A stretch of DNA of 64,000 nucleotides from Algiphilus aromaticivorans DG1253 (GTDB lineage Bacteria; Pseudomonadota; Gammaproteobacteria; Nevskiales; Nevskiaceae). The DNA lies in NCBI RefSeq assembly GCF_000733765.1, contig NZ_JPOG01000001.1, positions 3,544,501 to 3,608,500 of the forward strand, written 5' to 3'. The position numbers and the translations under genes are program-made. Below the pieces are notes generated by a model. That model ran no database searches and was not told the origin of the DNA. It saw nothing but the letters and a program-made list of their open reading frames with translations. This document shows positions 1 through 64,000 of this stretch, one piece after another (the stretch's first letter is position 1; every line of letters starts with the position of its first letter).

Positions 1-437
1 TGGTGGAAGGCGCCGGGCAGGCGTCCCACCGTGGCAAAGCCCATGCGGTCCCAGAGCGCCTTGGCGCGTGTGTTGCTCGCCACCACCAGGTTGTACTGCA
101 TGGCGCGATAGCCCAGCCGACGCGCTTCAGCCAGCGAATGCCGGCACATGGCGGTGCCCACCCCCTTTCCGCGCGCGTCGGTGGCGACGATATAGCCGCA
201 GTTGCAGACGTGCGCGCCCAGACCCGGCTGATTGGGCTTGATCAGGTAGCTGCCCAGCAGCCGGCCGTTCGCCTCGGCGACATAGCTGGTCTGCGGCGCG
301 GCGATCCAGGCCTGGTAGGCGGCCTGCTCGTCGATCTCGGGCGAGTGCGGGTGGCTCTCGCCGGAGCGGAACTCGGCCTCCAGGATCGGCCACAGCGCCG
401 GCCAGTCTTCGTCGTGGAAGTGGCGAATCACGGGCAT
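1..437 (-). CDS. GNAT-family N-acetyltransferase (C-terminus cut by window edge)
   Basis: This partial gene starts at the ATG read leftward from 437 (MPVIRHFHDEDW) and runs off the left edge, so about 145 residues are visible. It looks like an acetyl-CoA-dependent GNAT acetyltransferase: a central strand (GCGYIVATDARG) leads into the acetyl-CoA pyrophosphate loop, RGKGVGTAMC, near residues 97-106, followed by the typical segment ASNTRAKALWDRMGF. Its substrate cannot be told from sequence. It is transcribed divergently from the SGNH hydrolase gene. Frame and conserved motif A make the family call solid, while the C-terminus is unseen. Confidence 0.82.
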   Translation of the reverse strand, partial: MPVIRHFHDEDWPALWPILEAEFRSGESHPHSPEIDEQAAYQAWIAAPQTSYVAEANGRLLGSYLIKPNQPGLGAHVCNCGYIVATDARGKGVGTAMCRHSLAEARRLGYRAMQYNLVVASNTRAKALWDRMGFATVGRLPGAFH

Positions 438-615
438 GGCATGAGTTTGCGGCGGTTGGGCGTACGATGAGCGGGGACGAACAGACGCTTCGTGCCCGGC
501 CCGACCATCCTGCCATCGCTGCGGTGCTAGGGGTAGCTCGGTGAGCGCTGGCATATGTTCTGCAAGTATTTCACCTTGCGAGATGGCTTCGGCGGTAAGT
601 CGGCGAGGAGGCAAC

Positions 616-1377
616 ATGAAGCGAGTCAAGGATTCTTCGGGCTATGCGCTCTGGCTGGCGGCGCTGCTGTCGGGGCTGCCTCTTTTTGCCTGGCAGGCGC
701 ACCGGCTGCGCCGCGATACACCCAGGCTAGAAGGCGCCGCCGGCCCGACGCGGGGCCGTATCCGCGGCCGCGCGTCTGCACTTGCGCTACACGCCGTGGG
801 TGAATCCACTGTCGCCGGTGTCGGCGCGCCGGATCATGCCCATGCGCTGGCGGGAAGATGCGCGGCGGCCCTGGCGTCGCGCAGCGGCCGCGCCGTGCAC
901 TGGCAGGCGCATGGCCACAACGGGGCGACGGCGCGCGATGTGCGCTATCGCTATGTGCCCGAGATTGCGCACGATGCCGCCGTGGTGGTGATCGCTCTCG
1001 GCGTCAACGATGTGCTCTCCGGCTGCGCGCCCGAGACGTGGCGCTACAACCTGCGCAAGCTGCTGGCCTCGACCCGCCGGCGCGCGCCCGGTGCCGTCAT
1101 CGCGCTGAGCGCGGTGCCGCCGATGGGGCACTTTCCGGCCATTCCGCAACCCCTGCGCGCCATGCTGGGCGTACGCGCGCATGCCTTCGACCGCATCATC
1201 AGCATCGAGGCCGCCGCTTGTCCGCAGGCGGTCTATGTGCCGATCCCCTTCGAGGGCGGTACCGATTATTTCTGCGACGATCGCTTCCATCCCTCGCCGC
1301 TGGGTTATGAGCGCTGGGGTGCCCTCATCGGTGAGGCAGCGGCGCTGCGCCTTCAGTCGGGCTCGACGTCGGCGTAG
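616..1377 (+). CDS. SGNH/GDSL-type hydrolase
   Basis: A protein of 253 residues with an N-terminal hydrophobic stretch (about residues 10-27) that should act as a signal anchor or export signal. It has the blocks of an SGNH esterase/lipase: block I is G-E-S-T (serine 64) instead of the usual G-D-S, block III is GVND, and block V is DDRFHP with the catalytic Asp and His. The likely activity is ester hydrolysis of an unknown acyl or acetyl substrate. I chose the ATG at 616 because a GAGGAG ribosome site lies at 605-610; a longer reading from 541 lacks one. The 3' end overlaps the convergent dehydrogenase gene by 25 bp. Confidence 0.75.
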   Translation: MKRVKDSSGYALWLAALLSGLPLFAWQAHRLRRDTPRLEGAAGPTRGRIRGRASALALHAVGESTVAGVGAPDHAHALAGRCAAALASRSGRAVHWQAHGHNGATARDVRYRYVPEIAHDAAVVVIALGVNDVLSGCAPETWRYNLRKLLASTRRRAPGAVIALSAVPPMGHFPAIPQPLRAMLGVRAHAFDRIISIEAAACPQAVYVPIPFEGGTDYFCDDRFHPSPLGYERWGALIGEAAALRLQSGSTSA

Positions 1378-2573
1378 CAGTTCGGATCGAAGCGCGGCGT
1401 GCAGACGGCGAGGAAGACCAGATCCTCGTCGCCGTCGTTGGCGATGCGCTGCGGTGCCCCGGCCGGAATCCGTAGCGTATCGCCCGGCGCGAGGCGGAAG
1501 CTCTGTCCGGAAACCTCTGCCGTGCCGTGGCCGGCAAGGCCGACATAGCGCTCGACCGTACCGGTGAGGGTATGCAGCCGGGTCGTGCCGCCGGCCGGCA
1601 GGCGTGCTTGCACGATGGAGACGGCCTCGTCGGCCGGGTCGTTCCACCACTCGCTGATCCAGCAGCCTTCCTCGAACCAGTAGGGTTCCGGCGCCTGTGC
1701 GTGGGTGGTTGCGCTGCGCCGTTCGCGCAGCTGGCGGTAGAGCCCGGAGATATCGTCGTCGCCGAAGCCCTCGGCGACCAGCCGGTTGTAGTCGGCGGCG
1801 GTACGGTCGACGACCGGCAGCGGCAGTCCCTTGTCGGCGGCCATGCGCTGGCAGATGCGCAGATCCTTGAGATGCAGGGCCATGCGGAAGCCGGGGGCGT
1901 ACTCACCGGCGGCCATGCTGCGACCGCGGTTGTTGACGAACCAGGAGCCGGCCGCGCCGGAACCCACAACCTCAACGACCTGATCCGCGTCCAGACCGGC
2001 GGCCTCGGCCAGCGCCATGCCCTCGCAGACGGCCTGATTGATGCCTGCCGCCATGACCTGGTTGACGGCCTTGCAGATCTGGCCGGCCCCGACCGGTCCT
2101 AGGTGCACGCGGCGCGCGCCCATGGCATCGAGCAACGGCGCGGCCTCGGCGATATCGGCCTCGGCGCCGCCCAGCATGAAGGTCAGCTTGGCCTGGCGCG
2201 CACCTTCGGCGCCACCGGTAATGGGCGCGTCGATAAAGCGTGCACCCACCTTTGCGAGTCTCGAAGCGGCTTCGCGCGCGGTGGCGTCGGCCACTGTCGA
2301 GGCGTCGATCACGAGCTTGCCGGCGGCCTCCGCAACGCAGAGGGCGTCGACGACCTCCAGGATCTCCGCATCGGCGCGCACGCAGATCACGATGATGTCG
2401 GCCCGTTCCCAGAGTGCGGCCGGATGCTCGGCGTGGCATACGCCCAGCTCGGCGGCGCGCGCGGCGGCCTTATCGTGGGTATGGCTCCAGACGCCGGTCA
2501 GATAGCCGGCTGCCTGTAGATGTCCGGCCATGGGCGAACCCATGGTGCCCAGTCCGATGAATCCGGCCTGCAT
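1353..2573 (-). CDS. 3-hydroxyisobutyrate dehydrogenase-like protein fused to a C-terminal cupin
   Basis: A protein of 406 residues. The first ~290 form a beta-hydroxyacid dehydrogenase: NAD(P)-binding GFIGLGTMGSPMAG at the N-terminus, the substrate-binding IDAPITGG motif, and the catalytic lysine region GAGQICKAVNQ. The remaining ~110 residues form a cupin barrel (RLHTLTGTVERYVGL, then PGDTLRIPAGAPQRI). Cupin metal ligands look incomplete: the second His of the first motif is missing and the His of the second motif is Gln. Stand-alone family members are about 290-300 residues, so the extra domain is a true fusion. The ATG at 2573 puts the Rossmann strand at the start, as normal in the family. 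The reaction is probably NAD(P)-dependent oxidation or reduction of a short hydroxyacid. Confidence 0.82.
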   Translation of the reverse strand: MQAGFIGLGTMGSPMAGHLQAAGYLTGVWSHTHDKAAARAAELGVCHAEHPAALWERADIIVICVRADAEILEVVDALCVAEAAGKLVIDASTVADATAREAASRLAKVGARFIDAPITGGAEGARQAKLTFMLGGAEADIAEAAPLLDAMGARRVHLGPVGAGQICKAVNQVMAAGINQAVCEGMALAEAAGLDADQVVEVVGSGAAGSWFVNNRGRSMAAGEYAPGFRMALHLKDLRICQRMAADKGLPLPVVDRTAADYNRLVAEGFGDDDISGLYRQLRERRSATTHAQAPEPYWFEEGCWISEWWNDPADEAVSIVQARLPAGGTTRLHTLTGTVERYVGLAGHGTAEVSGQSFRLAPGDTLRIPAGAPQRIANDGDEDLVFLAVCTPRFDPNCYADVEPD

Positions 2574-2617
2574 GACTGCTCCCGATCGAATGGTCGTGTT
2601 GGAGGGGATGAGCGTGC

Positions 2618-3604
2618 TTGCAACAATCGCCCTTACCGCCAATGCTGCAAGGCATGGCAAAACTACGCATGCGCGACGGCGCCAAGCTCAACTATATCGA
2701 GGTCGGACGCGGCGATCCGGTCATCCTGCTGCACGGCTTCGCGATGCGGGGGGCGCACTGGCTGCCCTTTGTCGCGCGCCATGCGCACCGGCATCGTTTC
2801 ATCCTGCCCGATCTGCGCGGCTTCGGCGGCTCGCACGAGCTGCCCTTGTCCGGTGAGCGGCTGCTCGACCAGCACGCCGACGATCTGCACGATCTGATCA
2901 CCGGTCTGGGGCTGCGCGAGGTGGCGCTGGCCGGTCTGTCGATGGGTGCCTGCACGGCGCTGCAGTACCACCAGCGCTACGGCTTCGACGCGGTGCGCTC
3001 CTATCTGCACATCGACCAAGGGCCCTGCGTGCGCAACGGTCCGGACTGGCAGTGGGGGCTGATGGGGCCCGAGCAGCACGCGCTGCTGTCGCCCTGGGCC
3101 GAGCTGATGACGCAGATGGCGCCGTGGCGGGAGCGTTCCTTCGGCGCCATTCCGCGCGAGCTGCGTCGCCGCTTCTGGGGCGCCCTGGCCGAGTTCTACG
3201 GCGCTGCCTTCCATCGTCGCGGCTGGCAGCAGGCCGTCAACATCACACGCATCGAGCGTGTGGCGCGGGCCGCCTTCCCGGTCACCAACTGGCCGGTCTA
3301 CATGGCCTGCCTGCAGGCCTATCTGCACAACGATTACGACTGGCGCGACTCGCTGCGGACCCTGGACAAGCCGATGACCGCCATCGTGGGCATGGAGTCG
3401 GCGCTCTATCCGGCCGAGGGCCAGCTGCGCATCGCCGACTATGCGCCAACGGTGCGGATCGAGCGCTTCGCAGGCTGCGGGCACGCTGTGCCCTTCGAGG
3501 CGCCGCTGCGCTTTGCGCGGACCTTGTCCGGATTCCTGGAGGAAGCGCGGCAGCCGCTGGCTACGGCTCCGCCGCCCGAGCTGCGGCGCGCTCAGGCAGC
3601 CTGA
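2618..3604 (+). CDS. alpha/beta-fold hydrolase
   Basis: A protein of up to 328 residues with the alpha/beta hydrolase signature: oxyanion loop ILLHGF, the DLRGFGGS turn, nucleophile elbow GLSMGA, and a C-terminal catalytic His in GCGHAVPFE. There is no signal peptide, so it should be cytoplasmic; the substrate is unknown. The start is uncertain. The TTG at 2618 sits about 10 nt after GGAGGGG (2601-2607), while ATGs at 2642 and 2654 have no clear ribosome site. It diverges from the dehydrogenase-cupin gene, and its last 13 bp overlap the convergent PhaC-like gene. Confidence 0.8.
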   Translation: MQQSPLPPMLQGMAKLRMRDGAKLNYIEVGRGDPVILLHGFAMRGAHWLPFVARHAHRHRFILPDLRGFGGSHELPLSGERLLDQHADDLHDLITGLGLREVALAGLSMGACTALQYHQRYGFDAVRSYLHIDQGPCVRNGPDWQWGLMGPEQHALLSPWAELMTQMAPWRERSFGAIPRELRRRFWGALAEFYGAAFHRRGWQQAVNITRIERVARAAFPVTNWPVYMACLQAYLHNDYDWRDSLRTLDKPMTAIVGMESALYPAEGQLRIADYAPTVRIERFAGCGHAVPFEAPLRFARTLSGFLEEARQPLATAPPPELRRAQAA

Positions 3605-4764
3605 TCGGCAGCCGCGCGCGAGCGCGGCGCCAGCCAGTCCGCGGCCCAGCGCCAGGTGGTTTCCGGCGCGCGTGCGCCGCCGAAGACGCCGGCGTGCCCG
3701 CCGGGGGCGACACGGAAATCCTGGTCACCGCTGGCCACGACGTCCAGCACGTGCCGTGCCGAGGCCTCGGGCACGATGCGGTCGGTATCGCCGGCGATGG
3801 CCAGCAGGTTGCAGTCCAGCCCGCGCAGCAGGCTGCTGCGCGCTTCGCCCAGCGGAATCTCGCCGCGCGCCAGCGCATTGTCCAGGCCGACGCGCACGAT
3901 GAAGTCCTGCACGATGCCGCCGGGGTAATCGTGCATGCGGTTGAACCAGGCCGCCGTGGTGGCGTGCTCGACGACGTATTCGCGGTCGCCGAGGTTCATT
4001 AGCAGGTCGATGTAGGCCGCCAGCGTACCCTTCGGGTTGCTGAGCTTGAAGGCTACCGAGGCGGCGATGCCCGGGATGCGCAGGTACTTCGGGTTGATGT
4101 TGTGCACGCGGAAGCCGGTGAAGCGGCGCACCAGCCGGGTCGGCAGGCGCAGGCGCTGCAGCAGCTCGCCGGCTGCGCCCATCTCGTGATAGTCGACCGG
4201 GCTGGCGATGGTCACCAGGTTGCGGATGCCCGGATCGCGCGCCCAGCCGGCGTAGATCAGAGCGAAGAGTCCGCCCATGCAGTAGCCGAGCAGGGAGATA
4301 TCCTGCGTCCTGGCGTGCGCGCGCAGTGCCGCCACGGCCGCCGGCAGCTTCTCGGTGCAGTAGTGGCGCAGGCCGAGGTGGACATCGTCGGCATCCGGGT
4401 CGCCCCAGTCGACGAGATAGACGGCAAAGCCTCGGGCGCGCAGATAGCGCACCAGGCTGCGGTGCGGCAGCAGGTCGAAGATCATGGTGCTGGCGGCCAG
4501 CGGCGGTACCAGCAGCAACGGCACGGCGTGCTCCTGCCGGGCCACGGTCAGCTCCTGCTCGCCGACAGTGATGCGGTCATTCTCCAGCGGCGAGTAGTAG
4601 CGCAGACGCATCAAGCCGTCGTCGAGAAGCACCTCAAAGGGGGTCTGATCGGCGGCGTAGAAGGCTTCGCTGTCGGTGGCGCGTTCGACGGCCACGCTGA
4701 GCCATTGCAGCGCCTGCTCGCCGGCGGCGGCGCCGCGGCGTATCAAGCTGTCGGCCAGACGCAT
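3592..4764 (-). CDS. poly(3-hydroxyalkanoate) synthase-like protein (PhaC family, class III size)
   Basis: A protein of 390 residues. The lipase-like box is G-Y-C-M-G-G, with the cysteine nucleophile that distinguishes PHA synthases from ordinary hydrolases. The catalytic Asp lies in GDTDRIVP and the His in PGGHAGVF. The segments VYLVDWGDP and HEMGAAG-like insertions also match PhaC. Such enzymes polymerise hydroxyacyl-CoA into storage polyester. Class III PhaC needs a PhaE partner, but no phaE, phaA, phaB or phasin gene is visible nearby, so true polymerase activity is not assured. The ATG overlaps the speA stop (TGATG), implying translational coupling. Confidence 0.8.
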   Translation of the reverse strand: MRLADSLIRRGAAAGEQALQWLSVAVERATDSEAFYAADQTPFEVLLDDGLMRLRYYSPLENDRITVGEQELTVARQEHAVPLLLVPPLAASTMIFDLLPHRSLVRYLRARGFAVYLVDWGDPDADDVHLGLRHYCTEKLPAAVAALRAHARTQDISLLGYCMGGLFALIYAGWARDPGIRNLVTIASPVDYHEMGAAGELLQRLRLPTRLVRRFTGFRVHNINPKYLRIPGIAASVAFKLSNPKGTLAAYIDLLMNLGDREYVVEHATTAAWFNRMHDYPGGIVQDFIVRVGLDNALARGEIPLGEARSSLLRGLDCNLLAIAGDTDRIVPEASARHVLDVVASGDQDFRVAPGGHAGVFGGARAPETTWRWAADWLAPRSRAAADQAA

Positions 4765-6659
4765 CACGCTTCGCTGAGGTAGGTATAGCCGGACAGGCCT
4801 GCCTCCAGCTCGGAGAGCAGGGCAGAGGCCTCGCGGCGCGGCAGGCCGAGTCCGTTGATCTTGCTGCGGTAGCTGCGCATCAGCGCCTCGGGCGCGAAAT
4901 GCACGTAGCGCAGCAGGTCGCTGGCGGCGTCCCCCTGCTCGGGCGATTCCAGCCGCCAGCCGTCCGGCGCTGTTTCGTCCAGCACAACGTTGACGGCGTT
5001 GGTGTCGCCGAAGAGGTTGTGCATGTCGCCCAGGATCTCCTGATAGGCGCCGACCATGAAGAAGCCGAGCCAGTAGGGCTCGTCGGTGCGCAGGCTGTGC
5101 GCGGCCATAGTGGCCTCGATGCCGCGGCGGTCGACGTAGTGGTCGATGCGGCCGTCCGAGTCGCAGGTCAGATCGCACAGCGCCACGCGCTGGTCGGGAC
5201 GCTCGTCGAGGCGATGGATGGGCAGGATGGGGAAGACCTGCTGGATGGCCCAGATGTCGGGCAGCGACTGGAATACCGAGAAGTTGCAGAAGTACTTGCT
5301 TGCCAGGCGCTGCTCCAGCTCGTCGAGTGCCTCGCGGTGCGCGCGGATGCTTGGATCCAGGCGTGCGCGCACGCCCTGGGCGATAGCGACGTAGAGCTGC
5401 TCGGCGCGCGCCCGCGCCGCAAGATCCAGCAGGCCGTGGCTGTACTGGCTGTGCACGTCGCCGAGCCAGGCCGCGGCATCGTAGAGCAGCTCCAGTGGCG
5501 GCCGCGCATCGAGCTGGGCCTGCACGCTGTGCAGCTCCTGCAGCGGCGCCGGGTCTTCCGCGCCTGGTTTCGGCACCGGTCCGGAGGGCACGGCCTCGAC
5601 GTCGACGACGTCGGTGATCAGCACGGCGTGATGCGCGGTGAGCGCGCGGCCGGATTCGGAGATGACTTCCGGCTCCGGGTGGCCGCCTTGCGCGCAGGTG
5701 TCCTTCAGGCTACGCAGGATGGCTGTGGCGTATTCGCGCGGCGAATAGTTCATCGAGCAGTAGGAGCGCGAGCGTGTGCCCTCGTAGTCCACGCCCAGAC
5801 CGCCGCCGACATCCACCACGGTCACCGGTGCGCCGGCGTTGCGCAGCTCGGCGTAGAAGCGGGCCGCTTCGCGCATGCTGCGGTGGATGTCGCCGACATT
5901 GGCGACCTGCGAACCAAGATGGAAGTGCAGCATCTGTACCGCCTCCAGCTGCCCGGCGGCGCGCAGCGTGTCCAGCGCGCGCAGCACCTGCGTCGCCGAC
6001 AGTCCGAACTTGGAGCGCTCGCCACCGGTGTTCTGCCACTTGCCGGCGCTGATGGCGGCCAGACGCACGCGCAGGCCGATGCGCGGCGCCACCTTCAGCG
6101 CTTCAGCCTCGCGCATGACGATGGCGAGCTCGGAGAGCTTCTCGATGACGATGTAGACGCGGTGGCCGAGCTTCTCGCCGATCAGCGCGCGCCGGACGTA
6201 GGCGCGATCCTTGTAGCCGTTGCATACGATGACCGAGCCCGGCGCGGCCGAGCCCAGGACGGCAGCCAGCTCGGGCTTGCTGCCGGCTTCCAGGCCGACC
6301 CGGTCGCCACCCGCGCGCACGATGCCTGCCACTACTGTCTGCTGCTGGTTGACCTTGATGGGATAGACCAGGGTGTAGCCACCGGCGTAGTCGAGCGCGG
6401 CGCGTGCCTCGTCGAAGGCATTGACCAGGGATCGGATGCGGTCCGCGAGGATGTCGCCGAAGCGCAGCAGCACGGGCAGCTCCAGGCCTTCGCTGGGCAG
6501 GCGCCGGGTCAGCGCGGCGAGATCGATGGCCGGTCCGCCGGCGCCGCGCGGCTGCACGAGCAGATGGCCCTGCTGCCCGACGGCGACATAGCCTTCGCTC
6601 CACTCGGGAATGTTGTAGGCGGTCGCCGCGTCAGCGGGGCGCCAGCTGGAATCGGTCAT
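4764..6659 (-). CDS. speA: biosynthetic arginine decarboxylase
   Basis: A PLP enzyme of 631 residues that converts arginine to agmatine, the first step of polyamine synthesis; length matches SpeA (about 630-660). The PLP lysine is in YPIKVNQQ near residue 100. HFHLGSQ and the glycine-rich DVGGGLGVDYEG loop bind the cofactor phosphate. The C-terminal part has the conserved FCNFSVFQSLPD and the substrate-site CDLTCDSDG cysteine. The gene is divergent from speE across 55 bp and overlaps the PhaC-like gene downstream. No agmatinase gene (speB) is visible in the window. Confidence 0.96.
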   Translation of the reverse strand: MTDSSWRPADAATAYNIPEWSEGYVAVGQQGHLLVQPRGAGGPAIDLAALTRRLPSEGLELPVLLRFGDILADRIRSLVNAFDEARAALDYAGGYTLVYPIKVNQQQTVVAGIVRAGGDRVGLEAGSKPELAAVLGSAAPGSVIVCNGYKDRAYVRRALIGEKLGHRVYIVIEKLSELAIVMREAEALKVAPRIGLRVRLAAISAGKWQNTGGERSKFGLSATQVLRALDTLRAAGQLEAVQMLHFHLGSQVANVGDIHRSMREAARFYAELRNAGAPVTVVDVGGGLGVDYEGTRSRSYCSMNYSPREYATAILRSLKDTCAQGGHPEPEVISESGRALTAHHAVLITDVVDVEAVPSGPVPKPGAEDPAPLQELHSVQAQLDARPPLELLYDAAAWLGDVHSQYSHGLLDLAARARAEQLYVAIAQGVRARLDPSIRAHREALDELEQRLASKYFCNFSVFQSLPDIWAIQQVFPILPIHRLDERPDQRVALCDLTCDSDGRIDHYVDRRGIEATMAAHSLRTDEPYWLGFFMVGAYQEILGDMHNLFGDTNAVNVVLDETAPDGWRLESPEQGDAASDLLRYVHFAPEALMRSYRSKINGLGLPRREASALLSELEAGLSGYTYLSEA

Positions 6660-6714
6660 TGCAACAGGGCTGTTTGCTTATACTCGGCGGCTGCCAATCC
6701 GGGGAGAGCGACTC
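6660..6714. promoter_or_regulatory. divergent speA/speE intergenic region with likely speE promoter
   Basis: This 55-bp spacer separates the two polyamine genes. A TATACT hexamer at 6679-6684 is a good -10 for speE, and GGGGAGAG at 6701-6708 is its ribosome site, 6 nt before the ATG. No convincing -35 is evident, and the speA promoter must share the same short space. Confidence 0.5.
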
Positions 6715-7575
6715 ATGACGCTGCCGCAGAACAACTGGTTCACCGAAATCGACGAAACCACGGGCACGGCATTGTCGCTCAGACTGGGCGAGCACGTGCA
6801 CGGCGAGGACACGCCGATCCAGCGTATCGACATCTACCGCACCGATACCTTCGGCTACCTGATGACCATCGACGGCTGCACGATGGTGAGCACGCGCGAC
6901 AACTTCCTCTATCACGAGATGATGGCGCATCCGGTGCTCAACGCCCATGCCGCGCCGAAGCGCGTGGCCATCATCGGTGGCGGCGACTGCGGCACCCTCA
7001 ACGAGGTGCTCAAGCACCCCGAGGTGGAATCCGCGATTCAGATCGAGATCGACGAGCGCGTCACGCGCTTGGCCGAGCAGTATTTCCCGGAGCTCTGCGC
7101 GCGCAACGACGATCCGCGCGCCGAACTCTTCTTCGGTGACGGGCTGGCCTGGATGCGCGACGCCGAGCCGGGCAGCGTGGACGTCGTCATCGTCGATTCC
7201 ACCGACCCGGTGGGGCCGGCCGAGGGGCTGTTCGGCCCGAAGTTCTACGGCGACGTGTTCCGCGCGCTGGGCAAGGACGGCCTGCTGGTGCATCAGTCGG
7301 AATCGCCGCTGCTGCATCAGCAGCTGATCGTGGCCATGCATCGCGCCATGCGCGAGGCAGGTTTCGCGCAGACGCATCTGTTGCACTTCCCGCAGCCGAT
7401 CTATCCCTCGGGCTGGTGGAGCGCCTCGCTGGGTTGCAAGCGTCCGCTGACGGCGGAGGAACGCCTCGATGAGCGCGCCATCGCCGCGTTGGAGACGCAG
7501 TACTACAATGCCGCCACGCATCGCGCGGCATTTGCCCTGCCCAACTATCTGCGCGAGCAGCTCGACGCGCTCTGA
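6715..7575 (+). CDS. speE: spermidine synthase (polyamine aminopropyltransferase)
   Basis: A protein of 286 residues that transfers an aminopropyl group from decarboxylated SAM to putrescine. It opens with the typical QNNWFTEID strand, has the decarboxy-SAM loop IIGGGDCGTLNEVLKH, the acidic DSTDPVGPAEGLF catalytic loop, and the C-terminal YPSGWWS segment. One oddity: the loop normally reads GGGDGG, but here the fifth position is Cys. Pairing with divergent speA gives the start and end of an arginine-to-spermidine route. Confidence 0.95.
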   Translation: MTLPQNNWFTEIDETTGTALSLRLGEHVHGEDTPIQRIDIYRTDTFGYLMTIDGCTMVSTRDNFLYHEMMAHPVLNAHAAPKRVAIIGGGDCGTLNEVLKHPEVESAIQIEIDERVTRLAEQYFPELCARNDDPRAELFFGDGLAWMRDAEPGSVDVVIVDSTDPVGPAEGLFGPKFYGDVFRALGKDGLLVHQSESPLLHQQLIVAMHRAMREAGFAQTHLLHFPQPIYPSGWWSASLGCKRPLTAEERLDERAIAALETQYYNAATHRAAFALPNYLREQLDAL

Positions 7576-7590
7576 AGCGCGCCCTGCAGG

Positions 7591-8007
7591 TCAGCCGCAG
7601 GCGCGGTCGACGAGACCCTGCTGCATGGCGATGATCTCCTCGCGCTCGGTCTCGCTCAGCTTGCGCTCTTCGCCGCTGTCGGTGGTCTCCACCAGCCGGT
7701 CAGCGTTGCGGTAGCGCTCCAGGGTCTCACGCGCCTCGGTGCATGCGGCGGCCGCATCGGCCCCGGCCTGCTGCGTTGGCGTCTCGTCACGGTTTCCGGA
7801 CGCCGGGGCGGCGTTGTCGGCAATCGCGCCCGAAGGCTCGAAGAGCTGGTAGTCGACGGTAGCCGGTGGCCGGTCGCCGAAATGCAGATGACCGCTGCTG
7901 TCGCGCCACTGATAGACCTCGGCCCCGGCGGGGGCGCTGGCGCCGGAGGTCAGCAGCAGCAGTGCGAAGCCGAGCGCTGCGCTTGCTCGTGGAGAATGCT
8001 GACTCAT
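7591..8007 (-). CDS. DUF4124 domain-containing exported protein
   Basis: A protein of 138 residues with a signal peptide (hydrophobic residues ~10-29 ending ASAPAGA). Right after it comes the DUF4124 signature VYQWRDSSGHLHFGDRPP, a short beta-rich module common in gammaproteobacterial periplasmic proteins. The C-terminal half is charged and helical, probably coiled coil. Function is unknown. It is convergent with speE (15 bp gap) and divergent from the CDGSH gene. Confidence 0.82.
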   Translation of the reverse strand: MSQHSPRASAALGFALLLLTSGASAPAGAEVYQWRDSSGHLHFGDRPPATVDYQLFEPSGAIADNAAPASGNRDETPTQQAGADAAAACTEARETLERYRNADRLVETTDSGEERKLSETEREEIIAMQQGLVDRACG

Positions 8008-8026
8008 GCGGCTAGTCTAGCCGCTC

Positions 8027-8242
8027 ATGAGCACCACTGACCAAGGCCCGAGGCTGCTGACGCTGGCGCGCGGGAGTTACCGCGTGTGCGCTTGCGGTGC
8101 GCAAGTGCTCTGTCCATCGGATTGCCGGCGCGCCGATGAAGCGATTCCTCTGCAGGTTCGGCGCCGGGCCGAGCGCGTTTGGCTTTGCCGCTGCGGCAGG
8201 AGCGCGCGCTGGCCACACTGCGACGGCAGCCACAATCGGTGA
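8027..8242 (+). CDS. small CDGSH-type iron-sulfur protein
   Basis: A 71-residue cytoplasmic protein. The C-terminal segment (residues 52-70) holds a full CDGSH motif, C-R-C...P-H-C-D-G-S-H, whose three Cys (54, 56, 65) and His69 bind a [2Fe-2S] cluster. The N-terminal half has C21, C23, C29 and C33 in a pattern like a decayed first CDGSH motif without the His ligand. Tandem-motif proteins of this type are redox or Fe-S handling proteins. The ATG at 8027 leaves a 19-bp gap to the divergent DUF4124 gene. Confidence 0.75.
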   Translation: MSTTDQGPRLLTLARGSYRVCACGAQVLCPSDCRRADEAIPLQVRRRAERVWLCRCGRSARWPHCDGSHNR

Positions 8243-8253
8243 TAGCGACCCCC

Positions 8254-9854
8254 TCAGGACGCTGAGGCCACCGGCCGCTGGGGCAACTGGTCGAAGGCGT
8301 GTTCGACGAGGCCGCTTCCGGCTCCCTCGGAGGTGTGAAAGACGGCGTCGGCGCCGGCGCGTTTGAGCAGCTCGATCTCGTCGGCGTAGTTGACCGCTGC
8401 GGCGATCTGGCCGTGAAAGCCGTCGCGCCGCAGCTGCTGTATGGCGTACAGGTTGCCGGCCCTTCCGGGCATGGTGAGCAGCACCAGGCGCACGCGGTCG
8501 TCGACAACGAGCTTGTCCCAGAAGTCGGAATCCACCCCGTCGCCCTCGACGACATTGAGCCCTTCGGCGCGCATCGCCTGCACGCGCTCCACGCGATTCT
8601 CGACGCCCAGCACGCGCATACCGTACTTGCGCGTCAGCTGCAGATAGGCGCCGTGACCGATGCGCCCCATGCCCAGCACTACCGCGTCGGCGTCGTCGAC
8701 CTGGATCGGGCTGTCGTGCGTCAGCAGTTCCCGACTCTCCAGGCGCCGCAATCTCGGCGCGAAGCGGCGATAGATGGTTTCCGACGCGCTGTTCAGCGGC
8801 GCCGCGAGGACGAAGCTCGCGGCTACCGCCAGTGCCAGTACGGTGAGCCAGTCGTTGCTCAACATGCCCTGCGCAACCGCAACGGTCCCCAGGATCAGCC
8901 CGAACTCCGAGAAATTGCTCAGACTGAGCGTTGACAGCATGCTGCTGCGCAGTCGCATGCGGAAGCGGGCGAAGATCAGCAGATAGAGCGCACTCTTGAG
9001 CGGCAGCAATGCCAGCAGCAGCAATGCCGCGCCGGCCAGCTCCCAGCGCAGCTCGGCGCCCAGGCCGAGGCCGAGGAAGAAGCAGATCAGGAAGAGCTCC
9101 TTCAGATTGAAGAGGGACTTGGCCAGCGGGGAGGCAGCTGGATGTGGTGCCAGCAGCATGCCCACGACCAGCGCGCCGAGATCACCTTTGACGCCCAGCG
9201 CCTCGAAGAGGCTGTAGCCGAGCACCAGCGCCAGTGCGATGCCGTAGAGCACTTGCAACTCGCCGTGGCCGACACGTTCGAGCAGGCGCTGCAGCAGCGG
9301 CGCCAGCGGGATGAGCAGGAAGAGGCCGAGTGCCCAGGGGCTGGGCAGTGCGCAGTGGAGGCCGCCATGAAGGCGACCGCGAAGACGTCCTGCATGACGA
9401 GCACGCCGATGGCGACGCGTCCGTAGAAGGAACCGGCCTCGCTGCGCTCTTCCAATGCCTTGACGACGAAGACCGTGCTGGAAAAGCTCAGCGCGAAGGC
9501 CAGCAGCAGCGCTTGCGCGCCTTCCAGCTCGGTCAGCAGCGGCCAGGCCAGACCGCGCGCCAGCAGCATCAGCAACAGCGCGAAGAGCAGCGTGGTTCCG
9601 GCGAGATGCATGGAGGCCGCTGCCCAAACCGGCTTCTGCAACAGGAAGCGGATGTTGAGCTTCAGCCCGATCGTGAACAGCAGCAGGGTGACACCGAGGT
9701 TGGCAAGCACCTCGAGCACGGGCGTGCTGCCGTAGCCCGCCGCATTGAGGATGAAGCCGGCCAGGAGGAAGCCGAGCAGCGGCGGCAGCCGCGCCGCGAT
9801 CGCCGCGAGGCCGCAGGCCAGCGCCACGATGACGTACACCGGCTCCAGCGCCAT
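8254..9854 (-). pseudogene. Kef-type K+/H+ antiporter with RCK domain, frameshifted
   Basis: Two overlapping reading frames together make one monovalent cation:proton antiporter-2 protein of about 532 residues. The N-terminal frame starts at 9854 (MALEPVYVIVALACGLAA) and contains the first membrane helices up to AFMAAST near 9357. The second frame then supplies the remaining helices from LPSPWALGLFLL. It ends in a TrkA-N/RCK domain with the Rossmann motif VVLGMGRIGHG. Two extra bases (TG at about 9349-9350, within an imperfect repeat GGCAGTG-CGCAGTG) cause the break; removing them restores TALPSPWAL. Intact, it would be a glutathione- or ligand-gated K+ efflux system. A sequencing or assembly error is also possible. 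Confidence 0.85.
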
Positions 9855-9905
9855 TGCGGCCTGTCGCTTGCGGTCGGTTGTTGGTCTGCTTGCTGGTGCG
9901 GGCCG

Positions 9906-10244
9906 CTAGACGGCGCCGTCGCCGGTTTCGCCGGTACGGATGCGCACGGTCTGCTCCAGCGTGCTGATGAAGATCTTGCCGTCGCCGATCTGCCCGGTTT
10001 TTGCTGCGGACTGAATCGCCTCGACGGCGCGATCGATCATGTCCTCGGGAAGCGCGACCTCCAGCTTGATCTTGGGCAGCAGGTCCACCGTGTACTCGGC
10101 GCCGCGGTACAGCTCGGTGTGCCCCTTCTGACGACCGAAGCCGCGGACTTCGGTCACCGTCATGCCCTGCACGCCGATGTCGGCCAGCGCCTCGCGCACG
10201 GCGTCGAGCTTGAAGGGCTTGATGATGGCGGTAAGCATTTTCAT
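9906..10244 (-). CDS. P-II nitrogen regulatory protein (GlnB/GlnK family)
   Basis: A protein of 112 residues, the standard P-II length. It begins MKMLTAIIKPFKLDAVREAL, has the T-loop with the uridylylated Tyr51 in YRGAEYTVDLLPK, and the C-terminal IGDGKIFI and RIRTGETG signatures. P-II trimers sense ATP/ADP and 2-oxoglutarate and control glutamine synthetase adenylylation or the ammonium channel. No amtB or glnA is adjacent, so I cannot decide between GlnB and GlnK. The next gene upstream is the fadE end, separated by a terminator-like hairpin. Confidence 0.93.
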   Translation of the reverse strand: MKMLTAIIKPFKLDAVREALADIGVQGMTVTEVRGFGRQKGHTELYRGAEYTVDLLPKIKLEVALPEDMIDRAVEAIQSAAKTGQIGDGKIFISTLEQTVRIRTGETGDGAV

Positions 10245-10315
10245 GGCGTGTTGTCCCTGACGACCTTGCAGCGAGTGTAGCAGCAGCCCACGCGGTTACC
10301 GGCTGCCATAAATGG

Positions 10316-10342
10316 ACCGGCCCGCGCGGGGGGCGGGCCGGT
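10316..10342 (-). terminator. hairpin downstream of fadE
   Basis: A perfect 10-bp stem (ACCGGCCCGC with GCGGGCCGGT) with a 7-nt loop lies 23 bp past the fadE stop. The T-tract is weak in both directions, so terminator activity is likely but not certain. Confidence 0.5.
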
Positions 10343-10364
10343 GGGTACGACTTTGGCCGAACGA

Positions 10365-12833
10365 CTAGGCCACCTGACGCTGCTCCTCTTCGACCTCTTC
10401 GTGCGAGGTCGTGCCGGCGAACTGCGCGAAGTAGGATGCCGGGAAGTCGTCGGTCTGGATGGCGTCGTAGCGCGCCGCGTCGTATTCGGCGACCAGATCG
10501 CGCTCCTCGGCCGAGAGCACACCCTTGGACACGGCGTCGGCCAGCTTCTTCTCGGGCGTGTGACCGTCCAGCTCGCCGGCGGACAGCGCCTTGAAGTACT
10601 TCAGGTAGGGCTCCTCGGCCTTGATCAGCAGCTCGAAGGTGTGCTCGATGCGACCGATGGGGTCCTCCTTGCCCCCGTTGACGTAGACCAGCTGCGTGAG
10701 CTCGTCGCGCAGGCGGCTGGGTGCCATCAGGCTCTCGGCGATTTCGCCGGTGAGCGCATCCGAGGGCTCGCGGTAGGGCCGGCCCCAGGGGAAGACCATG
10801 GTGCGCATCAGCCCGGCCATGGGCCGGCTCGGGAAGTTGGCGAAGAAGCCGTCGAAGGCCTTGTGGATTTCGGCCAGGCAGTTGTCCAGCGCCCAGCGTG
10901 CATGCGTGACGTGATCCTCGCGGCTACCGTGGTGGCGGAAGTACCAGAGCACGCCGGAGGCGATATAGAGCTGCGACAGCACGTCGCCCAGTCGTGCCGA
11001 CAGACGCTCCTTGCGCTTGAGGTCGCCACCGAGCATGCCCATGGTGACGTCTGAGACGAAGGCCAGCGAGGCACTCATGCGCTCCAGCTGCCGGTAGTAG
11101 TCGGACAGCGGGCCGGCCTCGGGGGCACGTGCCAGCTTGGCGCCGGTCAGCCCGAGGGTGAAAGCGCGCACACCGCGATTCACCGAATAGCCGATGTGCG
11201 ACCACAGCTCGCGATCGAAAGCGCTCAGGTCGTCGGCGCGCGCGGCCTCCATCTCCGGGAAGACGTGCGGATGGCAGCGGATGGCGCCCTGACCGAAGAT
11301 CATCAGGTTGCGCGTCATGATGTTGGCCCCTTCCACCGTGATGGCGATGGGGGCTGCCTTGTAGCCGGCGGCCAGATAGTTGCGCGGACCCTGCTGCACG
11401 CCCCGCCCGCTATGGATGTCCATGGCATCGATGATGATGCGGCGCATCATCTCGGTCATGTGGTACTTGGCCACGGCTGTGACGACCGACGGCGTGCAGT
11501 GATCCACGCCCGAGGCAGTGAGCAGGCGCATCGATTCCAGGGTGTAGGTTAGGCCGGCGATGCGGCCGCTGGCCTCCTGCACCCCCTCGAACTTGCCGAT
11601 GGCGAGCTTGAACTGGCGGCGGATGCGGCCATAGGCGCCCGTCATGCGATAGGCGGCCTGGCCGGCGGCGGCGGCCAGCGCCGGCAGCGAGATGCCGCGG
11701 CCTGCGGAGAGGCACTCCACGAGCATGCGCCAGCCGCCGCCGGCCTTGTCGGCGCCGCCGATGATCCAGTCGATGGGGATGAAGACGTCGCGGCCCGTCA
11801 CGGTGCCGTTCATGAAGGCGGAGCCGGGATAGTGGCGGCGGCCGACTTCCACACCCGGATGATTGGCCGGTACCAGCGCGCAGGTGATGCCGTACTCCGT
11901 CTTGGAGCGATCACCCAGCAGACCGTCCGGGTCCTCCAGCTTGAACGCCAGGCCGACAACGGTGGCGATGGGCGCCAGTGTGATCCAGCGCTTGGAGAAG
12001 TTGAGGCGGATGCCCAGCGTGCGCTGGCCGTCGATTTCGTCGTAACAGACCACCCCGTTGTCGGGCATGGCGGTGGCGTCGGAGCCGACTTCCGGGCCGG
12101 TCAGGCCGAAGCAGGGAATCTCCTTGCCGGACACGAGACCGGGCAGCCACTTCTTCTGCTGCTCGGGCGTGCCGTAGTGCACCAGCAACTCGCCCGGGCC
12201 GAGTGAGTTCGGCACCATTACCGTCACCGCCACGGCGATCGACTTGGTGGCGATCTTGGTGACCACCGCAGACTGCGCCACGGCCGAGAAGCCGAGGCCG
12301 CCGTGCTCGGCCGGGATCAGCATGGACAGGAAGCCGTTGTCGCGGATGTAGGCCATGACCGGTTCGGGCACGGCGCGTTGCTCGAACTCGATCTCCCAGT
12401 CGTCGATCATGCTGCAGAGCGTCTCGACCTCGTTCTCGAGGAATGCCTGCTCGGCTTCGGTGAGCTGGGTGGCCTGGAAATCGTGCAGCTGCTGCCAGTC
12501 CGGGCGGCCACGGAACATCTCGCCTTCCCACCAGACGTCGCCGGCCTCCAGCGCTTCGCGCTCGGTGGATGACATCTCCGGCAGCACCTTCTTGAAGGCC
12601 GCAAAGATCGGTCGCGTCGCGACTGCGGCTCGCAGCGGGCGGATCGAGAAGAAGGCGAATGCGGCGAAGACAAGGCCCAGCACGCCGAGCCCGACCGGGC
12701 CCAGGTAGCCCGTCGCGGCGGCGGCAATCAGGCTAGCGCCCAGAACGCCGGTCCAGGCGAGCAACGGTGCCCCGGTAAATGCCAGCGCCCAGGCGATGGC
12801 GACGGCGGCAAGGGTGATGATGAGAGTTGTCAT
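10365..12833 (-). CDS. fadE: acyl-CoA dehydrogenase, FadE type
   Basis: A protein of 822 residues, close to E. coli FadE (814), for the first FAD-dependent step of fatty-acid beta-oxidation. Two N-terminal hydrophobic segments (about residues 1-60) anchor it to the membrane. The dehydrogenase core carries CFGLTGPEVGSDA, KRWITLAP and the SAGRGISLPA segment, and the long FadE-specific C-terminal domain is present. I chose the ATG at 12833 because it begins directly with the membrane segment. It lies 25 bp downstream of the TetR gene on the same strand, so the two form an operon under the palindromic operators at 13528-13568. Confidence 0.93.
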   Translation of the reverse strand: MTTLIITLAAVAIAWALAFTGAPLLAWTGVLGASLIAAAATGYLGPVGLGVLGLVFAAFAFFSIRPLRAAVATRPIFAAFKKVLPEMSSTEREALEAGDVWWEGEMFRGRPDWQQLHDFQATQLTEAEQAFLENEVETLCSMIDDWEIEFEQRAVPEPVMAYIRDNGFLSMLIPAEHGGLGFSAVAQSAVVTKIATKSIAVAVTVMVPNSLGPGELLVHYGTPEQQKKWLPGLVSGKEIPCFGLTGPEVGSDATAMPDNGVVCYDEIDGQRTLGIRLNFSKRWITLAPIATVVGLAFKLEDPDGLLGDRSKTEYGITCALVPANHPGVEVGRRHYPGSAFMNGTVTGRDVFIPIDWIIGGADKAGGGWRMLVECLSAGRGISLPALAAAAGQAAYRMTGAYGRIRRQFKLAIGKFEGVQEASGRIAGLTYTLESMRLLTASGVDHCTPSVVTAVAKYHMTEMMRRIIIDAMDIHSGRGVQQGPRNYLAAGYKAAPIAITVEGANIMTRNLMIFGQGAIRCHPHVFPEMEAARADDLSAFDRELWSHIGYSVNRGVRAFTLGLTGAKLARAPEAGPLSDYYRQLERMSASLAFVSDVTMGMLGGDLKRKERLSARLGDVLSQLYIASGVLWYFRHHGSREDHVTHARWALDNCLAEIHKAFDGFFANFPSRPMAGLMRTMVFPWGRPYREPSDALTGEIAESLMAPSRLRDELTQLVYVNGGKEDPIGRIEHTFELLIKAEEPYLKYFKALSAGELDGHTPEKKLADAVSKGVLSAEERDLVAEYDAARYDAIQTDDFPASYFAQFAGTTSHEEVEEEQRQVA

Positions 12834-12858
12834 GATGATGGCACTCCGTGTAAGACGG

Positions 12859-13530
12859 TCAGACCACGGCCTGCAGCGGCGGATCCTGCTGCTGTCCGGA
12901 CGTGGATTGGTTCTTCTCCTCTCGCGCACGCGGTATCAGCGTCTCGATCATCAGACGCAGATAGTCGTTGAACTGCTCGTTTTCGGGGATGGCTTCCGGC
13001 ACATCGCGCCGGATCTGCAGATTGCCCATGAAGGTGGCGTAGGCGAAGGTCGACCAACGCCGCGCGTCGCCCTCCGGCAAACCCAACGCCCGGTAGCACT
13101 CGTAGAGATAGGCCAGGCGTCGCTCCGAGACGCGACGCACGGCCGCCTGAATGGCTGGCCGGTCGCTGGCCGCGGCCAGCGCCAGATAGAGGCGCCCCGA
13201 GCGATAGCTGGCGTTGGCGGCCTTGAAGACCCGCACGACGCGTTCGTAGGGGTCGGTGGTGTCACCGACGCGCACCATGATGTCGTCGGTTTCCTCGCGC
13301 TCCCAGCGCGTGAGGGCGGCCTCGATCAGCGCGTCGCGGTTGGCGAAGTGCCAGTAGAAGCTGCCCTTGGTTACGCCCAGGCGCCGGGCCAGCGGTTCGA
13401 TGGCCACGCATTCCAGGCCCCCGGCCGCCATCGCGTCCAGCGCGGCTGCCGCCCAGTCGTCGGCGCTGAGGCTCTGCTTGTCGGACCCGGGACCCTGCGC
13501 GTGCTTCGCTGCTGGCATTAATGGCTCCAT
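12859..13530 (-). CDS. TetR-family transcriptional regulator, likely of fatty-acid oxidation
   Basis: A protein of 223 residues. The N-terminal TetR helix-turn-helix spans about residues 22-70 (PLARRLGVTKGSFYWHFANRDALI); the rest is the helical ligand-binding domain. It is first in an operon with fadE. Two palindromes overlap its start codon and lie just upstream, as expected for autoregulation. The natural ligand is probably a fatty acid or acyl-CoA, by context only. The start may be the ATG at 13530 or at 13518. Confidence 0.88.
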   Translation of the reverse strand: MEPLMPAAKHAQGPGSDKQSLSADDWAAAALDAMAAGGLECVAIEPLARRLGVTKGSFYWHFANRDALIEAALTRWEREETDDIMVRVGDTTDPYERVVRVFKAANASYRSGRLYLALAAASDRPAIQAAVRRVSERRLAYLYECYRALGLPEGDARRWSTFAYATFMGNLQIRRDVPEAIPENEQFNDYLRLMIETLIPRAREEKNQSTSGQQQDPPLQAVV

Positions 13531-13543
13531 ACGCTTTAGTATG
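13528..13543. promoter_or_regulatory. operator palindrome 1 at the TetR gene start
   Basis: CATACG-CTTT-AGTATG is an inverted repeat: CCATAC at 13527-13532 mirrors GTATGG at 13539-13544. It overlaps the TetR gene's start codon. It shares the pattern ATAC-N6-GTAT and the first eight bases with the second palindrome. Confidence 0.7.
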
Positions 13544-13552
13544 GAGTGTAGG

Positions 13553-13568
13553 CATACGCTGCCGTATG
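13553..13568. promoter_or_regulatory. operator palindrome 2 upstream of the TetR gene
   Basis: CATACG-CTGC-CGTATG is a perfect 6-bp inverted repeat with a 4-bp spacer, centred 25 bp from palindrome 1. The pair probably binds the TetR protein as two dimers and controls tetR-fadE and possibly the divergent DUF1329 gene. Confidence 0.7.
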
Positions 13569-13604
13569 GTCAATCTCTGTTCAGCACCGGTGCGGGCGAT
13601 CAGG

Positions 13605-13634
13605 TTGATCCTGCAGTTGGCTCTTTGTTGTAAC
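13605..13634 (+). promoter_or_regulatory. possible promoter of the DUF1329 gene
   Basis: TTGATC at 13605-13610 and TGTAAC at 13629-13634 are separated by 18 bp and resemble a sigma-70 promoter (4 of 6 matches in each box). The ribosome site GGAG follows at 13674. Confidence 0.35.
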
Positions 13635-13686
13635 TGTGTGTGTGCCACGATAATCAATCGATGACTGCGAACCGGAGATAATGATC

Positions 13687-15051
13687 ATGAAGAAGCTCTT
13701 CTGGCTTGTTCCAGCGCTTGCGCTGATGACGGCGCCTGGCGCCGCCCTTGCCGGGGTGTCCGAGGAAGAGGCCGAGCGTCTGGAGGAAGGCGGCGATCTC
13801 ACGCCCTGGGGCGCCGAGAAGGCCGGCAACGAGGACGGCAGCATCCCGGCCTGGGACGGAGGCCTGACCGAGATTCCCGACTGCTATGAGGGCGAAGGCT
13901 CCTGGTATTGCAACCCCTTCCCCGATGACGAGCCTGCCTACGTCATCACCGCTGACAATGTCGACGAGTACGCGGATCTGCTGTCGGAAGGCCAGAAGGC
14001 CATGTTCGAAACCTATCCGGAAAGCTACAAGATGCCCGTCTACGAGACGCGGCGGAATTTCCGGAATCCCGAGTTCATCTATGAGGGCACGCGCCGCAAT
14101 GCCACCGAGGCCAATCTCGGCGGCGGCGGCGAAGCGCTCGAAGGCGCCATCAATGGCTATCCCTTCCCGATCCCGAAGAGCGGTCACGAAGTCATCTGGA
14201 ACCACAAGACCCGCTATCTGGGGCGCTGGGTGCAGCGCTGGAACAACCAGTTCGCGGTGACGCAGAACGGGCGCTACAACCGGGTGACGATCCGCGAGGA
14301 CGTCTATTTCCCCTACAACTTCCCCGGTAACGAGCCCGAGGATCTGGATAACGTCCTGATCTACTTCCTGCAGGTGGTGACGGAGCCGCCGCGTCTGGCG
14401 GGCACCATCACTCTGGTGCACGAGACCATGGACCAGGTGAAGGAGCCGCGGCGTGCCTGGCAGTACAACCCCGGCCAGCGCCGCCTCCGTCGTGCGCCGA
14501 ACGTGGCCTACGACAACCCGGGTACAGCTTCGGACGGTCTGCGCACGAACGACCAGACCGACACCTTCAACGGCGCGATGGATCGCTACACCTGGAAACT
14601 CGTCGGCAAGAAGGAAATGCTCGTCCCGGCCAACAGCTATCCGCTGCACAATCAGGATCTCAGCTACGACGACATCGTCACGTCGGGGCATATCAACCAG
14701 GACCACACGCGCTACGAGCGCCGCCGGGTCTGGATCGTGGACGCCGAGACGAAGCCGGGCACCACGCATATCTACAAGCGCCGGAAGTTCTATGTCGACG
14801 AGGATGGCTGGCAGATCCGCCTGGTCGATATCTACGATCGCCGCGACGAGCTGTGGCGCTTCCAGGAGGCGCACACGGTCCTCGCCTATGACAAGCCCTT
14901 CCAGGTGCCGATCGGTGAGACCATCTACGACCTGCAGAATGGGCGTTATCTGGTGCAGGCGCTGAACAACGAGCATCCGGAGAATGTGGAGCGCGAGTTC
15001 GATGCCGACTACTTCAAGCCTTCCAACGTTTCGCGCCAGGCCACCCGCTGA
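13687..15051 (+). CDS. DUF1329 family exported protein
   Basis: A protein of 454 residues with a clear signal peptide (MKKLFWLVPALALM...AALA). The mature part follows the DUF1329 pattern: LTPWGAEKAGNEDGSIPAW near the start, NGYPFPIPKSGHEVIWNH, and a Tyr/Arg-rich C-terminal half (RKFYVDEDGWQIRLVD). This family has a LolB-like lipid-binding fold, is exported, and in many gammaproteobacteria sits beside DUF1302 and lipid or hydrocarbon genes. No DUF1302 partner is present here. The ATG at 13687 is preferred over 13681 because GGAG at 13674-13677 gives 9-nt spacing. A strong terminator follows. Confidence 0.9.
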   Translation: MKKLFWLVPALALMTAPGAALAGVSEEEAERLEEGGDLTPWGAEKAGNEDGSIPAWDGGLTEIPDCYEGEGSWYCNPFPDDEPAYVITADNVDEYADLLSEGQKAMFETYPESYKMPVYETRRNFRNPEFIYEGTRRNATEANLGGGGEALEGAINGYPFPIPKSGHEVIWNHKTRYLGRWVQRWNNQFAVTQNGRYNRVTIREDVYFPYNFPGNEPEDLDNVLIYFLQVVTEPPRLAGTITLVHETMDQVKEPRRAWQYNPGQRRLRRAPNVAYDNPGTASDGLRTNDQTDTFNGAMDRYTWKLVGKKEMLVPANSYPLHNQDLSYDDIVTSGHINQDHTRYERRRVWIVDAETKPGTTHIYKRRKFYVDEDGWQIRLVDIYDRRDELWRFQEAHTVLAYDKPFQVPIGETIYDLQNGRYLVQALNNEHPENVEREFDADYFKPSNVSRQATR

Positions 15052-15080
15052 TCGCATGATCCGCGGTCGCTTGCGAATCC

Positions 15081-15107
15081 AAGGGCCCCGCTAAAGCGGG
15101 GCCCTTT
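15081..15107 (+). terminator. intrinsic terminator after the DUF1329 gene
   Basis: AAGGGCCCCGC and GCGGGGCCCTTT form a long GC-rich stem around a short TAAA loop, ending in a T-rich tail. It can also serve the convergent small gene at 15119. Confidence 0.9.
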
Positions 15108-15118
15108 CGTTTGTGGGC

Positions 15119-15328
15119 TCAGTCCTTTTTCCGCTTGCCCGAGTCCGGCGCCTTGCTCCAGGTGTTGGCGTCCTTTCTCCGATCCTCTCCGGAGCGCCGG
15201 TCATCGGTTTCGAAACGGAAGCTGTCGCGGCGGTCGCCGCCGCTCTTGCGACGATCCTTGCCCGAGCGGCGTTCCTTGATCAGGCGCTCGCCCTTGCCGG
15301 TGAGTCCTGACCGCTCGTCCTCGCTCAT
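15119..15328 (-). CDS. small highly charged protein with RSGxDRR repeats
   Basis: A 69-residue protein from the ATG at 15328 (MSEDERSGL). Nearly half the residues are charged. It contains three copies of an R-[RK]-S-G-x-D-R-R-like unit: ERRSGKDRR, KSGGDRR and DRRSGEDRR. Such units occur in short conserved proteins of unknown function and at the N-terminus of some PilZ proteins. No domain with known activity is visible, and it is probably disordered. It ends against the terminator of the convergent DUF1329 gene. Confidence 0.55.
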   Translation of the reverse strand: MSEDERSGLTGKGERLIKERRSGKDRRKSGGDRRDSFRFETDDRRSGEDRRKDANTWSKAPDSGKRKKD

Positions 15329-15422
15329 GGCGCTATCCGTTGGTGTAAGCCTTAATCCACGATACGCCTCAGTCACACCACCGCGAAAGTCGCGCCGCCA
15401 TGAAAGGGCCGCCAGAGCTTGC

Positions 15423-16472
15423 TCAGCGAGCGCTGGCGCTCGCCGCCGGTCCGAGCCCGCAGGCCTGTAGCACGCGCTTCCAGGCTGCCGCGTGGGAGCG
15501 CGATTCATGAAGGAGGCGGTTACCGAGTCCGCCCTCGGTGACCGCCCAGACCTGTGCCCGAAAGGTGGCTACGGCGGCAGGAGGTTTCGCGTCGGCAGGC
15601 CACAGTGTCTTCAGGGCTTCGTGCATGGCTTCACCTGCTCGGTCGAGCTTGGCCAGCAATGGCTGGATGTTGCCGAAATAGCGCTGCTGCAGGATCGTCT
15701 GCAACACGCGCGCCTTCGGCGTCGGTCGCTGCTGCGGGCAGAGACGCGTCGTGTCGATAGTGTCAAGCAGCGTGGTGGCTGCCGACAGGCCGGCGAGGCT
15801 GGTCTGCATGGCCTTTAACCAGGCCCCGCCGTAGCGTTGGCGCTCGAGTTGCCGATAAGCCTGCGAGAAGGCCTTATCCGCCTGCTCGCGCTTTCCCTCG
15901 AGCGCAGCTTGCACGGCTAGGACGAGCTGCTCCAGGGCGTCTCCGGGCATGCCGGCCTCGGAAGGCACCAGTGCGTCGGCCGAAGGGCTCCACCAGTCGG
16001 CCATGGCTTGGCTGCCCAAGCCGGCGTTCCATGCCCGGGCCCTCATGGCTACCGACTTCTCTTCCAGGAGCTCGTCGATGCGCGCGAGCAGACGTGCATC
16101 CTCTTTGTCCGAATGGTTCAGCGCTTCGCGGCATTGCTTTAGGCGCTGCGTGATGCGGCCGTCTATGGCCAGATGCGCGGCAGCGTCGGCGTGCCGGCCG
16201 AGGATGCTGTTGCGCTGAGCCAAAAGTTGCCCGATATCGCAGCGACTCAGGCGAAAGATTTCCAGGACGCTACCGCTGACTTCCGGCACGGGAAGTTGCC
16301 GCTCGCGGCCACGCGGATAGCGCAGCGTGTCTGTTGCGAGGGCCTCGGCGGGTGCTTCCACGCCGGTGACGCGCTCGAGGCGGGCGAGGTAGTCCGCATA
16401 GATCGATGCCACCGGATCGCGGGCACAACCCGCCAGCAGCAGCGAAGCCAGCAGAGTTGGAAGGCAGCGCAT
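15423..16472 (-). CDS. DUF3080 family lipoprotein
   Basis: A protein of 349 residues with a lipoprotein signal: MRCLPTLLASLLLAGC, acylated Cys16. The mature part matches DUF3080, a helical gammaproteobacterial family of unknown function: YLARLERVTG at the start, a LRYPRGRERQLPVPE segment, then SRCDIGQLLAQRNSILGR. It should be tethered to an envelope membrane. It starts 222 bp from the divergent DUF883 gene. Confidence 0.82.
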   Translation of the reverse strand: MRCLPTLLASLLLAGCARDPVASIYADYLARLERVTGVEAPAEALATDTLRYPRGRERQLPVPEVSGSVLEIFRLSRCDIGQLLAQRNSILGRHADAAAHLAIDGRITQRLKQCREALNHSDKEDARLLARIDELLEEKSVAMRARAWNAGLGSQAMADWWSPSADALVPSEAGMPGDALEQLVLAVQAALEGKREQADKAFSQAYRQLERQRYGGAWLKAMQTSLAGLSAATTLLDTIDTTRLCPQQRPTPKARVLQTILQQRYFGNIQPLLAKLDRAGEAMHEALKTLWPADAKPPAAVATFRAQVWAVTEGGLGNRLLHESRSHAAAWKRVLQACGLGPAASASAR

Positions 16473-16694
16473 CGCGGAATGCTAATGCAGCGCTGTCGGC
16501 CATGGCGCGCTGTCCAGCTACTCGCCGACTGCTACCGGAACTCGCCGATGCAACGAGCGATGCATGGTCGCCATCACGTCCAATGACTGGAAGACCCCGC
16601 TGCTCGCGCAGCCGTTGGGGTGTGTGCTCTGGTTCACCGGCGCTTCAGTAACCGGTCAGTAACCTGTAGTCCCAAAACACAACGGAGACGGGAC

Positions 16695-16979
16695 ATGGCC
16701 GATAGCACGACGCAGAGTCAGGAACTCGAGAAACTGAAGGCTGACATAAAGGCGGTCCGCGACGATATCTCGAAGCTGACATCGAGTCTGGCAGGCGAGG
16801 CACAGAATCGCGCCCAGGCCGGAGCGCAGAGCATGCGTGATGCCGCCGGTACGGCTCAGCAGGAGCTGCATGCAGCGAGCGAGAATCTGCAAGGCCAGAT
16901 TGCCGCGCGTCCCTATGCCAGCGTCTTCACCGCCTTCGGAGCGGGACTGCTGCTGGGCGTCATGCTGGATCGTCGCTGA
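16695..16979 (+). CDS. DUF883 (ElaB/YqjD-type) membrane-anchored protein
   Basis: A 94-residue protein. The first ~70 residues form an amphipathic coiled coil rich in Gln, Ala and Glu (ELEKLKADIKAVRDDISKLT). The last ~20 form a C-terminal membrane anchor (FTAFGAGLLLGVMLDRR). This is the layout of YqjD/ElaB, inner-membrane proteins associated with ribosomes in stationary phase in E. coli. GGAGACGGG lies before the ATG. The YqjE-like gene follows 80 bp downstream, as in the yqjD-yqjE arrangement. Confidence 0.82.
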   Translation: MADSTTQSQELEKLKADIKAVRDDISKLTSSLAGEAQNRAQAGAQSMRDAAGTAQQELHAASENLQGQIAARPYASVFTAFGAGLLLGVMLDRR

Positions 16980-17059
16980 GTGGCGCCAGGCCTGCCGCGT
17001 GCATTGCATGTGCTTGCCGCAATGCTGCGCAGACCCGAGCCGCTCTGGCCTATCGCCTC

Positions 17060-17512
17060 ATGAACTTCATTCAACGCTCAGTCCAGCAGTACCTGAAGTA
17101 CTGGATCGTCATCTTGCTCGGTCTGCTGGGTTTGAGCTTCCTGGCTTTGTCCGGCTATCTGGCCCTGCAGCAGGTCATGCCGGCAACGCTGGCGGCACTC
17201 ATTGTCGGGGCGGTGAGCCTGTTGAGTGCCTTGCTCGTCTATCTGCTGTTCCTGCGACAACCCGCTGAGGCGTCGCCGCCGGCGACCGAAGAGCAGTCAC
17301 AGGCGGATCTGAAGGAAAGCGCCGTCCAGCTCGCGCAGCAGTATGCAGGCCGCATTCCTGCCGAGATCGAGCGGCGGCCCGAGGCGGCAATGGCAATCGC
17401 GTTGGGGGTTGGCATTGTGCTGGGCGTCAGCCCGCGAGCACGCAGCCTGCTCGGCAGCACGCTGAAGCTCGGCGTAAAGCTCGCGGAAGAAGAGCTCAAC
17501 CGACGCAGCTGA
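17060..17512 (+). CDS. YqjE-like / holin superfamily III-type membrane protein
   Basis: A 150-residue protein with two adjacent membrane helices (about residues 14-36 and 44-66), a soluble segment of ~50 residues, then a weaker hydrophobic stretch (AMAIALGVGIVLGVSP). The pair of helices and its place after a DUF883 gene match YqjE, annotated in databases as a putative holin-X family protein. There are no phage genes around, so a role in the stress-related envelope or ribosome-membrane association is more likely than lysis. Function is not established. Confidence 0.7.
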   Translation: MNFIQRSVQQYLKYWIVILLGLLGLSFLALSGYLALQQVMPATLAALIVGAVSLLSALLVYLLFLRQPAEASPPATEEQSQADLKESAVQLAQQYAGRIPAEIERRPEAAMAIALGVGIVLGVSPRARSLLGSTLKLGVKLAEEELNRRS

Positions 17513-17562
17513 TCCCTCAGCTTCCGGCCCACGAAGGGCTCTCGGTCTCTGTGCCAAACCCA

Positions 17563-17594
17563 CGAAAAAGCCCCGGACGATGCCGGGGCTTTTT
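17563..17594. terminator. bidirectional terminator between the YqjE-like and FKBP genes
   Basis: GAAAAAGCCCCGG and CCGGGGCTTTTTC form a 13-bp stem around a six-base loop. A- and T-tracts on both sides let it terminate the convergent genes in either direction. Confidence 0.92.
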
Positions 17595-17617
17595 CAGTGT
17601 CGGTGCGGCGAAGGGGC

Positions 17618-18388
17618 TCAGTCGCCGCCGTTCTCGCTGTCCTCGCCGTCTCCGTTGTCACCTTCGTCGGCGACTTCAATGAGCTCGACCTCGAAGACAA
17701 GGGTTTCGTTCGGGCCGATGCGGTTGCCCGCGCCCTGCTCGCCGTAAGCCAGTTCGGGCGGAATCACGAGCCGTGCCTTGCCGCCTTCCTGCATCTTCTG
17801 CAGGGCCTCGGTCCAGCCGGGGATGACGTTGCCCAGCGGGAAGGTCGCCGGCTCGCCGCGCTCGTAGGAGCTGTCGAATTCGGTGCCGTCGATCAGCTCG
17901 CCCTTGTAGTGAACGGTGACCGTATCGCTTTCGGAGGGGGAAGCGCCTTCGCCCTTCTCAAGCTGCTCGAACTGCAGGCCGGATTCGGTGACCTCGACGC
18001 CATCGCGCTGGGCATTCTCTTCCTGATACGCGGCGCCCTTCTCGGCGGCCTCGGAACCCTGCTGTGCCTGCTGCTCGGCCTGCTTCTTCTGGAGGCGCTG
18101 GGCGACCTGATTCTTGATCTCCGCGCGTTCTGCCTCGTCGATGGCGAGATCCTCGCCTGCGTAGGCCTCGCGGATGCCGCGGTCCAGCGCGTCGAGATCG
18201 ACCTCGCTTTCGTCCACGGCCTGCAGCGAATTGCCGAGGTCGACGCCTACCGCATAGCTGAATCGGGCGGCGTCGCTGTCCAGCGCGGCCGGAGCCTTGC
18301 TGCTTTCATTGCCACCTTCCTGCTGGCCCTGACAGGCGATGAGCAGAACTGCTGCCGAGGCCACGGCGGTCAACTGAATCTTCCGCAT
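17618..18388 (-). CDS. FKBP-type peptidyl-prolyl isomerase lipoprotein (FkpA/Mip-like)
   Basis: A protein of 256 residues with a lipoprotein signal (VLLIAC, Cys19). The helical dimerisation domain runs from about 35 to 135 (FSYAVGVDLG, then the Gln/Glu-rich helix). The C-terminal FKBP domain spans about 140-240 and has the active-site residues VHYKGELIDGTEFDSSY, FPLGNVIPGWTEAL and IPPELAYGEQGAG. It should act as a periplasmic folding helper. The tail is strongly acidic (DEGDNGDGEDSENGGD), which is unusual. Confidence 0.93.
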   Translation of the reverse strand: MRKIQLTAVASAAVLLIACQGQQEGGNESSKAPAALDSDAARFSYAVGVDLGNSLQAVDESEVDLDALDRGIREAYAGEDLAIDEAERAEIKNQVAQRLQKKQAEQQAQQGSEAAEKGAAYQEENAQRDGVEVTESGLQFEQLEKGEGASPSESDTVTVHYKGELIDGTEFDSSYERGEPATFPLGNVIPGWTEALQKMQEGGKARLVIPPELAYGEQGAGNRIGPNETLVFEVELIEVADEGDNGDGEDSENGGD

Positions 18389-18406
18389 ATGATAATTCCC
18401 TGATTG

Positions 18407-18434
18407 ATTGTGAATTCAATGGCATTGGGGTCAA
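18407..18434 (-). promoter_or_regulatory. possible promoter of the FKBP gene
   Basis: On the minus strand TTGACC (18434-18429) and CACAAT (18412-18407) lie 16 bp apart, matching a sigma-70 promoter in 5 of 6 and 4 of 6 positions. AGGGA precedes the ATG at 18388. Confidence 0.4.
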
Positions 18435-18454
18435 TTGCCCCTTTACTCCACAGC

Positions 18455-20938
18455 CTACACCGATTGGCCGCTCGTTGCGGAGATAGCGTCGTGCCCCCGC
18501 CGCGCCACCAGTTGCAGGATGGTTTGCTGGATATCGGGGCTGAGCAGCTCCAGCGCCGAGCGCGCCAGCGGGTGGATCCGCTCGCCCACGAGGATGTGAT
18601 CGTCGACCTGCCGGGCGATGAGCCCGAGCCGAATCAGGGTATCGACATACCCGCGAAACAGGGTGCGGTCGAAGAACTCGGGCGCCATGCGACCGGTGAG
18701 TACGGCAATGCGCTCAGCCAGGCTACGGCAGTCTTCCTCGAACTGCTTGCGCGCGATGGGCGCCTCGCCGGCCTCGGCTGACAGCATCACCGCCGTCATG
18801 CAGTAGCGCTCCAGCGTCTCGCCAGTAATGCGCGACAGCATCGAGAGAATGGCCGAGGCGGAGCTGGTGACCTCCGGCCGCAACAGATCCGTACCCTCGC
18901 GCTGCAGCAGGCCCAGCGACTCCATGGTGGCCAGCGTATCGGCCAGCGCCTGCCGCCCCTGCGCGTCGGGCCAGCGAAGGAAGAACTCGGTGCGCAGGAA
19001 GGGGTAGAGCCCCTCGGTTGCATCAAGCAGCTGGGCTTCGGGGATGCGCACACGGCTGCGGAACATCGCGGCGATCAGCGAGGACAACGCGAAAAGATGC
19101 TCGATGTTGTTGCGGTAGTAGGTCAGCAGCGTGGCCTGCTTGCCCTCGGCGAGGAGGATGTCGCCCCAGGGGTGCGGGATACGCGACAGCCGCGCGATGG
19201 GCGTCGCCCAGGCCAGTACTTCACCGGCATCGCTGACCGGGATGTTCATGTCGGCACTGTAGGGCTGCGCCCGTAGCAGGCGGATGAGCAGCTCGATCTG
19301 CTCGCTGAGCTCGTTTTCGGCGGCTGCCTTCTGCGGCGCGGCCAGCAGAGCGACCGCCGTCAGCGCTACCGGATAGGCGACCACCGCGCTGTTGATGCGG
19401 CTCATGACCTCCGTCGCCAGATCGGCTACCAGCGCATTGAAGCCTTCGGGGCGGCGCGGCTGCATCGCGCTGCCGAAGCCTTCGCGCCACCCCTCCAGCT
19501 TGCGATCGGCGAACTCCTGCAGACGCACGGCCTCGCCGAAGCTGATGTAGGGCTTGCCGAAGGATTTGGTGAGCACCTTGGTGGCCTTGAGCAGGCCCTG
19601 GGCGGATTCCTTCTGCTTGGCTGTGCCGCGAAGCTCGCTGGCATAGCTGTTCGCTTCCGGGACGCGGTCGTAGCCGAGGTAGATGGGAATCACCGCTACT
19701 TTGCGCGCGCGCTGGCGCAGCGCTGACTCGGTGATCATCGCCATCAGCCCGGTCTTCGGTTGCAGCAGGCGGCCGGTTCGCGAACGCCCGCCTTCCGGGT
19801 AGAAGCTGATCGAGTAGCCGCGCGCGATGAGCATGTCGACATAGGCGCGAAACAGCGCCGTGTAGAGGGGGTCGCCCTTGAAGCTGCGCCGGATGTAGAA
19901 GGCGCCGCCGCGGCGCAGCAGTCCGCCGACCGGCCAGAAATTGAGATTCACCCCGGCAGCGATGTGCGGCGGTGCCACGCCGGCGTGATAGAGCACGTAG
20001 GAGATCAGCAGGTAGTCGAGATGGCTGCGATGCGAGGCCGTGAAGACGATCTCGTGCGTCTGCGCCAGCTGGCGAACCCGCTCCAGCCCCTGTACCTCGA
20101 TGCCCTTGAAGATTCGATGGAAGACCGGTGTCAGCAGGCGGTCGAGGAAGGAGAGCGTGGTGGTGGAATAATTCGCCGCGATCTCCTCCGCGATGCGGCG
20201 GGCGCGCTTGCGGACCTTGGCCGCGCTCTTCTGTGAAGAGGCGATTTCCTCCTCGATGGCGTGACGCACGGCCGGCAGGCGAAGCAGGCCATCGATGAGC
20301 ACGGGTCGCCGCACCAGGCTGGGTCCGAGGGTGGCCGTGCGCACGCGCAGGAAATGAATGTTGAAGACGCGCGCGAGCTTGCGCAGTGCGCGGCGTGGCT
20401 GTGTCGTGCCACTCATGAAGCCGCGCAGCGATACCGGCTCCGAGAAATGCGCCAGCAGGTTGCGGCCGTTGAAGATGGCGATGAAGAGCTTGTGCAGGCG
20501 GCCCGCGCCGAAGCTGTCGGCGAAAAGGATTCGGAACAGCGAGGTTTCCTTCTCCGGCTGCCTTCCCCAGAACAGTGACACCGGTACCAGCTGCACGTCG
20601 TAGTTGTCGCGCTGCTCGGCTTCCGCGAAGAGGCGCTCCATGCTGTCGACGTCGCGGTTCGGGGCCAGCAGCGCCGGCAGGTAGATAAAGGTGGCGCGCC
20701 CCGGTTCAGGCAGGCTATGGCCGATGCGTTGCGGTACGGGTAGGCCCTGGGCGCGGCAGATGCGTTGCAGTGCGAAGAGGTCCAGCCAGCTGCGCTGCGG
20801 CAGCACGTAGCAGACCGGTTGTTCACCAGAGAGCTTCAGCGCTCCGGGCAGGCCGTCCGGCGTGCTGCGATGACGCAGCCAGGCCATCAGCGGCCGGCTC
20901 ATAAGCCAGCACAGCCAGAAAAGCGCGGATTGCAGCAT
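18455..20938 (-). CDS. plsB: glycerol-3-phosphate 1-O-acyltransferase
   Basis: A protein of 827 residues, matching PlsB (~807 in E. coli). It acylates sn-glycerol 3-phosphate with acyl-CoA or acyl-ACP in the first step of phospholipid synthesis, at the inner membrane. The acyltransferase block I is HRSHLDYLL, with the catalytic His/Asp. Block II is GGAFYIRRSFKGD, block III FYPEGGRSRTGR, and block IV VIPIYLGYDRVPE. The start at 20938 is supported by the N-terminal hydrophobic segment (MLQSALFWLCWLMS). Confidence 0.95.
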   Translation of the reverse strand: MLQSALFWLCWLMSRPLMAWLRHRSTPDGLPGALKLSGEQPVCYVLPQRSWLDLFALQRICRAQGLPVPQRIGHSLPEPGRATFIYLPALLAPNRDVDSMERLFAEAEQRDNYDVQLVPVSLFWGRQPEKETSLFRILFADSFGAGRLHKLFIAIFNGRNLLAHFSEPVSLRGFMSGTTQPRRALRKLARVFNIHFLRVRTATLGPSLVRRPVLIDGLLRLPAVRHAIEEEIASSQKSAAKVRKRARRIAEEIAANYSTTTLSFLDRLLTPVFHRIFKGIEVQGLERVRQLAQTHEIVFTASHRSHLDYLLISYVLYHAGVAPPHIAAGVNLNFWPVGGLLRRGGAFYIRRSFKGDPLYTALFRAYVDMLIARGYSISFYPEGGRSRTGRLLQPKTGLMAMITESALRQRARKVAVIPIYLGYDRVPEANSYASELRGTAKQKESAQGLLKATKVLTKSFGKPYISFGEAVRLQEFADRKLEGWREGFGSAMQPRRPEGFNALVADLATEVMSRINSAVVAYPVALTAVALLAAPQKAAAENELSEQIELLIRLLRAQPYSADMNIPVSDAGEVLAWATPIARLSRIPHPWGDILLAEGKQATLLTYYRNNIEHLFALSSLIAAMFRSRVRIPEAQLLDATEGLYPFLRTEFFLRWPDAQGRQALADTLATMESLGLLQREGTDLLRPEVTSSASAILSMLSRITGETLERYCMTAVMLSAEAGEAPIARKQFEEDCRSLAERIAVLTGRMAPEFFDRTLFRGYVDTLIRLGLIARQVDDHILVGERIHPLARSALELLSPDIQQTILQLVARRGHDAISATSGQSV

Positions 20939-21020
20939 GGCTCCCCCTCTCCCTCGGTTGGCGAAGGCCGCGAACGCGTGGCGACGTTATGCTGCCGCAA
21001 CCTTCCTACAGGCGCGCATC

Positions 21021-21533
21021 ATGCAGCAGGCGGGCAGTACAGGAGAAATACCGGCGATCGACGCCGAACGTATCGCGGCGGCGCGACGCTTCGCCCGTCG
21101 CACGGCCTGGGTGCTCGATTCCAGCATCCGCCTGCCCGTAGTCGGTTACCGCATCGGTTTGCAGCCGATCATCTCGCTGGTGCCCGTTGTGGGCGACGTC
21201 GCCGGCTTCTTACTGACGTTGCTGATCATCGGCCAGGCTTGGCGGCTGCGCGCGCCGCCGGGGCTGCTTGCGCGCATGGCGGGCTATGCCGTGCTTGATC
21301 TTTTCGTCGGCTTGCTGCCCGTGGGCGGCGACATCGTGGACTTCGCGCTGCGCGCCAATAGTCGCAACTGTGCGCTGCTGGAGGGCTATCTGGACGAGTT
21401 GGAGGGGCAGCCGCCGCGTCCGGGGTGGCAGCGCTGGCTTGTGCTCGGTGCGCTGGTGGCGGGGCTGCTCGCTGCGTTGTGGTTGGCGTGGGTCGTTGGT
21501 AGCGCGTTGGTGGGGGCGCTTTTTGGTGCCTGA
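21021..21533 (+). CDS. DUF4112 membrane protein
   Basis: A protein of 170 residues from the ATG at 21021. It has the DUF4112 pattern: LDSSIRLPVVGYRIGLQPII, followed by LVPVVGDVAG and, in the repeat half, LDLFVGLLPVGGDIVDF, with intervening membrane helices and a C-terminal helix (LGALVAGLLAALWLAW). Function is unknown. A longer reading from 20937 would overlap the divergent plsB start, so I prefer 21021, although its ribosome site is weak. Confidence 0.78.
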   Translation: MQQAGSTGEIPAIDAERIAAARRFARRTAWVLDSSIRLPVVGYRIGLQPIISLVPVVGDVAGFLLTLLIIGQAWRLRAPPGLLARMAGYAVLDLFVGLLPVGGDIVDFALRANSRNCALLEGYLDELEGQPPRPGWQRWLVLGALVAGLLAALWLAWVVGSALVGALFGA

Positions 21534-21660
21534 GGTGGGGCGACAAAACGGCCTCTTAAGGCGATATAAGCCATGACAGGAAACATCATTGGCCCCGTTC
21601 TGCTTGCGGGTTCCGCGCTCGAAACGGGTTCGCTACCGTAGGACGGGTGCGGGAGGCGCG

Positions 21661-21688
21661 GGTTACTTTGGTTCCGGCCAAAGTAACC
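21661..21688. repeat. isolated 11-bp stem hairpin
   Basis: GGTTACTTTGG and CCAAAGTAACC form a perfect stem with a 6-nt loop. It is not followed by a T-tract. Similar GGTTACTTT palindromes are common intergenic repeats in proteobacteria, but I see only one copy here. Confidence 0.6.
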
Positions 21689-21857
21689 AAAGCCATGGGC
21701 GAGTCCGACCGAATGCCCGGTGGGCATTCGCAGCGGACGAGCGCCCGGACATGGAGGTCCGGGCTGGGTCACTTAGCGAGGCAGGAGCCGAGCTTAGTGA
21801 CAGCGGCGGTTCGGGCAGTAACGCTTGTGCCGGATAGCTCCTGTGCTTCGAAGCGCA

Positions 21858-22020
21858 AAGATCGCCGCAGTCACTAGGCTCGGTCATCCGGACCTCGCCA
21901 AGTGACCCGGCCGGAGCCATCCTTGACCCCGGCGTGATGCGCGCTGCGACTCGCCACTGGCAAGTCGGTCGCGCATCACCCCTCAAAGGGCACGTTCTAA
22001 ACGGCTCGTCGCTTCGCGAC
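21858..22020. repeat. intergenic repeat element, copy A
   Basis: This ~160-bp element shares three blocks, in the same order and orientation, with copy B. First is a 40-bp stretch with one mismatch (21858-21897). Second is a 46-bp hairpin at 21934-21979 (GTGATGCGCG pairing with CGCGCATCAC) followed by CCCTCAAAGGGCAC. Third is a small GTCGC-TTC-GCGAC hairpin at 22008-22020. Between blocks the sequence differs, but base pairing is kept. It lies downstream of the sulfatase-like gene. Confidence 0.8.
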
Positions 22021-22082
22021 ATCGCCGAGTCTCGGTCAGAACCCTCTATGCAATCTTCGGTTCGAGTTCGTCGCGTGCTCAG

Positions 22083-23810
22083 CTACTCTTCCAACTCGAT
22101 CTCGGGGTTGAACAGCCGCATGAAGCCGGCGAAGCCGAGGCGGCCGCCCTCGACGTAGTCGAAATCCGTGGCGATGGCCAGCGCCGGGTTGCGCAGGCCG
22201 GCAAGCATGCGCTTGAAGACGAGGCTGTCCACGCGTACGTGGATGTCGGCGTCGGCGCTCACGCCCTCGGCCAGTTCGGAGACACCGCGGCGTACCGTCA
22301 AGGTGCGCGCCGTGTCGAGATCGGGGAACTCGAAAGCTACCGACTGCTCGACCTCCCAGGCCGCCGGGCCGTCCAGTGCCACGGCCATGCCGTCGAAGAA
22401 GATCGACAGCGGCATGGCGCGCAGCATCTCGTCGCGCGGCGTCAGTACGCGTTCGGGCACGGTTACCGTGCCTTCCAGCTCGGCGGCCGTGGTCAGGTAG
22501 TAGTGGCGAGCGCCGGGGTTGTGCTCGCTGGCCGCCAGCGCGCGCAGCGCGTCGATGCGCAGCTTCCGGGCCCGCTCGTGGTCGGGTCGCAGGCGCAGAA
22601 AATGGTCGCTCAGCTCCAGCAACCACTGGTGCTCGCTGTCCGCGGCGGCTTGTTCCAGCGCCTCCAGCAGCGCTCCTTCGCCGCCGGCGAGCGCCGCCAT
22701 GCGCTGCGCGCGTTCGCCGGGGGCGGTAGGTTGCAGCTGCGAGGGGTTGCCGTCGTACCAGCCGAGCTCGCCCTGGAAGACGGCGCGCGCCGACCAGCTT
22801 GGTTTGCCGTAGAAAGTCTGTAGATAGGGGGATTCGGCCAGATGCGGCGGTAGCGTGAGGCGTTCGGCGATCTCGTCGGGCGTGGCGCCGGCGTTCATCA
22901 GGCGGATGGTCTGGTCGTAGACGTAGCGGATGCCGTCGCGGTATTCGGTGAGCCGCTGGTCGACTTCCTCGGCGCCGGAGATGGGGCGACCGTGGCTGGG
23001 CACCAGATGCTCGGCGCCCAGCGCGCGCATGCGGTCGAGGCTGTCCGCCCACTGCTTGGGGTCGCGGTAGCTCGTGCCGCGGATGGTGTAGAGATTCGGG
23101 AAGGCCTTGTAGAAGTTGTCGGCGGGCAGCAGCACGCGCTTGTCGGGCAGCCAGACGAAGATCTGGTCCTCTGTCTCGCCCGGGGCATGCTCCATCACCA
23201 GCTTGACGCCGGCGACCTCGACCTCCAGGCGGTGGTCGAAGGTCTGCGTCGGGCGCAGCACCTGCAGCGTGCTGTCCTCGCCGACGGCGACGAAGGCACC
23301 GAGACCAACATTGGTGCGCTGCTCGTCGGGTAGCGGGTTGCCGTACATGCGCATCGAGCGGTGCGTGATGATCGGCTGCAGTACGCCGGAGATCTTGTCG
23401 GCGGCGGCGATCAGCGAGTCGTGCGCGAAGATCTCCAGATCCCGATCGTCCGGGTCGACGAAGGCCGCGCCGCCATGGATGTGGTCCGGGTGCGAGTGCG
23501 TGTAGACCAGGGCCTTGACCGGCTTGTCGGTGATGGCGCGGAAGCGCTCGGCGATGCGCTCGGCGGCTTCCAGGGATTCCATGACGTCGACGACGATGGC
23601 CGCGTCCTCGCCCTCGATGAGGATGGAGTTGGCGATGCCGAAGCCGATGGCCACATACACGCCCTCGGTGACCTCGACCACGTCCTCGCGGAATTCCTCG
23701 CCGTGCTCCGTCAGCGCCTCCGGTGTGGGCGTCGGCGGTGGTTCGGGCGGTTCGCCGCCGCAGGCGGCCGCCAGCAGGGCAGCTATCAGGACGGTCGTGA
23801 ATTGGCGCAT
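22083..23810 (-). CDS. alkylsulfatase-like metallo-beta-lactamase-fold lipoprotein (SdsA1/BDS1 type)
   Basis: A protein of 575 residues with a lipoprotein signal (LLAAAC, Cys17). The metallo-beta-lactamase domain carries the two-zinc motif THSHPDHIHGG, then EHAPGETEDQIFVWLPD and LLPADNFYKAFPNLYTIRGT, which are hallmarks of linear alkyl-sulfatases. Next come the helical dimerisation domain and a C-terminal SCP2-like hydrophobic domain. It probably cleaves sulfate from alkyl sulfates, outside the cytoplasm. I chose the ATG at 23810 because GGGGGGAG sits 7 nt before it. Direct repeats flank the gene on both sides. Confidence 0.88.
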   Translation of the reverse strand: MRQFTTVLIAALLAAACGGEPPEPPPTPTPEALTEHGEEFREDVVEVTEGVYVAIGFGIANSILIEGEDAAIVVDVMESLEAAERIAERFRAITDKPVKALVYTHSHPDHIHGGAAFVDPDDRDLEIFAHDSLIAAADKISGVLQPIITHRSMRMYGNPLPDEQRTNVGLGAFVAVGEDSTLQVLRPTQTFDHRLEVEVAGVKLVMEHAPGETEDQIFVWLPDKRVLLPADNFYKAFPNLYTIRGTSYRDPKQWADSLDRMRALGAEHLVPSHGRPISGAEEVDQRLTEYRDGIRYVYDQTIRLMNAGATPDEIAERLTLPPHLAESPYLQTFYGKPSWSARAVFQGELGWYDGNPSQLQPTAPGERAQRMAALAGGEGALLEALEQAAADSEHQWLLELSDHFLRLRPDHERARKLRIDALRALAASEHNPGARHYYLTTAAELEGTVTVPERVLTPRDEMLRAMPLSIFFDGMAVALDGPAAWEVEQSVAFEFPDLDTARTLTVRRGVSELAEGVSADADIHVRVDSLVFKRMLAGLRNPALAIATDFDYVEGGRLGFAGFMRLFNPEIELEE

Positions 23811-24037
23811 GTGTGGTCTCCCCCCAGGGTTTCTTATGGTCCTTTTCTGATCAGCATACGGCGAGTTCGTAGGAAGTGCCGGTGCCCCGGTTCCGCGCCT
23901 TGTTACCTCTGCGCTTTCGGGCGTGCCCATTGCGACGGCGCTGGGAGCGCCCGGACAGGAGGGTTCGTGCTGGGGCGTGGTTATAGCGAAGAGGTAGAGC
24001 CATGGATGGTGGGCAACCGCATCCCATGCGTCGCGCC

Positions 24038-24262
24038 AAGATCGCCGCCGTCACTAGGCTCGGTCATCCGGACCTCGTCGCAGATGTGCCGGTCGGGTTC
24101 CCGCTCGCGCGGGGCCCCTCCTCCTCGGCCCCTGCTCCAAGTGACCCGGGCTGGGCCTTCCTTTGGCCCAGCCGTAATTCGCGCTGCGACTTGCCACCGG
24201 CAAGTCGCAGCGCGAATTACCCCTCAAAGGGCACAGGTCGTTCTGACTCGTCGCTTCGCGAC
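24038..24262. repeat. intergenic repeat element, copy B
   Basis: A ~225-bp copy. The first block (24038-24077) matches copy A with one mismatch. About 60 bp are then inserted, followed by the shared CCAAGTGACCCGG (24137-24149) and a 9-bp hairpin GGCTGGGCC/GGCCCAGCC ending at 24173. The core hairpin at 24174-24220 is a perfect 22-bp stem with a 3-nt loop. It is followed, as in A, by CCCTCAAAGGGCAC and the GTCGC-TTC-GCGAC hairpin. Confidence 0.82.
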
Positions 24263-24353
24263 TTCGCTGAAGCCAACTGCGCCAATCTGCGCTTCCAGGC
24301 GTTCCCGTATCTGGGGCGCACCAAGGCGTAAGGTCTCGCCCGGCTGGACATGC

Positions 24354-24382
24354 TTGACAGCAGCCGCGCATCGGCGTCGAAT
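24354..24382 (+). promoter_or_regulatory. original lexA-cassette promoter, now cut off by the insertion sequence
   Basis: TTGACA (24354-24359) is a perfect -35 box. With 17-bp spacing the -10 is TCGAAT (24377-24382). The left half of a LexA operator, TACTG, begins at 24382. The lexA start codon would have been about 30 bp further on before the insertion; now it is 1.1 kb away. Confidence 0.65.
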
Positions 24383-24396
24383 ACTGTTCATACATA
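24382..24396 (+). promoter_or_regulatory. left fragment of the interrupted LexA operator
   Basis: TACTG (24382-24386) plus TTCATACATA is the first 15 bp of an SOS box. The remaining CAG half now lies at 25465-25467, on the far side of the IS. Joined without the IS they read TACTG-N10-CAGCA, against the E. coli consensus TACTG-N10-CAGTA. Confidence 0.7.
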
Positions 24397-24397
24397 A

Positions 24398-24418
24398 GGG
24401 GTATCCACTTAGCTCCAC
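24398..24418. repeat. IS left terminal inverted repeat
   Basis: It begins GGGGTATCCAC and pairs with the right repeat at 25433-25453 in 20 of 21 positions. Confidence 0.9.
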
Positions 24419-25387
24419 CTACGCTTGAGCTGTTTTCGACTGAGTCGAAACGACGCTTTCATAGGTCAATGGAGCGGTTTCCAGCGCTTGCTGCATCAAG
24501 CGATAGAAGAGCATTCCTCGTGAACCTGACTTTCGGCGATTGAACCGAAAGGCGAATTCGTCGAGGTAGGCGTCAAGGTGGCGAGGTTGCACAGCGCCAT
24601 GATGAGTTCCCATCAACCAGCGCTGGAGCAGTGCCGCCACGCGGTGAACGCCGGCGAGCGAGACGTGCGCTGGCACATCAGCGCCGAGCATCACAGACCG
24701 ACGATGGTCATAACCAAGACTGGCAAGTGACCGGTAGGCGGCAGACCCGTCGGTCTTGACGATCGAGCCAGGCGCTACGGCGCCTTTGATGAACGGCTCA
24801 ACGTGCTCGGCAGAGTCTCTCTCCAGCCTTTGTAGCCGAATGCGACCAAAGCCTTTCGGCTCGATGATCTCCACCGCTACGGCAACGAATGCATGGCCGG
24901 TCCGGCTCTTTTTGCCTTTAATTGAACGACCTACCGTTCGGTCCGTGATTGCCACGTAGGTCTCATCGACCTCGACCGTTCCCTGAAGCTTGTCACGGCC
25001 ACTACGCACCATGGCGCGTCGGAATCGATGCAGCATCGTCCATGCGGTCTGATAACTGCCTAGACCCAGCACGCGCTGCAGCCCCAAGGCGCTGACGCCT
25101 TGCTTCTGATTCGTGATGTACCACGCAGCTGCCAACCAGACCTGTAGTGGCGTGCGCGTTTTCTCGAAGATCGTGCCGGCCGTGACGGTGCATTGATAGC
25201 GGCAAGCCCTGCACACGAGCCGAGACCGGCTGACGCGATAGGGCTCGGCATGCTCCTGACAGCTCGGGCAGACGAAGCCCTCTGGCCAGCGGACCTTCTC
25301 CAGGTACTCGATACAGGCCTGCTCTGTCGCGAACCACGCATGGAATTCGCGCCAGTTGCCGGGATAGTCCTTGCTTGCTTCGGGCAT
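24419..25387 (-). CDS. IS1595-family transposase
   Basis: A protein of 322 residues. The N-terminal zinc ribbon has C40, C43, C59 and C62. The catalytic core carries D141 (VEVDETYV), D213 (VKTDGSAAY) and the final acidic/His region with H248 and the signature RWLMGTHHGAV...LDEFAFRFNRR. The reading frame is intact, so the element may still be active. The stop codon lies directly beside the left terminal repeat. Confidence 0.93.
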   Translation of the reverse strand: MPEASKDYPGNWREFHAWFATEQACIEYLEKVRWPEGFVCPSCQEHAEPYRVSRSRLVCRACRYQCTVTAGTIFEKTRTPLQVWLAAAWYITNQKQGVSALGLQRVLGLGSYQTAWTMLHRFRRAMVRSGRDKLQGTVEVDETYVAITDRTVGRSIKGKKSRTGHAFVAVAVEIIEPKGFGRIRLQRLERDSAEHVEPFIKGAVAPGSIVKTDGSAAYRSLASLGYDHRRSVMLGADVPAHVSLAGVHRVAALLQRWLMGTHHGAVQPRHLDAYLDEFAFRFNRRKSGSRGMLFYRLMQQALETAPLTYESVVSTQSKTAQA

Positions 25388-25403
25388 TTGTGTACAGTAC
25401 CAC

Positions 25404-25423
25404 TACTGGGGTTATGTACAGTG
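25404..25423. promoter_or_regulatory. LexA-box-like sequence inside the IS right end
   Basis: TACTG (25404-25408), ten bases, then CAGTG (25419-25423) match the E. coli SOS consensus TACTG-N10-CAGTA at 9 of 10 core positions. It lies 16 bp upstream of the transposase start and 55 bp upstream of lexA. The central ten bases are less AT-rich than in strong boxes. Confidence 0.5.
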
Positions 25424-25432
25424 CTCGAAATT

Positions 25433-25453
25433 GTGGAGCTAAGCGGATACCCC
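25433..25453. repeat. IS right terminal inverted repeat
   Basis: It ends GGATACCCC and is the mirror of the left repeat with one mismatch. Confidence 0.9.
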
Positions 25454-25478
25454 ATTCATACATACAGCATCCTCCGTC

Positions 25479-26087
25479 ATGCTCACCAAGCGTCAGTCCG
25501 AAATCCTGGATTACATTCGCCGCCGTCTGGCCGAGGAGGGCGCGCCGCCGACGCGCGCCGACATCCAGCAGGCTTTCGGCTTCGCCTCGCCGAATGCCGC
25601 GGAGAGCCATCTGCGCGCACTGGCGCGCAAGGGCGCCATCGAGCTGGTGCCGGGGGCTTCGCGCGGCATCCGCTTGCCGGCTGTCGAACCGTCGGTGACC
25701 GGCCTGCCGCTGATCGGCCGTGTCGCCGCCGGCGCGCCGCTGCTGGCCGTGGAGCACATCGAGCGGCACGTCGCGGTCGGGCCCGACCTCTTCTCGCCGG
25801 CGCCGGATTATCTGCTGCGCGTGGCTGGCGAATCCATGCGCGACGTCGGCATTCTCGATGGCGATCTGCTGGCCGTGCGCCGCAGCAATGAGGCGCGCAA
25901 CGGTCAGATCGTGGTCGCGCGCATCGAGGACGAGGTTACCGTCAAGCGCTTCCGCCGCGATGGTCAGCATGTACAGCTCATTGCCGAGAATCCCGATTTC
26001 GCGCCCATCGTTATCGATCTTGCGCAACAGCCGCTGGCGATCGAGGGCCTGGCTGTGGGCGTGCTGCGGCAGCTGGACGCCGCATGA
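25479..26087 (+). CDS. lexA: LexA SOS repressor of the imuAB-dnaE2 cassette
   Basis: A protein of 202 residues, the same length as E. coli LexA. The winged helix recognition region [20 protein letters not shown] is almost identical to that of E. coli, so it should bind CTGT-N8-ACAG. The self-cleavage site is A84-G85 (RVAAGAPL), with catalytic S119 (GESMRD) and K156 (VTVKRF). It heads the operon lexA-imuA-imuB-dnaE2, and its stop overlaps the imuA start (ATGA). No good ribosome site precedes the ATG. An insertion sequence lies only 24 bp upstream and has removed the native promoter and operator. Confidence 0.96.
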
Positions 26088-26701
26088 GCGCGGCACCGGA
26101 ATCCCTGCGCGCGCTGCAGGCGCGCGGTCAGCTCTGGCGCGGTGGCGACAAGGCGCGCGTGCGCGCCCAGGCCACCGGACACGCGGGGCTGGACGCTCTG
26201 CTGCCCGGCGGCGGCTGGCCGGTGGGCGCGCTCAGCGAAATCCTGTTGTCCGGGCCTGGATGCGGCGAGCTGAAGCTGGTCACCCCCTGGCTGGCGCGCC
26301 TGACGCAGGCCGGTGGGCGCGCTGCACTGGTCTGTCCGCCGCTGCTGCCCTACGCCCCGGCGCTGGCGCAGGCGGGAATCGCGCTGTCGCGCCTGCTGGT
26401 CATCAGCCCCGAGGATTATGGCGCTGCGCAGTGGGCCGCCGAGCAGATGCTGCGCTCGGGTGGCTTCAGCGCCGTGCTCGCCTGGCCGGGACGGATGGCG
26501 CCGCAGGATCTGCGCCGTCTGCAACTGGCTGCTGAGGCGGGCGATGCCTGCGGCCTGCTTTATCGCGACCGGCGTGCGCTTGCCGAGGCCTCGCCGGCGG
26601 CGCTGCGGCTGGAGCTGCAGGGAAGCGCGGCGGATTTCTCGGTCACCATCCACAAATGCCGCGGTGGCGCCATCGGCGCGCAGTGGCGCTGCGCGGCCTG
26701 A
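26084..26701 (+). CDS. imuA: ImuA, translesion synthesis accessory protein
   Basis: A protein of 205 residues, RecA/SulA-like. It has the typical opening [25 protein letters not shown] and the central [14 protein letters not shown] and [18 protein letters not shown] segments. ImuA works with ImuB and DnaE2 in damage-induced mutagenesis. It overlaps the lexA stop by 4 bp and is followed 4 bp later by imuB. Confidence 0.92.
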
Positions 26702-26705
26702 ATCC

Positions 26706-28130
26706 GTGCTCTGGCTCAGTCTTAGCCCCCGACGGCTCGCTCTCGACGCGCTGGCGCTTGAGAATCCGGAAGGCTTGGCAGTCTGCGCGCGCAAGGGCAG
26801 CCGGCGCTGGGTCGTGGCGAGCCGCGAGGCGGTGTTTCCCGGTGCCGAAGCTGCTTCCGTGCTCGCCGCCCGGCCCGAATTGCGGTTGATCGAGCCCGAG
26901 CCGCGTGCCGAGACGCAGGCCATGGAGGACCTGGCCGCTCTGGCGCATGGTCTGGGCGATCCGGTGTATCTGCATCAGGAGACGCCCACCCCCGAGCTGC
27001 CGGCGGGCCGTGCCTGGGTGTGCGTGGAGATTGGTAATAGCCTGCGTTTCTTCGGCGGCGTCGAGGCGCTTCTGGATGAAGCGCGCGGGCGGCTGGAAGG
27101 CCAAGCGCTGGACTGTGCGCTGGGTGTGGCGACGACGCCGGAGGCTGCCGCGCTGGTCGCGCGCTGCGAAGATGGCCGGGTATTGCGGCGTCGGGAGGAG
27201 TTGTCCGACTGGTTGCGTGACGTGCCGCTGCACGCTCTGCCATTGCCGCCGAAGGTGCGCGACGGCCTGCGCGCCTCGGGCATCAGCAATGCCGGGGCAC
27301 TGCTGGCGCTGCCGCTGGATCAGCTGGCACGCCGCTTCGGGGCGCAGACCACGACCTGGATCGAGCGGCTTACTGGTCGCGCGCCGGATCCGAAGCGCGC
27401 GCACCGTCTGAGCCCGCGCTTTGTCCGCCATCTGCGTTTCGACGGCGATGTGCACCGCGTAGAGGGCCTCGGCTTCGCGCTGCAGCGGCTGTTCCGTGCG
27501 CTGGCGCTGGATCTGCGTGCGCGTGATACCGGCGCACGCTCGGTGTCCGTCCGGCTGCATCACGACGACCACCCCGACACCGAGCTGAGCATCGCACTCA
27601 GCGCGCCGGCCTGCGACGCTGGCTACTGGCTGTTGATGGCGCGCGAGCGCATGGCCGCGCTTCGGTTGGTGGCAGCGGTCAATGGTGTCACGCTGCATTG
27701 CGACGACTTCGCGGTGCCGGAAGCCCCGCAGCTCGATCTTTTCGACAGCAGCCGTGCCAGTGCCGACGCCTGGCGCGAAACGGTAGAACGGCTCATCGCC
27801 CGTCTCGGCGTCGAGGCCGTATGGCGCCTGGGCGTGGCCGCCGACCATCGCCCCGAGCGCGCCTGGAAGCGGCTGCCGGCGGGTGCCAACGATGAAGCCG
27901 GCGCACCAATGTCCGATGGCGAGCGGCCCATGTGGCTCTTCGACCCGCCGCGGCCGCTGCAGCAGCTGCCGGCCATCGAGGGTGCGCCAGAGCGCATCGA
28001 AAGCGGCTGGTGGGACGGCGCCGACGCGGCACGCGACTACTACGCCGCCCGTGGCCCGGACGGCAGCTGCCTGTGGATCTTCCGGGACCGTGCCGACCGC
28101 GGCTGGTATCTGCAGGGGTTATGGGCGTGA
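26706..28130 (+). CDS. imuB: ImuB, Y-family polymerase-like hub protein
   Basis: A protein of 474 residues starting from GTG at 26706, which gives the standard opening VLWLSLSPRRLALDAL. It has the fold of a Y-family polymerase with the HhH region VRDGLRASGISNAGALLALPLDQLARRFG. A beta-clamp-binding motif QLDLF lies near residue 342 (APQLDLFDSS). ImuB lacks polymerase activity and recruits ImuA, DnaE2 and the sliding clamp. It sits 4 bp after imuA, and 134 bp separate it from dnaE2. Confidence 0.93.
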   Translation: MLWLSLSPRRLALDALALENPEGLAVCARKGSRRWVVASREAVFPGAEAASVLAARPELRLIEPEPRAETQAMEDLAALAHGLGDPVYLHQETPTPELPAGRAWVCVEIGNSLRFFGGVEALLDEARGRLEGQALDCALGVATTPEAAALVARCEDGRVLRRREELSDWLRDVPLHALPLPPKVRDGLRASGISNAGALLALPLDQLARRFGAQTTTWIERLTGRAPDPKRAHRLSPRFVRHLRFDGDVHRVEGLGFALQRLFRALALDLRARDTGARSVSVRLHHDDHPDTELSIALSAPACDAGYWLLMARERMAALRLVAAVNGVTLHCDDFAVPEAPQLDLFDSSRASADAWRETVERLIARLGVEAVWRLGVAADHRPERAWKRLPAGANDEAGAPMSDGERPMWLFDPPRPLQQLPAIEGAPERIESGWWDGADAARDYYAARGPDGSCLWIFRDRADRGWYLQGLWA

Positions 28131-28264
28131 TGCACGCCGTGGATCGTGCAGATGGCGTGGATTTTGCCTCCGGATGGCGTTGAAGCAGTCAGCGCGAACC
28201 CTAAGCAGAAAATTCGTGCCGGGCCGTGAAATCTGTGGCTCCGTTTTTGGCCGGGTGCGCTGAG

Positions 28265-31200
28265 ATGGCTCCCACCTACGTCGAGCTGCACTGCCTGAGC
28301 GCCTTCTCCTTTCAGCGCGGTGCCTCGACGCCGCCTGAGCTGGTCGAGCGGGCGCAGGCACTGGGCTACACGGCGCTGGCGCTGACCGACGAATGCTCGC
28401 TGGCCGGCGTCGTGCGCGCCTGGGAGGCTGCGAAGCAGTGCGATCTGCGCTTGATCGTGGGTTCCGAGATCGTTCTCGAAGACGGCCTGTGCGTGGTGCT
28501 GCTGGTGCCGGATCAGGCTGCTTACAGCGATCTCTGCCGGCTGATTACGCGCGGGCGCCGCGCCAGCACCAAGGGCAGTTATCGGCTGAGCCGTGCGGAT
28601 CTGGCTGAGCACGCCGGCCATCTGCTGACGCTGTGGCTGCCGCGCGGGGTCGAGGCCGACGAGGAAGATGCGCGTTGGCTGCAGGCGCATTTCGGGCAGC
28701 GGCTGTGGATCGCCGTGCATCAGTGGCGCGACGCCGGGGACGCGCCCCGGCGTGCCACAGCCGAGCGCTTGGCACGCGCGCACGGCCTGCGCATCACGGC
28801 CGCCGGTGGCGCGCTCATGCACCGCCGCAGTCGCCGCGCCATTGCCGACGTCATGAAGGCGCTGCGCCTGCGCAGGCCGCTGGCCGAGTGCGGCGCTGCG
28901 CTGGCCGTCAACGGCGAGGCACATCTGCGGCCACGCGAGGCGCTGGCGCAGCTCTACACCTTCGAGGAAATGGCCGAGAGCACGGCCATCGCCGCGCGCT
29001 GCGACTTCCGGCTCGGTGATCTGCGCTACAGCTACCCGGAAGAGCTGGTGCCGGAAGGCCTTACTGCCGCCGCGCATCTGCGCGCGCTCACCGAGGCCGG
29101 GCTGCGCCGGCGCTGGCCGGAAGGCGCGCCCGATGATGTCCGCGCCACGGCCGAGCGCGAGCTGGCGATCGTCATCGAGCTCGGCTACGAGCATTTCTTT
29201 CTCACCGTCGAGGATCTGGTGCGCTTCGCCGAGCGGCGCGGGATCCTCTGCCAGGGGCGCGGCTCGGCGGCGAATTCGGTGATCTGCTACGCGCTGGGCA
29301 TCACCGCGGTCGACCCGCGCCGCGCGAGCATGCTCTTCGAGCGTTTCGTGTCCAAGGAGCGCGACGAGCCGCCGGACATCGACGTCGACTTCGAGCACCA
29401 GCGACGCGAGGAGGTCATCCAGTACGTCTACGCCAAGTATGGCCGGGAACGGGCGGCGCTGGCGGCCACCGTCATCCACTACCAGCCGAAGAGCGCGCTG
29501 CGCGATGCCGGTTTCGCCCTGGGCATCGCCCCGGAGCTGATCGAGCGCGCCAGCCGCGCCATGCGCTGGCACGACCGCAGCCAGTCCCTGGCCGACCGGC
29601 TGCGCGCGCTGGGCGTGGACCCCGACGACGCTGCGCTGCAGCGCTGGCTGGGTGTCGCCGAGCAGCTGATCGGCCTGCCGCGACATCTGTCGCAGCACGT
29701 CGGCGGCTTCGTCATCGCCGATCAGCCGCTGCATCAGCTGGTCCCGGTGGAGAACGCGGCCATGGTCGACCGCACGATCATCGAATGGGACAAGGACGAC
29801 CTGGAGGCGCTGGGCCTGCTCAAGGTGGATGTGCTGGCGCTGGGCATGCTCAGCGCCATCCGCCGCGCGCTGGACCTGGTTGGCGCGCGCCACGGTCGGG
29901 CCTTCGCGCTGGCCGATATCCCGCCCGAGGATCCGGCGACCTACGCCATGATCCAGTGCGCCGAGACGGTCGGCGTCTTCCAGATCGAGTCGCGCGCGCA
30001 GATGAGCATGCTGCCGCGATTGCGGCCGGCGAACTACTACGACCTGGTCATCCAGATCTCCATCGTGCGGCCCGGACCGATCCAGGGCGGTATGGTGCAT
30101 CCCTATCTCAAGCGCCGGAAGGGCGAAGAGAAGGTCGCGTATCCCAGCAAGGAGCTGGAAGAGGTGCTCGGACGCACGCTGGGTGTCCCGCTCTTCCAGG
30201 AGCAGGTCATGCAGATCGCTATCGTCGCGGCCGGCTTCACGGCGGGCGAAGCTGATCAGGTGCGCCGCTCGATGGCGGCCTGGAAGCGGCGTGGCGGGCT
30301 GCAGCATTTCCGCGAGCGCCTCATGGCCGGCATGCGCGCCAAGGGCTACGAGGAGAGCTTCGCCGAGGCCATCTATCAGCAGATTCTCGGTTTCGGGGAC
30401 TACGGCTTCCCCGAGTCACACGCGGCCAGCTTCGCGCTGCTGGCTTACGCCTCGGCCTGGCTGAAATGCCACGAGCCGGCGGCCTTCTTCTGTGCGCTGC
30501 TCAACAGCCAGCCGATGGGCTTCTACGGCCCGGCCCAGCTCGTGACCGAGGCGCGTCGCAGCGGCGTCGAGGTGCGGCCGGCGGATGTCACGCTCAGCCT
30601 GCCTGCCTCCTCGCTGGAGGCAGGCGCGGCCGGGCCGGCGTTGCGGCTGGGGCTGGGCATGGTCAAGGGGCTGTCGGAAGGCGCCATGCAGCGCATTGCC
30701 GCCGCCCGCGACGCGCAGCCCTTCAGCGATGTCGCCGACCTCGTGCAGCGCGCTGCCCTGGAGGCGCGCGACCGTGAGGCGCTGGCGCGCGCCGACGCGC
30801 TGGCGGCGCTGGCCGGGGACCGGCATCGCGCGCATTGGCAGGCGGCCGGCGCGCAGCGGTTGCCCGGTCTTCTCGCCGGCTTTGCTGCCGCCGAGCCGTC
30901 GCTGCGGTTGTCCGAGCCGCAGGAAGGTGAAGAGATCCTCGCAGATTACAATAGCCTCGGCCTGACGTTGCGCCGGCATCCGGTAGCCTTGCTGCGGCCG
31001 CGTCTGAGCCGTCTCGGCGTTTGTCCTCCGGAGCGTTTCGCCCAGCTCGACGACGGCGCGGCGCTGCGCGTGGCCGGGCTGATCGTGAACCGCCAGCGGC
31101 CCGGCACGGCCAAGGGCACTGTCTTCATGACGCTGGAGGACGAAGCCCACAGCTACAACCTCATCGTCTGGGGCGACACCTTCCGCCGCTTCCAGGCCGA

Positions 31201-31336
31201 GGCCATGGGCAACTTCGTCATCGTGCGCGGCATGTTGCAGCGCGCTGAGGGCGTCACCCACGTGGTCGCCCACCACTTCGAGGACCGCAGCGACTGGCTG
31301 GGCGCGCTCGCTGTGGCCTCGCGCGATTTCCATTGA
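28265..31336 (+). CDS. dnaE2: error-prone DNA polymerase DnaE2
   Basis: A protein of 1,023 residues, the usual DnaE2 size (about 1,030-1,080) and shorter than DnaE1. The N-terminal PHP domain starts YVELHCLSAFSFQRG. The polymerase active site is PPDIDVDFEHQRREEV with catalytic aspartates. The fingers contain GRGSAANSVICYALGIT, and the C-terminal OB domain includes FMTLEDEAHSYNLIVW. It performs mutagenic bypass of lesions together with ImuA and ImuB. I prefer the ATG at 28265 over a GTG at 28226 because the family begins at the PHP domain. Confidence 0.95.
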   Translation: MAPTYVELHCLSAFSFQRGASTPPELVERAQALGYTALALTDECSLAGVVRAWEAAKQCDLRLIVGSEIVLEDGLCVVLLVPDQAAYSDLCRLITRGRRASTKGSYRLSRADLAEHAGHLLTLWLPRGVEADEEDARWLQAHFGQRLWIAVHQWRDAGDAPRRATAERLARAHGLRITAAGGALMHRRSRRAIADVMKALRLRRPLAECGAALAVNGEAHLRPREALAQLYTFEEMAESTAIAARCDFRLGDLRYSYPEELVPEGLTAAAHLRALTEAGLRRRWPEGAPDDVRATAERELAIVIELGYEHFFLTVEDLVRFAERRGILCQGRGSAANSVICYALGITAVDPRRASMLFERFVSKERDEPPDIDVDFEHQRREEVIQYVYAKYGRERAALAATVIHYQPKSALRDAGFALGIAPELIERASRAMRWHDRSQSLADRLRALGVDPDDAALQRWLGVAEQLIGLPRHLSQHVGGFVIADQPLHQLVPVENAAMVDRTIIEWDKDDLEALGLLKVDVLALGMLSAIRRALDLVGARHGRAFALADIPPEDPATYAMIQCAETVGVFQIESRAQMSMLPRLRPANYYDLVIQISIVRPGPIQGGMVHPYLKRRKGEEKVAYPSKELEEVLGRTLGVPLFQEQVMQIAIVAAGFTAGEADQVRRSMAAWKRRGGLQHFRERLMAGMRAKGYEESFAEAIYQQILGFGDYGFPESHAASFALLAYASAWLKCHEPAAFFCALLNSQPMGFYGPAQLVTEARRSGVEVRPADVTLSLPASSLEAGAAGPALRLGLGMVKGLSEGAMQRIAAARDAQPFSDVADLVQRAALEARDREALARADALAALAGDRHRAHWQAAGAQRLPGLLAGFAAAEPSLRLSEPQEGEEILADYNSLGLTLRRHPVALLRPRLSRLGVCPPERFAQLDDGAALRVAGLIVNRQRPGTAKGTVFMTLEDEAHSYNLIVWGDTFRRFQAEAMGNFVIVRGMLQRAEGVTHVVAHHFEDRSDWLGALAVASRDFH

Positions 31337-31403
31337 CCGAAAGGCACGACATACGGCCTTCGATCGGCGAGAATCCTCCGACGCAAGTCCCGAGAAATAG
31401 ATC

Positions 31404-32243
31404 ATGAAGCTATCGGTCGTGATAACGACCTACAACTCGCCCCTGTGGCTCGAGAAGGTGCTCTGGGGCTACAGCGCTCAGCAGCACCGCGATTTCGAGA
31501 TCGTCATTGGCGATGACGGCTCCACGGAGGAGACCGCCCAGCTGATCCAGCGCATGGCCGCTGAAACCGGGTTGTCCATCAAGCACGTCTGGCAGCGCGA
31601 CGACGGCTTCCGCAAGTGCCGAATTCTCAACAAGGCCGTGCTCGCCGCAGACAGCGGCTATCTCGTCTTCACCGACGGCGACTGTATTCCGCGCGCCGAT
31701 TTTCTGGCCGAGCACGTGCGCAATGCCGAGCCCGGTTATTTCCTCTCGGGCAGCTACTGCAAGCTGCCCATGAGCACGAGTGAAGCCATTACCAAGGACG
31801 ACATCCTCAATGGCCGCTGCTTCGACATCGATTGGCTGCGCACCCACGGCCTGCCGCGCAACCGCAAGAACCTGAAGCTCGCCGCGCCGCCCAAGCGCGC
31901 CGGTCTGCTCAACCGGCTGACCACGGCGCGCTGCAACTTCAAGGGCTCCAACGGCTCGGCCTGGAAGGCTGACGTGCTGAAGGTCAACGGTTTCGACGAA
32001 GGCATGGCCTGGGGTGGGCTGGATCGCGAGTTCGGTGTGCGCTTGCGCAATGCCTCCATCAAGCCGCGCCATGTGCGCTATAACGCCATTTGCGTGCACC
32101 TTGACCACAGCCGTGGCTACCGAGACGAAGCCACGGTGCGTGCCAACAAGCAGTGGCGTATCGAAGTAGCGAGCAGCGGGCGGATCAAGACCGATCGGGG
32201 CATTCAACAGTTGCTCGACGGTGGCTACCGGGTTGCGACGTGA
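31404..32243 (+). CDS. glycosyltransferase family 2
   Basis: A protein of 279 residues with GT-A fold: MKLSVVITTYNSPLWLEKVL at the N-terminus, GDDGSTE for nucleotide binding, and the metal-binding FTDGDCIPR (D-x-D). A C-terminal galactosyltransferase-like segment (FKGSNGSAWKADVLKVNGFDEGMAWGG) binds the acceptor. It should be cytoplasmic and build surface polysaccharide or lipooligosaccharide. It starts the glycan cluster, 67 bp after dnaE2, and may be read from its own promoter. Confidence 0.88.
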   Translation: MKLSVVITTYNSPLWLEKVLWGYSAQQHRDFEIVIGDDGSTEETAQLIQRMAAETGLSIKHVWQRDDGFRKCRILNKAVLAADSGYLVFTDGDCIPRADFLAEHVRNAEPGYFLSGSYCKLPMSTSEAITKDDILNGRCFDIDWLRTHGLPRNRKNLKLAAPPKRAGLLNRLTTARCNFKGSNGSAWKADVLKVNGFDEGMAWGGLDREFGVRLRNASIKPRHVRYNAICVHLDHSRGYRDEATVRANKQWRIEVASSGRIKTDRGIQQLLDGGYRVAT

Positions 32244-32279
32244 TGCCCGCCACTTAGAAAACGAACAGGACCCCCTCAC

Positions 32280-33083
32280 ATGAGCAACGATTCCTCTGCC
32301 AAGCGCCTCCGCCGTTTTCGTACCGGTGGTGCAGCGCTGTTTCTCGGCAGCGTGCCGGTCATCTGGCTGGTGGGGCCGGCGGCCGCTTACACCCTCGGCG
32401 TGATCGGCGTGGCCGCCTATCTCTACGCGCGCGATCGCGTCACGCGAGAGCAGTACCGCACCTTGCGCTCCCAGAATGAGGCAGCACTCGATGCGCGCCG
32501 GATCATCGACCACGGCGCCTTTCCTTTGCCGCGCGCGGGCGGCTGGGCGGCATCTTCCGATCTGCTAGCGCTGCTCGGCGAGCTGACGCTGGCTAGGCGC
32601 CCTGCGCACATCGTCGAACTCGGCAGCGGCTTGTCTACAGTCTTCCTAGCCGAGCTGCTGCGCCGGCACGGGCACGGCCGCATCACCAGCATCGACCATG
32701 ATGCACAGTACGCCGAGCAGACGCGCGAACGCTTGCGAGCCCGCGGGCTGGACGACCTCGTGACCGTGGTCTGCGCGCCCATACGCGAGCAGGAGATCGA
32801 GGGCGCTCGCTACCCGTGGTATGACTGCGAGCAACTCGAGGACGTGGACTGTATCGATCTACTGCTGGTTGACGGTCCGATCGGATCGTCGGCGCGTAGT
32901 TGCCGCTATCCGGCATTGCCGGTATTCAAAGGCCGATTGTCGGCTGATGCCGTTATCGTGGTCGACGACGCCGATCGCGACGATGAGCGCGCTATGGTTG
33001 CTGCCTGGTCCGCTGACTACGGAATGGATCTGGAATGGCATGCGCTCGATGGCGGTGCCGCGGTCCTCACTCTCCGCCGCTGA
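32280..33083 (+). CDS. class I SAM-dependent methyltransferase with N-terminal membrane segment
   Basis: A protein of 267 residues. A hydrophobic hairpin at about residues 19-50 should anchor it in the inner membrane. The soluble part is a Rossmann methyltransferase: motif I VELGSGLST, acidic IDHDAQY, and the post-motif DLLLVDGPIGSSA. The catalytic pattern resembles small O-methyltransferases. It probably modifies a sugar or lipid made by the neighbouring glycosyltransferases, but that is by context. Confidence 0.75.
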   Translation: MSNDSSAKRLRRFRTGGAALFLGSVPVIWLVGPAAAYTLGVIGVAAYLYARDRVTREQYRTLRSQNEAALDARRIIDHGAFPLPRAGGWAASSDLLALLGELTLARRPAHIVELGSGLSTVFLAELLRRHGHGRITSIDHDAQYAEQTRERLRARGLDDLVTVVCAPIREQEIEGARYPWYDCEQLEDVDCIDLLLVDGPIGSSARSCRYPALPVFKGRLSADAVIVVDDADRDDERAMVAAWSADYGMDLEWHALDGGAAVLTLRR

Positions 33084-33089
33084 GTTGGT

Positions 33090-33112
33090 TTGCGCCACAG
33101 ACTATGGCGCAA
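33090..33112. terminator. hairpin after the methyltransferase gene
   Basis: TTGCGCCA and TGGCGCAA form a perfect 8-bp stem with a 7-nt loop right after the stop codon. No T-tract follows, so it may be a weak terminator or an mRNA 3' end. Confidence 0.4.
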
Positions 33113-33325
33113 GCCAGAGTTCAAAGTTGTTCGGCTTGTCGCGCCAGCCCTGGCTGTTTAGCAGATGGCACCTATGGGCGAGCAACGAGCAAGCCTCAAC
33201 GGTGTCGCCGGTGCCGGCACCAACCCACTTCCATGCCTTCGGTCACTCAGCTTCCGTTCGACCACATCGCGCGTGCGCTCGATTCTCTGTCGTGCAGAAT
33301 CATGAATTAGCAAAGCTAGAAGGTC

Positions 33326-34348
33326 ATGGGCAAGTACTTCGTCGTGGTTGCGTACGCCCTTGTAGAAGCTTCCCGCAGCAGATACTACAAGCGAAGCGCT
33401 AACCACACGTTTCGCTACAGACGGATGGAACACGGAGCACGCCGGCAAATGGATCTATTCAAGGAACGCCTTCAGAAGCATGATGCCAAGAACAATCGCA
33501 CCATTGAAGCAATGCTGCGCGCGCAGCTATTGCAGCAGCAAGCGCTGGTGAGCAACGTACCCGGCATAGGCAATGACCAGGCACACACCATTGTTGTTTC
33601 CCTGACGTCTTTCGATCGGCGCATCGGTAATGTATATCTCACCATAGAAAGCTTGTTCCAGCAGTGGGTTCAGCCGGATGTGATTGCACTCTGGCTGTCC
33701 CGGGAGCAGTTTCCGAACGGGGAGCTGCCAGAGAGCTTGATTCGGCAGCAGCGGCGCGGATTGCAAGTCTTCTTCGTTGAGGATGTCGGGCCCTATACGA
33801 AATACTTCTACGCTTTCGAAAAGTTTCGCGATAGCCTCATCGTTACTGTAGATGACGACACCCTTTATCCTCCGGACATGATCGATCAACTTTACAGGGC
33901 TTATAAACGTAATCCTGATCGCATTTACTGTCACCGCGCGCACAGGATGACGCTCGATAAGAAAGGTGCGCTACTCCCATATAACGACTGGCAGCTTGAT
34001 TGGAAATGGCAAGATCACAGCGGTGAGCCATCGCCGCTGGTGTTTCCGACAGGCGTTGGTGGTGTACTTTATTTTCCTGGCTCCCTGCATCCCGATGCCT
34101 TCGCGAAGGAGAAATTTCAGTCTCTATGCCCCAAGGCAGATGATGTTTGGCTAAAAGCCATGAGCCTGTTACAGGGGACACCATGCGCACGCCTGGCCGA
34201 TGGGCGCGAGTGGGGGCAGCGGTTTTTCACGATCGGAGGCTCGCAGTCCGTGACGTTGGAAGCGGAGAATTGGCGCAAATGCGGCGGCAACGATTCCAAG
34301 ATTCGCCGCGTGTTCGCGGAATACGAGCTTTACGAGCGGCTGAAATGA
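33326..34348 (+). CDS. glycosyltransferase-like protein (GT-A fold)
   Basis: A protein of 340 residues. After a helical N-terminus of ~85 residues comes the GT core: TIVVSLTSFDRRIGNVYLTIESL, PDVIALWLSREQFP, and the metal site LIVTVDDDTLYPPDMIDQLYRAYK. Proteins of this kind occur in lipopolysaccharide and capsule clusters. AAGG precedes the ATG. Base composition looks visibly more AT-rich than the flanking housekeeping genes, which suggests transfer. The substrate is unknown. Confidence 0.75.
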   Translation: MGKYFVVVAYALVEASRSRYYKRSANHTFRYRRMEHGARRQMDLFKERLQKHDAKNNRTIEAMLRAQLLQQQALVSNVPGIGNDQAHTIVVSLTSFDRRIGNVYLTIESLFQQWVQPDVIALWLSREQFPNGELPESLIRQQRRGLQVFFVEDVGPYTKYFYAFEKFRDSLIVTVDDDTLYPPDMIDQLYRAYKRNPDRIYCHRAHRMTLDKKGALLPYNDWQLDWKWQDHSGEPSPLVFPTGVGGVLYFPGSLHPDAFAKEKFQSLCPKADDVWLKAMSLLQGTPCARLADGREWGQRFFTIGGSQSVTLEAENWRKCGGNDSKIRRVFAEYELYERLK

Positions 34349-34368
34349 GCTGAAATGGCTCGCCGTCT

Positions 34369-34390
34369 GGAAAAAATTGGCCCTTTTTCC
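34369..34390. terminator. bidirectional terminator between convergent glycosyltransferase genes
   Basis: GGAAAAA and TTTTTCC pair around an ATTGGCCC loop region. A/T tracts sit in the stem itself, so it can work for both convergent genes. Confidence 0.65.
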
Positions 34391-34435
34391 ATCAATGTTC
34401 CGCGGAAGCGATTTCCGGCGCTTAGGCGGCTTGGC

Positions 34436-35338
34436 TTATCGACCCCTGAGTTTTAGTTCAAGCCGATTAGCGAGCTTTAATAGGCTTGACCCTTGCAGTG
34501 GATAAATCGTCCAGGGCTTTTCGACTGACCGTCCTGCGCTTAAGGTCAGATAATCCTCTGCGATGGGCAAGGCTCGTTCGGCGTCGCGGGAACGGAATGC
34601 GTTGTTGGCTTGCTCGGAAAGAATCTCAATGGGGTAGAGGCCGCACTTGCGTCGTCGCTCTGCGTGCTTCAACGCGATGGTTTTGATCTTGCCGCGATAG
34701 GCGGGGACATTAGGTAGCCACGCAACGAAAGGATCTCGCATGAATCCCATCTTCCCAAAGAGTTTGGCGGCTTGTTCGTCGTTGTCCCGTTCCCGCGATG
34801 CAAAACGCCATTGCGCATCGTGAAGCCGCTGCGTGTGGCAGATCGAAACAGCGGAGAAGTGGACGCCGACACTTTGCTTGCCCCTTGCGCGATAGTAGCA
34901 AGAACGATCGGCGTTGAATGTCGTTATGGATTCGTTCCTCTGCCGGTTGATGGCTAAAAGGAAAGCGCTCTGCAGGAACGCTGCCTTCGAGTCATTAGCG
35001 AAGAAACTGTGAATATTTCCGAGATCGGTGTCGTCGAGTGGCCGCACCAGCTGCGTGTCGTCCTGGACTAGGCAAAGCAAGTTGTCTGCTGCTGCGCTGT
35101 CCAGCGCCGCCTGCATATTGCCGTATAAGCCGCCGCATTTGTGAGTGGCTTTGCTGTCTGCCGCTGCCTGGCGAACTTCGTGCCGGCGGGCAATTTCGTC
35201 GAGAATCACGCGCGTTTCCGGGTCATCGCTGTCGTCGTCGAAGACCGTGATGGCGGGTTCATTCACGCAGCGCTCGATAGACGCGATGCAGTTTCGAAGG
35301 AAATGACCACGGTTGTAGGAGAAGACGCAAAAATGCAT
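34436..35338 (-). CDS. glycosyltransferase-like protein (GT2-related)
   Basis: A protein of 300 residues from the ATG at 35338 (MHFCVFSYNRGHFLRNCIASIE), which gives the classic GT2 opening; a TTG at 35398 overlapping the upstream gene is an alternative. It has ITVFDDDSDDPETR for sugar-nucleotide binding and NLLCLVQDDTQLVRP as the D-x-D equivalent. The C-terminal half is not recognised. It is second in a leftward pair with the next glycosyltransferase gene. Base composition is less GC-rich than the flanking regions. Confidence 0.7.
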   Translation of the reverse strand: MHFCVFSYNRGHFLRNCIASIERCVNEPAITVFDDDSDDPETRVILDEIARRHEVRQAAADSKATHKCGGLYGNMQAALDSAAADNLLCLVQDDTQLVRPLDDTDLGNIHSFFANDSKAAFLQSAFLLAINRQRNESITTFNADRSCYYRARGKQSVGVHFSAVSICHTQRLHDAQWRFASRERDNDEQAAKLFGKMGFMRDPFVAWLPNVPAYRGKIKTIALKHAERRRKCGLYPIEILSEQANNAFRSRDAERALPIAEDYLTLSAGRSVEKPWTIYPLQGSSLLKLANRLELKLRGR

Positions 35339-35394
35339 GGCGTTGACCCTTGTCTTCCGGATGGCTTTATCGAATTGTGCCGCGCTCTGGGCTG

Positions 35395-36306
35395 TCAACG
35401 GCTCTGCAACTGACGAATCCTCTTACGCAGCTTGCTGAAGCTGCCCTGCCGGTACCTGCCTTTCTCCATATGTCGGATGCGATAGATACCGGGTACCTCG
35501 ATCGCTGTGCCCTGGGTGCCGAGCAGCCAGCGGAAGGCGCGGTCCTCGCGGGCCTTGCAGAAATGGTCGGCGGGTGTCTGGTAGAGGCGCAGCGTCGGGC
35601 AGTAGCCGCAGGCGCGGGCGACGTCGCCGTGGGTGATCTGCATCGGGCCGGTGGCGCGCGTGATGCGGCGTACCGTGAAGTCGCTGTCGTCGATATCGAC
35701 GATGGCGGGCGCCGCCCTTCCGCGCTGCAGCACCTCGTCGTCCTCGGTGAGCAATGGTGTTGCACGCTCTTCGCGCGGGTGAAGCAGGGCATCGCGGCGC
35801 CCCTGCAGGACCTCGGCCAGGGTGTCCAGGCAGCCGGCGCGGAACATCACGTCGCAGTCGGTGAACCAGATCCAGTCGGCCGTCGTCGCGCGTGCCGCCA
35901 GATTGCGGCCGATGCCGCGGCGGAAGAGACGTTCCTTGGCCAGCGGCTGCCAGTTCCAGCTGACGCCGGGCACGACCTGGCCACCGAAGAAGTCGAGCAG
36001 CTTCTGCGTGGCCGTGTCCTCGGGCGCGTAGTAAACGGTCACCGTCACGCGCAGCCTGGCGGGCGGGAAGCGCACCAGCGAGCTGAGCTGATAGGCCAGA
36101 AAGCGGCTGTAGTTCCAGCAGTGGCTGACGATCTCCAGCGACAGTTCGCCGCTGCGCGCCGTGCGTTCGGACGCCGGCGGTGGCGGCGGTGCGAACAGGC
36201 GCGCCGGCAGCCAGCCCCCGGCGGCCAGGCGCAACAGGGTGTCGCCGGCATGCCGTGCGAGCCATCCGCCCTCAATATCACTGCGCGCTTTCTGGGTTTC
36301 TGTCAT
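35395..36306 (-). CDS. glycosyltransferase family 2-like protein
   Basis: A protein of 303 residues. LSLEIVSHCWNYSRFLAYQLSSL starts the GT-A domain, VTVYYAPED follows, and the D-x-D metal site is WFTDCDVMF. Later, CGYCPTLRLYQTPADHFCKAREDRAFRWLLG looks like an acceptor region. It is upstream of and close to the previous glycosyltransferase, so the two are probably cotranscribed. The donor and acceptor are unknown. Confidence 0.78.
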   Translation of the reverse strand: MTETQKARSDIEGGWLARHAGDTLLRLAAGGWLPARLFAPPPPPASERTARSGELSLEIVSHCWNYSRFLAYQLSSLVRFPPARLRVTVTVYYAPEDTATQKLLDFFGGQVVPGVSWNWQPLAKERLFRRGIGRNLAARATTADWIWFTDCDVMFRAGCLDTLAEVLQGRRDALLHPREERATPLLTEDDEVLQRGRAAPAIVDIDDSDFTVRRITRATGPMQITHGDVARACGYCPTLRLYQTPADHFCKAREDRAFRWLLGTQGTAIEVPGIYRIRHMEKGRYRQGSFSKLRKRIRQLQSR

Positions 36307-36393
36307 CGCTGTTGCGGCTGATTGCCGTTTATCCGACTGCTGGAATCCGGCGCAAACTCTACCGTGAAAGCGGGCTGCGCCATCGCCCGAGGC

Positions 36394-37782
36394 TCAGGCA
36401 TGCGGGGCTGTCAGGGAGGCTTCGAGGACCTCGGCGATGCGTTCCGCAGCGCGCTCGGTGCCGGCCGGGTCGGCAAGCCCGTCGTTGAGGCGCGACCACT
36501 CCGGATGCGCCCGGGCGCGCAGTACGGCGCGCCGGAGCGCCTCGCTCGGCCAGCCCAGGGTCGCGTCCGCTGCGATGGCGCTCTGGCTGGCGTGGCCGCG
36601 CCGCAGCAGCGCGGCGAGCAGCCATGCCTGCCGGGCGGCGAGCACGCCCAGCGTGGCGGCATCCACGGCGAGGCGCTGGCGCCCGCGCAGCCGGTCGATC
36701 CAGTCGCGGCCGAGGTCGTCGCCGATTCCCGCCAGCGCGCCGACTCCGGCGCCGATGAGGGTGGCCGCCCCCAGGCTCAGTCCGCCGGTTATCGCGTCCA
36801 CGCCGAAGCCGGCCGCGCCGCCGGCGGCGGCCGCCGAGCCACCGCGGATACCGAGCGTGCGCGCCGTTTCCGGATCGAAGAGGTCGAGTTGCCAGCGGCC
36901 CTCGCTCAGCGGCAGCGCCGGCGGCTGATAGGCCCCCAGCTCGAAGGCGAAGCTTTCCAGCAGGTTGTCGATGCAGGCCTGCTCGGCCCGGCGCAGTTGC
37001 TCGTGCATCTCCGCGCGCTGCGCCTCGGGCGCTGCATCGCGCGGGCAGCTGCGGCGCATGCCGGCGGCGTCCACCAGCAGCCGACCGATGGCGCGGCAGG
37101 CATTGCGCCGCTGCTGCTGCCTCGCCTCCCGCCGTTGCGCGATCAGCTCGCGGATGCGCGGTCGGTGCCGTTCCAGGAGGGTCGCCAGCGTCTCGAAGAC
37201 GCGCGTCTCCGCGGCCAGGTCGAAGACCACCGTGTCGAAGTCCACGACCAGATGCAGGCCGCTGCGCGCGAGTTGCTCGCGCCAGGCGGCGGGCTCGGCG
37301 TCGGCGGCCGCGACGAAATTGAGCACCGGCAGGATCGGCTTGCCGCAATCGGCGAGCAGGCGCAGCTCGGCGCGATGCTTGGCGAGCACCGGCTCACGCG
37401 CGTCGATGACGTAGAGCGCGGCGTCGACCTTGCGCATCTGGCGCAGGACCTTGGCCTCCTGCTCGAAGCGCCCGTGGTCGTGGTCGCCGGCCACGAAGGC
37501 GTCGATGCGCGCCACCGGATCGTCCGCCGCGCTGGCGGTCGGTGCGAGATGCGCGCTCAGGTCGATGGCGTCCTCCAGCCCGGGCGTGTCGTAGCAGCGC
37601 AGCACCGGCCGGTCGTCGGCGAGCAGATCGATGGCCTCGACCGCGCGCGTCGTCGCCGGCCGGTCCGATACCGCGCCGAAGCGGCTGTCGCGCGCCAGCG
37701 TGCGCAGCAGCGAGGTCTTGCCGGTGTTGGTGTGACCCACCACGGCGAGATGCAGGGGCTCGACGCGGCCCGGCATCATCAT
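36394..37782 (-). CDS. DUF3482 GTPase
   Basis: A protein of 462 residues with an N-terminal G domain: P-loop GHTNTGKTSLLR (residues ~16-27), switch threonine in RPATTRAVE, G3 DTPGLED, and a G4 site that reads LNFV in place of N-K-x-D. The C-terminal half is DUF3482, with a glycine/alanine-rich hydrophobic hairpin (SLGAATLIGAGVGALAGIGDD) that could touch the membrane. It overlaps the upstream DUF2868 gene by 4 bp (ATGA). These two families usually occur as a pair; their function is unknown. Confidence 0.87.
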   Translation of the reverse strand: MMMPGRVEPLHLAVVGHTNTGKTSLLRTLARDSRFGAVSDRPATTRAVEAIDLLADDRPVLRCYDTPGLEDAIDLSAHLAPTASAADDPVARIDAFVAGDHDHGRFEQEAKVLRQMRKVDAALYVIDAREPVLAKHRAELRLLADCGKPILPVLNFVAAADAEPAAWREQLARSGLHLVVDFDTVVFDLAAETRVFETLATLLERHRPRIRELIAQRREARQQQRRNACRAIGRLLVDAAGMRRSCPRDAAPEAQRAEMHEQLRRAEQACIDNLLESFAFELGAYQPPALPLSEGRWQLDLFDPETARTLGIRGGSAAAAGGAAGFGVDAITGGLSLGAATLIGAGVGALAGIGDDLGRDWIDRLRGRQRLAVDAATLGVLAARQAWLLAALLRRGHASQSAIAADATLGWPSEALRRAVLRARAHPEWSRLNDGLADPAGTERAAERIAEVLEASLTAPHA

Positions 37783-39128
37783 CCCTTCTCCGCCGCGGTG
37801 TATCCGATTCCGGTGGCCTCGCGCACGGCCATGCCGAGCCCGGCCGCGAGCGTCTGCCAGTCGCGCGCGCGCTGCGCGCTCGCCGGGCCGGCGAGCAGCA
37901 GCAATCCCGGGGCATCCGCCGCCTGCAGCAAGGACTCGATGGCGTGCCGGTTGCCGCGATCGGGCGTAGCCGCGGCGCGCACCACAACCGCCAGACCGCG
38001 AACCGTGTCGGCGCGCAGCCGCGCCTGCGCCTGTTCGCGGCTGTCGCCGTCATCGACGCCGCCCAGCCAGATCCATTCCGCCGGGAGATCGTCAGCGGTG
38101 CAATCCGTTTCCAGCGCCAGCGCGTGCAGCGGTCCTTCCGGAACCGCGGCGGCGGGCTCGGGCGCGACGGCAGTCGTGTCGGCCTGCGGCGCGGCATCGA
38201 CGATACGCGCGGCGCCGTGGACCGGCATCAGGCGGGCGCGCAGCCGCGCGTAGCCGGGCTGGGCGAGGTCCTCGCTGCTGCGCCGGAGCGTGTGGCGCGC
38301 CAGCGCCAGACAAGCCGCGAGCGCCAGCGCGCGCGGCACCACGCCGTAGGCGATCACCGCAACCAGCAGCCACGCGGCCCAGGCTTCGTGCGCGGCCGTC
38401 GGCATGGGCGCGCGCAGCGGCAGCGAGTCGGCGCCGGGAACCCCCAGCAGCGCCGGCGCCAGCGACAGGGCCTGTGCCCACTGGCGCAGCGCCTCGCCGC
38501 TCAGCAGCGTTGTCTCCCAGCTCAGCGCGTAGCTCCGCACGCTCAGCAGCACCAGCAGCACGACGGTCGCGGCTAGGGCATAGCCCAGCCAGGCGGCGTG
38601 CGCCAGGCTGCCGGTCACCCAGCGACCGCTGGCGCCGAAGAGCAGCAGGCGCAGGCTGGCGGCCGTCGGCGCGGTTGCGTTGTCGCCGGCGATGCGCGCG
38701 CCGAGACCGCGCAACAGCAGTGCCAGGCCGCTTCGGCGCGCGAGCGGAAGCAGTAGCAGCCACAGCAGCAGGGTCAGCAGATTCGGGCCGACCACCAGCG
38801 CCAGCGCCAGCGGCAGGCTTACCGGCTCGGCGTTGCCGAGCGCGGCGCCCGCGGCCAGAGCGCCGGCCAGGCCGAGCAGCAGCGTCGCTGCCAGACCCAC
38901 GAGTGCCAGAATGCCCAGGCCGCGCCGAATGCCCTCGCGCAACGCGGGGCTGTCGGGCAGGCGGCGGGCGCGCAGCGCGATGCGTGCCTGCAGGTCGCCG
39001 CCGCCGGCGCGCGCGGCCGCGTCGGCTTCCGGTGTCTCAGCCGGAGACCCGGCCGCTTCCTCGCGCGATCGGACCATCTCCATGAGCAGGCGGTGGAAGG
39101 GGCGGATGCGGCGGCGCCGGGCGAACAT
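37779..39128 (-). CDS. DUF2868 membrane protein
   Basis: A protein of 449 residues from the ATG at 39128 (MFARRRRIRPFHRLLMEMVRSREE). It has four to six membrane helices: two near residues 80-140, two around 190-230 and one near 270-310. The soluble C-terminal domain (residues ~330-449) follows, with ALALETDCTADDLPAEWIWLG. DUF2868 proteins are partners of DUF3482 GTPases, which suggests a membrane-bound GTPase complex. There is no good ribosome site for the start, and an ATG at 39083 is an alternative. Confidence 0.83.
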   Translation of the reverse strand: MFARRRRIRPFHRLLMEMVRSREEAAGSPAETPEADAAARAGGGDLQARIALRARRLPDSPALREGIRRGLGILALVGLAATLLLGLAGALAAGAALGNAEPVSLPLALALVVGPNLLTLLLWLLLLPLARRSGLALLLRGLGARIAGDNATAPTAASLRLLLFGASGRWVTGSLAHAAWLGYALAATVVLLVLLSVRSYALSWETTLLSGEALRQWAQALSLAPALLGVPGADSLPLRAPMPTAAHEAWAAWLLVAVIAYGVVPRALALAACLALARHTLRRSSEDLAQPGYARLRARLMPVHGAARIVDAAPQADTTAVAPEPAAAVPEGPLHALALETDCTADDLPAEWIWLGGVDDGDSREQAQARLRADTVRGLAVVVRAAATPDRGNRHAIESLLQAADAPGLLLLAGPASAQRARDWQTLAAGLGMAVREATGIGYTAAEKG

Positions 39129-39291
39129 GTGGCGACTATACAAAAGGGGATCGCGCCGGCCGCGTGGTGTCGGGCGTAACGCGGCGGTCATCTTCTTCCG
39201 CGCGGCAGCGGTTAGGCTTAAGTAGGGGTCGACGCGCACCCCACAACACGCGATGATTTCCGCTTCCTACCCGCCCCGCCAAGGAGCGCGC

Positions 39292-39750
39292 ATGCCTGCT
39301 CTCAAGATCAACGGTCAATCGCACGAGGTGGCGGTCGACGCGGATACGCCGCTGCTCTGGGTTCTGCGCGACGAGCTCGATCTCACCGGTACCAAGTACG
39401 GCTGCGGCATCGCCCAGTGCGGCGCCTGCACGGTGCACGTCGGCGGCGAGCCGATGCGTTCCTGTTCGGTGCCCTTCAGCGTCGCGGAGAGCCAGGAGGT
39501 CACCACCATCGAGGGCCTCGCCTCCGACGCCGCGACCGCGGTGCAGGAAGCCTGGATCGCGCTCGACGTTGTGCAGTGCGGTTACTGCCAGTCCGGTCAG
39601 ATCATGGCTGCCGCGGCGCTGCTGGCAAGCAACCCCGAGCCCAGCGACGAGGACATCGATAGCGCCATGGCCGGCAATATCTGCCGCTGCGCCACCTATC
39701 AACGCATCCGTGCCGCGATCCACCGCGCGGCCGAGCAGCTTTCCGCCTGA
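39292..39750 (+). CDS. (2Fe-2S) subunit of a molybdenum hydroxylase (isoquinoline 1-oxidoreductase alpha-like)
   Basis: A protein of 152 residues with two [2Fe-2S] clusters. The plant-type cluster uses C38, C43, C46 and C58; the second uses C96, C99, C131 and C133. This is the small electron-transfer subunit of the xanthine-oxidase family. AAGGAG lies before the ATG at 39292. The large molybdopterin subunit follows after 8 bp, and no FAD subunit exists, so electrons probably pass to a cytochrome or quinone, as in the IorAB type. Confidence 0.93.
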
Positions 39751-39758
39751 GGCGCGCC

Positions 39759-41981
39759 ATGCACTTCCCGCATCCCGAGCTTGTTCGCACGACCGAAGAC
39801 GCGACGCCGGCGGGCCTCGACCGCCGCGGTTTTCTCCAGGGTGCCGGCGCCGCCGGCCTCGTGCTCGGCCTGCATCTCGCGGCCGGCGGCCGGGCGCGCG
39901 CAGCCGGCGAATCCGCCACCGCCGAACGCTTCGCGCCCAATGCCTTCGTGCGCATCGCTCCCGACGACAGCGTCACCCTGATCGTCAAGCATCACGAGAT
40001 GGGGCAGGGCGTGACCACGGGCCTGAGCACCATCCTCGCCGAGGAGCTCGACGCCGATCTGACACGTGTCAATGCCGAGTACGCGCCCTCCGACGCCGAG
40101 CGCTACGGTAATCTCGTCATGGGCGGCATGCAGGGCACGGGTGGCTCCACGGCCATCGCCAACTCCTGGATGCAGATGCGCGAGGCCGGTGCCACCGCCC
40201 GCGCCATGCTGGTCGCGGCCGCCGCCGAGCGCTGGGGCGTGCCGGCGGACGGGATCACGGTCAGCAAGGGCGTGCTTAGCGCCGGCGAGCGCTCGGCCAC
40301 CTTCGGCGAGCTGGCCGAGGCGGCGGCGAAGCAGGAAGTGCCGGAGGACGTGGCGCTCAAGGATCCGTCGCGCTTCGTCTATATCGGCAAGCAGGACGTT
40401 CACCGCCTCGACTCCAAGGGCAAGACCGACGGCACCGCGACCTACGGCATCGACGTCAGGCTGCCGGGGCTGCTGACCGCGGTCATCGCGCGGCCGCCGG
40501 CCTTCGGCGCCACGCTCAAGGGTTTCGATGCCGAGAAGGCCAGGCAGGTGAAAGGCGTCGAGGCCGTGCTGGAGATTCCCGAGGGCGTCGCCGTCGTCGC
40601 CACCGGCATGTGGCCGGCGATCAAGGGGCGCAAGGCGTTGGAGGTCGAGTGGGATCTCTCCGCGGCCGGCCCGGCGTCGAGCGAGGCGCTCTACGAGGAA
40701 TACGAGAAGCTTGCTGACGGAGCCGGCACCGAGGTCGTCGCATCGCAGGACACAGAGCCCGGCCTGGTCGGCGCCACCAAGGCCATCGAGGCGAGCTACC
40801 GTTTTCCCTATCTGGCCCATGCCTCGATGGAGCCGATGAACTGCGTGGCCTGGCTCCACGACGGCAGGCTCGAGACCTGGGGTGGTCACCAGTTCCCGTC
40901 GATCGACCACCCCCTGGCGGCCAAGGCAGCCGGGCTCGACGCTTCGAAAGTCGAGCTGCACTCGTTGATCTCCGGTGGCAGCTTCGGCCGGCGCGCGAAC
41001 GGCTGGGCGGACTTCACGGTCGAGGCCGTGCACATTGTCCGCGCTCTCAAGGAGGAGCATGACCGCGAGGATCCGGTGCGCGTGCAGTGGACGCGCGAGG
41101 ACGATACCCGCGCCGGCCTCTACCGGCCCCTCTACGTCCACCGCGCCCGCATTGGCCTCGACGCGGATGGCGGCGTTGTCGGCTGGCGGCACCGTATCGT
41201 CGGGCAGTCGATCATGGCCGCGACCGAGGCCATGAGCGGCATGATCCACAACGGTGTCGACGACACCTCGGTGGAGGGGGTCTCGCCGACGCCCTACGCC
41301 ATTCCGGCGTTCTCGGTGGGGCTGCACTCGCCCGAGCAGCCGGTGCGGCCGCTGTGGTGGCGCTCGGTGGGCCACACGCACACGGCCTATGTCATGGAAA
41401 CGCTGATGGACGAGCTCGCCGAGGCGGCCGGCAAGGACCCGGTCGCCTTCCGGCTCGGGATGCTGGAGGCCTCGCCGCGCATGGCGGGCGTGCTGCGACT
41501 GGCAGCCGACAAGGGCGGCTGGGGCGAGACGCCACCGGAAGGCCGCGCGCGCGGCATCGCCGTGCACAAGAGCTTCAGCAGCTACGTCGCGCAGGTCGCC
41601 GAAGTCAGCCTGGTCGATGGCATGCCCAAGGTGCACCGGGTCACGGTCGCCGTGGACTGCGGCGTCGCCGTCAATCCCGACCAGATCGCTGCGCAGATGG
41701 AGGGCGGCGTCGGCTTCGCGCTGGCCGCGGCGCTCCACGGCGAGATCACCATCAAGGACGGCAAGGCGCAGGAAGGCAACTTCGATCGCTACCAGGTTCT
41801 GCGCATGCCCGAGATGCCGCAGGTGGACGTGCACATCCTGCCTTCGCAGGAGGCGCCCACCGGTGTCGGCGAGCCCGGCGTGCCGCCGCTGGCGCCGGCG
41901 GTGGCCAATGCCATCTATCGATTGACCGGCACACGCGTGCGCCAGCTGCCCTTCGCGCGCCACGAGCTGCAAGCGGCCTGA
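39759..41981 (+). CDS. molybdopterin-binding large subunit (isoquinoline 1-oxidoreductase beta-like)
   Basis: A protein of 740 residues. A twin-arginine signal ([18 protein letters not shown], Arg22-Arg23) indicates folded export to the periplasm together with the Fe-S subunit. The core has the Mo-cofactor motifs [40 protein letters not shown] and the catalytic-Glu region [13 protein letters not shown] near the end. It oxidises an aldehyde or N-heterocycle; the substrate cannot be inferred. Its stop overlaps the xdhC start (TGATG). Confidence 0.93.
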
Positions 41982-42937
41982 TGCCGGATTCGCTGCAGTT
42001 CGCCGAGGCGCAGCTCCCGGCGACCTGGCCGGACTGGCCCGACTACGGCCTGGTCGACGACCTGCTGCCGACGCTGGAGCGCTGGCTTGCGCAGGGCCGG
42101 CGCTTCGCCCTCGCCACGCTGGTGCATGTCGAGGGCGGCTCACCGCGCCCGTTGGGCTCGGAGATGGCGGTGGATGAGGCCGGCGAGTGCGCCGGCTACG
42201 TCTCCGGCGGCTGCGTCGAGCCCGAGGTCGCGCGCCAGGCGCTGGGCACGCTCGCCGATGGCCAGCCCCGCTATCTCGATTTCGGCGCCGGCAGCCCGAT
42301 GCTGGACATCCAGCTTGCCTGCGGCGGCCGCATCGGCATTGCCGTGCGCGCCCTCGACGACGCGCCGGCGCATGTAGCCCGCCTGCGCGCGGCGCGCGAC
42401 GCCCGCGAGGCGCACACCACGCGTATCGAATGGGATGCCGGCGGCTATCGCGGCGCGCTGGACAAGCAGTATCTGCCGCCGACGCGCCTGATCGTCGCGG
42501 GCGGCGACCCGGTCAGCCTGGCGCTGGCGCGGCTGGCCGACGCCCTCGGCTTCGAGGTGGTGCTGTTGCGTCCGCGCGGCCCCGAGCACCCGCCGGCCGG
42601 CATCGCGCTGCACGACTACGACCGCCGGCCGATCGAGGAGGCGCTGGCAGGGCTGGCGCTGGACGCCTGGTGCGCGGTGTACACGCTCAGCCACGACGCG
42701 GATATCGATCACGCCGTGCTCGAGCGCGCGCTGCGCTCGCCCGCCTTCTGCGTCGGCGCCCTCGGCAGCCGGCGCAAGGCCGGCATGCGGCAGGAGCGCC
42801 TGCGCGCTGCCGGCATCGAGGAGGCGCGGTTGGCGCGGCTGCACACGCCGGCCGGGCTGCCCATCGGCGGTTCGACCCCGCAGCAGATCGCGCTGTCCAT
42901 CATCGCGCAGGTCGTCGCCGAGCGTGAGCGGGCGTGA
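41981..42937 (+). CDS. XdhC-family molybdenum cofactor sulfurase/insertase
   Basis: A protein of 318 residues. The N-terminal XdhC domain has LVHVEGGSPRPLGSEMAV and CAGYVSGGCVEPEVA. The C-terminal Rossmann domain has RLIVAGGDPVSLALARLA, CVGALGSRRKA, and the PIGGSTPQQIALSIIAQV tail. XdhC binds molybdopterin, helps sulfurate it, and inserts it into partner hydroxylases. It starts 1 bp inside the end of the large subunit gene and overlaps mocA by 14 bp, so it is clearly dedicated to this enzyme. Confidence 0.92.
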   Translation: MPDSLQFAEAQLPATWPDWPDYGLVDDLLPTLERWLAQGRRFALATLVHVEGGSPRPLGSEMAVDEAGECAGYVSGGCVEPEVARQALGTLADGQPRYLDFGAGSPMLDIQLACGGRIGIAVRALDDAPAHVARLRAARDAREAHTTRIEWDAGGYRGALDKQYLPPTRLIVAGGDPVSLALARLADALGFEVVLLRPRGPEHPPAGIALHDYDRRPIEEALAGLALDAWCAVYTLSHDADIDHAVLERALRSPAFCVGALGSRRKAGMRQERLRAAGIEEARLARLHTPAGLPIGGSTPQQIALSIIAQVVAERERA

Positions 42938-43553
42938 ACGCTGCGCGGTGGTGGTGCTTGCCGCCGGCCGCTCACGCCGTTTTCGCGGCGGCAACAAGCT
43001 GCTCGCCGGCTTCGGAGGGCGGCCGCTGATCCTGTCGGCGGTGGACGCCGCGCTGCGCTCGCGCGGTGCGCCGGTCATCGTTGTCACCGGGCACGCGTGC
43101 GCGTCGCTGCATCGCGTGCTGCGGAGCCGTCAGCGCGGCCGCCTGCGTCTGGTGCACAACCGTCGGCACCGCAGCGGTATGGCGAGCTCGCTGCGTCGCG
43201 GTCTCGCGGCCGTGCCCGAAAGCTGTTCCGGCGCCGTGATCCTGCCGGGCGACATGCCGGCAGTGCGCGCACGCGATATCGACAGCCTCATCGCTGCCTT
43301 GCAGCCGGGCGACGAGGCCGTCGTGCCCGTCGCCGGCGGACGCCGCGCCAATCCGGTGTTGATCGCCCGCGCGCTCTTCCCTGCCATGCAGCGCCTGGCC
43401 GGCGACCGCGGCGGGCGCGGCCTGCTGGCCGATCGCCCCGCGGTGCGCGAGACCCCCGGCCGGAGCGCGACGCTGGTCGACGTCGACACGCGCGCGCAGT
43501 ATCGGCGGCTGGCGGCCCGAGGCGGCTGTCATGATGGCGCCCATTCTTCCTGA
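42924..43553 (+). CDS. MocA/MobA-like nucleotidyltransferase for molybdenum cofactor
   Basis: A protein of 209 residues with the nucleotide-binding loop VVLAAGRSRRFRGGNKLLAGF and the GDMPAVRARDID metal site, typical of molybdenum cofactor cytidylyltransferases. It would convert Mo-cofactor to the dinucleotide form used by the hydroxylase encoded upstream. It starts with GTG at 42924 inside the end of xdhC. Confidence 0.85.
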   Translation: MSGRERCAVVVLAAGRSRRFRGGNKLLAGFGGRPLILSAVDAALRSRGAPVIVVTGHACASLHRVLRSRQRGRLRLVHNRRHRSGMASSLRRGLAAVPESCSGAVILPGDMPAVRARDIDSLIAALQPGDEAVVPVAGGRRANPVLIARALFPAMQRLAGDRGGRGLLADRPAVRETPGRSATLVDVDTRAQYRRLAARGGCHDGAHSS

Positions 43554-43571
43554 GCGGTGAGGCGGCGCGGC

Positions 43572-43904
43572 ATGCAGCACTGGATCTATCTGTCCCTGGC
43601 CATCGTCAGCGAGGTCATCGCCACCTCGGCGTTGCGCGGCACGGAGGGCTTCACGCGTCTGTGGCCGTCGCTGGTGGTGATTGTCGGCTACGGCGCCTCC
43701 TTCTACTTCCTGTCGCTGACCTTGCGCGTGATCCCGGTGGGCGTGGCCTATGCCATCTGGTGCGGCGCCGGCATGGCGCTGATCGCGCTCATTGGCTGGC
43801 TGGTGCTGCAGCAGCCGCTGGACGGGCCCGCCATCACCGGCATTCTCTTCATCGCGGTCGGCGTGACCGTCATCATTCGCTACTCGGGAACGCTGCCCAC
43901 CTGA
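43572..43904 (+). CDS. SMR-family multidrug efflux transporter (EmrE/QacE-like)
   Basis: A protein of 110 residues, exactly EmrE length, with four membrane helices. The substrate- and proton-binding glutamate is E14 in IVSEVIATS, and the other family motifs (GFTRLWPS, YAIWCGAGMALI) are present. It exports cationic drugs in exchange for protons. The ATG at 43572 is preferred to a GTG at 43557. It follows mocA closely but probably has an unrelated role. Confidence 0.92.
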   Translation: MQHWIYLSLAIVSEVIATSALRGTEGFTRLWPSLVVIVGYGASFYFLSLTLRVIPVGVAYAIWCGAGMALIALIGWLVLQQPLDGPAITGILFIAVGVTVIIRYSGTLPT

Positions 43905-43930
43905 GTACCCGCCGGCAGCCGTGGCAGTGT

Positions 43931-44839
43931 CTATGCGGCACCCGGCACATTCGCGCGCTTGCGCCACTGCACGAGCACGATGCCGACGGCGGTCACCGCG
44001 AGCGCGATCACATCGGTGATGCGCAGGATATCGCCGAAGGCCAGCCAAGCCATCAGCATCGTTACAGGCGGGCCGAAATAGAACAGGCTGGCCACACGTG
44101 TTGCGTCCGTGCGTGCGATCAGCATCCACATCAGCGCGTAGGCACCAAGCGATACGGGCACCGTCACCCACGCCAGCGCGGCGATGTAGACGGGCGTCCA
44201 CTCGGTGGAAAAGCCTTCCAGCAGCAGCGCCAGGGGCAGAAGCACCAGGGCCGATGCGACACTCTGGTACAGCAGCAGCGTATCCATAGGCAATGCCGCA
44301 CCAGCTGTTGTGCTCAGGCGCTGGGCAAGGCTGGCGACCGTGATGGCGGCTACCGACCCTAGCGGCAGTAGATAGCCCCAGAGCGGCGCGGCATCGTCCG
44401 CCTGCAGCCGGGCCATGACCGCGATCGACACGCCGGCGAATCCGATGAGCAGACCGCACCACTGGCGGAGGCTGGTGCCTTCTCCCGTGACCGGGCCCGA
44501 CAGCGCGCCGGTCAGCAGCGGCTGCGTGGCCACGATCAGCGCGACGATGCCGGCGGGTACCTCGGCGGCGATGGCGCCCAGCGCGAAGCCCAGCCAGCCC
44601 GCGTGCGCGAGTGCGCCGGTCCACCCTGCCTGCCACGCTGCTGCCGCACCCGGCCATAGCGGTCGCGAGCGCCAGACCATCCAGCCCAGGAGCAAGGCAC
44701 CGAGCGCCAGATAGCGCCAGGAAAGCAGGGTAAGCGGGCCGGAGAAATCCAGGCCGTATTCGGCACCGATGAAACCCGAATTCCACAACAGGACGAAGGC
44801 TATTGACAGCGCAAGGGTAGGGGCTGCGCTCTGGGGCAT
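43931..44839 (-). CDS. EamA/DMT-family transporter
   Basis: A protein of 302 residues with about ten membrane helices in two EamA repeats, beginning LALSIAFVLLWNSGFIGAEYG. It probably exports amino acids or other metabolites, but the substrate is not predictable. It is convergent with the SMR gene (26 bp apart). Confidence 0.87.
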   Translation of the reverse strand: MPQSAAPTLALSIAFVLLWNSGFIGAEYGLDFSGPLTLLSWRYLALGALLLGWMVWRSRPLWPGAAAAWQAGWTGALAHAGWLGFALGAIAAEVPAGIVALIVATQPLLTGALSGPVTGEGTSLRQWCGLLIGFAGVSIAVMARLQADDAAPLWGYLLPLGSVAAITVASLAQRLSTTAGAALPMDTLLLYQSVASALVLLPLALLLEGFSTEWTPVYIAALAWVTVPVSLGAYALMWMLIARTDATRVASLFYFGPPVTMLMAWLAFGDILRITDVIALAVTAVGIVLVQWRKRANVPGAA

Positions 44840-45019
44840 CAGGGGCTCCTGTGACCGGCTGGCCGGTATCGCCGGTTTGGTCGGAAGACGGGAGCGTTAC
44901 ACATTCTCGCGCGCTCCCGGTGGCTCCAAGAGGATGCTAGAAGCAAGCCTATCCCTGTCCGGCTTCGCCAGTATTGGATGTCTAGGCACTAGGAATCCCA
45001 CTGTTGGCACCGATCGGTG

Positions 45020-45766
45020 TTATCCGTCTCGAGGCCTCTGTCCGGCCGGCAGGCAGCCGGCGTCATAGCCAAATGCCTCGAAATCGGTGCGGTAAATTTG
45101 GGCTATGCGCTTCACCAACGACGGTGTGTAGTAGCGCAAGAGCTTGGCATCGGCGCCCGTGGCATTGGCAAAGAAGCCCGACGTCAGTGCTACATCCGAA
45201 CTTAGGCCCTGAAGGCTGCGGAGCACCTCCGCCCAATCCTCGGCATATCGCTCCACCTTCCCGACGAAGTCGAAGCGCTCAACGGGGATCAGCAGCAGAG
45301 CGGTCTGCGGTGCCCAGTGCGCATTGCGATAGAGCCCTCCCTGTTCCAGATAGTTAACGAAGCCCTCGAAACTGCTCTCGTGATTGCGGGCTTTTGCTCT
45401 GCGCTCGACCTTGTCGAGATAGGCCGACAGTGTTCGCGAAAAGGGATTGCGGACTATCGCAAACTTGAAGAGCTGGTCGAAGCGGTAGATCTCTTCGCGC
45501 GACAGGCTGGCCGGTGACTGGAACAGCGTCTTCGCCGCCTTCGATGGCACCGGATGCCCGCATTTGAGCTGCGCCAGCGCCGTCATCACCGACGAGTTGG
45601 CCGCCTTGGGAACGCGGTTGTAGAAGAAGCCCATTTCGAGTTCGACGCAACCGCGATCGTTGGCGCTGCGGATTGACACCGGGCTGGTGAAGGGGTAGCG
45701 CTTATAGAATGGATTTAGTCGCTGCGTCGCGCGATTGATGACGATGCGCTTGAAACGGCTCGGCAT
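45020..45766 (-). CDS. sulfotransferase family 2-like protein
   Basis: A protein of 248 residues from the ATG at 45766, with GAGGG upstream. It matches the carbohydrate sulfotransferase family: the PAPS 5'-phosphate loop is FFYNRVPKAANSSVMTAL, and the 3'-phosphate strand is KFAIVRNPFSRTLSAYLDKV. The likely role is adding sulfate to a surface sugar, in keeping with the nearby glycosyltransferases, although it is 9 kb away from them. Confidence 0.82.
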   Translation of the reverse strand: MPSRFKRIVINRATQRLNPFYKRYPFTSPVSIRSANDRGCVELEMGFFYNRVPKAANSSVMTALAQLKCGHPVPSKAAKTLFQSPASLSREEIYRFDQLFKFAIVRNPFSRTLSAYLDKVERRAKARNHESSFEGFVNYLEQGGLYRNAHWAPQTALLLIPVERFDFVGKVERYAEDWAEVLRSLQGLSSDVALTSGFFANATGADAKLLRYYTPSLVKRIAQIYRTDFEAFGYDAGCLPAGQRPRDG

Positions 45767-45849
45767 AGGCACCCTCTTGCTAGTGTCGCGGGCATAACCA
45801 TGTGGTCGGCCCGTGATTCCCTGACGCGGCTGCGCTAGCGCGCGGCGCT

Positions 45850-45869
45850 TCCTGGAGTATGACGCAGCC
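45850..45869. promoter_or_regulatory. weak LexA-box candidate upstream of uvrD
   Basis: CTG-N10-CAG occurs at 45852-45867, about 90 bp before the uvrD ATG. uvrD is SOS-regulated in E. coli. The outer bases (TCCTG and CAGCC) fit the consensus only partly, so it may be chance. Confidence 0.28.
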
Positions 45870-45957
45870 TGCGCTCGCTGAGCGAGCCACCCCTTCTTGA
45901 GACGGGGGTATCCACGGCTCGCCAAGGAAGCGGAACGGCAGCCAGTAGAATACGGGC

Positions 45958-48162
45958 ATGTCCGAATTCGACCCGCGCCTGCTTACCCGCGATCTCAACG
46001 AGGCCCAGCGCGAGGCCGTGACGGCACCGCCTGCACATCGGCTCGTGCTGGCCGGGGCCGGATCGGGCAAGACGCGCGTGCTCACCCACCGCATCGCCTG
46101 GCTGGTAGCGGCCGAGGGCGTGTCGCCGCACTCGGTGCTGGCGGTGACCTTCACCAACAAGGCCGCCGCCGAGATGCGCGGGCGCATCGAGGAACTGCTC
46201 GACATCCCGGTGCGCACGCTCTGGGTGGGCACCTTCCACGGCATCGCCCACCGCATGCTGCGCCTGCACTGGAAGGACGCCGGGCTAGCGCAGAATTTCC
46301 AGATCCTCGACGCCGACGACCAGCAGCGCCAGGTCAAGCGCGTGCTGCGCAGCCTCGACATGCCCGAGGATCGCTGGCCGCCGAAGACGGTCACCGGCTG
46401 GATCAACAAGCAGAAGGAAGACGCGCTGCGTCCCGAGGACCTCGGCGACAGCGGCGACATGGCCGATCGCATGCTGGTGCGCGCCTACAGCGCCTACCAG
46501 CGCGTCTGCGAGGACAATGGCCTGGTCGACTTCGCCGAGCTGCTGCTGCGCGCCTTCGAGCTGCTGCGCGACAACGCCGAATTGCGCGCCCATTACCACC
46601 AGCGCTTCCGCCATATCCTGGTCGACGAGTTCCAGGACACCAACACCCTGCAGTACCGCTGGCTGAAGCTGGTGGCCGGCGAGCGCGGCATCGTCTTCTG
46701 CGTCGGCGACGATGATCAGTCGGTCTACTCCTGGCGCGGCGCCAAGGTCGAGAACATGACCAAGCTGCAGCGCGACTTCTCCGATCTGGAGGTGCTGCGC
46801 CTGGAGCAGAACTACCGCTCCACCGGCGTCATCCTCAACGCCGCCAACGCGCTGATTGCCCACAACGCCGAGCGCATGGGCAAGAACCTCTGGACCGATG
46901 CCGGCGAGGGCGAGCCCATCCAGATCTACACCGCCTTCAACGACCTCGACGAGGGCGACTTCGTCGTCGGCCGCATCGCCTCGGAATCTGCCAAGGGCCG
47001 GGCCTACACCGAGATGGCGATCCTCTACCGCACCTCCGCGCAGTCGCGCGTGCTGGAGGAACGCCTCGTCCAACAGCGCATTCCCTACCGCATCTACGGC
47101 GGTCTGCGCTTTTTCGAGCGCATGGAAATCCGCGACACCCTGGCCTGGATGCGGCTGCTGTCCAATCGCGACGACGATCCCGCCTTCGAGCGCGCCATCG
47201 CCACGCCGCCGCGCGGCGTCGGCGCGACCTCCATGGAGAAGCTGCGCGCCGCCGCGCGCGACTCTGGCACCAGCCTGTGGAAGGCTTCCGAGCAGGCCGA
47301 GAGCGCGCTCGGTCGCACCGCTTCCAAGCTGCGCGCCTTCACGCAGCTGATCGAACAGCTCGCCGGCGAGGCGGCCACCACGCCGCTGTCGAAGATGATC
47401 GAGCGCGTCATCGATATGGCCGGCTTGCGCGAGCATTACCGCAAGGAAAAGGGTGAGGCCGGCGCTGCGAGGCTGGAGAACCTCGACGAATTGATCTCGG
47501 CGGCCAAGGGCTTCGAGGGCGAAGACGTCATGCTCGAGGACATGGATCCGCTGACGGCCTTCCTGACCCACGCGGCGCTGGAGTCCGGCGAGCAGCAGGC
47601 TGGCGAGGGCACGGACTGTGTGCACCTGATGACGCTGCACGCGGCCAAGGGGCTGGAGTTCCCGGTGGTTTATCTGGTCGGTGTCGAGGAAGGGCTCTTC
47701 CCGCACCAGCGCGCCGTCAACGAAGGCGGTCTCGAGGAAGAGCGCCGGCTGTGCTACGTCGGGGTCACCCGTGCGCGCGAGCAGCTGACGATTACGCATG
47801 CTGAGGCGCGTCGCATCCACGGTGTGCCGCAACTCTGCGCGCCCAGTCGTTTCCTGCGCGAGCTGCCGGCCGAGTGCACGCAGGAGCTGCGCCCGCGTGC
47901 CGGCATTCGTCAGCCGCGCCTGGCCGGACGTTTCGCCGACAGCCAGCCCGCGTCCTGGGAGCCGTCGCGGCCGGTCGTTTCCGACGCACCGCCGTCCTCC
48001 AGCGGGCTCTATCTGGGCGCGCGCGTGCGCCATGCCCGCTTCGGCGAGGGCACCGTCACCGCCTTCGATGGCGAAGGCGATCGCGCCCGCGTCGAAGTGG
48101 CTTTTGCCGACGGCGGCAGCAAATGGCTGATCGCCTCGATGGCGAAGCTGGAGCCGGTGTGA
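45958..48162 (+). CDS. uvrD: DNA helicase II (UvrD), ATP-dependent 3'-5' helicase
   Basis: A protein of 734 residues, similar to E. coli UvrD (720). Walker A is LAGAGSGKTRVLTHRIAWL, motif II is VDEFQDTNTLQYRWLK, and VGDDDQSVYSWRGAKVENM (motif III) is diagnostic for UvrD/Rep. Motif V is MTLHAAKGLEFPVVYLVG. The C-terminus carries a Tudor-like RNA-polymerase-binding domain (GARVRHARFGEGTVTAF). It acts in nucleotide excision repair and mismatch repair. Confidence 0.95.
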   Translation: MSEFDPRLLTRDLNEAQREAVTAPPAHRLVLAGAGSGKTRVLTHRIAWLVAAEGVSPHSVLAVTFTNKAAAEMRGRIEELLDIPVRTLWVGTFHGIAHRMLRLHWKDAGLAQNFQILDADDQQRQVKRVLRSLDMPEDRWPPKTVTGWINKQKEDALRPEDLGDSGDMADRMLVRAYSAYQRVCEDNGLVDFAELLLRAFELLRDNAELRAHYHQRFRHILVDEFQDTNTLQYRWLKLVAGERGIVFCVGDDDQSVYSWRGAKVENMTKLQRDFSDLEVLRLEQNYRSTGVILNAANALIAHNAERMGKNLWTDAGEGEPIQIYTAFNDLDEGDFVVGRIASESAKGRAYTEMAILYRTSAQSRVLEERLVQQRIPYRIYGGLRFFERMEIRDTLAWMRLLSNRDDDPAFERAIATPPRGVGATSMEKLRAAARDSGTSLWKASEQAESALGRTASKLRAFTQLIEQLAGEAATTPLSKMIERVIDMAGLREHYRKEKGEAGAARLENLDELISAAKGFEGEDVMLEDMDPLTAFLTHAALESGEQQAGEGTDCVHLMTLHAAKGLEFPVVYLVGVEEGLFPHQRAVNEGGLEEERRLCYVGVTRAREQLTITHAEARRIHGVPQLCAPSRFLRELPAECTQELRPRAGIRQPRLAGRFADSQPASWEPSRPVVSDAPPSSSGLYLGARVRHARFGEGTVTAFDGEGDRARVEVAFADGGSKWLIASMAKLEPV

Positions 48163-48178
48163 GCCGACGCGCCGCCGC

Positions 48179-48973
48179 GTGAGCGCGCTCTGGCTGCTAC
48201 TGGTGGTCGCGCTGGTCGTCGCCGAGATCGGGTGGCTGGTCTGGCGCGGCCGCCGGCGCGGGCCGAGCGAAGTGCAGCGCCGACAATGGCTGGATGCCGA
48301 TCTACCCTGGCGCGCCTGGCTGAGCGCGGAGCAAGGGCCGCGCCACCTGGCGCACACGGCACGGCTGGCGCGGCGCGTGCACTTCCACGGTTGCGCGGGA
48401 CAGACGCTGGATTCGCGCATGATCAACACCGTTTGTGGCCTCGCCGCGCTGCTGACGCTGCGCGCGCGCGAGCCGCTACCGACGCTGCGCGCGGTGCTGA
48501 TCTATCCCGGCCCCTTCTGGGTGCCCATGGATCATCCCGACGAGGCCGGGCTGGTGACCGACGAGGAGGTGCTGCACAGCGGCTTGTCCGAGGAGAACGG
48601 ACGCGTGCTGCTGTCCTGGGACGACGTTCAGCAGGCGCTGATCGGAGCAGAGCACAACGTCGCGGTACACGAATTTGCCCATCAGCTCGACGCCATGAGT
48701 GGCGGCGAAGGTGCCCCGGTGGGAGCGCCCGCCCAGGCCTGGGCCGACGTCATGCAGCGCGCCTGGGCGGCTTTCGAGCAGGCGCCCTCGCCGGTGATCG
48801 ACGACTACGCCCTGGAAGGCCCGGCCGAGTTCTTTCCGGTGGCGGTAGAGGCCTTCTTCCAGCGGCCAAGCGCCATGCGCGCCGCGCACCCCGAGCTATT
48901 CGCTCTGCTGACCGACTACTTCGCGCTGCAGCCGCGGCCGCTGTTCTTCGAGCCTTCTGCTCACGGAGCGTAG
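48179..48973 (+). CDS. MtfA-family zinc-dependent peptidase
   Basis: A protein of 264 residues starting with GTG. It has an N-terminal membrane helix (LWLLLVVALVVAEIGWLVW) and the M90 metallopeptidase motif VHEFAHQLDAM, with a downstream Glu ligand in EFFPVAVEAFF. MtfA in E. coli binds the glucose regulator Mlc and has aminopeptidase activity. The extra membrane segment is common in this family. It begins 16 bp after uvrD and is probably cotranscribed with it. Confidence 0.85.
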   Translation: MSALWLLLVVALVVAEIGWLVWRGRRRGPSEVQRRQWLDADLPWRAWLSAEQGPRHLAHTARLARRVHFHGCAGQTLDSRMINTVCGLAALLTLRAREPLPTLRAVLIYPGPFWVPMDHPDEAGLVTDEEVLHSGLSEENGRVLLSWDDVQQALIGAEHNVAVHEFAHQLDAMSGGEGAPVGAPAQAWADVMQRAWAAFEQAPSPVIDDYALEGPAEFFPVAVEAFFQRPSAMRAAHPELFALLTDYFALQPRPLFFEPSAHGA

Positions 48974-49044
48974 CGGCCCGCGAACGTCCCTTCGCGAGCC
49001 GGAGAACCAGCCCGAGAAGGGGCACATGTCCGCTTGGTTAGCGC

Positions 49045-50043
49045 CTATAGATCGTTGCCATTAACACTGCCATCGAGCAGCTCGGTGGTGGTGGTATTCC
49101 CACCACTCCCATCGCTGGCCATCTGGCGGATGAGCACACCCGAGCCCACTCCGAACCAGGAGACGTTGCTCTCGTCGCTGTTGCCGTTGCCGGTGACGAT
49201 CTCCTCGACGCGGCAGGTCACGAAGGTCCCCGCCGGCACGGTGATGGATTCGCGCCCGGTGTAGGTGCGCGTCCGTACCACCTCGGACTCGGTAGCGGGC
49301 GCCGGGAAGGGGCTGCCGGGTACTTCGGTCTCGGTGGTGACGGTGTACTCGGCGATGTTGCTCTCGCCGGGGTCGAGGTCGAATCGGACTTCCCAGAAGG
49401 GGTCGAAGTCGACGACGGTTGTCACGCTGCCCACCGGCGACTGGGCCTCTGAGGTCACCTGGTACGTGCGCTGCACGCCGCTCGTTGCATCGAGGGTATA
49501 GAGCTGAACGGTGCTGCTGTTGGTGGCGCCCTGCTCCTCGGTTACGGCTTCGAGAACGGGCGTGCCGTTGAAGCTGGTTTCCCGGTTGACAAGGATGTCG
49601 GTGGTGAATTCCAGCGAGCCGCTGCCGGAAGTGCTGCGATAGCGCAGCATCTGGCGGGTGCCGACGACGGCGAAGTCGGGGTTCAGGCAATCCAGAAGCG
49701 CGCCACCGCCGGTGTCGGTATCGCCGCCGCCCTCATCCTCGTCGCCACCGCTGCCCGTGTCGTCGTCACCTTCGCCTTCGTCGGGCGGTGGCGCATCGTC
49801 GTCGTCTTCTTCGCCCGCAGGTGGGGCGTTGTCCCCACCATCATCCTCGCCCTCGCCCTCGCCCTCGCCCTCGCCCTCGCCCTCGCCCTCGCCTGGCTCC
49901 TCATCCTCGTCCACGGGAGGGGTGTTGTCGCCAGGCGCGCTGTCCTGCGTGGCGCCGCCTGCCGCGGTTCCGCGCGTGGCGGTTCCGTCGCAGCCGTAGA
50001 GGCCAAGGGCCAGGAGGATGCAAAGTAGCGGAAGCTTGTTCAT
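49045..50043 (-). CDS. lipoprotein with acidic low-complexity linker
   Basis: A protein of 332 residues. The lipoprotein signal is MNKLPLLCILLALGLYGC (Cys18). Residues ~35-120 form a very acidic, Gly/Pro-rich linker (including eight GE dipeptides in a row). The C-terminal ~200 residues are beta-rich and end near GSVNGNDL; I do not recognise the domain. The start has no Shine-Dalgarno sequence, but the lipobox supports it. It lies 94 bp downstream of the histidine kinase on the same strand, so cotranscription is possible. Confidence 0.7.
   Translation of the reverse strand: MNKLPLLCILLALGLYGCDGTATRGTAAGGATQDSAPGDNTPPVDEDEEPGEGEGEGEGEGEGEGEDDGGDNAPPAGEEDDDDAPPPDEGEGDDDTGSGGDEDEGGGDTDTGGGALLDCLNPDFAVVGTRQMLRYRSTSGSGSLEFTTDILVNRETSFNGTPVLEAVTEEQGATNSSTVQLYTLDATSGVQRTYQVTSEAQSPVGSVTTVVDFDPFWEVRFDLDPGESNIAEYTVTTETEVPGSPFPAPATESEVVRTRTYTGRESITVPAGTFVTCRVEEIVTGNGNSDESNVSWFGVGSGVLIRQMASDGSGGNTTTTELLDGSVNGNDL
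49845..49892. repeat. (CCTCGC)8 hexanucleotide tandem repeat
   Basis: Eight perfect copies of CCTCGC encode the Gly-Glu run of the acidic lipoprotein. Each copy adds two residues without changing the frame, so the repeat number could vary among strains. Confidence 0.92.
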
Positions 50044-50137
50044 TGGGGGGCTCGAATCGACTGACGCGGGCGAAGAAGCGCCCATGGTGAATATTGGCAA
50101 TCCGGCTTTCACCGCCGAAACGCCGCCAGCCCCAAAG

Positions 50138-52363
50138 TTATCCCGCCTGCAGCGTTCTGCCTCCCCCCTGAACGCGGGGGCGGCGTCGGTCGAGGGCGGC
50201 CGGTCGCAGGCTGATCCGCAGCCAGCACGCGTCGGCGCTGCCGTCCCATGCGATATCGGCGTCGAGATCGGCCGCACGCGCTTCCATCGAGCGCATCCCC
50301 CTGCCTCTATGCCATTGATCAGGTGGTGCGCCAACACCGTCGTTGCGTACAAGAATGTGCAGCCGCTCGCCGTCAAAACGCCAGGACAGAACCAGCAGGG
50401 TCAGTCGCGCGTGGCGCACGGCATTGGTCACGGCCTCACGCAGGATGCGCGCAAGATTCGTGGCCTCGCGCGCGGACAGCGCGACGTCTTCGACGATGCC
50501 GGCATCGTCGTGCTGCAGTGCGAAGCCGTGCGCCTCTGCCCGTGACTGCAGCTCCCACCGACACGCTTCGCAGAGCGCGTGCAGCGTGCTGGGGCCGGCT
50601 TCCAGTGCCTGCAGGATGTCGCGCACATCCTGCAAGGCGGCGCGCGCAACGCTGCGGCTGTCTTCGTTGCCGGAGTGCGCGATGATCAGCAGCTTGCTGC
50701 CCAGGTCGTCGTGCAGGTCGCGCATGATGCGCTGGCGCTCGTCCTCGATGCCCGTTTCGCGGGCGACAATGGCGTTGCCGCTGTGCACTGCCAGAGATAG
50801 CAGCGCTTCGGCGAGGCGGACGTCCTCGCGCGAGAACAGTCGGGTGCCGTGGCGCGGATAGGCCGCGCGCAGCGCCGGAAAGTGCTGCGACCCTGGCAGC
50901 TCGAGGGCTTGGCCGTGATCGCGGATCGTGACATGCGGCACAGGCGTCTCGGCCTCGGTAACCACTAGCGGCTCGAAACTCTCCGTGACGACGTGCTGCC
51001 ACATCGCCGGCAACTCGTGGCGGCCGTGCGTGGCGGCGGCGTGGATCACGAAACGGCGCAGCAATGCGTCGGCGCTTGCACTGCCAACCGGTCGCACGCG
51101 TCGCCAGAGCCACTGGCGCGCTGGGAAGTAGAGCCAGCCCACCATGGCTACGGCCGCCAGTGTGGCCGTCACGCCTGCCATCGGCAGCGTAAGAAGCAGC
51201 AGCACATCAAGCGCGACGATTGCGGCGCCTCCGAGAAACCAGAGCAGCGCGTTGAGCCACCAGCGCTCGATGTCGAAGAGCCGGTAGCGCGTGATGGCAG
51301 CGGCAATGCCGACATAGACGAAGAGGAAGACCCCCAGCATCAGGCTCTGTGCCGCCAGCGGCGGATGGCCGAAGAGCGGTGGCGCCAGCACCAGGGTGGC
51401 GAAGAGCAGCGTTCCGCTGAACACCGACAGGAAGAACCAGAGCAGGGCGGCGCGCGCCACCGGCTCGCCTCGGTGGCCGCGCCACTGCAGCCAGGCCAGA
51501 GGAAAGCAGGGCACGAAGAGCATGAAGACGGTTGTCTGTGGCCCGACCAGTCCCTTGGGGCCGAGTTGCAGCAGGTGCGCCGCGAACATGGCCAGCGCGA
51601 TACCCAGCGCGCCGCGGAAGATCGGTGCCCGGCCCAGTGGCCTCGGGTAGTGCCAGAGAAGCCCGAGCAAAGCGGCGGCGAATACGATGGTGCCGAAAGC
51701 GTTGAGCATATTGAGCGCGAAGAAGCGCTCGGAGGGCAAGGCAAGCTCGCGTGTGCTGTAGACCGCTGCGCTCAGGGCCGCAAGTGCGTAGCAGGCCCCC
51801 GTTAGTGCATACAGCCGGGTGGCCGTATCGGCCGGTCGAAATGCCCAGACCGCGCCACCCAGCAACCAGCCGGTGAGCCCGAAGGCAAGCTGCATCCAGA
51901 AGGCTACGGGCAGCTGCCATAAGCCTCGCGCTACCGTCGGAATCGTTAGCGTGCTGCCATCGCCAAGTAGCACCGTCAGCGCGTCGCCTGCGAGCATCGC
52001 GGCAAGGTGGTCCTGCTGCGCGAGAAAGTCGTTGTAGGCGGTGTAGCCGGCGAGGGTGTCGGGCTCTTCGATCAGCAGGCTGGCGTGTGCGGGCAGCGGC
52101 TCGCCGTCGTTCGTGAGGAAGGCGATGACCCGCTGACCGGTGTGGTCGGCCAGCAGGGTAGCTGAGGCGTCGCGCGGCGCGGCCAGCCGGAGCTCCACGC
52201 CGTCTGCGACGATCTGCAACGCTGGCACCTGCACGTCGCGCGCCAGCAGCGTAGCCGTGATCGTGGCCGCCAGCCCGATCAGCGCGACAAGGGTGAGCAT
52301 GTACTGGGGTGGCCAGGCGCTGGCGCGCGCGGCCGGCGTGGCAGAGTCGTTGACGCTGGTCAT
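50138..52363 (-). CDS. membrane sensor histidine kinase (HPK7/NarX-DegS type)
   Basis: A protein of 741 residues from the ATG at 52363. One membrane helix (residues 21-41) leads to a ~110-residue periplasmic domain (45-150), and then about seven or eight helices (150-412). The cytoplasmic part has the phosphorylated His551 in RQRIMRDLHDDLGSKLL, and the HATPase N-box ILREAVTNAVRHARL. It matches kinases paired with LuxR-type regulators. The stimulus is unknown. It is divergent from its regulator gene. Confidence 0.85.
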   Translation of the reverse strand: MTSVNDSATPAARASAWPPQYMLTLVALIGLAATITATLLARDVQVPALQIVADGVELRLAAPRDASATLLADHTGQRVIAFLTNDGEPLPAHASLLIEEPDTLAGYTAYNDFLAQQDHLAAMLAGDALTVLLGDGSTLTIPTVARGLWQLPVAFWMQLAFGLTGWLLGGAVWAFRPADTATRLYALTGACYALAALSAAVYSTRELALPSERFFALNMLNAFGTIVFAAALLGLLWHYPRPLGRAPIFRGALGIALAMFAAHLLQLGPKGLVGPQTTVFMLFVPCFPLAWLQWRGHRGEPVARAALLWFFLSVFSGTLLFATLVLAPPLFGHPPLAAQSLMLGVFLFVYVGIAAAITRYRLFDIERWWLNALLWFLGGAAIVALDVLLLLTLPMAGVTATLAAVAMVGWLYFPARQWLWRRVRPVGSASADALLRRFVIHAAATHGRHELPAMWQHVVTESFEPLVVTEAETPVPHVTIRDHGQALELPGSQHFPALRAAYPRHGTRLFSREDVRLAEALLSLAVHSGNAIVARETGIEDERQRIMRDLHDDLGSKLLIIAHSGNEDSRSVARAALQDVRDILQALEAGPSTLHALCEACRWELQSRAEAHGFALQHDDAGIVEDVALSAREATNLARILREAVTNAVRHARLTLLVLSWRFDGERLHILVRNDGVGAPPDQWHRGRGMRSMEARAADLDADIAWDGSADACWLRISLRPAALDRRRPRVQGGGRTLQAG

Positions 52364-52514
52364 GCCGGAAGCACGGGGGGGCAGAAGTCGCGAGCATACC
52401 CCCGAACGCGGGGTGGCCTGTCGCCACGGCGACCGTGAAGCTAGGGACACACTGCGGCGTGGACAGCCCAAGGCGCCTGCCGCATGCTTTCAGACCCGTC
52501 GCCAGAAGGCTGCC

Positions 52515-53147
52515 ATGACGTCAATTCGCCGAGTCCTGATCCTCGATGATGTCGCGCAGACGCGGGAATGGTTGGCCGCAATCATCGCGGAGGCTTTCTC
52601 GGGCGCGGAGGTCGCCTTCGCGGACAGCGTGGCGCAGGCGTACCAGCGACTGGACGCATCCGCCTTTGATCTGGCGCTAATTGATCTCGGTCTCGCCGAC
52701 GGTTCCGGGACCGAGGTGCTGTCGCGCGCTCAGACGCTGCCGGAGCCGCCGCTGTGCGTGGTGACCACCATCTTCGACGATGACCGGCATCTGTTCTCGG
52801 CGCTCCGAGCTGGCGCGCAGGGTTATCTGCTGAAGGACCGCCCGCCGCAGGAGCTGGCTGGTGCGCTGTCGGGTATCGTCACCGGGCAGCCGCCGCTTTC
52901 GCCTGCCATCGCCCGCCGCTTGCTGGCGCACTTCGCGCCCGCTTCGCAGGAGGTCGTATCGCTGACGCCGCGTGAGCGCGACGTGCTGTTGTTGGTGGCC
53001 AAGGGCTATACGGTGGCCGAGACCGCGCGCAGCCTAGAACTCCGACCCAGCACCGTGGCGGGCTACGTCAAACAGGTCTACCGCAAGCTCCAGGTCAGCA
53101 ACCGTGCCGAGGCCGCTTTGGCGGCTCAACGGCAGGGCCTGGTCTAG
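52515..53147 (+). CDS. LuxR/NarL-family response regulator
   Basis: A protein of 210 residues. The receiver domain has acidic D11/D12, phosphorylated D57 (FDLALIDLGL) and K107 (GYLLKDRP). The C-terminal LuxR helix-turn-helix spans about 148-205 (LTPRERDVLLLVAKGYTVAETARSLELRPSTVAGYVKQVYRKL). It is the obvious partner of the divergent kinase; 151 bp lie between their starts. Targets are unknown. Confidence 0.9.
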   Translation: MTSIRRVLILDDVAQTREWLAAIIAEAFSGAEVAFADSVAQAYQRLDASAFDLALIDLGLADGSGTEVLSRAQTLPEPPLCVVTTIFDDDRHLFSALRAGAQGYLLKDRPPQELAGALSGIVTGQPPLSPAIARRLLAHFAPASQEVVSLTPRERDVLLLVAKGYTVAETARSLELRPSTVAGYVKQVYRKLQVSNRAEAALAAQRQGLV

Positions 53148-53149
53148 GG

Positions 53150-53554
53150 TCAGGCGACGCGCGGTAGCGAAGTGGTGCCGGGCGCTTCCGGTGCCGGGCT
53201 GCGCCAATCCTCGGGCGAAAGGGGGGCCAGGTCCCAGGCCGCGCGTGCGGCATCGCAGCGTGGATTGTGCGCGCCGGTGCCGTCCTCGTAGGAGGCCGGG
53301 AAGTCGCGGCAGACGCTGGAACGGCGCGGATGGATGGTGCAGCGTACGCTCTGACCGATATCGCCCATCAGCGCCACACAGCGTGGCGTGCTGCCCTCCG
53401 CGCCGAGCATCACGCGCAGATGCGGCGTCAGCTTGCGCGTCATGCTCACGGGTACGCCGTTCGGCGTGGCGTCGTCGGCTTCGGACCAGTAGAAGGAAGC
53501 GCGGAAATGCGCGCAGCAGGCGCCGCAGCGCAGGCAGGGGTGTTCGTTGGCCAT
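53150..53554 (-). CDS. YkgJ-family cysteine cluster protein
   Basis: A protein of 134 residues with a cysteine cluster: CLRCGACCAHF near the start, then RCVALMGDIGQSVRCTIH and PRRSSVCRDFPASY. This family is thought to bind Zn or an Fe-S cluster; its role is unknown. The ATG at 53554 is preferred to a TTG at 53560. It is convergent with the response regulator gene (2 bp gap). Confidence 0.87.
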   Translation of the reverse strand: MANEHPCLRCGACCAHFRASFYWSEADDATPNGVPVSMTRKLTPHLRVMLGAEGSTPRCVALMGDIGQSVRCTIHPRRSSVCRDFPASYEDGTGAHNPRCDAARAAWDLAPLSPEDWRSPAPEAPGTTSLPRVA

Positions 53555-53645
53555 CGGCAATGCGAAGAAACCGGCCCATCGCCGGCGGCATCCTTATAGG
53601 GTCAGCGCGACCGGAAAGCAAGGCTTTCGTACCCGCCCGGGCGCC

Positions 53646-54251
53646 TTAAGCCAGCGTGGTGAGGAACTCCCCGGCGGTGGTCGGCTTGGAGAACATCGGG
53701 AAGTCGTAACGGATGGCGTTGTCGTGCTCTTCCAGCGAGGTCGCTGCCGCGCAGTCGGTCAGCGTGATGACCTCGAAGCCATGCTCATAGGCCGTGCGCA
53801 TGGTCGACTCCACGCAGCAATTGGTCAGGAAGCCGCCGAGAACGACGGTGCCGATGCCCTTGCTGCGCAGCATGAAGTCGATATTCGTGCTGGCGAAGGT
53901 ATCCAGCCCACGCTTGCCTTCCACGACGATGTCGCCGGCCTGCGGTGCGAGCTGGTCGACGATCTCGGCGCCCCAGCCACCCTTGACGAAAGCCTTGCCT
54001 TCGACGACGCCCTGCAGCACCCCGTAGGGATGCGCGGTGATCTCGTTGTAGCCCGGCGCGAAGCTGATCGGCGCGTGCATCACCGTGATGCCGGCCTTCC
54101 GCGCGCGTTCGGCGACCTCCCTGCTCTTGTCGAGCATGCCGGTACTGTCCATGACGCCCTTGACGGCATCGTGCAGTACGCCGCCTGCGCTGGTGAAGTC
54201 GTTCTGATACTCGATCAGCACAAGGGCGGTTGTTTTCGGGTCAATGGCCAT
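53646..54251 (-). CDS. isochorismatase-like cysteine hydrolase
   Basis: A protein of 201 residues with the catalytic triad of the family: Asp in ALVLIEYQNDF, Lys in VVEGKRGLDTF, and Cys in GGFLTNCCVESTMRTAYEHGF. It should hydrolyse an amide or enol ether such as a nicotinamide- or ureido-type compound. It is divergent from the FadR-type regulator, and the palindrome between them suggests shared control. Confidence 0.88.
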   Translation of the reverse strand: MAIDPKTTALVLIEYQNDFTSAGGVLHDAVKGVMDSTGMLDKSREVAERARKAGITVMHAPISFAPGYNEITAHPYGVLQGVVEGKAFVKGGWGAEIVDQLAPQAGDIVVEGKRGLDTFASTNIDFMLRSKGIGTVVLGGFLTNCCVESTMRTAYEHGFEVITLTDCAAATSLEEHDNAIRYDFPMFSKPTTAGEFLTTLA

Positions 54252-54292
54252 GGCGGTCTCCTCGCAGCACAGGTGGAAGCTGCACCCTACTA

Positions 54293-54305
54293 CTTGTCAG
54301 ACAAG
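54293..54305. promoter_or_regulatory. operator palindrome for the FadR-type GntR regulator
   Basis: CTTGTC-A-GACAAG is a perfect palindrome that fits the FadR-subfamily pattern T-n-G-T-n3-A-C-n-A. A second half-site (GACAAG) follows at 54308-54313. It lies midway between the divergent start codons. Confidence 0.7.
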
Positions 54306-54329
54306 CAGACAAGCCGTAGGCTGAGGCCC

Positions 54330-55061
54330 ATGAGCAAGCCTTCCGAATCGCTGCTGGGTCCGGTCGGGCGCGAGCCGCTGAGCGTGCTCGTTGCCGGTCG
54401 AATCCGCGATGCCATCGTTGCGGGCGAACTGGCCGACGGCGCACCGCTACCCGGAGAGAAGACGCTGGGCGAGCGCTTCGGCGTCGGGCGTTCGACCGTG
54501 CGCGAGGCATTGCGCATCCTGCAGGCGCAGGGACTGGTCAGCGGCGGCGACCGCGTCTCCACGCGCACGCCCATCGTCAACGGTGCCGGGGCCGTCTCCA
54601 GCGCGGCTTTTGCGCTGGAGAACGTGCTGCGCCTCGGTCAGGTGCCGTTGCCGGATCTTGTGGGCATGCGGCTGCTGATCGAGACGGCGGCCATTGCCGA
54701 GGCGGCGCCGAAGCTGGATGCGGCAACCCAAGGCCGCGCCGAGGACGCCATCGCCGAGATGGAGGCTGCCGGGGACGATGTCGAGCGTTTCATCGACGCC
54801 GATGTCGCCTTCCACGCCGCCCTCATCGATGCCGCCGGCAATGCCGCCTATGTGCTGGTCAACAATGTGCTGCGCGGCACGATGGCCGGGCATCTGCGTG
54901 CGGCGCTGGAGCGTGAGCCGGAGCGCGCCGCGGTCATGCAGCGGCTGAATGGCGAGCACCGCGCCATCCTGGAGGCGGCAGCCGCAGGTGATGGGGCGCT
55001 CGCCGCGCGGCGCATGGGCGCGCATATCCGCGATTTCTACGAAGCCCGGGTCGAGCCGTGA
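54330..55061 (+). CDS. GntR-family transcriptional regulator, FadR subfamily
   Basis: A protein of 243 residues. The winged helix domain is PLPGEKTLGERFGVGRSTVREALRILQAQGLV (residues ~40-71). The C-terminal all-helical FCD domain has the metal-binding Asp/His pattern DADVAFHAALIDAAGN and later GEHRAILEAAAAGD. Ligands of this subfamily are small organic acids, which fits the downstream 2-hydroxyacid oxidase gene; they overlap by 4 bp. It probably regulates itself and the isochorismatase-like gene through the palindrome at 54293. Confidence 0.9.
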   Translation: MSKPSESLLGPVGREPLSVLVAGRIRDAIVAGELADGAPLPGEKTLGERFGVGRSTVREALRILQAQGLVSGGDRVSTRTPIVNGAGAVSSAAFALENVLRLGQVPLPDLVGMRLLIETAAIAEAAPKLDAATQGRAEDAIAEMEAAGDDVERFIDADVAFHAALIDAAGNAAYVLVNNVLRGTMAGHLRAALEREPERAAVMQRLNGEHRAILEAAAAGDGALAARRMGAHIRDFYEARVEP

Positions 55062-56419
55062 GCCCGCTGCAGGCCCGGCTCGCCGAGGCCGTTCCGGCCG
55101 CCGAGCTGAGCACCGACGCCGACATCATCCGCGCTCACGCCCGAGACCAGGCGGGGCTTTGCGATGCTGGTGCCGCTGTGGCGCTGGTGCGGGCGCGCTC
55201 GGTGGACACGGTCATCGCCACGCTGCGCGTCGCTACGGCAACGCGCACGCCGGTCGTCACTCGCGGCGCCGGCACCGGCCTGTCCGGCGGTGCCAACGCC
55301 AGCGAAGGCTGCATCCTGCTGGCACTGCATCGCCTCGACCGCATTCTCGAGCTGGATCCGGCGCAGGGCATCGCCCGCGTCGAGCCGGGTGTGCTCAATG
55401 GTGCGCTCGATGCAAGGGCGCGTGAGCACGGTCTCGTCTATGCGCCCGACCCAGCCAGCCGCGACATCTCCAGCATCGGCGGCAATGTCGCCACCAATGC
55501 CGGCGGCGCCTGCTGTCTCAAGTACGGCGTTACCGGCGATCACGTCGTGGCGCTGGAGGCCGTGCTGGCCGACGGCACGCGCATCCACGCCGGTGCCGGC
55601 ACGCGCAAGAATGTTGCTGGCCTGGACCTCAAGCGCCTGCTCATCGGCTCGGAAGGCACGCTGGCGGTGATCGTCGGCGTTACCGTTCGCCTGCTGCCGC
55701 AGCCGCAGCCGGCCGGGACCCTTATTGCCTTCTTCGGGGATCTCGAGCGTGCCGGTCAGGCCATCGTCGCGCTGCAGGCGCGGCAGAACCTGTCGCGGCT
55801 GGAAGTCATGGACCAGGCTACGGTGGCGGCCGTGGAGGCGATGACGCACATGGAGCTGGATACCAGCACCGCCGCCATGATCATCGCCCAGGCCGACAGC
55901 CCCGACAGCGAAGCCATCCTTGCCGAGGCCGAGCGCCTCTGCGAAGCGCACGACGCGGCGATGGTGGCCACGACGCTCGATGAGCACGAGGGGCGCATGT
56001 TCATGCAGGCGCGCAGCGCCGCGTTGCCGGCGCTGGAAAAGCAGGGGCACTGCCTGCTCGACGACGTCGCAGTGCCGATCCCGAAGATCCCAGAACTACT
56101 GGCGTTGTGCGCGGCCGCTGCGCAGCGTCACGGCATCACGGTTGCCACCTTCGGTCACGGCGGTGACGGCAATCTGCACCCCACCATCGTCTACGACGGT
56201 CAGGACTCTGCGTCCGTGGGCCGGGCGCGGCAGGCTTTCGACGACATCGTTGCGGGCGCGCTGGCCCTGGGTGGCAGCATCACCGGTGAGCACGGCGTCG
56301 GCACCCTCAAGCGTGCCTATCTAACGGCCATGGCGGGCGAGCGGGAGGTGACGCTCATGCGCGGCATCAAGGGGGTTTTCGATCCCATGGGTATCCTCAA
56401 TCCCGGCAAGGGTTACTGA
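55058..56419 (+). CDS. FAD-linked 2-hydroxyacid oxidase/dehydrogenase (GlcD-like)
   Basis: A protein of 453 residues starting with GTG within the gntR stop. The N-terminal FAD domain has PVVTRGAGTGLSGGA and DPASRDISSIGGNVATNAGG. The C-terminal domain has the metal/substrate motif FGHGGDGNLHP and GGSITGEHGVG. Relatives oxidise glycolate, D-lactate or D-2-hydroxyglutarate. GlcE and GlcF partners are absent here, so a stand-alone D-2-hydroxyacid dehydrogenase is more likely than glycolate oxidase. Confidence 0.9.
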   Translation: MSPLQARLAEAVPAAELSTDADIIRAHARDQAGLCDAGAAVALVRARSVDTVIATLRVATATRTPVVTRGAGTGLSGGANASEGCILLALHRLDRILELDPAQGIARVEPGVLNGALDARAREHGLVYAPDPASRDISSIGGNVATNAGGACCLKYGVTGDHVVALEAVLADGTRIHAGAGTRKNVAGLDLKRLLIGSEGTLAVIVGVTVRLLPQPQPAGTLIAFFGDLERAGQAIVALQARQNLSRLEVMDQATVAAVEAMTHMELDTSTAAMIIAQADSPDSEAILAEAERLCEAHDAAMVATTLDEHEGRMFMQARSAALPALEKQGHCLLDDVAVPIPKIPELLALCAAAAQRHGITVATFGHGGDGNLHPTIVYDGQDSASVGRARQAFDDIVAGALALGGSITGEHGVGTLKRAYLTAMAGEREVTLMRGIKGVFDPMGILNPGKGY

Positions 56420-56555
56420 GCGCAGTCCTGATTCGTCGCGCCGAAAGTTGTTCGTCGGCGCGGCAGCCATCGAGACGGCACGGCTCGAGCAGGCGCATTA
56501 ACTCTGGATTGCTTTGGTGGCGGATTCTCCGCGGCGTTTGTCTCTACTGCTGAAC

Positions 56556-56575
56556 CGATTGCGCGGCCGCAATCG
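56556..56575. terminator. hairpin in the 280-bp gap after the oxidase gene
   Basis: CGATTGCG and CGCAATCG form a perfect 8-bp stem with a 4-nt loop. It may end the oxidase transcript, but there is no T-tract. I see no gene in 56420-56699. Confidence 0.4.
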
Positions 56576-56699
56576 TTAAGGCCCTACTCTCGTGGTCCGT
56601 GTTGGGCGCGATATGCGCATGCTCACCTTCAAACGTTGGGATTGGCGCGCTCGCACAGCCATGGCCGGCTGCGCATCGATCTCCCCACGCGCTGTCGGC

Positions 56700-58502
56700 T
56701 CAGCCAGCCCGCTTCGGCGCGGTGAAACGGGGCGCCGGTTCGTTACCGGGCCAATCGGCGGCGGCGTCCTCCAGTACCTCGCAGGCATGGCGGTAGCCCG
56801 TCTCTATCGTTTCATCCAGTTTGCTCCAGTCGAACATGCCGACACCGGAGACGGGCATGCGCAGGAAGAGGTCGGCCTGGCTCGCATTCTCCTCCAGCCG
56901 CAGATCGCTGGTCATGCTGGTCATGCGCATGAGGATGTCCGACAGCGCCGGACCCTTGCCGCGGTGCTTGGCTTTCAGTAACGCCTCCGGCTCCGGGCCT
57001 TCGACGCCGGGCAGCGCGAGCTCGCCCGGGGCGCCGACGTCGCAGGCGATGACCGGCCCACGGTCCAGCGCCTGCATGGCGTCCACCGGCACGCTGTTGA
57101 CCACCGCGCCATCGGCGAGCAGTTCGCCGCGATAGACCACCGGCGGTGCGATGCCCGGTACGGCCATGCTGGTGCCGATCCAGGTGGCCAGCTCGCCGTC
57201 GCGGTGCACCTGCGGCTGACCGCGGGTGAGATTGGTGGAGACGCAGTAGAAGGGCAGTGCCAGCTCCTCGATGCGCGTGTCGCCGAAGACCTGCTTGAGC
57301 TTCTTCAGGAACTTGCGGCCTCGGATCAATGAGACGCGCGGCCACACCCAGTCGTTGAGATGATTCTTCGCGACGAAGACTTCATGGCAGCAGTCGCGGA
57401 TGGCCCGCGGATCCATGCCGCGGGCGTGCAGTGCGGCGATGAAGGCGCCCATGCTGGTGCCGCCGACCAGATCGACCGGTAGCCCGGCCTCGGCCAGTGC
57501 GCGCAGCAGGCCGATGTGCGCGAAGCCGCGCGCGCCGCCGCCACCCAGCACCAACCCCACGGCGCGCCCGGCCACCAGCCGCGCCAGCCGATCCATCGCC
57601 GTGGCGTCGCCGGGACGGCAGTGGTGCAGGAAGCTGGCCCGGCTCTGCGCCAGTAGACGCACGGCACGACCATCGGCGCTGCAGTCGATCAGCTCGCGCA
57701 CGGCGGGGCTGGCGGCGGTTTCCAGCGCCTGCAGCGTGTCGGGCAGCAGCTTGCCTTCGCCGGCCACCAGCAGAATCCGGTCGGCCTGGCGCGCCGCGCG
57801 CAGCGTCCAGGGGTCCGGCACGCCGTCGGCGCAGTAGACGAGATGCGCGGAGTCGGTCTCGATCTCATGCAGCCAGCCGACCAGCCGGGCGTTGGCCTCG
57901 CGCGCGTCGAAGCGCGTCTGTGCCGCACCTGCCCCGAGGTCCTGGTCGACGGATCGTCGGTTGAGCAGGGGGACGCTGCCGTCGAGCACGCCGCCCAGCG
58001 CCCCGGCCAGATGGCCGGCGAGGCCTGTGGCGTCGGCGTCCTCGGTGAGCGGCATGACCGCCACTGCGCGCGTGCGGCTGGTGCGCCGGTTGCGGGTCGG
58101 TGCACGTAACCGCTGCACGATGTGTCGCAGCAGTGCGCGCTCGGCCTCGTCGTTGTCGGCCATGACGCGCCGGATGGCCGGCGCGCCGATGCGCAGCAGC
58201 AGGGTGTCGCGCATGGCGACGGCGGTGGCCATGCGCGGCTCGCCGGTGAGCGCGCCGATTTCGCCGACGACGTCACCGGCGGCCACCTCTTGCGGTACGT
58301 CGCCGGCGATCTCGATGCGCAGGCGGCCCAGCGTGACGAGGTAGAGCGCGTCGGCTGGCTCCTCGGCCTCGAAGAGCGTTTCACCGCCACGCAGGCCCAG
58401 CGATTCAGCCTGCGCGGCGAGCTGATCGATGGCAGCGTCCGGCAGTCGTCCCAGCAGTGGCGAGGCGGCGATATGCGGTCGCGGATCGAGCCCGGTAGCC
58501 AC
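56700..58502 (-). CDS. patatin-like phospholipase with cNMP-binding domain (NTE-like)
   Basis: A protein of 600 residues. Residues ~12-130 form a cyclic-nucleotide-binding-like domain (LYLVTLGRLRIEI, GDVVGEIGALTGEPRMATAVAM). The C-terminal patatin domain (~315-520) has the oxyanion loop LGGGGARGFAHIG, the nucleophile GTSMGAF and the catalytic Asp in LADGAVVNS. It is a serine-aspartate lipase or lysophospholipase of the neuropathy-target-esterase type, at the membrane. It lies 35 bp after the acyl-CoA ligase gene, pointing to an operon that releases and activates fatty acids. Confidence 0.92.
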   Translation of the reverse strand: MATGLDPRPHIAASPLLGRLPDAAIDQLAAQAESLGLRGGETLFEAEEPADALYLVTLGRLRIEIAGDVPQEVAAGDVVGEIGALTGEPRMATAVAMRDTLLLRIGAPAIRRVMADNDEAERALLRHIVQRLRAPTRNRRTSRTRAVAVMPLTEDADATGLAGHLAGALGGVLDGSVPLLNRRSVDQDLGAGAAQTRFDAREANARLVGWLHEIETDSAHLVYCADGVPDPWTLRAARQADRILLVAGEGKLLPDTLQALETAASPAVRELIDCSADGRAVRLLAQSRASFLHHCRPGDATAMDRLARLVAGRAVGLVLGGGGARGFAHIGLLRALAEAGLPVDLVGGTSMGAFIAALHARGMDPRAIRDCCHEVFVAKNHLNDWVWPRVSLIRGRKFLKKLKQVFGDTRIEELALPFYCVSTNLTRGQPQVHRDGELATWIGTSMAVPGIAPPVVYRGELLADGAVVNSVPVDAMQALDRGPVIACDVGAPGELALPGVEGPEPEALLKAKHRGKGPALSDILMRMTSMTSDLRLEENASQADLFLRMPVSGVGMFDWSKLDETIETGYRHACEVLEDAAADWPGNEPAPRFTAPKRAG

Positions 58503-58537
58503 TATCGCCGCCTTATACCGTCACCGGAGCGAGTCGC

Positions 58538-60169
58538 CTAGGACTTGCCGAGCAGATGCTCGCCGTACTCGTCGCGCAGCTTGTTCTTCTGCACCTTGCC
58601 GGTAGCGCCCAGCGGTAGGCCGTCGACGAAGAGGATGTCGTCCGGCGTCCACCATTTGGCGATCTTGCCCTCGTAGTGCTTGAGCAGATCCTCCTTGGTG
58701 GCGCTCTGGCCTTCCTTGAGCTGCACCAGCAGCAGCGGGCGCTCGTCCCACTTCTCGTGCTTGGCGGCGATGCAGGCGGCCGTTGCCACTGCCGGGTGGC
58801 TCATGGCGATGTTCTCGAGATCGATGGAGCCGATCCATTCACCGCCGGATTTGATGACGTCCTTGGTGCGGTCGGTGATGGTCAGATAACCGTCCGGGTC
58901 GATGTGGCCGACGTCGCCGGTGGGGAACCAGCCGTCGATAAGCGGCGACTCGTCCTTCTTGAAGTACTGCTTGATGATCCAGGGGCCGCGCACGTGCAGG
59001 TCGCCGGTCGACTTGCCATCCTGGGGCTGGCGCTTGCCGTTCTCGTCGACGATTTTCATCTCGACACCGAAGACGGCGCGTCCCTGCTTGATGCGCACCT
59101 GGAATTGCTCGTCCTCGGACAGCTTCTGGTGCTTGGCCTTGAGATGGTTGTAGGTGCCCAGCGGTGACATCTCGGTCATGCCCCAGGCGTGTTCCAGCCG
59201 GACGCCGAACTCCTTCTCGAAGGTTTCCATCAGCGCCGGCGGGCAGGCCGAGCCGCCGACGGTCATGCGCTTGAGCGTCGACAGCTGGAGCTTGTTCTTC
59301 TGCAGATGCTGCAGCACCAGCTGCCAGACCGTGGGCACACCGGCGCTGATGGTCACGCCTTCGGATTCGAAGAGCTCGTAGAGGCTCTCGCCGTCGAGCT
59401 TGGGGCCGGGGAATACCAGCTTGACCCCGCCCAGCGCGCCGACGTAGGGCAGGCTCCAGGCGTTGACGTGGAACATCGGTACCACGGGCAGCACGACGTC
59501 CATGGCGGTAACGCCGAAAGCATCGGGCAGGCAGGCGCCGTAGGTGTGCAGCACCAGCGAGCGATGCGAGTAGAGAATGCCCTTGGGATTGCCGGTGGTG
59601 CCCGAGGTGTAGCAGAGGCAGGCCGCGGTGTTCTCGTCCAGCACCGGCCACTCGTACTCGGTGGGCTGGCCGGCCATGAAGTCCTCATAGCTCGTCGCGC
59701 TGACGTTCTTCAGCTCCGGCATCTTGTCCGGATCGGACATCGCTACCCAGTGCTGCACGGTCGGGCACTTGTCGGCGATGGCGTCGACGATGGGCGCGAA
59801 GGTGGCGTCGAAGAAGAGGATGCGATCCTCGGCGTGATTGACGATCCAGGCCACCTGCTCCGGGTGCAGGCGCGGATTGATGGTGTGCATCACCGAGCCG
59901 ATGCCGGAGATCGCGTAGTAGAGCTCGAAGTGCCGATAGCCGTTCCAGGCCAGCGTCGCGGCGCGTTCGCCCGGCTTGAGGCCGGCGGCCGTCAGGGCAT
60001 TCGCCATCTGACGCGCCCGCGCCGCTGCTTCACCGTAGGTGTAGCGGTGGATATCGCCCTCCACGCGGCGCGAGACGATGTCGGTGTCGGCGTGGTTGTA
60101 GTCGGCGTGCGTCAGCAGGCTGGACACCAGCAGGGGGGTGTCCATCATCAGGCCTTGCAGCGTGCTCAT
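58538..60169 (-). CDS. medium/long-chain fatty-acid--CoA ligase (AlkK/FadD-like)
   Basis: A protein of 543 residues of the acyl-adenylate family. The P-loop is [19 protein letters not shown], the motif [11 protein letters not shown] follows, then [22 protein letters not shown], and the C-terminal lysine in [16 protein letters not shown]. It forms acyl-AMP and then acyl-CoA. The opening [19 protein letters not shown] and size resemble AlkK-type medium-chain ligases. Confidence 0.92.
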
Positions 60170-60289
60170 TGCGGGTCTCCTGTCGTTATTGATTGCGTGT
60201 TGGGGGTGCGACGCGCGGAGAATAGCGCACAGGAACTCGCTGCACGACCGTGTGCAGGCAGCCGTCGCGCTAACCGGGCAATGCCTATG

Positions 60290-61180
60290 CTACTGAATGA
60301 GGAAGCGGAGCTGCTGCGCTTCCAGAAAGGCTCTGGCGTGATCCCCTTCGAGCATGGCCAGCGTGGCGAGCATGCCCGCCAGGGTGCAACTCGATGCGGC
60401 AACGGTCACGGCGCGCGGCGCCCCGGGCGTCGGCCAACCGGTCGTGGCATCGAGCACATGCCCGTATCGCTTGCCATCGCGCAAAAGATAGCGCTCGGCG
60501 TCGCCGCTGGTCGCCACCCCTCCTTGGCGCAGCGCGATCCGCTCGGTGGCGCCCTCGGGCTCGACCGGGCTGATCCCGATCTGCCAGGCGCTGCCATCGA
60601 TGCGTGGCCCGTCGCTGGCGAGGTCGCCCCCGAAGTTCAGCAGTAGCGGCTGGTCGCACTGCGCGCGGGCCAGGCGCAGCGCACGATCCACCGCGTACTC
60701 CTTGCCTATGCCACCGAAGTCGATCTCCATGCCCGCCGGCATGCAGAGCCGAGGACGGTTCCAGTCCACGCGCTGCCAACCGATGGCGGGCATTAGCTCA
60801 GCGACGTCGCGCGTTTCCGGAAGGCGATCCGAGCCATCGAAACGCCAGGCGCGACGGAGCACGCCCGCGGTGATGTCGAAGCGCCCTGCCGACAGTCGCC
60901 AGAGCTCGGCGGCGTAATCCAGCATATCCGCGGTTTCGTCGTCTACGCGCACGTCCTTGCTCTGGGCGCGGTTGATGCGCTGAACGATGCTGTCCTCGCG
61001 ATAGCGACTCCACTTGCGCTCCACGCGCCAGGCCTCGGCCGCAACGCGCTGCGTCGTCCGCAGGGCCCTGCGCTGCGAACCGCCCTCGATGAGCACCTCG
61101 CCGGGGCTGGCCATGGCTCGGAAGCTGCCGCGCCAGAGTCCCGGAGCGGCTTCGTCGACCGCGACGCCTGCCGCCTGCAT
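60290..61180 (-). CDS. ApbE-like FAD:protein FMN transferase
   Basis: A protein of 296 residues that is ApbE by pattern: RFDITAGVLRRAW, MEIDFGGIGKEYAVDRALRLA, LLLNFGGDLASDG, GVATSGDAERYLLRDGKRYGHVLDATTG. ApbE attaches FMN to a Thr or Ser of a partner protein. Two points are odd. There is no signal peptide, although many ApbE proteins act outside the cytoplasm. The metal-binding Asp in the C-terminal A-D-x-x-x-T segment is Gly269 (CTLAGMLAT). The start is the ATG at 61180, immediately after the DUF3570 stop. It is last in the TlpA-DUF4266-DUF3570-ApbE operon. Confidence 0.87.
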   Translation of the reverse strand: MQAAGVAVDEAAPGLWRGSFRAMASPGEVLIEGGSQRRALRTTQRVAAEAWRVERKWSRYREDSIVQRINRAQSKDVRVDDETADMLDYAAELWRLSAGRFDITAGVLRRAWRFDGSDRLPETRDVAELMPAIGWQRVDWNRPRLCMPAGMEIDFGGIGKEYAVDRALRLARAQCDQPLLLNFGGDLASDGPRIDGSAWQIGISPVEPEGATERIALRQGGVATSGDAERYLLRDGKRYGHVLDATTGWPTPGAPRAVTVAASSCTLAGMLATLAMLEGDHARAFLEAQQLRFLIQ

Positions 61181-61182
61181 CA

Positions 61183-62568
61183 CTACCAGCCGAAATCGAA
61201 GTTGACGCGCACCATGAATGCGTCCATGTCCGGGAAGATCTCGCGGCCGCGCAGCTGTCCCGGCGCATTGTCCGGATCTTCGCCATCCTGGCTGTAGTGT
61301 TCCAGAGCGATGCGGATACTGCGGCCGCTGCTAGTCCGGTGGTCGTATTCGAGGCCAACGGTGATGCCTTCGAAGCTGGCCTGCCGATAGTCGGCGGTGA
61401 AATGCGTCGGTGGTGCCGCGTCATCGCGCAGGAAAGGCGCATAGAAGTCGACTGCCGACTGGCTGTACCAGCGCAGGTGGGGCGTGAAGGCGTGCCGCGT
61501 CCAAGGCGCCCATCGATAGCGGAGATCCACGGTGTGCGAGGTCAACCCCCAGTCGTCGGTCTGGAATCGGTAGCTGGCATCGGCGACGTCCCGGTCGAAG
61601 AGCATGTGCTTGACGCGGGCAAAGATGCCGCGCTTGCTGCGGCTCTGCGGTCGCGATTCGTGCAGGTGGCGTTCCGGTTCACCGATGCCGTTGCCCGCGC
61701 TGTCGTCGGTATCGATCACGCTGACCAGCTTGAAGGGGTCGTTGTGGTAGCCGTCCGAGCGGCTGAGCGAGAGATTCAACTGAGCGACTGTGCTCGGGCT
61801 CAGCACCTGGGTATAGCCGAGCAGCAGGTCGAGGGTGTCCTTGCTCTCGCTGCTCGTGCGTCGGGTCTCGTCGAAGCCGGATTCCGTACAGCCGTTGCTG
61901 GCGCTCGCACCGAAGAGGCAGCTGCCTTCCAGCGGCACGCCGCCTTCGGGCTCGATGCTGTCCGTGGCGTAGGCCATTCCGATCGACAGCGTGGCGTTGT
62001 TGCGGGCGAGGTCGTAGCTCAGGCCGCCGTCGATCGCCAGCGACTGGTAGTCGTATTCCTGCGAAGCGGCGAAGCCGAGATTGCCCGCCAGGCTGCTACC
62101 GAGCGGCTGCTGCCACTGGCTGCTCAGCGCCACGCGGGTATCGCGGAAGGTGTCGTCCAGCGGAATCTCGCCGCTGCCGACGGTGTAGCTGCCGTTGCCG
62201 GATGCACGGGTGTAGGTCTGCGGCAGGGAGGATGGCACCGCGCCGTTGGGGGAGGCGCCCGTCAGTGAATCAAAAACTAGTTTCCCGCTCAGGAAGCGGT
62301 CGGTGTCGAAGTAGCGCCGGACGGCGATCACCGGCTCAATGGCTTGCACGCGATCGGTTTCGCTGTAGAAGAGCACGGCGGAATCAATTTCCCAGTCGCC
62401 GGGCTGGGCAGCCTGCAACATCCCCGGTAGGCCGAGGACGAGGGCGCCGGCCGACAGGCGCGCATCCTTCCGCCTGCGGGGCGCCGGAGCGGCGCCGAGG
62501 AGTCGCTCCGTGGCCGCACTCAGAGGGGCGACGATGGCGGTCCGGGTCATGGCGCGATCTAGTTGCAT
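61183..62568 (-). CDS. DUF3570 family protein, probable outer-membrane beta-barrel and flavinylation target
   Basis: A protein of 461 residues. The N-terminus is long and basic with one hydrophobic segment (SAGALVLGLPGMLQAAQ) likely to be a signal sequence. The rest alternates short beta strands and ends in a Phe-x-Phe-x-Trp (VRVNFDFGW), a classic outer-membrane C-terminal signal. At residues 100-106 it reads D-S-L-T-G-A-S, matching the ApbE acceptor pattern D-x-x-[ST]-G-A-[ST], so Thr103 could carry FMN. It overlaps the DUF4266 gene by 10 bp. Confidence 0.85.
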   Translation of the reverse strand: MQLDRAMTRTAIVAPLSAATERLLGAAPAPRRRKDARLSAGALVLGLPGMLQAAQPGDWEIDSAVLFYSETDRVQAIEPVIAVRRYFDTDRFLSGKLVFDSLTGASPNGAVPSSLPQTYTRASGNGSYTVGSGEIPLDDTFRDTRVALSSQWQQPLGSSLAGNLGFAASQEYDYQSLAIDGGLSYDLARNNATLSIGMAYATDSIEPEGGVPLEGSCLFGASASNGCTESGFDETRRTSSESKDTLDLLLGYTQVLSPSTVAQLNLSLSRSDGYHNDPFKLVSVIDTDDSAGNGIGEPERHLHESRPQSRSKRGIFARVKHMLFDRDVADASYRFQTDDWGLTSHTVDLRYRWAPWTRHAFTPHLRWYSQSAVDFYAPFLRDDAAPPTHFTADYRQASFEGITVGLEYDHRTSSGRSIRIALEHYSQDGEDPDNAPGQLRGREIFPDMDAFMVRVNFDFGW

Positions 62569-62786
62569 CCGCAGCCCCCACCGCCGAAACCGCGGCCGCC
62601 GCTGGCGGATTCCTTGGAGAAGTAGATGTGCTCGTCCAGCGCCGTGGTCACGGCGTCGGCATCCAGCGCCATCTCCGGGCGTGCGAGCTGGTCGCGCTCC
62701 CAGGGCGCCACGTTCGCGCAGCCATGGAGCGCCATTGCGGCGAGCAAGACGGCAAGAGAAGCTAAGGGCGTCGCGAAACTATTCAT
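62559..62786 (-). CDS. DUF4266 small lipoprotein with Cys-Gly-Cys tail
   Basis: A protein of 75 residues. Lipobox LHGC gives Cys23 as the lipidated residue. DUF4266 follows: VAPWERDQLARPEMAL, HIYFSKESASGG, then a glycine-rich tail ending GGGCGCN (Cys72, Cys74). The Cys pair at the extreme C-terminus may be a redox or metal site. It is between the TlpA-like and DUF3570 genes, overlapping both by 8-10 bp, so expression must be coupled. Confidence 0.87.
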   Translation of the reverse strand: MNSFATPLASLAVLLAAMALHGCANVAPWERDQLARPEMALDADAVTTALDEHIYFSKESASGGRGFGGGGCGCN

Positions 62787-63339
62787 TGGGGGCGGCCTCC
62801 GGCCGGGAACCTGGGCCCGCGCGCTGCGCGAGGGCCTCGGCGATGCGTGCCTCCAGGGCGTCGGCATCCGCTGCGCGGAAGCCTTCGTGGCGCAGAAGAA
62901 TCTCGCCCCCGGGTGTCAGCAGGAAGCTGCTGGGCATCGCGGCGATGTCGTAGGTGGCGGCGAGCTGGCCTTCAGGATCACGCACGATGTCGAAATCGGG
63001 GCGGGCCTGATTGAGGAAGCGCTCCGCCGCGACCGGGTCCCGGTCGACGTTGATCGCGATCACGCGCAATCCCCGCGAGCCGTATCGCTCGCTCAGCTGT
63101 TTCATCCAGGGGAAGCTGACCCGGCAGGGCGGGCACCAGGACGCCCAGAAATCGAGATAGATCAGCTCCGCGTCGACAGTTTTCAGCCGAAAATCGTCCA
63201 CGCCGATGACCTCGGCGCGCCCAGGGACCGCTGCGGCGATGGTAAGCAGTAGTCCGAGGGCGGCTAGCCGCAAGGTGGAGCGGTTGAGGAACGCGGTGGG
63301 CGCAGTGCGCGGCCGTCGGGGCGCGTCGAGAAGAGGCAT
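62779..63339 (-). CDS. TlpA-like thioredoxin-fold protein
   Basis: A protein of 186 residues with an N-terminal signal or anchor (LRLAALGLLLTIAAAV) and a thioredoxin domain with active-site W-C-P-P-C (Cys69, Cys72) in YLDFWASWCPPCRVSFPWM. The cis-proline region is IAAMPSSFLL. It probably acts as a periplasmic disulfide reductant, perhaps keeping the DUF4266 Cys-Gly-Cys tail reduced. It is the first gene of the four-gene operon and diverges from a membrane-bound LuxR-type regulator. Confidence 0.9.
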   Translation of the reverse strand: MPLLDAPRRPRTAPTAFLNRSTLRLAALGLLLTIAAAVPGRAEVIGVDDFRLKTVDAELIYLDFWASWCPPCRVSFPWMKQLSERYGSRGLRVIAINVDRDPVAAERFLNQARPDFDIVRDPEGQLAATYDIAAMPSSFLLTPGGEILLRHEGFRAADADALEARIAEALAQRAGPGSRPEAAPNE

Positions 63340-63430
63340 CGGGCTGCATGGTCAAGGATGGCAAGGGATATCATCGGGGCGAAGGCCCCTCCCGGAATCC
63401 GGCATTCGACTGGTTCGGGACATATGCCGG

Positions 63431-63964
63431 ATGCCCGTTTCCCATCTCCGCCTGCCACTCATGCTTCGAAACACACGCGACTATCTGCTGCTCGGGCTGG
63501 CCGGGCTGGTCGTTTCGCTGACCGCTCTTGATGTATGGAGTGACCTTCGCGAGGGAACGCCTGTCCATCACATCTTTCACGAGGCGCTGCTCGTGGGCAC
63601 GGCTTTGGCTCTGCTGGGATGGGTGCTGAGCGATCTCGTCCGGCGGCGTCGCGAGGTCGCGAGGCTTCGCTATGAACTGGATGCCGTGCAAGAAGTCGCG
63701 CGGTTGCGTAATCCGGAGCTGCGCAAGGCGCGCGCGGAGCTCAGCGATGCCATCGACGCGCAGTTCTCGGACTGGCAACTCAGCCCCAGTGAGCGGGAGG
63801 TGGGGCGCCTATTGCTCAAGGGGCTCAGCATCAAGGAAATCGCCTCGCTGCGCGAGACGCACGAGAAGACGGTGCGCCAGCATGCGAGCGCGATCTATCG
63901 CAAGGCGGAGCTGCCCGGTCGCCATGCCTTTGCGGCTTGGTTTCTGGAGGATCTCTTGGGCTGA
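63431..63964 (+). CDS. membrane-anchored LuxR-type HTH regulator
   Basis: A protein of 177 residues (or 167 from the ATG at 63461). Two membrane helices lie at about residues 18-35 and 47-68, followed by a short coiled coil. The C-terminal LuxR helix-turn-helix is at ~115-175 (LSPSEREVGRLLLKGLSIKEIASLRETHEKTVRQHASAIYRKAEL). There is no receiver or autoinducer domain, so it would bind DNA from the inner membrane. It is divergent from the TlpA-DUF4266-DUF3570-ApbE operon and is its most likely regulator. Confidence 0.85.
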   Translation: MPVSHLRLPLMLRNTRDYLLLGLAGLVVSLTALDVWSDLREGTPVHHIFHEALLVGTALALLGWVLSDLVRRRREVARLRYELDAVQEVARLRNPELRKARAELSDAIDAQFSDWQLSPSEREVGRLLLKGLSIKEIASLRETHEKTVRQHASAIYRKAELPGRHAFAAWFLEDLLG

Positions 63965-63976
63965 AGCCCCACTGCG

Positions 63977-64000
63977 CTATTTCTTGACCCGTACCAGCAT
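63977..64000 (-). CDS. possible C-terminus of a gene running off the right edge
   Basis: On the minus strand the last bases read M-L-V-R-V-K-K-stop, which looks like a normal protein end 12 bp from the regulator stop. Only seven residues are visible, so this is a guess based on spacing. Confidence 0.25.
   Translation of the reverse strand: MLVRVKK

Follow-up and report, generated by a model that had tools for sequence, protein, structure and literature searches.

A TlpA-DUF4266-DUF3570-ApbE operon in Algiphilus aromaticivorans and the signal-less ApbE clade to which its flavin transferase belongs

Organisation of the operon and its surroundings

The window analysed here is a stretch of 64,000 nucleotides from Algiphilus aromaticivorans DG1253 (contig NZ_JPOG01000001.1, positions 3,544,501 to 3,608,500, forward strand). 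Four overlapping genes encoding TlpA, DUF4266, DUF3570 and ApbE lie on its minus strand at positions 60290-63339 (Table 1), and coordinates and Pfam matches agree in this with a preliminary description of the same DNA. The start of the DUF3570 gene overlaps the end of the DUF4266 gene. ApbE begins at a GTG codon that overlaps the DUF3570 stop, and an ATG is found 3 bases downstream of this GTG. A promoter and terminator scan returned nothing usable for the TlpA-DUF4266-DUF3570-ApbE operon.

Table 1. Features of the operon and its neighbours, in window coordinates
Feature	Position	Strand	Basis or remark
Patatin-like phospholipase with cyclic-nucleotide-binding domain, neuropathy target esterase type	56700-58502	(-)	
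AMP-binding acyl-CoA synthetase-like gene	58538-60169	(-)	just downstream of operon
ApbE, 297 aa, signal-less clade	60290..61183	(-)	PF02424 E 5.5e-63; clade and residues
ApbE Gly270 at metal/triad Asp position	60374..60376	(-)	alignments
ApbE Glu162 (GGIGK-E-YAVD) versus ordinary Gly (GGIAK-G-YAVD)	60698..60700	(-)	alignment of 118 ApbEs
DUF3570, 461 aa, predicted flavin-carrying outer-membrane-type protein	61183..62568	(-)	PF12094 E 6.3e-121
DUF3570 flavinylation motif D100-S-L-T-G-A-S106	62251..62271	(-)	sequence; conserved in relatives
DUF4266 Gly-rich C-terminus, ending C72-G-C74-N	codons 62573-62562	(-)	sequence
DUF4266 small lipoprotein, 75 aa	62559..62786	(-)	PF14086 E 9.8e-24
TlpA active site W-C69-P-P-C72	codons 63135-63124	(-)	sequence
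TlpA/ResA-like thioredoxin, 186 aa	62779..63339	(-)	ORF; Redoxin E 2.7e-15, AhpC-TSA E 4.9e-14
LuxR-type regulator, two hydrophobic N-terminal segments	63461-63964	(+)	divergent, upstream of operon

TlpA opens with a hydrophobic signal segment and is also matched by the thioredoxin family (Pfam: Redoxin/AhpC-TSA/thioredoxin). DUF4266 carries a lipobox-like sequence, LHGC22; its earlier description as a 75-residue lipoprotein stands, with the correction that the C-terminus reads C-G-C-N and not C-G-C. Among DUF4266 homologues, 88 of 89 end in CGC plus one further residue (N, Y or E), and no DUF4266 was found in the plasmids searched. For the divergent LuxR-type regulator, none of the fetched DUF3570 loci, which have short flanks, showed a relative.

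The same genome holds a second full operon, TetR-TlpA-DUF4266-DUF3570-ApbE (L002, G000:C1:3196341-3200411, about 3.197-3.200 Mb), with the TetR gene upstream and a DUF3570 motif reading ETLSGAS. A third ApbE (L252) is of the ordinary KG/Asp type and has an N-terminal hydrophobic segment. No DsbD gene was present among the neighbouring genes examined around the window operon; one is present elsewhere in the genome.

Clusters of ApbE, DUF3570, a thioredoxin-like protein and DUF4266, the latter with a conserved C-terminal CXC, have been described, and DUF3570 of Chlorobium luteolum was flavinylated by its cognate ApbE upon co-expression in E. coli (Méheust et al. 2021, PMC8238504). Because both the clustering and the flavinylation are published, the window operon is a member of this described DUF3570 flavinylation system. 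That report was the only literature found to name DUF3570 or DUF4266. In the available part of a 2024 follow-up, the outer membrane is given as one location of flavinylation substrates, and DUF3570 is not discussed there (PMC11334425). The preliminary interpretation is sound in outline, apart from the acceptor residue. Flavinylation of DUF3570 is itself already known, and the ApbE clade is the part of the present analysis that is worth following.

The DUF3570 motif and its predicted flavin acceptor

The sequence D100-S-L-T-G-A-S106 of the window DUF3570, to which attention had been drawn in the preliminary description, is an exact match to the flavinylation motif D-x-x-[ST]-G-A-[ST]. This pattern arises in 0.86% of shuffles of the window protein. 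Across 22 diverse DUF3570s, G104 never changes and conservation of S106 is at least 90%; because the motif is conserved across such diverse members, its presence goes beyond chance. The motif is kept in DUF3570s adjoining apbE, so that the loss of conservation named in the preliminary description as a refutation is not seen: nearly all of those of the window type in the same class have [DE]-x-x-[ST]-G-[AS]-[ST] at this site. In a few DUF3570s next to an ApbE of the window type, TGSS, SGSS or IGAS replaces [ST]GA[ST]. Some DUF3570 subtypes have a second motif, which is degenerate in the window type, and a distinct subtype with DSISSAS...TSAS sometimes adjoins an ApbE that bears a signal. Of 274 genomes sampled from the class, 71 had a DUF3570 match, as did 67 of 86 sampled from the Chlorobium family; an alignment search of viral contigs found no relative.

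Thr103 had at first been proposed as the residue that carries FMN. ApbE modifies the last Ser or Thr of the motif (PMC12052999, PMC8238504), and Thr103 is not the final motif residue and was rejected; the published rule therefore predicts Ser106 as the acceptor of the window DUF3570. This assignment can be set against the C. luteolum protein, which has two [ST]GA[ST] sites and loses flavinylation only when both serines are changed to alanine (PMC8238504). Genome G302, the source of locus L176, appears to be that of C. luteolum DSM 273, since the order of apbE and DUF3570 agrees with the consecutive accessions of the paper and both motifs end in Ser, as published (PMC8238504). When the L176 DUF3570 is aligned with that of the window, its Ser122 falls on Ser106, and its second site, Ser78, sits in a stretch that the window protein does not have. 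The claim that DUF3570 is flavinylated by the neighbouring ApbE is strongly supported, and has already been demonstrated for C. luteolum (Méheust et al. 2021, PMC8238504).

The window DUF3570 is predicted to be an outer-membrane beta-barrel. It ends in NFDFGW, and the last residue is F, W or Y in 78 of 107 DUF3570s as compared to an aromatic residue in 5 of 126 ApbEs; such an aromatic end, as in outer-membrane proteins, provides indirect support. Hydrophobic alternation along the protein gave a weak signal, and porin families produced two weak matches, each in a single DUF3570 member. Recovery of C. luteolum DUF3570 from the pellet when it was purified (PMC8238504) also speaks for a barrel. 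The number of strand peaks was not in excess (24, against 24.3 in shuffles) and this measure was dropped. Because searches of solved structures yielded no convincing relative of DUF3570, and because single-sequence AlphaFold models of the mature window DUF3570 and of ApbE were unusable (pLDDT 28 and 35), both the barrel and the position of FMN are put forward as predictions. The Ser106 site lies where an early strand-like segment gives way to a long loop. The one profile hit for DUF3570, to Elicitor Hrip2 (E 0.018), was treated as chance.

Residues 33-51 of the window DUF3570 (62416-62472) form an N-terminal stretch, PRRRKDARLSAGALVLGLP, that is missing from most relatives. It resembles a newly gained signal segment that follows an earlier, disrupted one.

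A clade of ApbE proteins from DUF3570 operons

ApbE sequences near DUF3570 genes were gathered from the class and the Chlorobium family, and control ApbEs were taken from the class regardless of DUF3570; the sampling of the clade described below thus covers one class and one family. Alignment of 118 distinct ApbEs gave 52 of a Glu type, 61 with Gly and Asp, and 5 fitting neither. In the Glu type, Glu follows the conserved Lys (GGxGK-E-Y), and AGxxxT replaces the ordinary ADxxxT in 51 of these 52 proteins; the remaining one is truncated ahead of that site. The Asp concerned is a ligand of metal site 1 in E. coli ApbE (D280; PMC4767422) and part of the proposed triad in V. cholerae (D285) and in L. 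monocytogenes FmnB (D301) (PMC12052999). Gly270 of the window protein was equated with D285 and D301 by its spacing of 28 residues from the catalytic His. S226 and H242 occupy the conserved catalytic Ser and His columns, which are kept in all members of the clade that reach them.

The two types of ApbE also differ at the N-terminus. As a crude proxy for a signal peptide, 11 residues ahead of the domain in the longest ORF had to exceed a mean Kyte-Doolittle value of 1.9. By this hydrophobicity rule, no hydrophobic N-terminal segment was found in the longest ORF of the window ApbE, and the highest-scoring clade member reached 1.85, in an over-long ORF. Such a segment was scored in 0 of 52 clade ApbEs versus 60 of 61 of the Asp type, and a DUF3570 gene lay in the fetched stretch beside 46 of 52 versus 4 of 61; because the 52 proteins are one clade, Fisher values on these contrasts, which ignore relatedness, are descriptive. 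When the two diagnostic columns were removed, a FastTree phylogeny separated exactly these 52 sequences as one clade with support 1.0. The preliminary description mentioned neither the missing signal peptide of the window ApbE nor its missing Asp. The signal-less, Asp-less clade draws no remark in the available part of the text of Méheust et al. 2021 (PMC8238504).

By sequence, the ApbE of L176, presumed to be that of C. luteolum, groups inside the Gly/Glu clade. Therefore, if G302 is C. luteolum, the ApbE that was shown to be active is a member of this clade. The metal/triad Asp is arguably dispensable because this presumed clade member is active, and, as a guess, Glu162 may stand in for it. 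Independently of the identity of G302, the Chlorobium ferrooxidans locus (L155, via L115) has such a pair, a two-motif DUF3570 together with an ApbE of the window clade.

One signal-less ApbE of the clade was seen in a genome with no listed DUF3570 match (L250 1815-2864, G034). Its motifs are partly degenerate in appearance (FGSD, SSGLAPRH).

Proposed route of flavin and electrons, and known systems

Together, these features make it likely that the operon encodes a flavinylated envelope redox module of the DUF3570 type, with FMN probably attached before export and a proposed relay of electrons reaching it through TlpA and DUF4266. The cognate ApbE, having no export signal, would transfer FMN from cytosolic FAD to Ser106, probably before the signal peptide of DUF3570 directs the protein to the envelope. 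Flavinylation is placed ahead of export because an ApbE without a signal peptide would meet FAD in the cytosol. In the published E. coli experiment the proteins were made without signal peptides, and most of the C. luteolum DUF3570 was in the pellet (PMC8238504); because this signal-less and mostly pelleted protein was flavinylated, a folded barrel seems to be unneeded for modification. Once exported, DUF3570 would probably form a beta-barrel in the outer membrane, with FMN in a loop or where an early strand ends.

Electrons may pass from DsbD, encoded elsewhere in the genome, to the CxxC of periplasmic TlpA, then to the C-terminal C-G-C of DUF4266, and from there to the FMN of DUF3570, which would hand them to an acceptor, ferric iron for example. 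Such a path, by way of TlpA and the DUF4266 CXC, has already been put forward for these clusters as a hypothesis, in which a hybrid thioredoxin/flavin system would be fed by DsbD (Méheust et al. 2021, PMC8238504). In that survey, 285 clusters had DsbD, 227 of them with DUF3570, and 316 clusters were without DsbD (PMC8238504). A specific form of this explanation, that DUF3570-FMN serves as an iron-assimilation reductase of surface or periplasmic Fe(III), is possible but on balance doubtful, as no iron transporter is found among the immediate neighbours (the acyl-CoA synthetase, the patatin-like protein and the LuxR-type regulator).

The place of flavinylation could differ from the one proposed. 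A different cellular ApbE might modify DUF3570 in the periplasm once it has been exported, with the operon ApbE inactive or otherwise employed. Consistent with this are the absence of the metal/triad Asp from the operon ApbE, the hydrophobic N-terminal segment of the KG/Asp-type L252 protein in the same genome, and the signal-bearing Asp-type ApbEs that adjoin the DUF3570s of L056, L061, L063 and L068. However, the Gly/Glu clade includes the presumed C. luteolum ApbE, for which the published assay showed activity, the catalytic Ser and His columns persist throughout the clade wherever they are reached, and its members usually lie beside DUF3570, all of which makes modification in the periplasm unlikely. 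A reversal of electron flow, in which DUF3570-FMN would oxidise periplasmic thiols to form disulfides and not deliver electrons outward, is possible in principle (PMC8238504) and workable for a TlpA-like CxxC and a DUF4266 CXC in both directions, but is improbable in view of the reducing pathway indicated by ResA/TlpA-type thioredoxins and the published association with DsbD.

Flavinylation in the cytosol leads to a broader proposal for the clade as a whole. The ApbEs of DUF3570 operons may be a distinct cytosolic group with a remodelled metal site (Asp to Gly, and Gly to Glu at a second conserved site), flavinylating their substrate before Sec export, such that FMN is carried covalently through the inner membrane to the outer one and periplasmic FAD is not needed. 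This proposal is made tentatively, its chances being judged a little short of even. If it is true, what is new is a covalent flavin that crosses the export machinery on an unfolded outer-membrane protein, and an ApbE that functions without the metal-binding Asp of its characterised relatives. The view of where protein flavinylation happens, and of which ApbE residues are required for it, would then be revised.

Comparison with known systems places the window operon closest to that of C. luteolum. The presumed C. luteolum genome has TlpA, DUF4266, DUF3570 and ApbE in identical order, its ApbE falls in the clade of the window ApbE, and Ser122 is homologous to Ser106; the two differ in that DUF3570 has two motifs there and one in the window. 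Unlike the DsbD-type flavinylation clusters (Méheust et al. 2021), the window operon has no DsbD gene of its own. With the canonical periplasmic ApbE/Ftp proteins (E. coli, V. cholerae, T. maritima and FmnB), the window ApbE shares PF02424, the catalytic Ser and His, and the metal-site Thr, but it has no signal peptide, the metal/triad Asp is Gly, and the Gly after the conserved Lys is Glu. The cytosolic ApbE of Klebsiella pneumoniae, compared here by its description only, is similar in having no signal peptide; its substrate, however, is a soluble fumarate reductase and not an exported protein of the outer-membrane type (PMC12052999).
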